Part shown: positions 1-39,120 of the stretch, piece by piece
Numbering within the stretch: position 1 is the stretch's first letter
Layout of the letters: each line of letters begins with the position of its first letter
Source: an uncultured Campylobacterales bacterium
GTDB taxonomy: Bacteria; Campylobacterota; Campylobacteria; Campylobacterales; Sulfurimonadaceae
Reading direction: 5' to 3'
NCBI GenBank assembly: GCA_903892995.1
Contig: CAITKP010000078.1
Location: 1 to 39,120, forward strand
Length of the DNA: 39,120 bases
The notes under the pieces: model-generated
Databases searched by the model: none
Told to the model about the DNA's origin: nothing
Seen by the model: the letters and a program-made list of their open reading frames with translations, nothing else
Program-made: the position numbers and the translations under genes

Positions 1-777
1 GCAGAAGCGGCAGCTAGAACCTGTTATGACTCCTTTGAAAATAGTGAAAATGAAGTTATAAAATCTTTAGAATCCACTCTTCCAGATGAAAGTATGTGTA
101 CAGAATTGAACTCCATTGAAGAGTCTGCCCTGCTTGATGAGCTGGCTTGGACCTATTTTCACCACTCTATCTTAGAACATGCAAATCTTAGCTATTTGGT
201 TCGAGGAACTTCCAGAGGTGTTTTGCAAGAGCACGCTCGTCACCGCATTCAAGCTATTAGTGTTCGAAGTACAAGATACACGATGAGCTCAGTGATAAAT
301 GCTTTTGTCGCTTCACTTGAAGATAGTGATCCAAAAGAGTTCTTTACAAAAAAAGTGCTTGGGTTTGATATGCTTGTAACCACAAATGAGAGGTATAATC
401 GTTTAGAGATCGGTGGGATTTTTGACAAACTTTCTTATCAACTTCAAGCAGTTGAGAACTTTTATGATCTTGCGGTTGCAAAAAGTTCATTGGAGCTTTT
501 AGAGAGTTTTCAAGGAGATGCGCAGGGACTTTACTCTGCTTTGCAGGCTGGAAAGAAAAAACGCAATGTTGGAGATGCTTTTAAGCATATTGTCACCGAT
601 AATTTTAAAGTTGATATGATCGTGACATTTAATCTCAGAAGTCTTAAAAACTATTTTACGCTTCGTGATAGCGGTGCGGCTTATTTTCAGATACGATGGT
701 TGGCTCAAGAGATGATGCGTGTGACCCCCAAAAAATATTTAGATCTTATAATAAAAAAAGGAAAAGAAAATGCCTAA
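1..777 (+). CDS. thyX: Flavin-dependent thymidylate synthase ThyX, 5' end cut by window
   Basis: ThyX makes dTMP from dUMP in the cytoplasm using FAD, NADPH and methylene-tetrahydrofolate. The frame is open from base 1, so the true start lies upstream; the visible N-terminal text (AEAAARTCYDSF) is ThyX-like. The signature reads RHR, then after seven residues S-T-R (RHRIQAISVRSTRYT). The first Ser of the usual RHRxxSxxxxSxR pattern is Ala here, but the second Ser, which aligns with the substrate-site Ser, and the Arg are kept. HHSILEHAN precedes it, as in the family. The last 8 bases overlap the next gene. A dGTPase-like gene two genes downstream fits a deoxynucleotide-metabolism operon. The call is secure. 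Confidence 0.93.
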   Translation, partial: AEAAARTCYDSFENSENEVIKSLESTLPDESMCTELNSIEESALLDELAWTYFHHSILEHANLSYLVRGTSRGVLQEHARHRIQAISVRSTRYTMSSVINAFVASLEDSDPKEFFTKKVLGFDMLVTTNERYNRLEIGGIFDKLSYQLQAVENFYDLAVAKSSLELLESFQGDAQGLYSALQAGKKKRNVGDAFKHIVTDNFKVDMIVTFNLRSLKNYFTLRDSGAAYFQIRWLAQEMMRVTPKKYLDLIIKKGKENA

Positions 778-994
778 ACTCTTACATGTAAGCCTATTTG
801 TGTTGCCATTTGTATTTAGTGGATGCTACTTTACTATTAATGGTACGATGTGCGATCAAATAAGAACTGATCCAAACGCAGTTGTGCCACAAGAGTGTAG
901 AAACTATAATGAAAAAGATGCGGATAAAGCTTCTGTTATTAATCATGAGATTAATGGAAGTGATATCATTAAATTTGCGCCTAAAGAGAACTGA
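770..994 (+). CDS. Small predicted lipoprotein, 74 aa, function unknown
   Basis: The N-terminus has a Lys, a hydrophobic stretch and a lipobox (FSGC, Cys19), so it should be lipidated and anchored to the membrane facing the periplasm. The mature part is short and polar with two further Cys (about residues 28 and 43), which could form a disulfide. The ATG overlaps the thyX stop by 8 bases and its TGA shares a base with the next ATG, so it is translationally coupled in the thyX-dGTPase unit. The signal peptide carries a TTACATGTAA copy (782-791), read as Leu-His-Val. I do not recognise a family. Confidence 0.8.
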   Translation: MPKLLHVSLFVLPFVFSGCYFTINGTMCDQIRTDPNAVVPQECRNYNEKDADKASVINHEINGSDIIKFAPKEN

Positions 995-2112
995 TGCAAC
1001 CCTATGAGCGCTTTTTTAGAGTAGAAGATGATTTTCGTTCTCCCTACTCAAGAGATCGAGATCGTATTATCCATTCGGGGAGTTTTCGAAAGCTTGAGTA
1101 TAAAACGCAGGTTTTTTTAAATCATGAAGGAGATTTTTTTCGTACACGTTTAACGCATTCTATAGAAGTTTCTCAAATCGCTCGTTCAATCTCTAATAAT
1201 CTTGGTCTTGAAGAATCCCTCGCAGAATCAATCGCACTTGCCCATGATCTAGGACATACACCCTTTGGCCATATCGGTGGAGATACTCTTGATGAGTGTT
1301 TAAAAAAAGATGGCTTTGCAAATGGTTTTGAACATAATTTTCAAAGTTTTCGGGTAGTGAGCTCTTTAGAGAAACGTTACAAAGCTTTCGATGGACTCAA
1401 TCTCACCTTTGCAACATTAGAGGGAATTTTAAAGCATTCCTACCCTTACAAAAAAAGTTTTTTGCCTGCGAGCATAGATGAAAGGTTTCATCTCTCAACA
1501 CATCCATCTATCGAAGCGATGGTGGTTGATCGCGCAGATGAGATCGCTTATATTAGTCACGATATTGATGATGGAATAAATTCAGGACTTATCACTTTTG
1601 ATGATTTAAAAGAGAGTGAATTGGTATCGCTTATTTTACAAAAAGTGCATGATGAAGGAATTGATGAAGAGAATGATGAGATGTTTCGTTATCGCTTTAG
1701 TTCCCATCTTATCAATCATTTAGTTTACTCACTTTTGGAATATTCAAAACATAAAGTACATGCAAATGGCGGAGTTTTGAGCGCTGTTATAGATGCAAAA
1801 CAAGAGATTCCTATTGGTATGGAGAAAGAGCTTGAAACGCAGATCAAGAAGTTAAAAAAACTGTTGTTTACAAAACTCTATCAAAGTAAAGAGATAACAC
1901 GAAAAATGTTTGCTGGAAAACAAGCGATCAAGGGGCTTTATAACGCTCTTATGGAAGATGAAAAAATATTGCCTGTATATTATAGAGAACTTTTAAAGCC
2001 AAAAAACTCTTTACATGTAAGGGCAAAACATCGTGTAGTTGCGGATTATATCGCTTCGATGAGTGATAGATATGCGTTAAAACTTTATAATGAATTGTAT
2101 GGAAGGATATAG
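994..2112 (+). CDS. dgt: dGTPase-like HD-domain triphosphohydrolase
   Basis: This is a 372-residue deoxyguanosinetriphosphate triphosphohydrolase-like protein, which splits dNTPs into deoxynucleoside and triphosphate and so trims dNTP pools. The metal site is visible: RTRLTHSIEVSQIAR supplies the first His, ALAHDLGHTPFGHIGG the HD pair and following His, and DRADEIAYISHD the distal Asp. The length fits the shorter dGTPase-like type rather than the E. coli enzyme of about 500 residues. It starts at the ATG overlapping the upstream TGA and shares a transcription unit with thyX. A palindrome copy at 2011-2020 encodes Leu-His-Val near the C-terminus. True substrate specificity cannot be read from sequence. 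Confidence 0.9.
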   Translation: MQPYERFFRVEDDFRSPYSRDRDRIIHSGSFRKLEYKTQVFLNHEGDFFRTRLTHSIEVSQIARSISNNLGLEESLAESIALAHDLGHTPFGHIGGDTLDECLKKDGFANGFEHNFQSFRVVSSLEKRYKAFDGLNLTFATLEGILKHSYPYKKSFLPASIDERFHLSTHPSIEAMVVDRADEIAYISHDIDDGINSGLITFDDLKESELVSLILQKVHDEGIDEENDEMFRYRFSSHLINHLVYSLLEYSKHKVHANGGVLSAVIDAKQEIPIGMEKELETQIKKLKKLLFTKLYQSKEITRKMFAGKQAIKGLYNALMEDEKILPVYYRELLKPKNSLHVRAKHRVVADYIASMSDRYALKLYNELYGRI

Positions 2113-2127
2113 GTCAAAAGACCTATA
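2108..2127. terminator. Perfect hairpin between convergent dgt and flgE
   Basis: TATAGGTC, loop AAAA, GACCTATA: an 8-bp perfect stem that contains the dgt stop codon and lies 7 bases from the flgE stop. No long T run follows on either strand, so it may be a bidirectional terminator or only an mRNA end stabiliser. Confidence 0.4.
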
Positions 2128-2134
2128 AAAAGAG

Positions 2135-4726
2135 TTACTGTTTCAAGCCTATGAGCGTTTGAAGTAACTGATCTGAAGTAGTAATCGTTTTAGAGTTTGC
2201 TTGGTATCCTCTTTGGATAACAATAAGCTCTGTAAGTGAGCGTGAGAGGTCAACGTTTGAGCCCTCAAGCGCAGAACTTTGGATAAATCCACGTCCACCA
2301 TTTGACGCTGTTCCAATGATTGGATCTCCTGAGTTGGCAGATTGTCCATAAAGATTTCCACCCACTTCTGATAGACCTCCATTGTTTGCAAATTTAGCCA
2401 TTGCAATTTGTGCAAGACCGAAACTTCTACCATTACTAAATGAGCCAACTAATGTTCCACTCTGATCGATACGGATTCCAACTAAATCTCCTCCAGTAAA
2501 CCCATCTTGACTAATCCCTGAAGTTGCTGATTTACTATCAAAACTTGTAAGACCATCAAATCCACTTGCAGTTCCGAGTTCTATATTGATATTTTGAGCA
2601 GGTGCAGAACCATTATTCGCCGTAAAACTGATATTTGGCGGAGTAAAAGTTGAAAGGGACCCATCTGGATTGAATTTAATCTCTCCTTGAATCATATTTG
2701 TAGGAACTCCTGTTGCTCCACCTGCTGGATTTATCTCTGCTGGAAGAGGAACGCTGATCATAATTTTCCATGTACTTCCAGTTGTTGGGTCAAAGGCAGA
2801 TTTTCTAAAATCTATTTTTACTGTATGTTTTGATCCTAGAGAATCATACACATCAATACTTGCCGAGTGAGTAGGGACATTAAATGCTTGAGATGAACGA
2901 GTTCCTGTGCTAGCCGCAGGCAGGGTTCCACTAATTGCTTTGATAGTCGAGTCAAACGTCGAGTTGGCAACAGTAGCGGCATCAGTGATAGAATATACAC
3001 TAATATTCATTGAACTTCCACCAGAAAGGGAATCATTTGGATTGGAAATTTGAAATTTTCCAGCGGTATCGACTTGTACAGTTGCTCCAGTAGAAGTTTG
3101 TTGTGCTAAAGTTTGTAATCCTTGACGAAGATCTTCACTTGTTGAGAAGTAGTAAGTATTCCCACTCCATCCAACAGGACTGATCGTAGTATCGGACGTA
3201 AATCTAAAATCCTTCATAGGAGAGTCATCATCTGAACTTGCAAGCCCTGATGTAGCTCCTGCTCCAGAGATTGTGACATCTATATTTTTTAAATCACCTG
3301 AGTTGTCATTGACAAGTTGTATGTGATCTTTAACCCCTTGTCCCGTTGTATCTACCGCAACCGCTGTCACGCCCGTAAGTGCTTGTTTTGCGTTGATTGC
3401 AGCAACAACAGATGCTGTATTATCAGCTGATGAGATACCTGTTGTAGTAAAAGCTGGAATTGGAATACCATTGATGGTAATATCACCTGTGCCAATGTTT
3501 AAAGAACTTGCGCCTACTTTAGCACTATCAACAATAGTGCTACTTGATGGTAAGCCAGACTTATTATTTAGATCAACTACACTAAAAGATGCTCCTTTTG
3601 TATTATTTGTTAGTGTTATGAGACCAGTAGCATCAGCTGTAGCTGTTACCCCAAGGCCCGCTGTTGCGTTAATTGCACTTACAAGTGCGTCTGCATTTTG
3701 CTTTGACGAATTAGAAGGAGATGTAGTACCAAGAAGGATATCAGTACCATTTATTTGTAATTGCCCTGCAGTGTAAGAGATTGATCCTGCTGTAGCTGCT
3801 GCAGTACCAGTCGTAGTTGCATACCCTCCACTCATTACCATCGCACTTCTAAAGCCTATATGCTCTCCTTGTCCTTGCTGAAGTAAAAGAGAATTTCCGC
3901 TACTATCGGTAAGAACTCCCATATTCTCGCCACGCTCAATAATATTACCATTTGTATTTTTTAAAATAAGACTTGAAGTATTTTCATTAATACCATCGGT
4001 ACTCGTAAGTGGATTTCCATCCCCTTGTGTATTTGGATTTGTTTGATAAAGAGTATTATCATACGTTGTTTGAGGTGTTGCAAGTGAATCGCTTTTATCT
4101 AAGACACCATCACGATTAAGATCCGCAGCTCCTGCAAATTGATCGAGTGAAGAAATAGCACTAAAACTAGAATCGCTAGCCCCAGAATTTAAATTTGCTT
4201 TGAGTACGATTTGTGAACTTGCTTGTGCTGGAGTTGTAAGCCCCGGTGGGATTTTTATTTGTGTGATTGGTGATGTAGAGTCAACTTTGCCAGTTGCAGA
4301 ATCACGAAGCCATCCTTCCACGACATATCCATTGTTATCTACAAAGTTCCCTGCTGCATCAAAACTAAAGTCTCCATTACGAGTAAAGCTAAGTGTTTTT
4401 CCAGCATCAGCACTGACGATGAAATAACCATCACCTTGGATTGCACAGTCTGTATTTTTATCAGTATTTTGTACAGAACCTTGAGAATCAATTCGTGTCA
4501 TAGAGCTTACAGTTGTTCCAAGTCCAACGCCTGTAGCATTTTTACCACCGAGATCACCTTGCGGAGCGGTTGCAATTTGATTGACCTGTGAAAGAAGGTT
4601 TGAAAAGTTTGCACGAGAATATTTAAAACCTACGGTACTAACATTTGCAATGTTGTTTGATTCGACATCCATTGCAATTTGGTGTGCCTGAAGACCAGAA
4701 ACGCCAGAAGACAGAGACTTTAACAT
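2135..4726 (-). CDS. flgE: Flagellar hook protein FlgE (863 aa)
   Basis: This is the main hook subunit, exported by the flagellar type III system and polymerised outside the cell. The N-terminus (LSSGVSGLQAHQIAMDVESN, then NNIANVSTVGFK) and the C-terminus (ELIVIQRGYQANSK) are the paired helices of the rod/hook axial family. The long Ser/Thr/Gly-rich middle gives a size close to the roughly 860-residue hook protein of Campylobacter, much larger than the enterobacterial one. The start follows AAGGATTTAAA. It stands alone behind a sigma54-type promoter at 4764-4778. A second, shorter FlgE-like protein is encoded at 6559-7827; this long one is the better hook candidate. Confidence 0.93.
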   Translation of the reverse strand: MLKSLSSGVSGLQAHQIAMDVESNNIANVSTVGFKYSRANFSNLLSQVNQIATAPQGDLGGKNATGVGLGTTVSSMTRIDSQGSVQNTDKNTDCAIQGDGYFIVSADAGKTLSFTRNGDFSFDAAGNFVDNNGYVVEGWLRDSATGKVDSTSPITQIKIPPGLTTPAQASSQIVLKANLNSGASDSSFSAISSLDQFAGAADLNRDGVLDKSDSLATPQTTYDNTLYQTNPNTQGDGNPLTSTDGINENTSSLILKNTNGNIIERGENMGVLTDSSGNSLLLQQGQGEHIGFRSAMVMSGGYATTTGTAAATAGSISYTAGQLQINGTDILLGTTSPSNSSKQNADALVSAINATAGLGVTATADATGLITLTNNTKGASFSVVDLNNKSGLPSSSTIVDSAKVGASSLNIGTGDITINGIPIPAFTTTGISSADNTASVVAAINAKQALTGVTAVAVDTTGQGVKDHIQLVNDNSGDLKNIDVTISGAGATSGLASSDDDSPMKDFRFTSDTTISPVGWSGNTYYFSTSEDLRQGLQTLAQQTSTGATVQVDTAGKFQISNPNDSLSGGSSMNISVYSITDAATVANSTFDSTIKAISGTLPAASTGTRSSQAFNVPTHSASIDVYDSLGSKHTVKIDFRKSAFDPTTGSTWKIMISVPLPAEINPAGGATGVPTNMIQGEIKFNPDGSLSTFTPPNISFTANNGSAPAQNINIELGTASGFDGLTSFDSKSATSGISQDGFTGGDLVGIRIDQSGTLVGSFSNGRSFGLAQIAMAKFANNGGLSEVGGNLYGQSANSGDPIIGTASNGGRGFIQSSALEGSNVDLSRSLTELIVIQRGYQANSKTITTSDQLLQTLIGLKQ

Positions 4727-4763
4727 TTTAAATCCTTTTCTGCTAAATAGTAAAAACTACTAA

Positions 4764-4778
4764 GCAATAAATATTCCA
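4764..4778 (-). promoter_or_regulatory. Sigma54 promoter of flgE
   Basis: On the minus strand this reads TGGAATATTTATTGC: GG, 10 bases, GC, with TTGC at the -12. It lies 37 bases from the flgE ATG. The fliK site at 10378-10392 shares TGGAAT and ATTGCTT, which supports both. Hook genes use sigma54 in Campylobacterota. Confidence 0.75.
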
Positions 4779-4809
4779 TATTTTAAAATTATGGATGAAT
4801 CTAAAAAGT

Positions 4810-5658
4810 TTATTTTTGAAGTTTGCTTAATGCATCCAAAACATTAGTTTGTTTTGCAGAATCGAGTGGTTTATCATTGGACACGTACATGTAAAATTCT
4901 ACACGTCTATTTTTCGCACGATTTTCTTCAGTTGTATTGTCAGTCATTGGTTTAGCTGAGCCAAAGCCTGCTGTTGAGAGGCGTTCAGGACTTACACCAT
5001 TTTGGATGAGTTCGCGCATAACAGCCTCCGCCCTTCTAGATGAGAGTTCAATATTATCCTTGTATGGAGAACCAAACGGTAAAGGTTGGTTATCTGTATA
5101 GCCACGAACAGAAATGGCCACAGAAGGAGGAAGTGTATTGATAATATCTGCAACACGGCGTAAAAAGAGATGCATCTCTTCGTTATCAATCGTAGCATTT
5201 GCACCGCGAAATGGGATCGATGTCGGGAGTTTTAATAATACTCCATCCATGCTTTGATCGAGTGAACTGCTGCTGCTCATAGAGGCATTTTTTAGCTCTT
5301 GTTGAATTTTTTTAACCGCATCAGATATCGCTTGATTTGCTGGTTTTGCTGGTGAAGCTACCAAGAGTGCACCACCCTGAGAAGTTGGCGCTGTACCTGA
5401 TGGATTGGCTTTTTCTTGTGTTGGTTTTGGCTCGCTAGGCATATTCATAACAGGAGTAGCAGCTTCTGGAGGAGGAGTGTAGTCGTAAATTTTTACAAAC
5501 TCCTTTTTTAGTGCACGTAATTTTTCTTTGTTGGTTGATGCAATAGCATACAATGCAATAAAAAGTGCTAGTAAGAGACTAAAGAAGTCAGCAGTAGGAA
5601 CAGCCCATTTCTCAGCAGGAGGACATTCTGGGCATTTCTTACATTTTTTACCAGCCAT
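4810..5658 (-). CDS. motB: Flagellar motor stator protein MotB
   Basis: This stator subunit anchors to peptidoglycan and forms the ion channel with MotA. After a Cys/Lys-rich N-terminus (KKCKKCPECP) comes one membrane segment, PTADFFSLLLALFIALYAIA, whose Asp is the ion-binding residue of the family. A Pro-rich linker (about residues 58-110) follows, then an OmpA-like peptidoglycan-binding domain: VRGYTDNQPL, then ELSSRRAEAVMREL and NRAKNRRVEFYM. The 282 residues are typical. It begins 12 bases after the motA stop. The N-terminal cluster of four Cys (CKKCPEC with the Cys before it) is unusual for MotB and faces the cytoplasm. Ion type (H+ or Na+) is not decided by sequence alone. Confidence 0.93.
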   Translation of the reverse strand: MAGKKCKKCPECPPAEKWAVPTADFFSLLLALFIALYAIASTNKEKLRALKKEFVKIYDYTPPPEAATPVMNMPSEPKPTQEKANPSGTAPTSQGGALLVASPAKPANQAISDAVKKIQQELKNASMSSSSSLDQSMDGVLLKLPTSIPFRGANATIDNEEMHLFLRRVADIINTLPPSVAISVRGYTDNQPLPFGSPYKDNIELSSRRAEAVMRELIQNGVSPERLSTAGFGSAKPMTDNTTEENRAKNRRVEFYMYVSNDKPLDSAKQTNVLDALSKLQK

Positions 5659-5670
5659 TTATACTCTTTA

Positions 5671-6441
5671 TCAATTAAATTGACTATGTTTTTCTTCTAC
5701 AGGAGAAAGAAAATTTAGCAATTTTGCTTCAAGGGTACGTGGACTATCACCATGAACGATTCCAATAATTCCTTCAAGCATCAATTTTTGCTCTTTAACA
5801 ATATGATGTGCTTTTTTATTTAATTTATTTCCCATAGGTCCAAAGAGTACATATGCACTAAAAATCCCTGTTACGGTCGCGGTAAAAGCTCCTGCAATCC
5901 CCTCAGCCATTTCAGCTGGATTGTCAAGTTTTTGGAGTGCAAGAATAAGACCCAAAACGGCTCCAACAAGACCCAAAACGGGTGAAGTTTCACCTGCGAG
6001 AATCCAGTAGTGAGCAGCTCCGTGATAGTAGTGTTCTGTTTCTTCTATTACGAGTTCTAATGTTTCAACAATAGTATCTACTTCATTACCATCAACCGCC
6101 ATACTGATGCCTTGTTTTAAGAAATCACTATCGAGTTGTGCTACTTTTGATTCTAAGGATAAAAGTCCATCACGGCGTGCTATTGTTGATAAGTCAATAA
6201 TTTCTTTGATTCGTTCATGAAGATTTACTGAAGAATTTTTAAAAATAATCGGGACACATTTAAAGGCTCCCTTGACGTGTTCTGGATCAGTACTGATCAT
6301 TGATGCTAGCAGTGTTGTTGGCATAATAATAATAAGAGATGTAATATGAACGACATGAACAGGGTTTCCCCCCTCCATTAAGTCCCCAATAGAAATAGTT
6401 GTGACCGCCCCTAAGATTCCTAAAATAACTGTTAAATCCAC
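5671..6441 (-). CDS. motA: Flagellar motor stator protein MotA
   Basis: This is the four-helix inner-membrane stator subunit that couples ion flow to torque on the rotor. N-terminal membrane segments are followed by a cytoplasmic loop rich in charged residues (KEIIDLSTIARRDGLLSLES), where the rotor-contact residues lie. The C-terminal pair of segments includes SPVLGLVGAVLGLILALQKL and AFTATVTGIFSAYVLFGP, both typical of MotA. The length of 256 is standard. The start codon is GTG at 6439-6441, just after AAGGAG; no closer ATG is available. It forms an operon with motB and has its own sigma70-like -10 box (6504-6509). Confidence 0.93.
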   Translation of the reverse strand: MDLTVILGILGAVTTISIGDLMEGGNPVHVVHITSLIIIMPTTLLASMISTDPEHVKGAFKCVPIIFKNSSVNLHERIKEIIDLSTIARRDGLLSLESKVAQLDSDFLKQGISMAVDGNEVDTIVETLELVIEETEHYYHGAAHYWILAGETSPVLGLVGAVLGLILALQKLDNPAEMAEGIAGAFTATVTGIFSAYVLFGPMGNKLNKKAHHIVKEQKLMLEGIIGIVHGDSPRTLEAKLLNFLSPVEEKHSQFN

Positions 6442-6503
6442 GCGACTCCTTTTTCCTCAGGGATAAATTTACAACCCTATAACTACTATTTTAAATTGCT
6501 TCG

Positions 6504-6509
6504 ATTATA
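6504..6509 (-). promoter_or_regulatory. Probable sigma70 -10 box for motAB
   Basis: TATAAT on the minus strand, 62 bases before the motA GTG. No clear -35 is seen, as usual for Campylobacterota, where T-rich upstream DNA replaces it. Downstream lie AGGAAAAAGGAG and the start codon. Confidence 0.5.
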
Positions 6510-6558
6510 CCTTGTTTTCACTGAAAATTTGTACGATTTTTTTTACTTTTTTTAAAAA

Positions 6559-7827
6559 TTAGTGATGCATTTGCAAAGCTTTTTGTATCATTTGATCACC
6601 AGTAGTGATGAGCTTTGCTGCTGCATCATAAGCACGTTGGTAGATGATAAGATCTGTTAAACCAGCTGTTGGATCGACGTTTGAGTCCTCTAATGTATTT
6701 GTGAGTACCGTTGAACCATTGATATTATTTCCATTTGCATCAGTATAAAAAAGCGGCTTGCCACTATTGGAGCTTTCGGCAAAATTTGTCCCATCAATAC
6801 TTCCTAAACCCTGATCATTGGCGAAATGAAAGACACCAATTTTTGCCATAGAAACTTGTCTTCCATTTGTGAAGGTTGCTATTACATCAGCATTTTGGTC
6901 AATTTTATACCCCACAAGATCCCCCGCTGGAAAACCATCTGCTTGACTTGAGACGTCAAATGGCTGGGAGTTTGAGATTACTCCACTATATCCCATTCCC
7001 ATATTGATATTCACAGGAGTGCCGTTGTTGTTAATTGTCGGGATTGTAGAGGAAAGGAGTGCTCCTGTTTCATCAAAAGTAATTTTTCCTGTTTGTGTGT
7101 CGTATATTGTTGGCGTTCCTGAGAGTGTCTTTGGCGAGCTTGCAGTGATTGTTACATCCCAAGAAACACCTCTTGTTGGTTGCGGGTTGGTTGGCGTAAA
7201 ATTTAGAGCGAGTTCGTTTTTATTTCCAAAAGCATCAATCATCGTTGCGCCCATTTTTTCAGGTACGGAAGCTTCGCCAAGATTTCCTTGAAAAGTCACA
7301 TTTGTTGTAGGTTTTGCTGGGTAAGTGAGAGTTTCAGGAAGTCTGATACTTGTTTGAGTTCCAACAGCACCAAGATTCGTTGTTGTCTGAAAAGATGTTA
7401 AGACATTATTTGTATTAAAATTACTTGCAAGTGTTCCTAGTACATAGGCACCTTGTTGATTGACAAGATCTCTTGACGCATCAAATGTAAAACTTCCATT
7501 ACGAGTATAGAGTGCTTGACCATTACTCTGAATACCAAACCAACCCTCTCCATCAATTGCTAGATCTGTTTGGACATCGGTCTTGTTAAGGGAACCCTGT
7601 TTTAAAATGGTTGGTGTAGCTTGAAGTGTCGAACCAATGCCGATACTTGAATTAACAGAAGACCCCGCAGAAGAGGAGCTAAGAGATTGTTCAAAAAGAG
7701 ATTTAAACTCAACAGAGTTCCCTTTATATCCAACTGCATCTACGTTTGCAAGGTTATTCCCTGTCACATCAATCCCAGTTTGTTGCGTCATAAGGGCACT
7801 TACGCCCGTGTAAAATGCTTGTATCAT
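6559..7827 (-). CDS. flgE2: Second FlgE-like hook/basal-body protein (422 aa)
   Basis: This is an axial flagellar protein with the paired terminal helices of the family: MIQAFYTGVSALMTQQTGID with NNLANVDAVGYK at the start and DLIIYQRAYDAAAKLITTGD at the end. It is about half the length of the main hook protein and closer to enterobacterial FlgE. I start it at the ATG at 7825-7827, one base after the flgD stop, because the N-terminal helix begins there; a longer reading adds 25 residues that overlap flgD and look unrelated. The fliK-flgD-flgE2 order matches Campylobacter jejuni Cj0041-Cj0043. Whether it is a hook, a cap-proximal or a rod-proximal protein cannot be told from sequence. Confidence 0.85.
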   Translation of the reverse strand: MIQAFYTGVSALMTQQTGIDVTGNNLANVDAVGYKGNSVEFKSLFEQSLSSSSAGSSVNSSIGIGSTLQATPTILKQGSLNKTDVQTDLAIDGEGWFGIQSNGQALYTRNGSFTFDASRDLVNQQGAYVLGTLASNFNTNNVLTSFQTTTNLGAVGTQTSIRLPETLTYPAKPTTNVTFQGNLGEASVPEKMGATMIDAFGNKNELALNFTPTNPQPTRGVSWDVTITASSPKTLSGTPTIYDTQTGKITFDETGALLSSTIPTINNNGTPVNINMGMGYSGVISNSQPFDVSSQADGFPAGDLVGYKIDQNADVIATFTNGRQVSMAKIGVFHFANDQGLGSIDGTNFAESSNSGKPLFYTDANGNNINGSTVLTNTLEDSNVDPTAGLTDLIIYQRAYDAAAKLITTGDQMIQKALQMHH

Positions 7828-7828
7828 C

Positions 7829-8527
7829 TTAGTAAATTGTTTGCACGCTTGAAAGCGGAACGTAGTTTGGACCAACACCAAGAAGTGTTTGTGTTCCATC
7901 AAACTTTACAGAATCAATAGGATATACGCCAACTTTTGTTGCTTTGGAAGCCCCATTATCATCTGTGTAGGCAACATTCACATGGTAATCACCTTTAGCT
8001 GCAACTTGGCCGGTAGAATCTTTTCCATCCCATGTAAATGAGTAGGTACCTGCACTATTTTGTGCGATGTTAATCGTATTTATTTTATTTCCATTGCTAT
8101 CTGTAATAGTTGCTACTCCATTTGCAACATTAGATGGAAAGTAGATAGGAAAATCAACAGAGGTGCCATCACCTTTTGTTGTAATGGTATCATTGCCAAG
8201 ATCAGCGATCTTTCCAATTGCAGAAACGGTGGAGAGTTGTTGGGAACCTTGTAGTGATGCAGAGAGCGCGCTTAGTGCGTTGTTTGTATTATCAGCAGAT
8301 TCCAATGTCGCCAATTGCGATGTTTGCGATAAGATTTTATCTGTATCCATCGGCTGCGTTGGATCTTGATATTGCATTTCAGTGAGTAGCAGCTTTAAAA
8401 AGTCATCTTTACCTAAAGTACTAGATGTACCTGTTGCTTTTGCCGCTGTTGTAGATGAGGTAGTCGTCGCTGTTGTTGTTGTACTAGCTGTTGAACTATT
8501 TATAAGATTTTCATATCCTGTTGCCAT
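7829..8527 (-). CDS. flgD: Flagellar hook-capping protein FlgD
   Basis: This cap scaffold allows hook subunits to assemble at the growing tip and is removed when the hook is finished. A Thr/Ala-rich N-terminus is followed by the conserved FlgD motif LGKDDFLKLLLTEMQYQDPT and QPMDTDKILSQTSQLATLES. The C-terminal half has the FlgD immunoglobulin-like pattern (FTWDGKDSTGQVAAKGDYHV). At 232 residues it is normal size. The start follows AAGGATAGATT. It sits between fliK (10 bases upstream) and flgE2 (one base downstream) in one operon. Confidence 0.93.
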   Translation of the reverse strand: MATGYENLINSSTASTTTTATTTSSTTAAKATGTSSTLGKDDFLKLLLTEMQYQDPTQPMDTDKILSQTSQLATLESADNTNNALSALSASLQGSQQLSTVSAIGKIADLGNDTITTKGDGTSVDFPIYFPSNVANGVATITDSNGNKINTINIAQNSAGTYSFTWDGKDSTGQVAAKGDYHVNVAYTDDNGASKATKVGVYPIDSVKFDGTQTLLGVGPNYVPLSSVQTIY

Positions 8528-8537
8528 AATCTATCCT

Positions 8538-10331
8538 TTATATGTATTGTGGGAGGACAATCTCTAATGAGCTTAGAACCTCTTCGCTTGTTGTTCCATC
8601 TTGATTGAAAGCTTCATAGGCTCTTTTTGCGCCCTCTTTTTGTTGTTCATTGTGTCTTTGTTGTTGCTGCTGTTGTTGACTTTGTGTGTCCGTGGAGCTA
8701 TTAAAATTTAAAGTAGCATTATTCATTCCATTTTGAGTAAGTTGAACTTTTAAATCATTGACGTTTTGTGCAAGTGAAGCGATTGCACTGTTATTGGATG
8801 AGATATTGACATGGATATTTTTACCGCGTTGTATTACGGTGAGATCTACCTCTCCGAGTTTTTCGGGATTAAGTTTTACTTTTATCCTTGTAAATGGAGC
8901 TTTATAATCTTCGATCGCTTGTTTGATATCTTGTGCGAGATATTTTGTCATCTGTTTTGCTTCATTCATTTTGACACTCAAATCGCTTTCTGCTTGCTTT
9001 ACATGTGAAGCACCATCTACATGTAAGCTATTTTCACTGTTTTGTGAGAGATCTTCTGTCTTGCTTGTCGAGCTCATCTGCTCTGTAGAGCTGAGAACCT
9101 GTGCATTTTCTCCATGAAGCAGTTCACTTAAAACAGAGGAGGGTGTTTTGATCTTCGTATCTGTACTTACTGCTGCTTTTGTATCTGCTGCTTTATCTCC
9201 GTGCAGTAAAGCACTCAAAAGACTAGGTGCTTTGCTTGTGGGTTGTTCCTCTTTTGTTTTGGTCTGTTTTGTACCCACAATTTCTGCTGTTGAGTGTGTG
9301 GCGAGTGTTTGTGGCACTGTAAAAAGTGGCATACTTTTAATGGACTGCTCAGATGTGAGAGCTGCCGTTAAAGAGGATTCCTGTTTTGGCATCTGTTTTT
9401 GTGTATCTATTTTTTCATTGAGAGCTAGGAGTTCTTCGCTATGCAAGTTTTTTTCTTCAACTTCTGGAGTTTCGTTTAGAGTTTGGTGTTTTTGCTCTAG
9501 CGGAGTTTGTTGGCTTGTTTGCGTATCTGATTTTGTATGAGCTGTCTTTTGCTCTTTATGTGTTTCGCTTTTTGTTATTTTAGGCTCAGACGTCTCTGGA
9601 GTTTGAACATTTTTTGGCGCTGCTTGGATATTTTGAATCGGTGCCTTTTTCTCATCTTGCAAAGTAGTTTGGAGTTTTTCTGTTTTTGGATCATTTGTTT
9701 TTGTTTGTAATGTTTGCGTTAGGGGTGTTTGCGTTTTTACATTTTCTACTGGATGAGAATCTTTTTTGATTTCAGCAGTTGTAGTTTTGAGATCATTTGT
9801 TGTTTTTGCATTTTTTTGTTGTACTGTCTCAACAGTGATTTTACTGATCTCTATACCAACTTTTTTTGCGACCTCTACAAGACCTTGCAATGTTTTTGGA
9901 AGCTCTTTGATCTCACCTTTTTTATATGCATCAGTTGATTGGATCTGCTCTTTGAGGTAATTTTTTGCATCTTTCATGATAGATTTTAAAGCTTTTGCAT
10001 CGACATTTTGCAAAAGGTCTGGATTGATTGAAGGTGTACTTTTACTCTCTTCACCTTTAAGCAAAGAGAGGAGTTGCGATTTTTCTGGCTGTTTTTTGAG
10101 ATCTTTAATGGCAGAATTTTTGATATCTTTTGTACTACTCTTTATGGTTTGAGACTCTTTTTTATCATTGAGATGCAACATGAGAGCCCCATTCTCTGTT
10201 GATTTAGCTTGGGTTTGTGATCCAAGAGAGTGAAGAAGAGCGGCAAAACTTCCAGTATCTGATTTTGAAGATTTTGTATCGACTCCAAGAGAGAGCGGTG
10301 AACCGGTATCTTTAGCTTGTACTGTTATCAT
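8538..10331 (-). CDS. fliK: Flagellar hook-length control protein FliK
   Basis: This is the secreted molecular ruler that sets hook length and switches export to late substrates. The protein has 597 residues. The first two thirds are Lys/Gln/Thr-rich and low in complexity, with two similar segments (SLLSALLHGDKAAD and SVLSELLHGENAQV) about 30 residues apart. The C-terminal domain, from about residue 470, matches the Flg_hook fold: FTRIKVKLNPEKLGEVDLTV, then NSAIASLAQNVNDLKVQLTQ. A poly-Gln run follows (about nine Gln), encoded by mixed CAA/CAG. It heads the fliK-flgD-flgE2 operon behind a sigma54 promoter. The sequence diverges widely in this family, so the call rests on the C-terminus and context. 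Confidence 0.88.
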   Translation of the reverse strand: MITVQAKDTGSPLSLGVDTKSSKSDTGSFAALLHSLGSQTQAKSTENGALMLHLNDKKESQTIKSSTKDIKNSAIKDLKKQPEKSQLLSLLKGEESKSTPSINPDLLQNVDAKALKSIMKDAKNYLKEQIQSTDAYKKGEIKELPKTLQGLVEVAKKVGIEISKITVETVQQKNAKTTNDLKTTTAEIKKDSHPVENVKTQTPLTQTLQTKTNDPKTEKLQTTLQDEKKAPIQNIQAAPKNVQTPETSEPKITKSETHKEQKTAHTKSDTQTSQQTPLEQKHQTLNETPEVEEKNLHSEELLALNEKIDTQKQMPKQESSLTAALTSEQSIKSMPLFTVPQTLATHSTAEIVGTKQTKTKEEQPTSKAPSLLSALLHGDKAADTKAAVSTDTKIKTPSSVLSELLHGENAQVLSSTEQMSSTSKTEDLSQNSENSLHVDGASHVKQAESDLSVKMNEAKQMTKYLAQDIKQAIEDYKAPFTRIKVKLNPEKLGEVDLTVIQRGKNIHVNISSNNSAIASLAQNVNDLKVQLTQNGMNNATLNFNSSTDTQSQQQQQQQRHNEQQKEGAKRAYEAFNQDGTTSEEVLSSLEIVLPQYI

Positions 10332-10348
10332 AATCTACTCCAGAGATC

Positions 10349-10358
10349 TTACATGTAA
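10349..10358. repeat. TTACATGTAA palindrome, fliK leader
   Basis: Exact copy, context CTTACATGTAAG, in the predicted 5' untranslated leader of fliK, about 20 bases downstream of the sigma54 -12 element. See the finding on the palindrome family. Confidence 0.9.
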
Positions 10359-10377
10359 GAGATTTTTTTCTTTAAAA

Positions 10378-10392
10378 GCAATTTGTATTCCA
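10378..10392 (-). promoter_or_regulatory. Sigma54 promoter of fliK-flgD-flgE2
   Basis: On the minus strand this reads TGGAATACAAATTGC, followed by TTTT: GG, 10 bases, GC, with TTGC at -12. It lies 46 bases from the fliK ATG and closely resembles the flgE site at 4764-4778. The element is flanked by two TTACATGTAA copies. Confidence 0.78.
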
Positions 10393-10404
10393 TTGAAAAT
10401 ACTC

Positions 10405-10414
10405 TTACATGTAA
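10405..10414. repeat. TTACATGTAA palindrome upstream of the fliK promoter
   Basis: Exact copy 13 bases upstream of the -24 element of the fliK sigma54 promoter, in the zone between promoter and possible activator sites. Confidence 0.9.
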
Positions 10415-10576
10415 TCGAAGCGTAATGAAGAGAGTTTATAATTTTGCCATCGTGATTGTCACCCACGATTTCATTTCATTCTCCCCTTAAATAAGCCTCT
10501 TGCTTAGAAGCTCTCAGAGCGGGCCGCCACCCATTTTTCTCTTTGAGCTTTTTCAACATAAATAGGAAAAACTTGA

Positions 10577-10582
10577 TAAAAT
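10577..10582 (+). promoter_or_regulatory. -10 box abutting an ATG (leaderless type)
   Basis: TAAAAT (in TGATAAAAT) ends 6 bases before the ATG at 10589, so transcription should start at or next to the start codon. No Shine-Dalgarno fits between them. Confidence 0.5.
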
Positions 10583-10588
10583 GAGATT

Positions 10589-11038
10589 ATGAATATACCT
10601 TATATCATCGCTTTAGTTTTTGCTGCTCTTATTGTTTTGGTTCTGGTCGCTTTTGTATTTATGAAGCGTGGCGCAGGTCGTAGCGATCTGGTGATTTTAG
10701 AGATAAAAAATAAAAAGATAGAACACCCAGAAGAAAAGATCGCTCATGATTTTGAGTCATTAAAAATGATCATAAAAAATAAAAAAAGTAGTGCAAAAGA
10801 ACTCGAAGCAGCTCTCTCGCTGATTTTAAAACATTATGGTTCTATCCATCCAAAGCTTGGAATACGCGTGCATCCAGATTTTGATAAATATATGGAAGTG
10901 ATTATAAGATTGTGCCACCATCCAAGAGTCACTTCTAAAATGGTCGTGAGTTTTGATAAAGAACTCAGGAAAAAAAATCCTGAGTATGAAAAAGATATTA
11001 ATGATGCGATCACAAAAGGGCTAAACTCGAGAGTCTAG
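10589..11038 (+). CDS. Small membrane-anchored protein of unknown function, 149 aa
   Basis: One N-terminal membrane segment (residues about 4-26, IIALVFAALIVLVLVAFVFM) is followed by a basic stretch, so the soluble part is expected in the cytoplasm. That part is charged and helical, with an amphipathic region (FESLKMIIKNKKSSAKELEA) and a His-containing segment (ILKHYGSIHPKLGIRVHPDF, then LCHHP). I do not recognise a named family. The gene stands alone, divergent from fliK and convergent with the radical SAM gene. Its -10 box is six bases from the ATG, which predicts a leaderless mRNA. The ORF is surely coding given its composition and codon use. Confidence 0.75.
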   Translation: MNIPYIIALVFAALIVLVLVAFVFMKRGAGRSDLVILEIKNKKIEHPEEKIAHDFESLKMIIKNKKSSAKELEAALSLILKHYGSIHPKLGIRVHPDFDKYMEVIIRLCHHPRVTSKMVVSFDKELRKKNPEYEKDINDAITKGLNSRV

Positions 11039-11047
11039 GCGAAGATT

Positions 11048-12559
11048 TTAGCGTTTTGATTGGCGTTTGTTAAAGTGTGAATTTTTTATTTCCTCTTCCT
11101 CTTTTTTACCCAAATAATAGGGCTTTAAATAGCTAGGAACCGCACGTCCTTTAACCTTTGTAATATCTTCAAGCATTATTTTTGCTACGCCCTCTTTGTC
11201 TTGGAGCGTTTTAGCCTTACATGTAAGGAAATTAAAAAGAAGTTCTGTCTGTCTCTCAAGCGAAATTTTGTAAGTTGAATCGGTTTGTTCATAGATCCAT
11301 AAACTAAAATCAAAGAAGCTTTGATAGATCGCTCCATCTTGTTTTAAAAGTTTTATGCTGTTTGTAAAGTTTCCGCTGTTATAAAAGATATCCCAAAAAC
11401 GGGCAAAGCGTTTCATATTTTGAATATCTTTAAAACTTAGAGTGCTTGTTTTGAGAATATCATAGGGCGGGGTGTCTGAGTACACCATTGCAAACTTTGC
11501 ATCATGGCGATCTATTGCGGTGCCTGAGAGCTTTTTTAAGATACCAATCTGTATCTCGCATGCGCTAAGACTCACCAACATATCGAGATTTTTGCCAAAA
11601 CTTTGTAGATCTTCTGCTGGAAGTCCTACGATGAGGTCAAGATGGATATGTGCATGCGTTTGGTTTTCTAAGAAGGCGATGTTTTCTTTTATTTTATCGA
11701 GTTTGAGTGGACGGCTTATATTCTCAGCGATAGTTTCATTGAGTGTCTGGATGCCGATTTCAAGCTGGAGAGCGCCATGAGGAAAAAGGGCGATTTTCTC
11801 TTTGATGGAGTCTGGAAAATGATCTGGAATCACCTCAAAATGGGCAAAATACTCTTCCTCTTTACTTAGAAAAAAATCTAAGATACGGTTTGCTAGGCGC
11901 ATATTGATATTGAAAGTCCGATCGACAAACTTGAAGTTTCTAGCGCCTCGCTGCCAGAGTGTTTCAAACTCTTGCATAAGGAGATCAAGATCGAAAGTGC
12001 GTATCTTCTCATCGATAGAGGAGAGGCAAAACTCACAAAGAAAAGGGCATCCGCGAGAGGCTTCGACATAGATGTAGCGGTTTTTTATATCCTCGTCTGT
12101 GTAGTACATGTAGGGAAGATTTACCTCTTTGAGATTTTCCATAACAGGTTTTTGTATGCGGTTTTGAGGTTTTTTGCCTTCAGTTATCTGTTTTACAAGT
12201 TTATAAAAAGCAGTGTCTCCCTCGCCTTGGATGATGAAATCCGCCAAAGAGAGATCAACCCGAAAAGGCTCATAACTTACCTCTGGTCCACCGAGGATAA
12301 TAGTTGTATCTGGAGCAACTTTTTTGATGATTTCGATAAGCTCTTTTATCTCTTGCACATTCCAGATATAAACTCCAATTCCAATGATGGAAGGCTCTTC
12401 ATCTAAGATTTTTTCAGCCACACTTTGCAGTGCATCATTGATACTAAATTCAAGGATTTTTGTCTTACATGTAAGCTCTTGCATATTGGCTTGTATGTAG
12501 CGTAAACCAAGCGATGTATGGGTAAAACGTGAGTTGAGAGTTGTTAAAAGTATGTTCAT
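11048..12559 (-). CDS. B12-binding-domain radical SAM protein, 503 aa
   Basis: The N-terminal domain (to about residue 140) has the cobalamin-binding-like fold used with radical SAM enzymes: IIGIGVYIWNVQEIKELIEI and TIILGGPEVSYEP. The radical SAM domain carries the cluster motif CPFLCEFC (CxxxCxxC), preceded by YIYVEASRG, and ends in barrel strands (ALQLEIGIQTLNE, HIHLDLIVGLPAED). The C-terminus resembles the DUF4080 type of extension. Such proteins modify unknown substrates, often as methyltransferases; the substrate here is not evident. TATAAT lies six bases before the ATG, so the message is probably leaderless. Palindrome copies at 11217 and 12465 both encode Leu-Thr-Cys-Lys. Confidence 0.85.
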   Translation of the reverse strand: MNILLTTLNSRFTHTSLGLRYIQANMQELTCKTKILEFSINDALQSVAEKILDEEPSIIGIGVYIWNVQEIKELIEIIKKVAPDTTIILGGPEVSYEPFRVDLSLADFIIQGEGDTAFYKLVKQITEGKKPQNRIQKPVMENLKEVNLPYMYYTDEDIKNRYIYVEASRGCPFLCEFCLSSIDEKIRTFDLDLLMQEFETLWQRGARNFKFVDRTFNINMRLANRILDFFLSKEEEYFAHFEVIPDHFPDSIKEKIALFPHGALQLEIGIQTLNETIAENISRPLKLDKIKENIAFLENQTHAHIHLDLIVGLPAEDLQSFGKNLDMLVSLSACEIQIGILKKLSGTAIDRHDAKFAMVYSDTPPYDILKTSTLSFKDIQNMKRFARFWDIFYNSGNFTNSIKLLKQDGAIYQSFFDFSLWIYEQTDSTYKISLERQTELLFNFLTCKAKTLQDKEGVAKIMLEDITKVKGRAVPSYLKPYYLGKKEEEEIKNSHFNKRQSKR

Positions 12560-12565
12560 AAAATG

Positions 12566-12571
12566 ATTATA
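12566..12571 (-). promoter_or_regulatory. -10 box abutting the radical SAM start (leaderless type)
   Basis: TATAAT on the minus strand ends 6 bases before the ATG at 12557-12559. The spacing is the same as for the gene at 10589. Confidence 0.55.
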
Positions 12572-12744
12572 TCAAAAGGGAGTGAAATTTTAAAGGAGCC
12601 GGTGGAAAAAAGGGGGTAAATCCAGCCAGCCACACTTTAAATTTTTAAGGAGTGTATAAAAATGAAAATCTCTAAATGTTAAGGGGAAACATATTTGAGA
12701 TGCAAAAGTATAGGCATTTATAGTTAACCATTTGTAAATATTGT

Positions 12745-12754
12745 TTACATGTAA
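12745..12754. repeat. TTACATGTAA palindrome, intergenic
   Basis: Exact copy 42 bases past the end of the chemoreceptor gene, in the 236-base gap before the radical SAM gene. Apart from a divergent promoter at its left edge I see no gene in that gap. Confidence 0.9.
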
Positions 12755-12795
12755 AGTATGCACTTGGATGGAAGAGAAAAAATCTCCTCATCTTT

Positions 12796-13905
12796 TTACG
12801 ATCGGCGTTTCTCGTCTAGCATTGCATTGAGTACATGGATGACATCGTTACTCGCACGCTCTGCATCTTGGAAATATGTCATCACGTTTTTAGACTCTTT
12901 TGAACAGGTATTTGCGCTTACACATTTTACAGCTGCTAAAATATTGTCATGTACGAGTTTATGTGGAGATTCGAGTTTCTTGAAGCTAGGAGTTTTACCA
13001 AATATCTCCGCACCTTTTCCACCATTTGCCCATTTTCCAAGACGGCAATTATGATGATCTGCAAACTCATCATCAATTTTATTTGTAAAGACTGCTTTAT
13101 ACCCTTTTGCTTTAAAGAGTAGGTGATCGAGTTTTACTAAAATCATAAAGATTGAGTAGAGCACATTTGTAGAATCAGTTTCTATCTCGCCTGTTCTGTT
13201 GCCAAGTTCCATTAGAGTATTGCTAAATTGTTCTAGTTTGGCAGTTGATGTTGTTGAGATCGTTTCCATATTGCTTGAACGCTCATAAATCTCTACTGCA
13301 TTTTGTCTTAGGTTTTGAACATTGAGAGCGACTTCGGCAGTTGCTTTTTGTGTACGCTCCGCAAGCTTTCTAACCTCATCGGCAACTACGGCAAATCCAC
13401 GTCCATGTTCACCTGCGCGCGCAGCTTCTATAGCAGCGTTGAGTGCGAGAAGATTTGTTTGGTCTGAAATATCTTTGATTAAGTCAATAACTTGTCCAAT
13501 AGAACTTACACCATCGTTGAGTTGGCTCACCGAACCATAGTTGTTTGTAATATTGTTGACTAGCTCTTGTTGGATCTCTAAGATTTCACTAATCTCGTCA
13601 TTGATCTCTAAAGCGTTTTGACGGTTTGTATTGTTCAAAAGTTCAATCTCTTCAAGATGCGTGACATTATCGGTGAGATCTTGTTGGAGCAGTGAGAGAT
13701 CTGTTTGACACCCATTTGTCAGGTTTGCTGTGAGGTTATGAATAAGATCAAACATCACCGCACTATTTTTTAAGCGACTTATCTCCTCTTTGAGACTCTT
13801 GTTCTCTTGAGTGAGTTGCTCATTTTGCTCTTGTGCCGCTTGGAGTTCTTTTTGATACCCGAGTTCAAGTTGCTTGAATTTTTCTTTGTCGTTATTAAAA
13901 AACAT
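12796..13905 (-). CDS. Soluble chemoreceptor with C-terminal CZB zinc-binding domain
   Basis: This 369-residue methyl-accepting chemotaxis protein has no membrane segment or signal peptide, so it should act in the cytoplasm. An N-terminal coiled coil (residues about 5-48) leads into a signalling domain whose hairpin tip is classical: [20 protein letters not shown] then [19 protein letters not shown]. The last 110 residues form a CZB domain: a His in [26 protein letters not shown], and His in SPHKLVHDN, the zinc ligands of that family. The architecture is that of Helicobacter TlpD, a receptor for oxidative or energy-related stress. No other chemotaxis genes are near. AAAGG seven bases before the ATG supports the start. 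Confidence 0.92.
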
Positions 13906-14015
13906 ATGTAAACCTTTATTAATATGATTGTCTGTGACAAATTTTACAAGAACGTAACTAAAAATATAATAATTTATACGTCAAATTTCAAAGAGGCAAT
14001 ATTTTATAGATAGGT

Positions 14016-14021
14016 TATAAT
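14016..14021 (+). promoter_or_regulatory. -10 box abutting the RDD gene start (leaderless type)
   Basis: TATAAT ends 7 bases before the ATG at 14029, with no ribosome-binding site between. Confidence 0.5.
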
Positions 14022-14028
14022 CTCATTT

Positions 14029-14493
14029 ATGAAATGGCGAAAAATAAAACAAAAAAAATCACATAAAACAACACAAACCTCTGTAGCGCTTCTTTACCCG
14101 AGCTATATTAGTAAGATAAAGGGATTTATCACCGATCTTTTTATGATCTATACTCCTATTTTATACCTTATAACCTACGTTATTTTAAACGGAAAAGAGG
14201 CGTTTCAAGCCTCTGCTCTTGCCCAATTTTTTGGTGTTATGGTGTATGGAATTATTTATGCCCTGTTTATATTTAAAACAGGTCAGACTCCAGGGAAAAA
14301 AGCGTATGGCATGAAAGTTGTAGATATGAAAACGCATCAAAAGCTCTCTTTTTTTCGTGCTCTTTGGCGATTTGTCGCTTTTTTATTGACAGCAACAACA
14401 CTTTTAGGCCTTCTTCTGCCATTTTACACAAAAGGCAGACGCGCTTTGCATGATATTTTGAGTGGCAGTGTTGAGATAGAGATCAAAACTTAA
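14029..14493 (+). CDS. RDD-family membrane protein, 154 aa
   Basis: A very basic N-terminus is followed by RDD-family features. IKGFITDLFMIYTPILYLI holds the Asp in the first membrane segment, the second membrane segment is AQFFGVMVYGIIYALFIF, and GQTPGKKAYGMKVVD leads to LSFFRALWRFVAFLL and KGRRALHDILSGS. These are the hallmark positions of the family. Function is uncertain for most members; some act as Na+(K+)/H+ antiporters. It is followed after 5 bases by an MFS transporter and likely cotranscribed with it. Confidence 0.85.
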   Translation: MKWRKIKQKKSHKTTQTSVALLYPSYISKIKGFITDLFMIYTPILYLITYVILNGKEAFQASALAQFFGVMVYGIIYALFIFKTGQTPGKKAYGMKVVDMKTHQKLSFFRALWRFVAFLLTATTLLGLLLPFYTKGRRALHDILSGSVEIEIKT

Positions 14494-14498
14494 CTTCT

Positions 14499-15599
14499 AT
14501 GGCTTTTTTACTTTCAGGTTTTTACTTTTTTTATTTTGCTATTGTCGGTATCTATGTGATCTTTTTGCCAAAAGTTTTGGCGATGGTCGGATATAGTGGT
14601 GTGGAGATTGGCATCATTTTTGCCATAGCTCCCTTGGTGCGTTTTTTGGTTCCTTTTGCATTTATAAAAGGTTTTAAACTGAGCAAGGAGAGCTTTCAAT
14701 TTGCCCTTGTTCTTATCGTTGCAACCTCACTCTCTTTTTATTTTACACTGCATAATTTTTATGAACTTATCTTGACCAATATAATTTTTGGAATCGGTTT
14801 AAGCCTCCTTTTGCCCTACGTCGAAGTGATGGCACTGAGCTTTATAGCCAAAGAGCGCTATGGACGGGTGCGACTTTTTGGTTCTCTTGGATTTATCATC
14901 GTTGCTCTTGTGCTCGTAAAATTTTTGAGTAGTGCGAATATTGCTATTTTTTATTTGATTTTTGTGAGTGGTATGAGCGCTCTATTTGGGTATTTTTTGG
15001 CGCGTTATGATGTTCCAGAGACTCAAGAGATAGAAGAGAGCAGTGAGTTAAAACTTTTTTCGCACTGGAGTTTGTGGGTTGGACTTACGCTGATGCAAGT
15101 GGGTTTTGGTCCTTTTTATAACTTTTTCACTCTCTATGAGACAGATCATGGCATCACGCTGGATATGACGATCTATCTTTGGAGTTTTGGTGTGATTATG
15201 GAGATTATAATGCTCTATTTTCAAGGCAGATTGCTACAAAAAAATGTCCTTTTTATCTTGCAGATAACGACATCTATAACAGTGTTGAGATGGTTTTTAC
15301 TTTTTCTTTTTCCTCAAAATCTTGCTATCTCTTTTCTCTCGCAGTCTCTTCATGCCCTCTCTTTTGCACTCTTTCACTCCGCTGCAATTGTCTATCTTTT
15401 TTCGCTTTATAAAAAAAGAAAGCTTGCACAACAGTTTTTTTTAGGTATCACCTATGGACTTGGTGGATTCTTGGGAGCTGTATATAGTGGATATGTGTAT
15501 CAGTATTTTGGAGAGTATCTTTTTTTAAGCGCGGCGCTTATCACTTTGGCCGCGTTTTTCTTTATACGCTTAGAAGCGCGTAAAACTTCAGTGTTTTAA
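14499..15599 (+). CDS. MFS transporter of the LacY/HcaT-like group
   Basis: This polytopic inner-membrane protein of 366 residues has about eleven to twelve hydrophobic segments. The opening (FYFFYFAIVGIYVIFLPKVL) and the block AKERYGRVRLFGSLGFIIVA are typical of the MFS_1-like group that includes HcaT and nucleoside/lactose-type symporters. LYFQGRLLQKNVLFILQI marks the central region between the two six-helix halves. The substrate cannot be read from sequence. It lies just downstream of the RDD gene and ends in a hairpin shared with the convergent MscS gene. Confidence 0.85.
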   Translation: MAFLLSGFYFFYFAIVGIYVIFLPKVLAMVGYSGVEIGIIFAIAPLVRFLVPFAFIKGFKLSKESFQFALVLIVATSLSFYFTLHNFYELILTNIIFGIGLSLLLPYVEVMALSFIAKERYGRVRLFGSLGFIIVALVLVKFLSSANIAIFYLIFVSGMSALFGYFLARYDVPETQEIEESSELKLFSHWSLWVGLTLMQVGFGPFYNFFTLYETDHGITLDMTIYLWSFGVIMEIIMLYFQGRLLQKNVLFILQITTSITVLRWFLLFLFPQNLAISFLSQSLHALSFALFHSAAIVYLFSLYKKRKLAQQFFLGITYGLGGFLGAVYSGYVYQYFGEYLFLSAALITLAAFFFIRLEARKTSVF

Positions 15600-15604
15600 C
15601 TTCC

Positions 15605-15622
15605 CGAAAAATAGCTTTTTCG
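15605..15622. terminator. Hairpin between convergent MFS and MscS genes
   Basis: CGAAAAA, loop TAGC, TTTTTCG: a perfect 7-bp stem with an A run on one arm and a T run on the other, which suits bidirectional termination. It starts the diverged repeat also seen at 18668-18700. Confidence 0.5.
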
Positions 15623-15637
15623 TAGTTTCAGGAGGTG
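15605..15637. repeat. Diverged intergenic hairpin repeat, copy 1
   Basis: Matches 18668-18700 at 24 of 33 positions without gaps, and many of the differences are transitions. Both copies begin CGAAAAAT and both keep the hairpin. The 3' part of the block ends AGGAGGT here and AGGGGGT there. Confidence 0.4.
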
Positions 15638-15642
15638 TAATA

Positions 15643-16476
15643 TTAAGAATGAATAGCGTTTTTGTGGTGGATATCCATTTGCGGATAGGGGATCGAGATA
15701 CCATTAGCATCGCAGGCAAGTTTGATCTCCTCTAAAACTTCAAAACGTAAATCAGCATACTCTTCAGTTTTTACCCATGCACGAATCGCTAGATCAACAC
15801 CGCTCTCTCCAAGATTGAAAACACCGACAAAAGGCTCAGGGTCTTGGATAATCTTTTCATTATTATGCAAGAGTTCAAGCAAAACATTTTTTGCCATCTT
15901 TAAGTCATCCTCATAGGAGATTCCCACAACGATATCGAGTCGTCTTTGCTCTTGTTTGGAGAAGTTAGTGATCTTATCAGCGACTATTTTTGCATTTGGG
16001 ATGATGATAGTTCTGTTGTCAATTGGGGTGATGGTCGTAGAAAAAAGGTTGATATCTCCAACTGTTCCCATTGATCCAGCGACCTCGACACTGTCTCCGA
16101 TTTTAAATGGTCTAAAAAACATAATGAGTACAGCCGCGCCGATATTTGCCAAAGAGTCTTTGAGTGCTAGACCAACAGCCAAACCAACAGCTCCAAATAC
16201 TGCGACAAAAGAGGTCGTTTCAATCCCTAAAGTATTTAAAGAAGCGACAATAACGGCAAGAAGCAAAACAAAATAGAGAATACTTTCGCTAAACTCCACA
16301 AGTGTCAGATCGAGTTTTGATTTGAGCATCAGCGTTTTAGAAAGGATTGTAAGCTTTTTGACAAACCAACGTCCTATGATGAAGATGGCGATTGCACCGA
16401 TAATTTTCAAACTATACTCTGAGGCATAGTTTATGACCATATCAAAATATTTACTTACTTGTTGTTCATTGATCAT
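15643..16476 (-). CDS. mscS: MscS-family small-conductance mechanosensitive channel
   Basis: This inner-membrane channel opens under tension to release solutes on hypo-osmotic shock. The N-terminus has two to three membrane segments. The pore helix reads VFGAVGLAVGLALKDSLANI with GAAVLIMFFRPFKIGD, the standard Gly/Ala-packed TM3. The beta domain follows: GTVGDINLFSTTITPIDNRT then IIIPNAKIVADKI. The 277 residues match the short MscS type. Its ATG overlaps the end of the DUF309-like gene by 11 bases, so it is the last gene of the run that begins with the rhodanese-like protein. Confidence 0.92.
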   Translation of the reverse strand: MINEQQVSKYFDMVINYASEYSLKIIGAIAIFIIGRWFVKKLTILSKTLMLKSKLDLTLVEFSESILYFVLLLAVIVASLNTLGIETTSFVAVFGAVGLAVGLALKDSLANIGAAVLIMFFRPFKIGDSVEVAGSMGTVGDINLFSTTITPIDNRTIIIPNAKIVADKITNFSKQEQRRLDIVVGISYEDDLKMAKNVLLELLHNNEKIIQDPEPFVGVFNLGESGVDLAIRAWVKTEEYADLRFEVLEEIKLACDANGISIPYPQMDIHHKNAIHS

Positions 16477-16804
16477 TTAATGCTCCGTGGATGGTTTGGA
16501 TTCTTTTTTCAATTGTCTCATATTGGCTTACATGTAAAGCATCTTGAGGGTATAACTCTTTTACATGTAAGCGTAAATCTCTGTATTTGAGATAAACATT
16601 GTAAACTTTTTTGGCTGATTCTTTTCTTCCTCGCTTGATAAGCTCAAAGCTAACAGCAGCATTGATGTAGCCTTTTAGGAGTCTAATCTCATCATCATCC
16701 TCAAATCGTCGAGGAAACCAAAGATGTTCGAGCGCTTCGTGCGCATCATAAAAACACTCCTCATCAAGAGCGAGCAAAAACTTCTCTAAAGAGCTACTGT
16801 TCAT
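16466..16804 (-). CDS. DUF309-like protein, 112 aa
   Basis: A small helical protein with the DUF309 signature: ECFYDAHEALEHLWFPRR (HExxE-like, with His and Glu on one helix), followed by LLKGYINAAVSFELIKRGR. DUF309 proteins are of unknown function; the His/Glu pattern suggests a metal or active site but this is inference. It overlaps both neighbours by 11 bases, upstream a rhodanese-like gene and downstream mscS. It contains two TTACATGTAA copies 33 bases apart (16528 and 16561), both read as Leu-His-Val. Confidence 0.75.
   Translation of the reverse strand: MNSSSLEKFLLALDEECFYDAHEALEHLWFPRRFEDDDEIRLLKGYINAAVSFELIKRGRKESAKKVYNVYLKYRDLRLHVKELYPQDALHVSQYETIEKRIQTIHGALNDQ
16528..16570. repeat. 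Pair of TTACATGTAA palindromes inside the DUF309-like gene
   Basis: Exact copies at 16528-16537 and 16561-16570, start to start 33 bases. Because 33 is a multiple of three, both are read in the same frame. Confidence 0.9.
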
Positions 16805-17108
16805 CTTTTACACTCATATTTTTTCTCCAATATCCGCGACCGCCTTTGAGCGAGATGCAGATATGGTCTGGGAATTTTGTTTTATACTCATTTAAGCGGT
16901 TGAGGGTTGATTTTCCAGTGTCGCAGTAGAAGACAAACACGCTTCCTTTTGGTTCTTGGAGGAGTTCATAAGGGTTGTAAACTCTTGTTTGCGCTTTGTC
17001 TATGGGTGAGAGAATGGTGTCGATAAGAAGCACTTTTACACCATTTTTTTCAAGCAATATTTTGTGTAAAAGATACTCTTCTTGTGTCCATTCATTTGGG
17101 AAATCCAT
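16794..17108 (-). CDS. Rhodanese-like protein, 104 aa
   Basis: The C-terminal part follows a rhodanese pattern. A strand (GSVFVFYC) ends in Cys, then comes a loop DTGKST, a helix RLNEYKTKFPD, and ICISLKGGRGYWRKN, which resembles the usual N-LxGGxxxW ending. The Cys would be the persulfide-carrying residue. The N-terminal half (KNGVKVLLIDTILSP, NPYELLQEP) fits the first strand and an Asp of the fold. The role (sulfur transfer or a regulatory phosphatase-like domain) is not evident. It starts 26 bases after tonB and overlaps the DUF309-like gene by 11 bases. Confidence 0.6.
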   Translation of the reverse strand: MDFPNEWTQEEYLLHKILLEKNGVKVLLIDTILSPIDKAQTRVYNPYELLQEPKGSVFVFYCDTGKSTLNRLNEYKTKFPDHICISLKGGRGYWRKNMSVKDEQ

Positions 17109-17134
17109 ATACTCTCCATTTTTTTATCTAGGGT

Positions 17135-17845
17135 TTACTCCAAGCTATAATCAATAGGCAAGAGGATATCGTACTTCTCTTGATTGAGCTCTTTTGGAAT
17201 CGGTTTGACTTTTGCTAGAGCGGTGATGATTTTTACTGCTGCATCATCAAGAAGGGCAAATCCTGAACTCTTTTGCAAAGAGATCTGTGTAATTGTTCCA
17301 TCAGCGAGGATGATAAAGTGTACATACGCGACTCCCGTTTGACTCAGGCGTTTGGCATTTTTAGGATAGGTTTTTAATTTCTCTGCATTTTGACGCACAT
17401 AAGCAAGATAGGCGTTTTGAACCTTTTTTGTATCTACTGTCGGTGCTTGGGGGGCTTGTTTTTGAACTATCTTTTGTTCGACTCTTGGTTCAACCTTCTG
17501 CTCTACTTTTGCTTGCTCTTTAACAGCCTCTTGCTGTTTTACGATTGGTTGTTCTACGGGCTTTGGCAAAGCTTTAGGCACCACTTGTTCTGTCGGTTTT
17601 GTAACAGGCTTGGTAATGACGTTTGGCATAGGCACTACAACAGGCTTTTCTATTGGCTTTGGTGGCTCTTTTTGTTCCACTTTTGGCTGAGGTGGTTGAG
17701 GTTTTTGAGGCTGAACTACTGTTATAATAGTCACAGGGACCACTTTTGGTTTTTGTGGCTCTTTATAGTGCAACATCCAAAAAAGCATTCCAGCCGCAAT
17801 GCTTACATGTAAGGCTATTGAGAATGCAAAACTTTTTTTCATCAT
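17135..17845 (-). CDS. tonB: Energy transducer TonB
   Basis: TonB carries proton-motive energy from ExbB/ExbD to outer-membrane receptors. Residues about 5-25 (FAFSIALHVSIAAGMLFWML) form the single membrane anchor with the conserved Ser/His face. A Pro/Lys/Glu/Gln/Val-rich spacer follows to about residue 140. The C-terminal domain has the family pattern YPKNAKRLSQTGVAYVHFII then LADGTITQISLQKSSG and LDDAAVKII. It begins 4 bases after the exbD stop, in the exbB-exbD-tonB order. A palindrome copy (17803-17812) lies in the membrane-anchor codons. Confidence 0.93.
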   Translation of the reverse strand: MMKKSFAFSIALHVSIAAGMLFWMLHYKEPQKPKVVPVTIITVVQPQKPQPPQPKVEQKEPPKPIEKPVVVPMPNVITKPVTKPTEQVVPKALPKPVEQPIVKQQEAVKEQAKVEQKVEPRVEQKIVQKQAPQAPTVDTKKVQNAYLAYVRQNAEKLKTYPKNAKRLSQTGVAYVHFIILADGTITQISLQKSSGFALLDDAAVKIITALAKVKPIPKELNQEKYDILLPIDYSLE

Positions 17846-17849
17846 CGTT

Positions 17850-18227
17850 TTAATTTCTCTTGGTTGCTATAGAGATATGGGTATATCCCGCTTGCGTCAA
17901 AGTGTCAATCGTTCCTACAAAGTAATCATAGTTCATCTTCGCATCGCCATTTATGACAATAGTGCTCTCTTTAGAGTTTTTTGCTAAAAGTGTAGGAAGT
18001 GCCTCTTTGGTAGTTGCTACTCCATCAAGAAAAATTTTACCCTCATTGTTAAGTGTGATATCAATGGGCTTTTCTATCTTTACAGGCTTTGCAGAAGCTT
18101 GAGGCAGATCTACTTTGATGACACCCTTTGCTATGAAAGTTGCAGTAGTGAGAACAATAGCTAAAAGAACAAGCATAATGTCTATAAATGGAATGACATT
18201 AATAGACTCTATCTTCTTAATCGCCAT
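17850..18227 (-). CDS. exbD: ExbD-type proton channel subunit
   Basis: This inner-membrane protein works with ExbB to power TonB. After a short cytoplasmic start (MAIKKIESINV) the only membrane segment, IPFIDIMLVLLAIVLTTATF, holds the essential Asp of the ExbD/TolR family. The periplasmic part ends with INGDAKMNYDYFVGTIDTLT and HISIATKRN. At 125 residues it is of normal length. The start overlaps exbB by 11 bases. Confidence 0.93.
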   Translation of the reverse strand: MAIKKIESINVIPFIDIMLVLLAIVLTTATFIAKGVIKVDLPQASAKPVKIEKPIDITLNNEGKIFLDGVATTKEALPTLLAKNSKESTIVINGDAKMNYDYFVGTIDTLTQAGYTHISIATKRN

Positions 18228-18642
18228 TTTTGATCTCCCATCTCATGATGAGCACTTCCATCTTTCTCACTAAATAGTTATGAAAGATAATAGAGGGAAT
18301 CGCTACAAGTAAACCAAAAGCAGTTGCTTTGAGTGCAAGTGCAAGACCCGTCATAATAGCGCCGCTATCTGTCATCCCATTTGCTCCAATAGCAAAGAAA
18401 GTAAGGATGATACCAAACACCGTTCCAAGCAGACCAACGTAAGGAGCGTTGGAAGCTATGGTTGAGATGATAGTGAGATTATTTCCCGTATCGATCTCTA
18501 GCTCTTTTTTACTAACATAAGTGCTAACATCAATCTTTTTATAAAAGAATATGCGCTCAAATCCGACAGCAAAGGTCGTGATGCTCATAAGGCCTAATAT
18601 GCTAAAGACGATGATGTCAAGTAGTTCTTTGTAATTTTCCAT
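18217..18642 (-). CDS. exbB: ExbB-type proton channel subunit, short form
   Basis: This MotA/TolQ/ExbB family protein of 141 residues is the short form common in Campylobacterota. It has an N-terminal membrane segment (IIVFSILGLMSITTFAVGFE) and then the two channel-lining segments: TIASNAPYVGLLGTVFGIIL with TFFAIG, and GLALALKATAFGLLVAIPSI. It is expected to form the ExbB pentamer around ExbD. It starts the exbB-exbD-tonB trio, 118 bases after the receptor gene; that gap has two hairpins, so partial termination or processing may separate the stoichiometric needs of receptor and motor. Confidence 0.92.
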   Translation of the reverse strand: MENYKELLDIIVFSILGLMSITTFAVGFERIFFYKKIDVSTYVSKKELEIDTGNNLTIISTIASNAPYVGLLGTVFGIILTFFAIGANGMTDSGAIMTGLALALKATAFGLLVAIPSIIFHNYLVRKMEVLIMRWEIKNGD

Positions 18643-18667
18643 CTGTTTAATCCTTTTTTTGAAATCT

Positions 18668-18700
18668 CGAAAAATTTATTTTTCATAACTTTAGGGGGTT
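18668..18700. repeat. Diverged intergenic hairpin repeat, copy 2
   Basis: Partner of 15605-15637 (24 of 33 identical). The hairpin arm pair GAAAAAT/ATTTTTC is kept although loop and flank bases differ. On the coding (minus) strand it lies just upstream of exbB. Confidence 0.4.
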
Positions 18701-18702
18701 GC

Positions 18703-18749
18703 AAGGGACATTTGTCCCTGCCACTAAAGCGGACGTGTTCGTTTTAGTG
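18703..18749. repeat. Two tandem hairpins between the receptor gene and exbB
   Basis: Hairpin A at 18704-18719 has arms AGGGAC/GTCCCT. Hairpin B at 18722-18749 has arms CACTAAA/TTTAGTG and, with G-T pairs, continues to about 12 bp. The region is richer in G+C than its surroundings. It may act as terminator, mRNA stabiliser or a REP-like element. Confidence 0.55.
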
Positions 18750-18760
18750 TGTAACATAAA

Positions 18761-20878
18761 TTAGAATGTTGCTTTTACGCCTGCGTAGATCGTTCGTCCA
18801 CGAAGTGGTCCCCAAGTGTATGCTGTGTCAAATCCGCCAGTAGCATCATAAAAGAGTGGAGACTGTACATCTGTTTGCACAAAATCAAAGAGGTTTTTTG
18901 CTCCAGCGTAGATGCTAAAGTTTTTATTGAGTTTTTTAGAAACTTTGAGATCAACTGTCATATAAGATGGTGCTGTTTGATTTTTAGGCTGTGAGACATT
19001 TGTTCCATCGTAAACATCATACCCCTCATACCCATACTGTGAAAGATCACGAGAACCTACCCAAATCGCTTCACCATAAATATCCCATCCATTCGCATCA
19101 TAGTCAGCACTCAAGCGTGCACGCTGTTCAATTGGTGCTAGAGTCATTAGAGATTTATAATTACTATCATATTTATAGTATTCATAAGAGCCTGAAAGAG
19201 AGAGTTTGTTATTTACAACATATCCGACGACGATATCGCTTTCTACTACTTTTACATCATTTTTACTATTGGTTAACGTAGGTGTTCCGGCTCTATCTTC
19301 GATAAAAGCGAGATCTTTTACCTGTGTATAAGCAGCAGAACCTGTAACGCTCAAGCCATCTTTGTTATACGCTAAAGAGTAAGTCGCTCCATTTGATTTT
19401 TCAATAGAGTTGATATCCATACCAAATCCACTATCTAAAAAACCATGCTCTGATTCAAAGAATGATAAAGGTGAACGGTATCCCATTCCCCAGCTTAGGC
19501 GTGAAGTCAGGTATGAAGTATGGTCATGACGATAGAGTAAACGAGGAACAAGTAAAAAATCATCTATTTCATTGCCTTTGGCAGTTTGTGCCAGCCAGTT
19601 TGTTGTGATTTTTTCTCCACGCAGTGCAATGGTGAGTTGATCGACATTGCTAAGCGTCCAAGCGTCTTGCCCATAAACTCCATATGCTCCATAATCAAAA
19701 TCATCTGTTGTTTTATTGTTTTGTACATAATAGAAATTTGACTGTGAACGTGCTTGTTCTACTTTTGTATCAACACCATAAGTTAAAAAGTGATTATCAT
19801 TTAAAGCATGGTCTATTTTTAGGTCTCCAAAATAGGTTTTATCTGTGTTCGCATAATCAGCACCCTCATATAAAGAGTCTTGTTTTTGCTCTGAGTAGGC
19901 CAATGTCGTTTGTAAACTCATCGTATCATTGAGGATATGGTGCTCTTTTGCATAAACTTCATCCCGCGTTGTGTTGATGACTTCTATCATCTGCATAGGC
20001 TGACCCGTATATTGATTATTGATATTGCTAACCCCAGTGTTACCAAAGCTTGTATTATCAACATTTGGATCATAGTTTGCTATCGCAGAGTTCTCAGAAA
20101 CCATCGTCCCGCCTTTTACATCGGAAGTAAAGTGAGCAGCCCTGACATCGATGGAGTCATAAGGAGAGAATTTGTGAGTGAGCATAATCGAAATCGCTTG
20201 ATTTTTCATAGAAGGAGATTCGCTGACACCGTTGTTGTCACGATCGACTTGCGCTTGTTCGTGTGAAGATGCTGAAACCAAAATCCCTGTTTGTTTATCA
20301 TCACTCATCGCTTCGCCGAGAATCGAGTAGTTTTTCTCTCCTAAAGTTCCCATAGACACATCGAATTCGACCCCATTTTTATAGGGGCGTCTTGGAATAA
20401 TATTGATTGTGCCTCCAATGGCTTCTGGTGCAGTGAGTGAAGCTCCCGCACCGCGAGTGATTTGAATGTCTTGGATATCAGAAGTTCCAATAGCATCGGC
20501 TCCATAAAAGCTTGATACTGTTGAGTTAAAAGGGATGCTATTGACTAAAATAGTTGTGTGATCTCCTGTGAGCCCATTGAGCTGTACACGTTTTAAACCA
20601 CAAATAGAACAGCCAGTCTGTACATTTGCACCCGCTTGTTGACTGATTGCCTCAGAAAGAGTTGCGGCTTGAGAATGCTCAATCTCTTTTTTATCGATCA
20701 CTTCTGTTTTTTCTATTGCGTCTTGAAGCATTCTTCTTTGTTGAACTTTTGTAATAGTTTTTGAGTTATTACTATCACTATCAGAACCATTAACAGTTAT
20801 GGAATTAAGCTGAATATTATCAGCAAACGCGGTTGTAGAAATTGCTGCACATGCAACAACAGAGAGTAATTTTTTCAT
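18761..20878 (-). CDS. TonB-dependent outer-membrane receptor, 705 aa
   Basis: A signal peptide (to about residue 19, AISTTAFA) is followed by a TonB-box-like stretch (IQLNSITVNG), a plug domain and a 22-strand-type barrel ending in aromatic F (GRTIYAGVKATF). The plug contains ANVQTGCSICGLKRVQLNGL (Cys90, Cys93) and GDHTTILVNSIPF, then ITRGAGASLTAPEAIGGTIN. The CxxC in the plug is unusual and hints at a metal, metal-complex or cofactor ligand, but I cannot name the substrate. Upstream is a small His/Cys-rich exported protein and downstream exbB-exbD-tonB. The ribosome-binding site lies in one arm of an inverted repeat whose other arm covers the upstream stop codon. Confidence 0.9.
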   Translation of the reverse strand: MKKLLSVVACAAISTTAFADNIQLNSITVNGSDSDSNNSKTITKVQQRRMLQDAIEKTEVIDKKEIEHSQAATLSEAISQQAGANVQTGCSICGLKRVQLNGLTGDHTTILVNSIPFNSTVSSFYGADAIGTSDIQDIQITRGAGASLTAPEAIGGTINIIPRRPYKNGVEFDVSMGTLGEKNYSILGEAMSDDKQTGILVSASSHEQAQVDRDNNGVSESPSMKNQAISIMLTHKFSPYDSIDVRAAHFTSDVKGGTMVSENSAIANYDPNVDNTSFGNTGVSNINNQYTGQPMQMIEVINTTRDEVYAKEHHILNDTMSLQTTLAYSEQKQDSLYEGADYANTDKTYFGDLKIDHALNDNHFLTYGVDTKVEQARSQSNFYYVQNNKTTDDFDYGAYGVYGQDAWTLSNVDQLTIALRGEKITTNWLAQTAKGNEIDDFLLVPRLLYRHDHTSYLTSRLSWGMGYRSPLSFFESEHGFLDSGFGMDINSIEKSNGATYSLAYNKDGLSVTGSAAYTQVKDLAFIEDRAGTPTLTNSKNDVKVVESDIVVGYVVNNKLSLSGSYEYYKYDSNYKSLMTLAPIEQRARLSADYDANGWDIYGEAIWVGSRDLSQYGYEGYDVYDGTNVSQPKNQTAPSYMTVDLKVSKKLNKNFSIYAGAKNLFDFVQTDVQSPLFYDATGGFDTAYTWGPLRGRTIYAGVKATF

Positions 20879-20886
20879 AGTAATAT

Positions 20887-20939
20887 CCTAATCTTATAAA
20901 TAATATTTGTAGTAAATGTGTTATGTATTGAAGATTAGG
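20887..20939 (-). promoter_or_regulatory. Inverted repeat sequestering the receptor ribosome-binding site
   Basis: CCTAATCTT (20887-20895) and AAGATTAGG (20931-20939) are perfect 9-base complements with 35 bases between. In the mRNA the 5' arm includes the TAA stop of the small gene and the 3' arm holds the AGG of the receptor Shine-Dalgarno (AGGA, 7 bases from ATG). A ribosome finishing the small gene would open the stem, giving translational coupling. Confidence 0.6.
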
Positions 20940-21192
20940 CGAGTGGAGGAGCTCTGCTGCGAGCTTGTAAAAGTAAAGGCTTTTGTTCGCTTTGTGGTTG
21001 AACAATATATTCAGCGAAACTTTGTGTAACAACTGTTTTAGATGGTGCATCGACCGGGACGGCTGGAGTGTGTGAAAGGGTACAAACATTACAGTTTTCA
21101 CCAAGATGATGGGAGTGAGAAACTTCATGCACGATACCCATGAAGATGGAAAGAATATAAACTATGGCTAACAATCGTTTCATAGTTCGCAT
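20935..21192 (-). CDS. Small exported His/Cys-rich protein, 85 aa (DUF2946-like?)
   Basis: A basic start and a hydrophobic stretch (LLAIVYILSIFMGIVHEV) serve as signal or anchor. Then comes a potential metal site with His26, His28, His29 (HSHH), Cys34, Cys37 (CNVC) and His41. The C-terminus ends ARSRAPPLA, like the RxPP tail I associate with DUF2946 proteins, which often accompany copper or other metal TonB receptors; this family link is not verified. It is the first gene of the receptor operon. The start at 21190-21192 is placed by the A/G-rich run just upstream; a second ATG is three codons further. Nine consecutive G lie two bases before the ATG. Confidence 0.7.
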   Translation of the reverse strand: MRTMKRLLAIVYILSIFMGIVHEVSHSHHLGENCNVCTLSHTPAVPVDAPSKTVVTQSFAEYIVQPQSEQKPLLLQARSRAPPLA

Positions 21193-21194
21193 AA

Positions 21195-21203
21195 CCCCCC
21201 CCC
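21195..21203 (-). repeat. Homopolymeric G tract (G9) in the ribosome-binding region
   Basis: Nine G on the minus strand (C9 on plus), two bases upstream of the ATG of the small exported protein and directly after GAA, so it forms the Shine-Dalgarno. It stands out in AT-rich DNA. Tracts of this kind in Campylobacter and Helicobacter are slippage hot spots that cause phase variation. Confidence 0.8.
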
Positions 21204-21219
21204 TTCTAAATTTTTTGAA

Positions 21220-21225
21220 AGTATA
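21220..21225 (-). promoter_or_regulatory. -10 box of the TonB-receptor operon
   Basis: TATACT on the minus strand, 27 bases before the ATG of the small exported protein. The predicted short leader contains the G9 tract. A divergent promoter for the helicase gene lies about 45 bases away. Confidence 0.45.
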
Positions 21226-21269
21226 ACATTTTTAAAATAGCTGTAACTTTCATAATGCTGGTAATTGGA

Positions 21270-21275
21270 TACAAT
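21270..21275 (+). promoter_or_regulatory. -10 box abutting the helicase start (leaderless type)
   Basis: TACAAT ends 5 bases before the ATG at 21281; the intervening TATAC offers no ribosome-binding site. Confidence 0.45.
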
Positions 21276-21280
21276 TATAC

Positions 21281-24064
21281 ATGGCAAAGAAAAATAAAAA
21301 ATCAACCAAAATAAATAATAAAATAAAAAATTTTTTCGGCGGAGATCCCTTTGATGTAGGGATCGATCGTGTTGGTGAAAAAACACTTATAGAACTTGCG
21401 CATACTATCGGTTTGTATGATGTCGATTTTAGTAAAAAAGAGCTTCTGCGTGCATTTCGTCAGCTTTGGTCAACGGGTGATATCCATGTGCGTGAGGATA
21501 TAGTACACTTTTTTGAAGCAGATAAAACTCTTTATCCCTCACTAACTGCACCCGAACCCTCCTTAGAAAAAGAGGAGAAGATCGACTCTCTTTTAGAGGA
21601 GTTTAAAGATCTTTCTCCTGATGAGCGCTTACAGATATTTGGGGCTTTTTTAGATGTAAGAAGCAAAAAAATCACCTTTGCAAAGATAGAATCAAAACTC
21701 AAACATCTCAGATTTGAAAAGAAAAAAGAGCGACTGCAAAAAGCGCTTGATGGGAGATTTGATCTAAGTGATCGATTTGAGTTTAACGCTTCAATCGCTA
21801 TTGATTTTAAAGAGTCGAGTTTTAAAAAGATCACTGTTTTAGTCACTTCTGTACTTGATGTGAATGAGTTGATAAGTGAAACTGATGAGCATCTTATTGA
21901 AAAAATTGCTTCACTCAAGATGACTGCGACTTTGAAAAAACAGCGAGAGGTCAATGAGTTTATTAAAAATCTCAAATCTCCTCATCCCTATTTGAGTGAT
22001 GTTCAGATTATCAATGTGCTTAAAACCGCTTCACCAACGGCAGATTTGAAACTTCCTCCTTTGAGTGAGACGCTTTTAAGTACCATTTTAAAAGAGCATT
22101 CAGATATTAAAGAGTTACATGTAAGCCTTGAAGATGTTGTGCTTACATGTAAAGAAAAGTTTGATTTTAAAGAACTCGATATCAACATTAACTATGAGAT
22201 GCACGTTACGATGGAGCTTGAAGAGCTTTTAAAACTTGTATGGAACGCTCAAGATCTTTCTTTTCATTCACAGATTGCCGTGGCAAAAAAAGAGCAAGAG
22301 GAGCAGTTTTTAGCAGAGTTTAATCTCTTAATCGATGAGTGTCAAAAAGCCTCCTCGATTCTTTCTCTTCATAGAGAAGAGCTTGTGAGTATTGTGTTTG
22401 AGCAACTCTCTCCTCATCTTTATGGCACGCTGAATATCTCTGCAAAAACACATAGAAAGATCATTTACGCTTTTAACAAACAGATCCAAGATGAGCTTTT
22501 AAAGCGTCAGCGTCAGATGCTTCTCGCTCGAACAATTCGCGATTTTAAAAACCTTTTTCCTATTGCTCGCTCGATGAAAAGAGAGCTTATTTTGCACATC
22601 GGGCCGACAAATAGTGGCAAAACGTATGAAGCCCTGCAAGCTTTGAAAAAGGCAGATACGGGCTACTATCTTGCACCTCTTCGTCTTTTAGCGCTTGAGG
22701 GGTATGAAGATTTAAACGCAAGTGGAGTGGATGCTTCACTGATTACAGGTGAAGAACAGCTTATAAATGAGGAAGCTACACATATCAGCTCGACTATCGA
22801 GATGCTCAACTTTGATGTGGACGTGGATGTTTGTGTTATCGATGAGGTGCAGATGCTTGATGATAGAGATCGCGGTTGGGCTTGGGCAAATGCGATCATT
22901 GGCGCACCAGCAAAAAAGATCATAATGACGGGTTCTATCAATGCAAAAGATGCCATCGTTGCGCTTGGTGAGTATCTTGGAGAGAAATTGACCATCATCG
23001 AATTTGAGAGAAAAAATCCGCTCAAATTGCTTCCAGCAGCCACAGCTATTGAGGATGTGATGCCAGCTACTGCGATCATCGCATTTTCAAGAAAAGATGT
23101 GTTGCGTCTTAAACAAAATTTCTCTCGAAACTTTAAAGTCAGCGTTGTTTATGGCAACCTCTCACCTGAAGTCAGACGCGAAGAAGCACGAAGATTTCGG
23201 GAAAAAGAGACCGATATTCTCATCGCCACCGATGCCATTGCAATGGGGATGAACCTTCCGATCAAGACGATTTTGTTTTCAAAAGTGATTAAGTTTGATG
23301 GAGAAAAAGATCGCTTTTTAACTCCATCGGAGATTCAACAGATTTCAGGACGCGCTGGAAGATTTGGCTTGAGTGAAGTTGGATATGTAGGTGCGCTTAA
23401 AAGTGATGCCTTACATGTAATCGAAAAAAATATCGCAAAACCCGCAAAACCTGTCGATATTCCTTTTAAAGTGATGGCAAATCTTGACCATATTCGACTT
23501 GTCGGCTCGATTTTGGAGGAGAACTCACTCACAAAAATTTTAGAGTTTTTTGCTCTTAATATGCATTTTAACGGCCCTTTTACCGCTGCAAATATTGATA
23601 CGATGCTTGAAGCGGCAAGAATCGTGGATGGTTATGATATCGCCATTGCTGAAAAATACCATCTCGCTTCTGCTCCACTCACTCTCAAATCGCCCTTTAT
23701 TATGGCTTCATTTGAACGCTATGTGCACAAAATAGAGCTCAAAGAGCCGATTATGTATCTGCCTCCAGAACTAAAAACTGAGTTTGCAAGTACGATGGAA
23801 GAACTGCTTGATATTGAGGATCGCGTGAAAGAGATTACCCTTTATCTTTGGCTGAGTTACCGATTTTCAGACTATTTTATCGATGCAGAGAATGCGAGAC
23901 ATTATAGAAGTGTCTTAAATCGCTATATTGAAAACTCTTTGAAAAATAGCCATTTTGTTCCAAGATGCAGAATGTGTACAAAACCGCTTCCGATCAACTC
24001 AAATTATGGCATTTGTCAGAGCTGTTTTAGAAAAGAGTATAAGGGCAAACCGCATAAACACTAA
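21281..24064 (+). CDS. SUV3-like ATP-dependent RNA helicase with C-terminal zinc ribbon
   Basis: A 927-residue protein whose core matches the SUV3 (SUPV3L1) superfamily 2 helicases, best known from mitochondria, where they act in RNA decay. Motif I is GPTNSGKT at 441-448, then YLAPLRLLALEGYE, LITGEEQ, motif II DEVQ at 521-524 with MLDDRDRGWAW, motif III as TGSI, and motif VI as QISGRAGRFG. About 430 N-terminal residues are charged, helical and unassigned. The C-terminus holds two CxxC pairs (896/899 and 912/915), a likely zinc ribbon. The start is the ATG behind a closely placed -10 box. It may cotranscribe with rpsU, though rpsU has its own promoter. Three palindrome copies lie inside. Confidence 0.85.
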   Translation: MAKKNKKSTKINNKIKNFFGGDPFDVGIDRVGEKTLIELAHTIGLYDVDFSKKELLRAFRQLWSTGDIHVREDIVHFFEADKTLYPSLTAPEPSLEKEEKIDSLLEEFKDLSPDERLQIFGAFLDVRSKKITFAKIESKLKHLRFEKKKERLQKALDGRFDLSDRFEFNASIAIDFKESSFKKITVLVTSVLDVNELISETDEHLIEKIASLKMTATLKKQREVNEFIKNLKSPHPYLSDVQIINVLKTASPTADLKLPPLSETLLSTILKEHSDIKELHVSLEDVVLTCKEKFDFKELDININYEMHVTMELEELLKLVWNAQDLSFHSQIAVAKKEQEEQFLAEFNLLIDECQKASSILSLHREELVSIVFEQLSPHLYGTLNISAKTHRKIIYAFNKQIQDELLKRQRQMLLARTIRDFKNLFPIARSMKRELILHIGPTNSGKTYEALQALKKADTGYYLAPLRLLALEGYEDLNASGVDASLITGEEQLINEEATHISSTIEMLNFDVDVDVCVIDEVQMLDDRDRGWAWANAIIGAPAKKIIMTGSINAKDAIVALGEYLGEKLTIIEFERKNPLKLLPAATAIEDVMPATAIIAFSRKDVLRLKQNFSRNFKVSVVYGNLSPEVRREEARRFREKETDILIATDAIAMGMNLPIKTILFSKVIKFDGEKDRFLTPSEIQQISGRAGRFGLSEVGYVGALKSDALHVIEKNIAKPAKPVDIPFKVMANLDHIRLVGSILEENSLTKILEFFALNMHFNGPFTAANIDTMLEAARIVDGYDIAIAEKYHLASAPLTLKSPFIMASFERYVHKIELKEPIMYLPPELKTEFASTMEELLDIEDRVKEITLYLWLSYRFSDYFIDAENARHYRSVLNRYIENSLKNSHFVPRCRMCTKPLPINSNYGICQSCFRKEYKGKPHKH
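22115..22152. repeat. Pair of TTACATGTAA palindromes inside the helicase gene
   Basis: Exact copies at 22115-22124 (read Leu-His-Val) and 22143-22152 (read Leu-Thr-Cys-Lys), 28 bases apart, so the same DNA motif is used in two reading frames within one gene. Confidence 0.9.
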
Positions 24065-24072
24065 ATATGTGG

Positions 24073-24078
24073 TACAAT
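24073..24078 (+). promoter_or_regulatory. -10 box of rpsU
   Basis: TACAAT, 39 bases before the rpsU ATG, starting eight bases after the helicase stop. Confidence 0.45.
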
Positions 24079-24117
24079 TCGCGTCCAAAAAATTTTAAAA
24101 GAAAGTGGGTGATGTGA

Positions 24118-24330
24118 ATGCCTGGTATCGTATTACGCCATGACGATAATTTTGATGCTTCTTACCGCCGTTTCAAAAAACAAACAGATAGAAATCTGAT
24201 TGTTACTGAAGCTCGTGCTCGCCGTTTCCATGAAACAGAAACAGAGAAACGTAAGAAAGACAAAATTAGCGCTCGTAAGAAAATGCTTAAACGTCTTTAT
24301 ATGATGAGACGTTACGAATCACGCCTATAG
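24118..24330 (+). CDS. rpsU: 30S ribosomal protein S21
   Basis: A 70-residue, strongly basic protein that matches S21 along its length: [20 protein letters not shown], then [18 protein letters not shown] and ending [16 protein letters not shown]21 sits on the small-subunit platform near the mRNA exit and aids initiation base-pairing. A strong hairpin terminator follows. S21 here is of the short epsilonproteobacterial type and stands apart from dnaG, its neighbour in E. coli, which lies 9 kb away in this window. Confidence 0.95.
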
Positions 24331-24333
24331 TAT

Positions 24334-24353
24334 AAAGCCCCTCGGGGCTTTTT
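24334..24353 (+). terminator. Rho-independent terminator of rpsU
   Basis: AAAGCCC, loop CTCG, GGGCTTT followed by TT: a GC-rich stem ending in T residues 3 bases after the rpsU stop. Confidence 0.8.
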
Positions 24354-24384
24354 GCTCAACCTCCGTTATACTCTTCCATATTCC

Positions 24385-24400
24385 TATAATCTGATATAAT
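24385..24400 (+). promoter_or_regulatory. Two TATAAT boxes upstream of the DUF234-like gene
   Basis: TATAAT at 24385-24390 and again at 24395-24400, in the 108-base gap after the rpsU terminator. Either could serve the gene starting near 24439. Confidence 0.45.
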
Positions 24401-24438
24401 TTTAACAACATCCAAAAAACCCGTACAAAGGCTTTCCC

Positions 24439-25308
24439 ATTTTTTTAATTAATACACCCTTACATGAGCAGTTTGCCTCATTTTATAATAAAAACAAGTT
24501 TGATGATTTTGAAAAAGCGATTGAGTATTTCACCGTATTTGGTGGAACAGATATCAAGATAGATACCTCAAAACCACTTGAAGAACTCATAATTGCTTAT
24601 ATACTTACTAATTATAACTTTTTACATAAGCAGGTTTCACAGCTTGTGGATGTTGAAAAAGTGCCTGTTTTGAGTGGTCTTGCGCTTGGTGATGGACGAA
24701 TCCATTCAGCGTTTAAAAGAGCGCGGATTTCAGATGCAAATGCGGGCGAAATAGCGCAAGAGTTGATGGATACCTGTATCGTGCGACTTCAAAAATCGAG
24801 AAAAATCTTTACAAGCTGGGTTGATGATGAGCGAGTAAGTGATAAGCTTCTTTTCACAACTCCATTTTTACGTTTTTGGTTTGCTTTTGTCGCACCGATT
24901 TTTAAGGGAATTAAAGAGGGAAATTATGCAGAGTTCAATACTCGCTATGAAAATAAAATAGTCGAGTTTAGAGAAGCGGTGTTTAAAGAGCTTTCTTACG
25001 CGCTCATTAGCAAAAACTTTGAAGAGGATAAGATCGTTGAGATTGGCGAGTATTGGGATAGAGATTGTGAGATAGATATTTACGCAAAAACTGCATCAGG
25101 AAAGAATATTATCGGTACATGTAAGTATTCAAATGCAAAAGTCAAAAAAAGCGAGATTGCTAAACTTCAAGAACTAACAGAAAAAGCAAAGATCAAAGCA
25201 GATATTTTTATTCTTGTTGCTAAGAGCGGTTTTTCAACTGAAGTAAGAGGCTTAAAAAGCGAAAACCTCAAACTTTTTAGTTTGAAAAATTTTAAAAATT
25301 TGATTTAG
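24439..25308 (+). CDS. DUF234-like protein with a putative ATT start, 289 aa
   Basis: The C-terminal half resembles the DUF234 / restriction-endonuclease-like tail found on archaeal-type ATPases: [16 protein letters not shown], then a nuclease-like core [20 protein letters not shown] with [15 protein letters not shown] (D/E...D-x-D, then a C-x-Y-S in place of the usual ExK). No ATPase domain is present. The first standard start in frame is GTG at 24646, but the frame upstream reads sensible protein ([20 protein letters not shown]). It has no ATG, GTG or TTG. ATT at 24439 has AAAGG exactly 7 bases before it. The gene is either initiated at ATT or has lost its start. Function unknown. Confidence 0.6.
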
Positions 25309-25369
25309 AGCACTTAAAAAAAGCTCTCTCAATAGAAGTAAAAAGCCCTTTCTGCCAAGCAACTTATGT

Positions 25370-25375
25370 TACAAT
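25370..25375 (+). promoter_or_regulatory. -10 box of purT
   Basis: TACAAT, 27 bases before the purT ATG, with AGGA (25393-25396) as ribosome-binding site in between. Confidence 0.4.
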
Positions 25376-25402
25376 AACAGCAATTTTAACATAGGATTTT
25401 TG

Positions 25403-26566
25403 ATGCAATTTTCTGCTCCATTAAAAAGTAATTCAAAGCGTATTATGCTTTTAGGTTCTGGTGAATTAGGCAAAGAAGTAGCCATAGAAGCTCAGCGTTT
25501 AGGGCTTGAAGTGATCGCGGTGGACAGATACCAAAATGCTCCAGCTCATCACGTGGCACATAGAAGTTATGTTGTAAATATGCAAGATAAAGAAGCGGTT
25601 TTAGAGATTATCAGACGAGAACGTCCAGATTTTATTCTTCCAGAGATCGAAGCGATCAGTATCAATGCACTTTTTGAAGCAGAAGCAGAAGGGTTTAACG
25701 TCATTCCAAATGCTGATGCGGTTAACAAAACGATGAATCGAAAAAATATCCGTAAATTTGCAGCAGAAGATTTGGGCTTAAAAACAGGTCCTTATGAGTT
25801 TGTGAGCACACTTGAGGGCTTAAAAGCTGCTGCGGAGCGTTTGGGATTTCCATGTGTTATCAAACCTGTTATGAGCTCTTCTGGGCATGGACAAAGCGTT
25901 GCACGAAAGCCAGAAGATATTGAAAACTCTTGGGAGATGGCAAAAGAGGCGCGCGGAGATGCAAGCGAACTTATCGTCGAAGCGTTTATCGATTTTGATT
26001 ATGAGATCACAATGCTTACAGTTCGCAATGGCAAAGAAACTGTGTTTTGTGAGCCGATAGGGCATGAGCAACGTGATGGCGATTATGTATTTTCATGGCA
26101 GCCGATGCGTATGAGTGAAGTCGCAAAACAAAATGCGCAAGAGATCGCAAAAAGCATCACAGACGGTCTTGGCGGACGCGGACTTTTTGGTGTTGAGATG
26201 TTTGTAAAAGGCGACACTGTTTACTTTAGCGAAGTGAGCCCTCGCCCGCACGATACGGGAATGGTAACACTTATCACTCAAAGTCAAAGTGAGTTTGCTT
26301 TGCATCTTCGTGCAGTGCTTGGACTTCCTCTTGGATTTACATTTTACGGTGATGGTGCATCTGCTGCATTTAAATCTGAGAAACACTCTCTAGCGCCTGT
26401 TGTCGATGTAGATGACTCACTTTTTACTAACAACTCGTTTGTACGTGTGTTTTCTAAACCAGAATCACATCATGGTCGCCGTATGGCTGTTGCACTTGTT
26501 TTTGATGAAGTAGAGAGTGCTTTAAAACAAGCGCGTGAACTCATCGGCGGGATTAAAGATCTTTAA
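25403..26566 (+). CDS. purT: Formate-dependent GAR transformylase PurT
   Basis: This ATP-grasp enzyme turns glycinamide ribonucleotide, formate and ATP into formyl-GAR in purine synthesis. The protein of 387 residues begins with the nucleotide-fold block [20 protein letters not shown] and [19 protein letters not shown]. It continues with [14 protein letters not shown] (ATP-grasp P-loop-like region), [20 protein letters not shown] and [19 protein letters not shown], all PurT hallmarks. I use the ATG at 25403 rather than the TTG just before it, since AGGA is spaced for the ATG. Its TAA shares a base with the ATG of the next gene. Confidence 0.95.
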
Positions 26567-27486
26567 TGAATATCGTTATACTCGATGCGATTACCTTTGG
26601 AGATACAGATTTAAGTGGCTTTGATGCTCTTGGAGATGTTAACATTTATCAAAAAACATCTCCTCAAGAGATCGATGAACGTATCGCTAACGCTGATATT
26701 ATTGTGACAAACAAAGTTGTTATATCTGCGCAAAATATGGATGGAGCGAAAAGTCTCAAACTCATCTGTATCGCTGCGACTGGAATGAACAATGTCGATC
26801 TTGAAGCCGCAAAAGAGAGACATATCCTCGTAAAAAATGTGCTCGGTTACTCAAGCGAATCAGTCGTGCAACACACATTTGCGATGCTTTTTTACCTTAT
26901 AGAACATATGAAATATTATGATGGCGCGGTCAAAGATGGATTTTGGAGCAGAAGTGGCATCTTTACAGATGTGAGTAATCCATTTTTTGAGATAAGTGGC
27001 AAAAAATGGGGCATAATCGGGCTTGGAACTATTGGTAAAAAAGTGGCAGTTATAGCAAAATCCTTTGGATGTGAAGTGAGTTACTTCTCAACGAGCGGCA
27101 AAAATAGTGATAGTGAATTTGCAAGTATCTCTTTAGAAGAGCTTTTAAAAGAGAACGATATTATCTCCATTCACGCACCGCTCAACGATGCAACAAACAA
27201 CCTCTTAGATTATGAACAACTTCTTACATGTAAGTAAAATGCAGTGATCTTAAACCTTGGTCGCGGCGGGATTATCAACGAAGATGCGGTGGCAAAAATC
27301 ATCGATGAAAAAGAGATGTTTTTTGGTCTTGATGTTCTTAAAAAAGAACCAATCGAGAAGGATCATCCACTTCTAAGTGTACGAAATCGCAATAAACTGC
27401 TTATCACTCCGCATATCGCATGGACTTCAAAAGAGGCGCGTGATACGCTTATCGCTGGAGTGTTAGAAAATATCCGCTCACTTTGA
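26566..27486 (+). pseudogene. D-2-hydroxyacid dehydrogenase interrupted by an in-frame TAA
   Basis: The frame encodes a 2-hydroxyacid dehydrogenase (hydroxypyruvate reductase-like) of about 306 codons. The NAD-binding motif GLGTIGKK and SIHAPLN are in the first part. TAA at 27235-27237 stops it after residue 223, and the same frame resumes with NAVILNLGRGGIINED. The catalytic Arg (GRGG), Glu (LDVLKKEP) and His (TPHIAW) all lie after the stop, so the first product should be inactive. The stop falls one base after a TTACATGTAA copy (27224-27233), which encodes Leu-Thr-Cys-Lys. Residue count matches intact relatives, so it looks like substitution rather than insertion. A GTG at 27244 could restart the second part. 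It overlaps purT by one base. Confidence 0.8.
27224..27233. repeat. TTACATGTAA palindrome next to the nonsense codon
   Basis: Exact copy with context CTTACATGTAAG, directly followed by TAA in the dehydrogenase frame. Confidence 0.9.
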
Positions 27487-27887
27487 TAGCATTATCCCTT
27501 TTTGTCACAGCTTTTTTAGCTGCGACAATTTTACCCTTTTCTTCCGAAGTCGCTCTCTTTGGCGCAGTGGAAGCTGGGTTAGATAAAGAGACGGCACTTT
27601 TTGTCGCCTCATCTGGCAATATCTTAGCGATCATCTTCAACTATGCGCTTGGCTACTTTTTATATGAAAAAACAAAAACAAAACTTCTAAAAAATAAAAT
27701 CACAAAAAAAGCTTTACATGTAGGGCATCATTACGGCTACTGGGCGCTTTTACTCTCATGGCTTCCACTCATCGGCGACCCACTAACTTTGGTGGCGGGG
27801 ATGGTAAGGCTGAACTTTTTTGCTTTTCTTATTTTGGCTGGGGCTCTGCGGATTGGGCGATATATTTTGATCTTGTATCTAAATTAA
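27483..27887 (+). CDS. YqaA-like (DedA/SNARE-associated) membrane protein, 134 aa
   Basis: This small inner-membrane protein has the YqaA pattern of the DedA/VTT superfamily: AATILPFSSEVALFGAVEAG, then ASSGNILAIIFNYALGYFLY and SWLPLIGDPLTLVAGMVRLN. Members of this superfamily are implicated in lipid scrambling and membrane homeostasis, but the exact role of YqaA is unsettled. The start is TTG at 27483, overlapping the dehydrogenase TGA; no ATG is near, so translation is probably coupled. A near-match of the palindrome (TTACATGTAG, 27714) is inside. It is convergent with the AEC transporter, whose end overlaps it by 4 bases. Confidence 0.8.
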   Translation: MIALSLFVTAFLAATILPFSSEVALFGAVEAGLDKETALFVASSGNILAIIFNYALGYFLYEKTKTKLLKNKITKKALHVGHHYGYWALLLSWLPLIGDPLTLVAGMVRLNFFAFLILAGALRIGRYILILYLN

Positions 27888-28792
27888 AAATACCCGATAA
27901 TCTTCGTCGCCACAAAGATCACTCCTAAAAACATCACAGAGCTTATAAATACAAGTGCGGTCACAACTCGTGGTGCGCAGTCATAGAGTGAAGCCAGATT
28001 GACATTTGCGATGGCTAGAGGCATGATGAGTTCTATAAACACGATTCCCTTAATCATGGGGGAGAGATCAAGCGGATATAAAACTCCAAATGCCAAAAGA
28101 GGCAAAATGATGAACTTTATAATGGTGACAAGAGAAAAAAGTGTTTTATCGATCTCTTTGATCTTTGTGCCATAAAGATAGATTCCAAACAAAAAGAGCT
28201 GCATTGTGATAGATGCATACGCACCCATCATCAGCATATTCTCAATGACTTTAGAGGGTTTATAACCGCTGATACTCAAAATTATTGCAGCAATAGCCGC
28301 CCAAAGAATTGGGATTTTTACAATGTTTAAAAGAGAGGTCTTGACATCAAAATTTCCTCGTGAATAGTAGTAAACTCCAAAACTGTAAACGACAAAAACA
28401 TTCACAAGATTTACAATCGTGGTATAGGGAATTGAGGCTTCTCCAAAGATAGCGATGTTGATGGGGATGCCTAGATTTCCAGTGTTACCGATGATAGCGG
28501 CAACTGTCGCGATAGAGCGCTCTTTTTGATTCAAAAAGAGTTTTCGCGCGACGATGATCGAGACAAAGAACACAAGCAAAACGATGACAAAATAGGCTGA
28601 TGGAGCATAAAGCAAAGAGATATCTACAGGCTTTAACAAAAGCCCCCAAAAGGTAAGAAAAACCTGTAAAAAATAGACGTTGATAAGGGTGATAGTCTTG
28701 TCATCAATCTTCTCTTTGAAACTCATTTTGGATAAAAATCCCATGAGGATGAAGATATAGACACTTATAATCGAAAAAATAATATTACTCAT
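27884..28792 (-). CDS. AEC-family transporter (auxin efflux carrier type)
   Basis: This 302-residue inner-membrane protein has about ten hydrophobic segments. NTGNLGIPINIAIFGEASIP is the conserved Asn/Gly/Pro-rich segment of the AEC family, and the second repeat ends LIMPLAIANVNLASLYDC. Bacterial members move dicarboxylates such as malate or malonate, but the substrate here is unknown. It is 9 bases downstream of the ICMT-like gene in the same direction and probably cotranscribed. Confidence 0.85.
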   Translation of the reverse strand: MSNIIFSIISVYIFILMGFLSKMSFKEKIDDKTITLINVYFLQVFLTFWGLLLKPVDISLLYAPSAYFVIVLLVFFVSIIVARKLFLNQKERSIATVAAIIGNTGNLGIPINIAIFGEASIPYTTIVNLVNVFVVYSFGVYYYSRGNFDVKTSLLNIVKIPILWAAIAAIILSISGYKPSKVIENMLMMGAYASITMQLFLFGIYLYGTKIKEIDKTLFSLVTIIKFIILPLLAFGVLYPLDLSPMIKGIVFIELIMPLAIANVNLASLYDCAPRVVTALVFISSVMFLGVIFVATKIIGYF

Positions 28793-28801
28793 AAAAACTG
28801 C

Positions 28802-29233
28802 CTAAAAGATGTAGGGAATAAGTCTGTAGGTCGTTTTTGCATAGTTTTCATAGCATTCATCTTTGCTGTGCCAGAGTGATTCTTCATAAAACATTTTTGT
28901 GAGCATATTGATAAGCAAGATAAGATATAAAACACTCACATAAAGATTTGCATATAAAATCACTACGCCAAGCATTGAAAGCAAAACAGAGGCGTACATT
29001 GGATGGCGGATGACTTTGTAGATGCCATGACTTATAAGGGTGCAGTTTTCTTTGATATCTGGGCGGATGTTGAAGTTGCCACTTGGATGTGCTTTGATGG
29101 CAAGTAAACCTATGAGGATGCCTAAAAAAGCAGTCGATAAACCTAAATAATAATTTTGCGTTCCACCACCCAAAGGGAGTAGCATTAAAAAAATAGTAGT
29201 GAATTGGATAAAAACTAAGATGCGACTTTTCAT
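28802..29233 (-). CDS. Isoprenylcysteine-methyltransferase-like membrane protein, 143 aa
   Basis: An integral membrane methyltransferase of the ICMT/PEMT-like group. Hydrophobic helices at the start (FTTIFLMLLPLGGGT and LSTAFLGILIGLLAI) lead to the cofactor motif ISHGIYKVIRHPMYAS with the RHPxY signature and a C-terminal EESLWHSKDECYENYAKTTY. Substrates of bacterial members are mostly unknown; phospholipid or prenylated small molecules are possible. A TAAGAT sequence ends six bases before the ATG, similar to the leaderless starts elsewhere in the window. Confidence 0.82.
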   Translation of the reverse strand: MKSRILVFIQFTTIFLMLLPLGGGTQNYYLGLSTAFLGILIGLLAIKAHPSGNFNIRPDIKENCTLISHGIYKVIRHPMYASVLLSMLGVVILYANLYVSVLYLILLINMLTKMFYEESLWHSKDECYENYAKTTYRLIPYIF

Positions 29234-29329
29234 AGAGCAATCTTATCAGATTTACTCTAATTTCAAAACAATACCTCGAATAAAGTCGAGATTTTGTAAA
29301 ATCAGCCTCAATTAGGATAGCTTTGTACG

Positions 29330-29339
29330 TTACATGTAA
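29330..29339. repeat. TTACATGTAA palindrome merging with the frdA ribosome-binding site
   Basis: Exact copy whose 3' end (TAAGG at 29337-29341) forms the Shine-Dalgarno, 7 bases before the ATG at 29349. Confidence 0.85.
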
Positions 29340-29348
29340 GGGATTGAA

Positions 29349-30929
29349 ATGGTAGATGTATTGGTAATTGGTGCGGGTGGTGCTGGGCTTGTCGCGGCAC
29401 TGAGTGCAAAAGAAGCGGGTGCGAGTGTGAGGGTGCTCAGTAAAACCTACCCGACGCGCTCTCAAACTTGTATGGCGCAAGGTGGCATCAACGCAGCACT
29501 TGGCAACGTGGGTGAGGATAGTGTCAAATCACACTATGAAAATACGCTCAAATCAGCGCACGGGATCGCTGATGAAAAGATGATAGATAAACTCTGTTCC
29601 AGCGCTCCAGATATACTAAAATGGCTTGATAGTATTGGTGTGCCTTTTAGTAGAACTCAAGAGGGAAAAATCGCACAGCGTCGCTTGGGTGGTGCGAGTG
29701 CCTCGCGTGCTTGCTATGCCCAAGATTACACGGGTTTAAAGATTTTACATACTTTATACGATCAATGCAATGCTCAGGATATCGAGATACTCAGTGAGCG
29801 CTTTTTATTAGAGCTTTTAGTGAAAGATGGAGCTGTTTGTGGAGCTGAATTTCTTAACATAAAAACAGGTGAACAAGAGCAGTTTTATGCAAAGAGTGTC
29901 ATTCTAGCAACAGGCGGATACAGCAGAATCTATGGAAAAAACTCCACAAATGCAGTCGGCTCGACAGGTGATGGGATTATGGCGGCATATAGAGCGGGTG
30001 CGAAACTAAGCGATATGGAGTTTGTGCAGTTTCACCCAACAGGACTTAAAAACTCCTCCATTCTTATCTCTGAGAGCGCTCGAGGCGAGGGTGGATATCT
30101 TCTTAGCAAAGAGGGCAAACGCTTTACAAATGAACTCGCTCCACGTGATGAGGTGAGCCGTGCTATCTATGATGAGCTTCAAAACGGAGGCGAAGTGTAT
30201 ATTGATATCCGTCATTTAGGCGAGGAGTTTATAGAGCACAATCTCCCTCAAGAGCGTAAACTCGCAAAACTCTATGAAGGCGTCGATCCCGTTTTTGAGA
30301 TCATTCCCATCAAGCCTGTTGCGCATTACACGATGGGTGGCATCGATGTTGATGAAAACTCTCAAAGCAGTATAAAAGGGCTTTTTGCAGTTGGTGAATG
30401 TGCAAATCAAAAAGTGCATGGAGCGAATCGTTTAGGCGGTAACTCCTTGCTAGAACTTATTGTTTTTGGGCGTGAAGTGGGTAAAAATGCTTTTCAATTT
30501 GCAGAGCAAAACACTCTTACATGTAAAGTATTAGAACCTTGTTTGAGTGTTTTAAATCAATCTATAAAAGAATCTAGCAATAGTAGCTTTTATCAAAAAA
30601 GAGATGAACTTGCGAACGAACTCTATGAAAATGTGGGTATCAAAAGAGAGCAAAAAAGCCTAACATGTACGCTTGTTTCTCTCCAAAAATTAAAATCTGA
30701 GCTTCCTCATTTGGGCATAAAAGATACAAACAAAATCTATAACAGCGAGTTAGTAGAGTTTTTAGAGTTTAAAAATATGATAGATTTATCTCAAATGCTT
30801 GTCCAAGGTGCACTCAAACGAGAAGAGAGCCGAGGTGCGCATTTTCGTGTAGATATGCCAAGCGAAAACGCAGCATTTAAAAAAAATAGAGTTTATTATA
30901 AAAATGGAGAAGAGTTATGTATAGAGTAG
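29349..30929 (+). CDS. Fumarate reductase / succinate dehydrogenase flavoprotein subunit, soluble type
   Basis: This 526-residue flavoprotein starts directly with the FAD-binding fold (VLVIGAGGAGLVAALSA) and has no Tat signal, so it is cytoplasmic. Substrate-site residues are all kept: FVQFHPTGL, ELAPRDEVSRAI, KPVAHYTMGGI and HGANRLGGNSLLE. The usual covalent-FAD motif RSHT is RSQT here (Gln39), so FAD should be held non-covalently, which in E. coli FrdA variants favours fumarate reduction over succinate oxidation. It could be named frdA or sdhA; the FeS partner follows and no membrane anchor gene is near. NadB is excluded by the partner subunit. The last 13 bases overlap a 50-codon ORF. Confidence 0.88.
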   Translation: MVDVLVIGAGGAGLVAALSAKEAGASVRVLSKTYPTRSQTCMAQGGINAALGNVGEDSVKSHYENTLKSAHGIADEKMIDKLCSSAPDILKWLDSIGVPFSRTQEGKIAQRRLGGASASRACYAQDYTGLKILHTLYDQCNAQDIEILSERFLLELLVKDGAVCGAEFLNIKTGEQEQFYAKSVILATGGYSRIYGKNSTNAVGSTGDGIMAAYRAGAKLSDMEFVQFHPTGLKNSSILISESARGEGGYLLSKEGKRFTNELAPRDEVSRAIYDELQNGGEVYIDIRHLGEEFIEHNLPQERKLAKLYEGVDPVFEIIPIKPVAHYTMGGIDVDENSQSSIKGLFAVGECANQKVHGANRLGGNSLLELIVFGREVGKNAFQFAEQNTLTCKVLEPCLSVLNQSIKESSNSSFYQKRDELANELYENVGIKREQKSLTCTLVSLQKLKSELPHLGIKDTNKIYNSELVEFLEFKNMIDLSQMLVQGALKREESRGAHFRVDMPSENAAFKKNRVYYKNGEELCIE

Positions 30930-31069
30930 AGCCCATAAAGTGTGCCAACGAGCAAGAGATAGAAAATGAGCAACAAGAACAAGATGATGAGGATTTTCAT
31001 TGGGGCGAGGGGTGTTGCGAGGATGTTTTAATGGAGGATGAATTTTATGAAAGAGAGTATTGCGATTGA
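30917..31069 (+). CDS. Acidic Cys-containing 50-residue ORF between the A and B subunits
   Basis: Reads from ATG 30917 to TGA 31067-31069. It overlaps the end of the flavoprotein gene by 13 bases and shares its last base with the ATG of the FeS subunit gene, so translation would be continuous. The product is very acidic (over a third Asp/Glu), with Cys at 9, 33, 34 and 49 and the segments DDEDFHWGEGCCED and ERE-like ends (EFYEREYCD). No membrane segment is present. GAGAAG lies upstream inside the A-subunit gene. The tight overlaps and lack of any alternative use of the 139-base gap support a real gene. I recognise no family. Confidence 0.6.
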   Translation: MYRVEPIKCANEQEIENEQQEQDDEDFHWGEGCCEDVLMEDEFYEREYCD

Positions 31070-31773
31070 TGAAAATTAATATTCAAAGAGCGAGTGAAAT
31101 TACAAGTTTTAGCATCGATATTGAAAATGCGACCCTTTTAGAAGTGTTGACTTATATCAAAACAAAGATCGATAGCTCACTTGCATTTTCATCGGGATGT
31201 AGAAGTGGAGTGTGTGGAAGCTGTGCGATGCGAGTCAATGGCAAAGAGGTTCTCGCTTGTGCCTATAAAGTACAAGAAGATGATCTCATAGAACCGCTTC
31301 GCAATGCACCGATTGTGCGTGATCTTGTCGTTGATATGCAAAAATCGTATGCATTTAACAAAGTGGCAAAAGCGTGGCAGACTACTTTAAATGAGGAGAA
31401 GATTCAAACTCTACATGTAAGCCCACAACAAGCCCAAATAAATGAGCTGCAAAGCGACTGTATTTTGTGTGGATCCTGTTATAGCGCGTGTCCAGTTTAT
31501 AGTGTAAATCCCGAATTTATAGGGCCATTTGCACTCACCCGTGCTTGGAGATATGTGAGTGATGCAAGGCAAAATGATGTGGAAAAAACCATTGGTGCAG
31601 TGCAAGAAAAAGGGATTTATGACTGTACGCTTTGTGGTGAGTGTATTCCCGTTTGTCCTCAAAATATCGCTCCAAAGCAGGATATTGTGATGTTGAAAAA
31701 CAAGAGCGGTGTCCTTGGTTATATGGATCCAAACTTTGCAAGTAGTTTTGGTGGCTTTGATTTGAGTTTTTAA
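31069..31773 (+). CDS. Fumarate reductase / succinate dehydrogenase iron-sulfur subunit
   Basis: This 234-residue electron-transfer subunit carries three clusters. The [2Fe-2S] site is SGCRSGVCGSCAMRV with Cys44, 49, 52 and 64. The second is CILCGSCYSACP (131, 134, 137, 141). The third is CTLCGECIPVCP (186, 189, 192, 196). In classical FrdB/SdhB the second Cys of the last motif is absent and the cluster is [3Fe-4S]; here Cys189 is present, as in archaeal SdhB and the methanogen thiol:fumarate reductase, so a [4Fe-4S] is likely. I start at the ATG at 31069; an upstream TTG reading is three codons longer. No HdrB-like CCG domain or anchor subunit follows. Confidence 0.88.
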   Translation: MKINIQRASEITSFSIDIENATLLEVLTYIKTKIDSSLAFSSGCRSGVCGSCAMRVNGKEVLACAYKVQEDDLIEPLRNAPIVRDLVVDMQKSYAFNKVAKAWQTTLNEEKIQTLHVSPQQAQINELQSDCILCGSCYSACPVYSVNPEFIGPFALTRAWRYVSDARQNDVEKTIGAVQEKGIYDCTLCGECIPVCPQNIAPKQDIVMLKNKSGVLGYMDPNFASSFGGFDLSF

Positions 31774-31817
31774 AACTTGTTATCACGATTTTAGTAAAAA
31801 TGAAGAAGAGGATGTTT

Positions 31818-31837
31818 CCAAAAAATATTATTTTTTT
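31818..31837. terminator. A/T palindrome after the frdAB-like genes
   Basis: AAAAAATA then TATTTTTT with one base between, followed by one more T, 46 bases after the stop. The stem has no G or C, so it is a weak terminator candidate. Confidence 0.3.
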
Positions 31838-31873
31838 AAAACAGGCGACTCTATAACCCTAAGTTTTATTTGT

Positions 31874-31879
31874 TATAAT
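31874..31879 (+). promoter_or_regulatory. -10 box of the yajQ-dnaG gene run
   Basis: TATAAT, 28 bases before the yajQ ATG, with GAGGTGG as ribosome-binding site. It probably drives yajQ, the HTH gene and dnaG, which are closely packed. Confidence 0.5.
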
Positions 31880-31907
31880 TTCTAAAACAGTTGTGAGGTG
31901 GTGTGTT

Positions 31908-32408
31908 ATGGCTCCTAAAGAGTTTTCATTCGATATTTCTGCAAAAATTGATATGCAGGCGTTTAAAGATTGTATTAACCTTGTTGATAAAGAGGTTGCG
32001 AACAGATATGACTTTAAGGGAACTCCCTACGAAGTAAGCTACAAAGAGAAGGAAAAACAGCTTGTTTTAGTTGCATCAAGCGACAATAAACTTGAAGCGC
32101 TTCATGATATTGTCATTGCAAAGCTGCTCAAGCGTGATCTCTCTTCAAAAGTTTTAGAAGAAGCAAAAGTTGAAAATGCAAGCGGAAATACAAGAAAAGC
32201 GACCTATAAAATCGTTGATTATATTGAATCAAAAGAAGCAAAAAAGATCACAGCAGAGATCAAAAATCTTAAACTCAAAGTAACTGCGACAATAGAGGGC
32301 GATTCTATTCGTGTGAAATCAAAACAGATAGATGACCTTCAAAAAGTGATAAAAGCGATCCGCTCGATGGAGTGGGAAGCACCGCTCGTTTTTGAAAATA
32401 TGCGTTAG
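31908..32408 (+). CDS. yajQ: YajQ-family nucleotide-binding protein
   Basis: A 166-residue protein matching YajQ (DUF520): FSFDISAKIDMQAFKDCINL, then EVANRYDFKGTPYEVSY with the conserved RYDFKG block, and a C-terminus IKAIRSMEWEAPLVFENMR (usual ending LQFxNFR). Some members bind cyclic di-GMP and affect virulence genes; this is known for Xanthomonas YajQ and not shown here. I use the ATG at 31908, behind GAGGTGG; an in-frame GTG five codons earlier has no such support. It heads a run with the HTH protein (9 bases on) and dnaG. Confidence 0.92.
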   Translation: MAPKEFSFDISAKIDMQAFKDCINLVDKEVANRYDFKGTPYEVSYKEKEKQLVLVASSDNKLEALHDIVIAKLLKRDLSSKVLEEAKVENASGNTRKATYKIVDYIESKEAKKITAEIKNLKLKVTATIEGDSIRVKSKQIDDLQKVIKAIRSMEWEAPLVFENMR

Positions 32409-32417
32409 GAGAGTGTT

Positions 32418-33011
32418 ATGGCAAAGTTGACTATTCAAGAAGCGTCTGAGCATTTTAAAGTCTCTAAAGAGGCGATCCATAACCGTATAAGACGTGGAAG
32501 TCTTCCATCTATGAATGAGCATGGTATGAAGTATGTGATAGTCGATGATGTTCAAACATCAAACAAAGCAGTTGCAAATGATGAAAAATATTATAGTTTT
32601 TTAGAGGAGCAAAACAAAACGCTTCAAGAAAAAGTGGAGAAACTTGAAAAAGATAACTCCTCACTTCGAGATCAAAAAGAGCAGATGCTTATTGAAGAAC
32701 GCATCAAAATAGAAAATATCTATAAAGAAAAAGATGAACAGCTCAAAAATATTTTACAAAGCTTCTCTGCAAAACTTCTCGCAGGACATGATGAATCTCA
32801 AATTGCAAATGCAGAGATTATTGAGATTTCAAGCGATGAGATATCGTTAAAAAAGTATCTTCGCTCTTTAGGATTGAAGCCTAAAAAAGAGGATAAGATA
32901 AAAACTCGCTTTAAGATGATGGCGCACAGAGATGCAAGAATCTCGATAAAAGATAATAAACTTTTTGTAAATCCTACTCTTTATAGTTACGCAGATATTC
33001 TCACTCAATGA
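32418..33011 (+). CDS. Helix-turn-helix / coiled-coil protein, 197 aa
   Basis: The N-terminus looks like a MerR/excisionase-type winged helix: LTIQEASEHFKVSKEAIHNR, then RIRRGSLPSMNEHGMKYVIV. A coiled coil follows (residues about 58-118). The C-terminal quarter is charged and ends FVNPTLYSYADILTQ. It may match DUF3972, a Campylobacterales family I recall but could not check. The gene ends overlapping the dnaG ATG by 4 bases (ATGA), so it is coupled to primase; a DNA-binding, replication- or nucleoid-related role is only inference from that. Confidence 0.7.
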   Translation: MAKLTIQEASEHFKVSKEAIHNRIRRGSLPSMNEHGMKYVIVDDVQTSNKAVANDEKYYSFLEEQNKTLQEKVEKLEKDNSSLRDQKEQMLIEERIKIENIYKEKDEQLKNILQSFSAKLLAGHDESQIANAEIIEISSDEISLKKYLRSLGLKPKKEDKIKTRFKMMAHRDARISIKDNKLFVNPTLYSYADILTQ

Positions 33012-34657
33012 TAGTAAACGACTCGATAGAGCAGTTAAAATCAAGACTCGATATCTTAGATGTTGTCGGCTCTTATATAGAACTCAAAAAGGCTGGAGCA
33101 AACTTTAAAGCACCGTGTCCTTTTCATGATGATAAATCCCCAAGCTTTGTTGTAAGCCCTTCTAAGCAGATATACCACTGTTTTGGATGTGGTGCTGGCG
33201 GTGATAGTATCCGTTTTGTGATGGAATATGAAAAACTAAGTTACCCAGAAGCGATAGAAAAACTAGCATCTAACTATAATTTTTCACTGAGTTATACAGA
33301 TAATAAAAATCAGCAAAAACGCTCACAGCTTTTGGATAAATTGAATGAATACTATCAAAATCTTCTCACACATAATCATAACGCCATGGCGTATATCAAA
33401 GAGCGCGGGATTTATGAATCAAGTATTGAGAAGTTTGGGATCGGTTATGCTCCAAACTCAACCCAAACACTTCAATATATACAAAAAAATATGTTCACGA
33501 TGCGAGAAGCGATTGAAGTAGGTGTTGCAGGGCATGAAAATAAAAAAAGTTTTGCTCGTTTTATCGAGCGTATTACTTTTCCTATTTTCGCTACAAATGG
33601 CTCTATTGTGGGTTTTGGCGGACGAACAATCACAGGCCATCAAGCAAAATATGTGAACTCTCCGCAAACAAAACTTTTCAATAAATCCAAACTCTTATAT
33701 GCTTATAATTTTGCAAAAGATGCGATATATAAAAATCGTCAGATCATTATAACAGAGGGTTATCTTGATGTTATTATGCTGCATCAAGCTGGTTTTACCA
33801 ATGCTGTTGCAACACTTGGAACAGCCTTGACACAAGAGCATCTTCCTTTGTTACGTAAAGGTGAGCCTCGTGTTATTATGGCGTATGATGGCGATAGTGC
33901 GGGAGCGGCAGCTGCGCTCAAAGCGGCTCGTCTTTTGAGTGCTTCGGGTTTTGATGGAGGGGTAATTCTTTTTCATGAGGGAATGGACCCTGCAGATATG
34001 GTGAAAAATGGAAAGATTGAGGAGCTTGGCAGGTTTTTTAGAGAGCCAAAACCTTTTGTAGAGTTTGTGATCGAGCGGATTATTGCAAACTACAATATCA
34101 AAAATCCAAAAGCAAAAGAGGACGCTCTTGGCGAATCTGTAACTTATCTTAAAACACTCTCTCCTTTGTTACAAGAGGAGTATAAAATATATCTTGCTTC
34201 ACTGCTTGGGCTTAATCCCTCTTTTGTCAAAGTCTCTTCGAGTAATGTTGGACAGACAGATAAAACACAACTACGCACGCCGTATCGGGATATGTGGGAA
34301 CTCTCTTTGGTGAAAACAGTTTTGGAGCATCCAGAGTTTATTGATCAGATACTCGATACGATTGATCCTTCGCTTTTACAGTTTCATCAAAAGGAGCTTG
34401 CTTTGGCTATAAGCGGTGAAATTTTGGCACCTGAGCTTATGGCAATCGCAGTTGATGAAAATATTGTTTCTCATTCAAATTATGAACTTCTCAAAGCTGA
34501 ACTTATCGCATTTTTAACAAAACACTATAATCAAGAGTATAAAAAAATTCAGTTACGCAGTGATATAGGCTTTGAGCAAAAAGCATTTTTGATCCGCTCG
34601 ATTCGTGGTAAAATTGCAAAACTACAAAAAGGTGAACTAGTTGCATATGAGGGCTAA
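33008..34657 (+). CDS. dnaG: DNA primase DnaG
   Basis: Primase makes RNA primers at the replication fork. The N-terminal zinc-binding domain is clear: CPFHDDKSPSFVVSP, then IYHCFGCGAGGDSIRFV (C-x2-H ... C-x2-C). The catalytic TOPRIM part has IITEGYLDVIMLHQAGFTNA and VIMAYDGDSAGAAAALKAAR. The C-terminal helicase-interaction region is divergent, as in other Campylobacterota. The length of 549 is normal for this phylum. It lies downstream of the HTH gene (4-base overlap) and ends within a hairpin. Confidence 0.95.
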   Translation: MIVNDSIEQLKSRLDILDVVGSYIELKKAGANFKAPCPFHDDKSPSFVVSPSKQIYHCFGCGAGGDSIRFVMEYEKLSYPEAIEKLASNYNFSLSYTDNKNQQKRSQLLDKLNEYYQNLLTHNHNAMAYIKERGIYESSIEKFGIGYAPNSTQTLQYIQKNMFTMREAIEVGVAGHENKKSFARFIERITFPIFATNGSIVGFGGRTITGHQAKYVNSPQTKLFNKSKLLYAYNFAKDAIYKNRQIIITEGYLDVIMLHQAGFTNAVATLGTALTQEHLPLLRKGEPRVIMAYDGDSAGAAAALKAARLLSASGFDGGVILFHEGMDPADMVKNGKIEELGRFFREPKPFVEFVIERIIANYNIKNPKAKEDALGESVTYLKTLSPLLQEEYKIYLASLLGLNPSFVKVSSSNVGQTDKTQLRTPYRDMWELSLVKTVLEHPEFIDQILDTIDPSLLQFHQKELALAISGEILAPELMAIAVDENIVSHSNYELLKAELIAFLTKHYNQEYKKIQLRSDIGFEQKAFLIRSIRGKIAKLQKGELVAYEG

Positions 34658-34663
34658 CCCTCA
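34648..34663. terminator. Hairpin at the dnaG stop codon
   Basis: TGAGGG, loop CTAA, CCCTCA: a perfect 6-bp stem whose loop is the stop codon region. No T run follows, so it may be a weak terminator or protect the 3' end. Confidence 0.35.
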
Positions 34664-34696
34664 CCTGTAACCCTTGTGCCTACCCAAAGGAAACTT

Positions 34697-35683
34697 ATGT
34701 CAAAAACAAAAGCAATCGCCCTCTTTAGCGGTGGTTTGGACTCTACACTTGCGATGAAGCTTATTATCGACCAAGGTATCGATGTTATAGCGTGTAATAT
34801 CAATACAGGTTTTGGTTCTACAAAAGATCGATATGCACATATGAAAAGCATGTGTGATCAAGTTGGAGCTGAGCTTCGTATCATTGATATTCAAAGTGAG
34901 TATCTTCAAGATGTGCTTTTTAGCCCAAAATATGGTTATGGCAAGCATTTTAATCCATGTATTGATTGTCATGCGAAGATGTTTGAAGTGGCAAAGCGGA
35001 TTATGCAAGCAGAGGGCGCGAGTTTTCTCATTAGCGGTGAGGTTTTAGGACAGCGTCCGATGAGCCAAAATAAAGAGGCATTGCAAACTGTTTTAAATGA
35101 AAGTAACTGCGATGGATTGCTTTTACGTCCTATGTCTGCAAAAGTTCTTGCACCGACAATCGCTGAAGAGAGTGGATTAGTTGATAGAGAAAAGCTTGAA
35201 GGAATTGTGGGAAGAAACCGCGAAAGACAGTTTGAACTTGCAACTGCATTTGGGCTTAAAGATTTTGAAAGTCCTGGTGGAGGGTGTTTGCTAACTGATG
35301 ATAATTTTTCAAAAAAAATGAGAGATTTTATTGCGCATGATACATTTTTGATCGAAGATATTCCCGTTTTAAAATATGGTCGTCATTTGCGCTTGCGTGA
35401 TGGAGCAAAATTAGTTGTCGGACGCAACCAAGAAGAGAATGAGAAACTTCAAGAGATAGAAAATAAAAAGTTCTTACATGTAAAGACTGTTGGCATTCCA
35501 GGGCCTCACTCTTTACTTTCTGCAAATGCAACAGATGAAGATAGGGCGCTTGCAGCAAAAATAGTTTTAACATATTGTAAAACAAAACAGGATGAAAACT
35601 ACATCGTCTCATTTGATGAAGAGCAATGTAACGCATCACCTTTAGGCTCTAGAGAAGAGATAAACCCTTTTACTATTTTATAA
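34697..35683 (+). CDS. PP-loop ATPase of the MnmA/ThiI-like tRNA-thiolation group, 328 aa
   Basis: The N-terminus is an adenylating PP-loop domain: FSGGLDSTLAMKL (SGGxDS at 11-16) and NINTGFGSTKDRY. FNPCIDCHAKMFEVAKRI gives a CxxC that could take part in sulfur handling or metal binding, and GEVLGQRPMSQNKEAL follows as in MnmA-related proteins. The C-terminal 120 residues (GGGCLLTDDNFSKKMRDFI, VLKYGRHLRLRDGAKLVVGR) look like the NFACT-R-type domain seen in a ThiI-like family, which I could not check. It is probably a tRNA sulfurtransferase, but the modified base is unknown. I start at the ATG at 34697, behind AAAGG. A palindrome copy at 35474 encodes Leu-His-Val. Confidence 0.75.
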   Translation: MSKTKAIALFSGGLDSTLAMKLIIDQGIDVIACNINTGFGSTKDRYAHMKSMCDQVGAELRIIDIQSEYLQDVLFSPKYGYGKHFNPCIDCHAKMFEVAKRIMQAEGASFLISGEVLGQRPMSQNKEALQTVLNESNCDGLLLRPMSAKVLAPTIAEESGLVDREKLEGIVGRNRERQFELATAFGLKDFESPGGGCLLTDDNFSKKMRDFIAHDTFLIEDIPVLKYGRHLRLRDGAKLVVGRNQEENEKLQEIENKKFLHVKTVGIPGPHSLLSANATDEDRALAAKIVLTYCKTKQDENYIVSFDEEQCNASPLGSREEINPFTIL

Positions 35684-35728
35684 GAGTATAAAATATATAC
35701 TAGGTCAAATAAATTTGAAGGACGTGGT

Positions 35729-36145
35729 ATGGCTGGTATTAAATTTGCGTTTAAAAATATAGTTCCCTTGATAGATTTGAGTATAGGGCTTGCAAAAAGA
35801 GTGGATGAAAACAGAGCTGAAAGTTTGACTATTTTGTATTGTAATTTTGGGGATTTTTCTCAGAATTTGATTGATGCGAGTTTAGGACAGATATTGCGTA
35901 CGTCTGATGCGATTTTGAGTTATGAAAACCATTATTTTTTCATTTTACAATACACAGACAAATATGGTGCAACAATCGTAAAAGATATGTTTGAGGAGTT
36001 TTTTGCTTCTTACATAGAATCTTCAATGTCAAGCTACCCAATAGATGGGGACACAGCTCTTGAACTTATAGAAGATCTTCAAGCAAATATCAGTACAAAA
36101 CTTTCAACTGATCTACTGTTTTTAGACAAAGAGAGACTTAGTTAG
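35729..36145 (+). CDS. 138-aa protein, possible degenerate GGDEF-like domain
   Basis: I do not recognise this with certainty. The layout resembles a diguanylate-cyclase domain without its active site: LTILYCNFGDFSQNLIDASL, then ILRTSDAILSYENHYFFILQ where a cyclase would have LRxxD...RYGGDEF, then YTDKYGATIVKDMFEEFF. The GG(D/E)EF residues are absent (ENHYF), so it could not make cyclic di-GMP. The protein is soluble. GAAGGA lies before the ATG. It is convergent with a small exported protein and overlaps its end by 8 bases. Confidence 0.65.
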   Translation: MAGIKFAFKNIVPLIDLSIGLAKRVDENRAESLTILYCNFGDFSQNLIDASLGQILRTSDAILSYENHYFFILQYTDKYGATIVKDMFEEFFASYIESSMSSYPIDGDTALELIEDLQANISTKLSTDLLFLDKERLS

Positions 36146-36350
36146 AAAATTTGTATATTTTAGAGTTTTTGTAAAACTCAATTGCTCTTGAGAGTTTTTC
36201 CACTTTAGATATTTTTTTATCGCAAACACAGCGGCACTTTATTTCAAGGCTCTGTGTGGTGTTTGTATCTGCTTTTGTAATAGATATAGAATTGCCAAAG
36301 AGTAGAGAGGAAAAAATACTCAACGATAAAAAGGCTCTCATAAACTTCAT
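36138..36350 (-). CDS. Small exported protein with CxCxC motif, 70 aa
   Basis: A signal peptide (MKFMRAFLSLSIFSSLLFGN, cleavage near residue 19-20) is followed by a Thr-rich stretch and IKCRCVCDKK, with Cys at 39, 41 and 43, and a basic helix at the end. The tight CxCxC could bind metal or form disulfides in the periplasm. I know no matching family. It overlaps the end of the plus-strand gene by 8 bases. Two palindromes (36400 and 36421) lie upstream of it, in the gap to ilvD. Confidence 0.65.
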   Translation of the reverse strand: MKFMRAFLSLSIFSSLLFGNSISITKADTNTTQSLEIKCRCVCDKKISKVEKLSRAIEFYKNSKIYKFSN

Positions 36351-36399
36351 GACATCAAACCATATAAATAAATTTTATAAACATGATATATCATTTTCC

Positions 36400-36430
36400 T
36401 TACATGTAAGCTAAAAATACTTACATGTAA
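36400..36430. repeat. Intergenic pair of TTACATGTAA palindromes
   Basis: Exact copies at 36400-36409 and 36421-36430, both in CTTACATGTAAG context, 21 bases start to start (two helix turns), between ilvD and the small exported protein. Spacing on one helix face suits a pair of bound dimers. Confidence 0.9.
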
Positions 36431-36439
36431 GCGTTTAAA

Positions 36440-38128
36440 TTAGAGTTCTGTTTTGAGTGATGCACCGTTTGATGCGTTTGAAACTAAAAGGCTATAGCGT
36501 TTAAGCCATTTTGATTTGATCTCTTTTTTGTGAGGGACAAACTCTGCACGACGCTTTTGTAAAGTCGCCTCATCTACATTTAACTGAAGTAAATGGGTAT
36601 CGACATCGAGTTGGATCTCATCGCCATCGACGATTAAACCTATAACACCACCCTCAGCAGCTTCAGGGGAAACGTGACCGATACTTGCTCCACGAGTTGC
36701 ACCTGAAAAACGCCCATCAGTGATAAGCGCTACACTCTCACCTAAACCCATTCCTTGGATCAGTGCTGTTGGTGCGAGCATCTCTTGCATTCCCGGTCCG
36801 CCTTTTGGTCCTTCATAGCGAATGACTACGACATTACCAGCTTTTACTTTATGGCTCATAATCCCATCAATTGCCTCTTGTTGAGAGTTAAAACATACAG
36901 CAGTCCCTGTGAATTTTCTCATACTTGGCATGATTCCAGCTGTTTTAACAACAGCACCCTCAAGTGCAAGGTTACCAAATAAAATAGAAAGTCCGCCCAC
37001 TTTTGAATAAGCATTTTCGTTTGTATGAATGATGTTAGCGTCTTTGATAACCGCGTCAGCGATTCTTGCACCTAAAGTTTCACCTGTTACAGTGATAGCA
37101 TCAAGCTGAAGAACTCCACCACGACGGCTCACCTCTTTCATTACAGCGTTAACACCACCAGCACGGTTGATATCATCCATGTGAACAGTTGAGAGTGATG
37201 GTGAAATTTTTGCGATATGCGCGACATTTTCAGAGATTTTATTGATCTGTTTGATGTCAAAGTTTACTTCTGCTTCGTTTGCGATCGCTAACATATGTAA
37301 AACCGTGTTAGAGCTTCCACCCATCGCCATATCTACAACAAAAGCATTATGGATTGCCTTTTCGTTAAGAATATTGCGCATATTCCATTTGCCATCATCA
37401 TTTGCTTTTGCCATTTCGACAATACGTTTTGCAGCCGTTTTTACCATTTCAATACGTTCAGGAGTCATTGCAAGTACAGTTCCGTTTCCTGGAAGTGCTA
37501 CACCCATTGCTTCACAAAGCGTGTTCATTGAGTTTGCAGTAAACATCCCAGAGCAACTTCCTCCACTTGGACATGCTTCACACTCGATCTCATAGAGCTC
37601 TTCATCGCTCATATTTCCCTCAGCATGTTGTCCAACCGCTTCAAATGCAGTGGCAAGGTCGATAGGTGTTCCATCTTTTTTATGCCCAGCTCTCATCGGT
37701 CCGCCTGAAACAAAAATAGTCGGAACATTAACACGAAGTGCACCCATAAGCATTCCAGGAACGATTTTGTCACAGTTTGGAATACAGATCATCGCATCAA
37801 GCTTGTGCGCATTCATTACAGTTTCAATACTATCTGCGATAAGTTCACGAGATGGAAGAGAATAAAGCATTCCATCATGGCCCATAGCGATCCCATCATC
37901 AACACCAATTGTGTTAAATTCAAAAGGCACCCCGCCAGCTTCACGGATAGCTTCTTTAACGATACGACCATACTCTTGTAAAAAGAAGTGACCAGGTATG
38001 ATATCTATATGAGAATTTGCAATTCCAATAAATGGTTTGTTAAAATCTTCATCTTTAAGTCCTGTCGCACGTAAAAGTGAACGGTGTGGAGTACGATCGA
38101 ACCCCTTTTTAATTGTATCACTACGCAT
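36440..38128 (-). CDS. ilvD: Dihydroxy-acid dehydratase IlvD
   Basis: This Fe-S dehydratase of branched-chain amino acid and pantothenate precursor synthesis converts dihydroxy acids to 2-keto acids. The protein has 562 residues and the family marks: [40 protein letters not shown], and [20 protein letters not shown], which carry the cluster cysteines. [20 protein letters not shown] is near the C-terminus. AAGGAT precedes the ATG and TATAAT lies at 38162-38167 on the minus strand. No other ilv gene is in the window. Confidence 0.97.
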
Positions 38129-38161
38129 AAAAATCCTTATTTATATAGTATTATTTGTGCG

Positions 38162-38167
38162 ATTATA
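38162..38167 (-). promoter_or_regulatory. -10 box of ilvD
   Basis: TATAAT on the minus strand, 33 bases before the ilvD ATG. Confidence 0.5.
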
Positions 38168-38221
38168 ACACTTTTTTAAAGAAAATCGCAAAACCCCCTT
38201 TACATGACATTTTTTTTTTGC

Positions 38222-38227
38222 TATACT
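38222..38227 (+). promoter_or_regulatory. -10 box of the tRNA cluster
   Basis: TATACT preceded by a run of T (about 38211-38219), 33 bases before the first tRNA; the T-rich upstream replaces a -35, as usual in this phylum. Confidence 0.5.
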
Positions 38228-38260
38228 TCCGGCCCAACAATGAAAAAAGTTGGAAAAGTT

Positions 38261-38335
38261 GCGGGAATAGCTCAGTGGTAGAGCACAACCTTGCCAAGGT
38301 TGGGGTCGCGAGTTCGAACCTCGTTTCCCGCTCCA
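38261..38335 (+). tRNA. tRNA-Gly (GCC)
   Basis: Acceptor GCGGGAA/TTCCCGC, anticodon stem CAACC/GGTTG with loop TTGCCAA, TTCGAAC in the T loop, CCA encoded. Confidence 0.95.
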
Positions 38336-38377
38336 TATTTTGAAATTATTTTATTAGTGTCAAATTAGTATGTATCT

Positions 38378-38464
38378 GCCCGGATGGCGAAATCGGTAGA
38401 CGCAAGGGACTTAAAATCCCTCGGTGGTAACACTGTGCCGGTTCAAGTCCGGCTCCGGGCACCA
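38378..38464 (+). tRNA. tRNA-Leu (TAA)
   Basis: Acceptor GCCCGGA/TCCGGGC, anticodon stem AGGGA/TCCCT with loop CTTAAAA, long variable arm typical of Leu, CCA encoded. Confidence 0.95.
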
Positions 38465-38486
38465 TAAAATTGATAATAAACGAACT

Positions 38487-38560
38487 GGCGCCATCGCCAA
38501 GTGGTAAGGCCGGAGCCTGCAAAGCTTCTATCCCCAGTTCAAATCTGGGTGGCGCCTCCA
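38487..38560 (+). tRNA. tRNA-Cys (GCA)
   Basis: Acceptor GGCGCCA/TGGCGCC, anticodon stem GGAGC/GCTTC (one G-T pair) with loop CTGCAAA, T loop TTCAAAT, CCA encoded. Confidence 0.94.
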
Positions 38561-38588
38561 AATTTATTATTAAACTTACAATATTCGT

Positions 38589-38678
38589 GGATAGATGGCA
38601 GAGCTTGGTTTAATGCACCGGTCTTGAAAACCGGCGAGGGTCATACCTCCCAGGGTTCGAATCCCTGTCTGTCCACCA
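38589..38678 (+). tRNA. tRNA-Ser (TGA)
   Basis: Acceptor GGATAGA/TCTGTCC, anticodon stem CCGGT/ACCGG with loop CTTGAAA, long variable arm, CCA encoded. Confidence 0.94.
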
Positions 38679-38713
38679 CTAAATAGAAAATAATCAGAAA
38701 AATGAAAAAACTT

Positions 38714-38803
38714 GGATAGATGGGTGAGCGGCTGAAACCACATCCCTGCTAAGGATGCGTACTCGTAAGGGTACCGAGGGTTCGAACCCCTCTCTGTCCA
38801 CCA
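38714..38803 (+). tRNA. tRNA-Ser (GCT)
   Basis: Acceptor GGATAGA/TCTGTCC, identical to the preceding Ser tRNA; anticodon stem CATCC/GGATG with loop CTGCTAA; long variable arm; CCA encoded. Confidence 0.94.
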
Positions 38804-38817
38804 CCAAACAGAAATAT

Positions 38818-38892
38818 TCCGAATTAGCTCAGCGGTAGAGTAGGTGACTGTTAATCACTTGGCCACTGGTTCGAATCCAGTATTCGGAGCCA
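38818..38892 (+). tRNA. tRNA-Asn (GTT)
   Basis: Acceptor TCCGAAT/ATTCGGA, anticodon loop CTGTTAA on a GGTGA/TCACT stem, T loop TTCGAAT, CCA encoded. Confidence 0.94.
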
Positions 38893-38918
38893 CAGACGAC
38901 TATAAAATTACTTCTTAT

Positions 38919-38993
38919 TGGGGATTCGCCAAGCGGTAAGGCCTCGGTTTTTGGTACCGATATTCACAGGTTCGAATCCTGTATCCCCATCCA
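38919..38993 (+). tRNA. tRNA-Gln (TTG)
   Basis: Acceptor TGGGGAT/ATCCCCA, anticodon stem TCGGT/ACCGA with loop TTTTGGT, CCA encoded. In Campylobacterota Gln-tRNA is normally made through GatCAB amidation. Confidence 0.94.
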
Positions 38994-39005
38994 CAACACA
39001 AACAC

Positions 39006-39082
<77 letters not shown>

Positions 39083-39120
39083 ACTTCATTTAAAACAATC
39101 CATTCAATAGTCAAATTCAC

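Follow-up and report, generated by a model that had tools for sequence, protein, structure and literature searches.

A G9 tract in the Shine-Dalgarno sequence of a putative leader ORF that heads a TonB receptor operon in an uncultured Campylobacterales bacterium

Does a run of nine G immediately upstream of a TonB receptor operon act as a phase-variation switch? An earlier note on a 39,120-nucleotide stretch of DNA from an uncultured Campylobacterales bacterium (hereafter the window) had proposed that it might, on the grounds that poly-G tracts often control surface genes in Campylobacter and Helicobacter. Here we report that the tract most probably constitutes the Shine-Dalgarno sequence (SD) of a leader ORF, similar to those of CruR and CutF, that heads a receptor-ExbB-ExbD-TonB operon. 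The comparison of leader-receptor pairs, poly-G tracts in related genomes, and the predicted pairing with the 16S rRNA tail provide some insight into what a change in the length of the tract might mean for the expression of this operon.

The G9 tract and its start codon

On the plus strand positions 21195-21203 are nine C, i.e., G9 on the minus strand (21203-21195), where the surrounding sequence reads TATACTTTCAAAAAATTTAGAAGGGGGGGGGTTATGCGAACTATGAAACG. The tract is followed by TT and the ATG at 21192-21190, which confirms its placement two bases before the start codon. It is the sole G/C run of at least 7 in the window (39,120 bases, 38.7% G+C), the runners-up being two 6-mers, and one in 100 dinucleotide shuffles of the window matched its count of 7-mers; hence, the run is indeed unusual in such AT-rich DNA, as had been pointed out. 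Genome-wide there are five G/C runs of at least 9, two of which are 10 long, while approximately 0.25 to 0.8 would be expected by extrapolation from the 31 runs of at least 6; the congeneric genomes have between 0 and 4 runs of at least 9 each. Over eight genomes the spectrum comprises 203 runs of length 6-7, five of 8, ten of 9 and four of 10, with an upturn at 9, and poly-G lengths in Campylobacter peak at 9 (53%) and 10 (26%) (PMC6321876). We conclude that the G9 run is real and far beyond chance.

For the pairing with the 16S rRNA tail we used the 16S end of a congener (G001). The model predicts that AAGGGGG pairs with CCUCCUU with one G-U wobble, and given the ATG 2 nt downstream this supports the suggestion that the tract is the SD itself. 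The -10 box said to lie near the tract is also present, since an extended -10, TGTTATACT (hexamer 21225-21220), is located 16 nt upstream of G9 and is conserved in the orthologue of G005. Moreover, the start codon chosen in the earlier note is the conserved one: the orthologues align from the first ATG, and an alternative in-frame ATG 9 nt downstream of the start is ATA in G005. An inverted repeat around the promoter, TGAAAGT/ACTTTCA, was set aside because G005 keeps one arm only. The features of the locus are listed in Table 1.

Table 1. Features of the G9 tract, the putative leader ORF and the receptor operon (window positions)
Feature	Positions	Strand	Basis
-35-like element GTTACA	21242-21247	-	sequence
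Extended -10 (TGn TATACT)	21220..21225	-	same -10 in orthologue G005
G9 tract, homopolymeric SD (AAGGGGGGGGG) of the leader ORF	21195..21203	-	sequence, pairing model, orthologous SDs
Leader ORF, 85 aa, DUF2946-like (CruR/CutF type), ATG 21192-21190	20935..21192	-	
CxxC codons (C34-N-V-C37), metal-binding motif of CruR	21082..21093	-	PMC9426467
Codons of C-terminal RAPP arrest-like motif, residues 80-83	20944..20955	-	PMC9426467, PMC12992588
Hairpin 5' arm CCUAAUCUU, spans last leader codon and stop	20931..20939	-	
Hairpin 3' arm AAGAUUAGG, over most of receptor SD (AGGA 20889-20886)	20887..20895	-	
TonB-dependent receptor, 705 aa, plug with GCSICGL motif	18761..20878	-	
ExbB	18217..18642	-	
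ExbD	17850..18227	-	
TonB	17135..17845	-	

The leader ORF and the receptor operon

The tract had been assigned to the first gene of the receptor operon. The operon does contain a TonB receptor gene, but the first gene encodes a leader peptide and the receptor is second (the order being leader, TonB receptor, ExbB, ExbD, TonB). The leader is thus the first gene of a predicted metal-uptake operon, and the leader-receptor pair is kept in 14 genomes, the window included, from two genera. The N terminus of the predicted product is basic and hydrophobic, the protein contains H-x3-H-x-HH and CxxC (residues 34-37), and RAPP occupies residues 80-83 of 85, two residues before the C-terminal end. Against Pfam DUF2946 (PF11162) the product scored 22.0 bits (E 3e-4), which is just below the cut-off of 23.7, and three of the 12 aligned leader orthologues matched this family at E 0.01. 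The alignment shows a basic N terminus and then a hydrophobic stretch in the orthologues, and the invariant residues in the 12 leaders include three histidines, C34, R78, R80, P82 and P83. R[A/S]PP plus two final residues is present in all 13 tabulated leaders and CxxC in 10 of them, those of G119, G107 and G099 being without it; in the 14th leader (G117) CEVC and RSPP were read in the DNA. The spacing between CxxC and RxPP is 42 residues in every leader that has both motifs, compared to 45 in CruR/CutF. The three leaders that lack CxxC (L239, L243 and L245) have a longer His-rich stretch, possibly reflecting a different metal specificity.

CruR and CutF are DUF2946 proteins encoded by known leader ORFs (PMC9426467, PMC9973294). 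In CruR, CxxC and RAPP, 45 residues apart, render a TonB receptor copper-responsive through arrest and Rho (PMC9426467), arrest taking place when the two prolines occupy the P and A sites (PMC12992588), while translation of the CutF leader opens a stem-loop that shields the cutO SD (PMC9973294). The Bordetella pertussis operon (cruR-bfrG/crtA-bp2921; PMC9426467) resembles the window in having a small first gene followed by a TonB-dependent receptor gene, and the two leaders share CxxC, RAPP near the C terminus and a fixed motif spacing. However, CruR is longer (145 vs 85 aa) with a spacing of 45 instead of 42 residues; its intergenic region is 162 bp with Rho termination, whereas that of the window is 56 nt long and has a hairpin covering most of the receptor SD. 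Downstream the CruR operon has a PepSY_TM gene where the window has ExbB-ExbD-TonB, and unlike CruR the window leader has a poly-G SD. The arrangement in Rhodobacter capsulatus (cutFOG; PMC9973294), in which a translated leader opens an SD-shielding stem-loop, appears alike at the sequence level, and both leaders share a cysteine motif and a C-terminal proline-rich motif; CutF, however, has CxxxC and controls a multicopper oxidase, while the window leader has CxxC and precedes a TonB receptor. Judged by its motifs, the leader looks like a copper sensor of the CruR/CutF type.

The receptor has an SD of its own, AGGA (20889-20886), which is found in all orthologues, and starts 56 nt past the leader stop. 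The gene directly under the tract is the leader, which does not fit the idea of a surface receptor controlled by the tract. The CutF-type feature, an intergenic stem-loop over the SD of the next gene, is present in the window: CCUAAUCUU pairs with AAGAUUAGG in a perfect 9-bp helix of -9.2 kcal/mol, with z = -3.4 for the intergenic stretch alone and z = -1.7 when more flanking sequence is included. The hairpin is strong in four of the 14 (window, G005, G035 and G117), most other orthologues can form 5 to 8 pairs in this register but with weak folding, and among the 14 the fold was not found in G085, G107 and G049. The summed helix length was 102 compared to 84 with reshuffled partners (none of 20,000 shuffles), and p was 0.0009 for eight divergent sequences, for which the four positions after the stop alone gave p 0.25. 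This result is suggestive only, because the register had been picked from the window and related sequences were compared.

If the leader works as CruR and CutF do, a ribosome that loads at the G run would translate it as far as RAPP and stall there, Pro82 being in the P site. We infer that the front edge of the paused ribosome would then be at approximately leader base 259-260, within the hairpin's 5' arm (bases 254-262), most of which it would cover. The receptor SD would be freed (or Rho blocked) and the receptor made, and copper bound to the nascent CxxC would alter the pause. The tract would then set how frequently ribosomes load on the sensor; it is long enough to slip, but a one-G change should cause a gradual shift in expression only.

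With respect to the surroundings, the receptor plug carries QTGCSICGL in the window, and TGCSICGL or TGCSVCGL is conserved (window, L236-L249), representing a second cysteine pair in the operon. A search of solved structures with the receptor returned weak matches only, to CirA and BtuB1. The closest named relatives of the helicase adjoining the operon are from Sulfurimonadaceae and other Campylobacterales MAGs, and in two other near relatives (L011 and L012) the helicase does not have the operon next to it. No further copies of the locus were found in a scan of viral contigs. Eight tRNA genes are clustered at 38261-39079 on the plus strand, and besides tRNA no Rfam families were found within the window.

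Tract length among orthologues and poly-G tracts in the family

The leader SD has G9 in the window, G8 in G085, G6 in G111, G5 in G121 and G071, G4 in G119, G107, G133 (then AG) and G005 (as GGAGGGG), and G3 in G099, while it is AAGGAGG-like in G073, G117, G035 and G049. Tract length thus varies between species: across the 14 leader-receptor pairs the G run ranges from 2 to 9 in an SD that is purine-rich in every orthologue, and only two of the 14 have at least 8 G. On this comparison G9 is therefore not a maintained long tract but stands at one extreme of an evolutionary range, the other being AAGGAGG. A contingency locus would be expected to keep its repeat long in the orthologues, which is not what was found.

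To predict how tract length would influence initiation, we summed the pairing between the leader and the 16S tail ACCUCCUUU over registers for G3 to G14 using six spacing rules. The SD model rules are E. coli-like and one of the spacing rules is a poor fit for several orthologues. With this model and relative to G9, G8 gave 0.64 to 1.04 and G10 0.96 to 1.22, and the range for G10 to G14 was 0.91 to 1.63; the rise below G8 depended strongly on the spacing assumed. The predicted response is flat around G9 because any five G can pair with CCUCC via one wobble such that the SD slides. Adding or removing one G should therefore, according to the model, move expression gradually only. As for the proposed effect of length on initiation, the modelled change is graded and amounts to approximately 1.6-fold per G at most.

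In the genus, five of the 14 runs of at least 9 (those of the window, L042, L043, L034 and L036) are positioned 2 to 6 nt upstream of a real gene's ATG, compared with at most 6 of the 208 runs that are 6 to 8 long (Fisher p 0.0002). This excess is partly expected since SDs are G-rich and runs in coding sequences cannot grow freely. Among 228 genomes of the family the pattern G9-H-N1-8-ATG occurs at approximately 100 sites and the reversed pattern at approximately 47. Of the sites retrieved, 40, including the window, lie before an ORF of at least 70 aa (length 9 in 32, 10 in seven and 11 in one). The genes behind these G9-G11 SDs include those for response regulators, a chemoreceptor, ManC, an OprD-like porin and a SulP transporter. 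Most frequent among them are response regulators and GGDEF and EAL domains, but the neighbouring control genes also include signalling proteins. A functional or surface bias was sought among these family genes and is not clear; the proposed association of such tracts with surface genes finds no clear counterpart here. At seven of the 40 sites the tract also lies inside the 3' end of the upstream ORF; the window was discounted as an eighth, its upstream ORF being antisense to the helicase. Homologous response-regulator genes (L203, L207 and L209) in two Sulfurimonadaceae genomes have a G9 positioned 6 to 9 nt before the start and in the 3' end of the upstream gene, where slippage would alter the C terminus of the upstream product as well as the junction; this tract is missing in three other readable relatives. 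The literature searched, which is incomplete in its coverage, contained no account of a poly-G SD from this phylum.

As regards slippage, MutL was not detectable in the genome (G000), a Sulfurimonadaceae MAG, using a search that was positive in 14 of 14 control genomes, and one MutS-like protein scored below the mutS1 cut-off. A G10 tract (L005; G000:C92:5758-5767) lies within an MBOAT acyltransferase gene, the halves of which are in different frames at the tract; this represents either phase variation by poly-G in its classical arrangement or an error of the assembly. Slippage at G9 is plausible given the lack of a detectable MutL and this second tract that splits a gene. These two observations, together with a tract that is in the slippage-prone length class and forms an SD, and with a TonB receptor gene in the operon, support the proposal of a phase-variable receptor operon in part. 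Elsewhere, a congener has in-frame G10 tracts in a membrane acyltransferase gene (Acyl_transf_3; L044, G006:C23:15796-15805) and in a HisF-like gene (L054, G006:C89:940-949). In the genome of the window another G9/C9 (L004, G000:C87:6004-6012) belongs to a G/C inverted repeat that lies downstream of a short gene, and this gene by eye resembles that of a filamentous-phage coat protein.

Alternative explanations and implications

Our best reading is that the tract is a slippage-prone homopolymeric SD, possibly a weak gain knob, and not an ON/OFF switch; nothing found here indicates that it turns the receptor ON and OFF. If it instead were a contingency locus, slippage at G9 would switch the receptor operon between expression states and be selected for population heterogeneity. 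Such a locus would agree with a length of 9, the modal poly-G length in Campylobacter (PMC6321876), with the undetectable MutL and the gene split at G10 in G000, and with five of the 14 genus runs of at least 9 being located exactly in the SD position. Nevertheless, the long tract is present in two of 14 orthologues only, the pairing model allows at most approximately 1.6-fold per G, and the RBS-tract genes of the family have no clear surface bias, which makes this explanation unlikely. The Campylobacter contingency tracts themselves (PhasomeIt; PMC6321876) belong to the same 9 to 10 G length class in an AT-rich relative, but 77% are within ORFs and shift the frame, whereas the window tract is noncoding and in an SD. 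Neutral drift, with close to an even chance of being correct, concerns the tract only and is compatible with a CruR/CutF-type leader: a G-rich SD could grow by slippage because noncoding indels cost little, its length being without consequence. The G-run lengths of the orthologous SDs are spread continuously and the predicted response is flat around G9, and since G runs cannot grow in frame within coding DNA, long runs are expected mainly outside it; the genus excess of runs of at least 9 at SDs (Fisher p 0.0002) is at odds with drift, although selection against frameshifts confounds this comparison.

Regulation at the mRNA level by other means was also considered. The tlpB leader of Helicobacter pylori carries a homopolymeric G-repeat in its 5' UTR to which RepG binds (PMC8295292); the window tract, likewise in Campylobacterota, would be similar in acting on the mRNA with graded effects. 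That repeat, however, is a small-RNA target of strain-variable length, while the window tract is an SD with no small RNA known. Translational repression by a C/U-rich small RNA that binds to the G-tract SD, to a degree set by the length of the tract, would be in keeping with the recurrence of G-tract SDs on many genes of the family, but with tRNA as the sole Rfam family in the window we regard this as very improbable. Indels in a leader homopolymer change translation in the case of the Mycobacterium tuberculosis espR 5' UTR poly-G (PMC11898584), which is proposed to work via a G/C hairpin in the UTR, whereas the window tract is the SD itself. It is doubtful, finally, that the leader is an ordinary small exported metal-binding protein with the receptor being translated independently from its own SD. 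Although the AGGA SD in all orthologues and a hairpin that is weak or absent in many of them accord with independent translation, every orthologue has the C-terminal RxPP, an arrest-type motif that is under-represented in bacterial proteomes (PMC12992588), and the helix is longer than with reshuffled partners. Extending our preferred reading of the tract as a slippage-prone SD, a mutable SD might set leader loading such that slippage tunes the gain of a copper switch, and the G9-G11 SDs of the Sulfurimonadaceae might be general heritable expression knobs; this extension is speculative, and we would not expect it to hold.

The main texts of the CruR and CutF reports do not name Campylobacterota as hosts of such leaders. 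From the window and its 13 orthologues it would appear that free-living Campylobacterota use CruR/CutF-type leaders before a TonB receptor, having CruR-like motifs and in some cases a CutF-like hairpin that masks the SD. If the G-run SD slips, heritable slippage would feed into a metal sensor. Moreover, the approximately 40 genes of the family with G9 to G11 SDs represent a test set for the relation between tract length and initiation outside pathogens.
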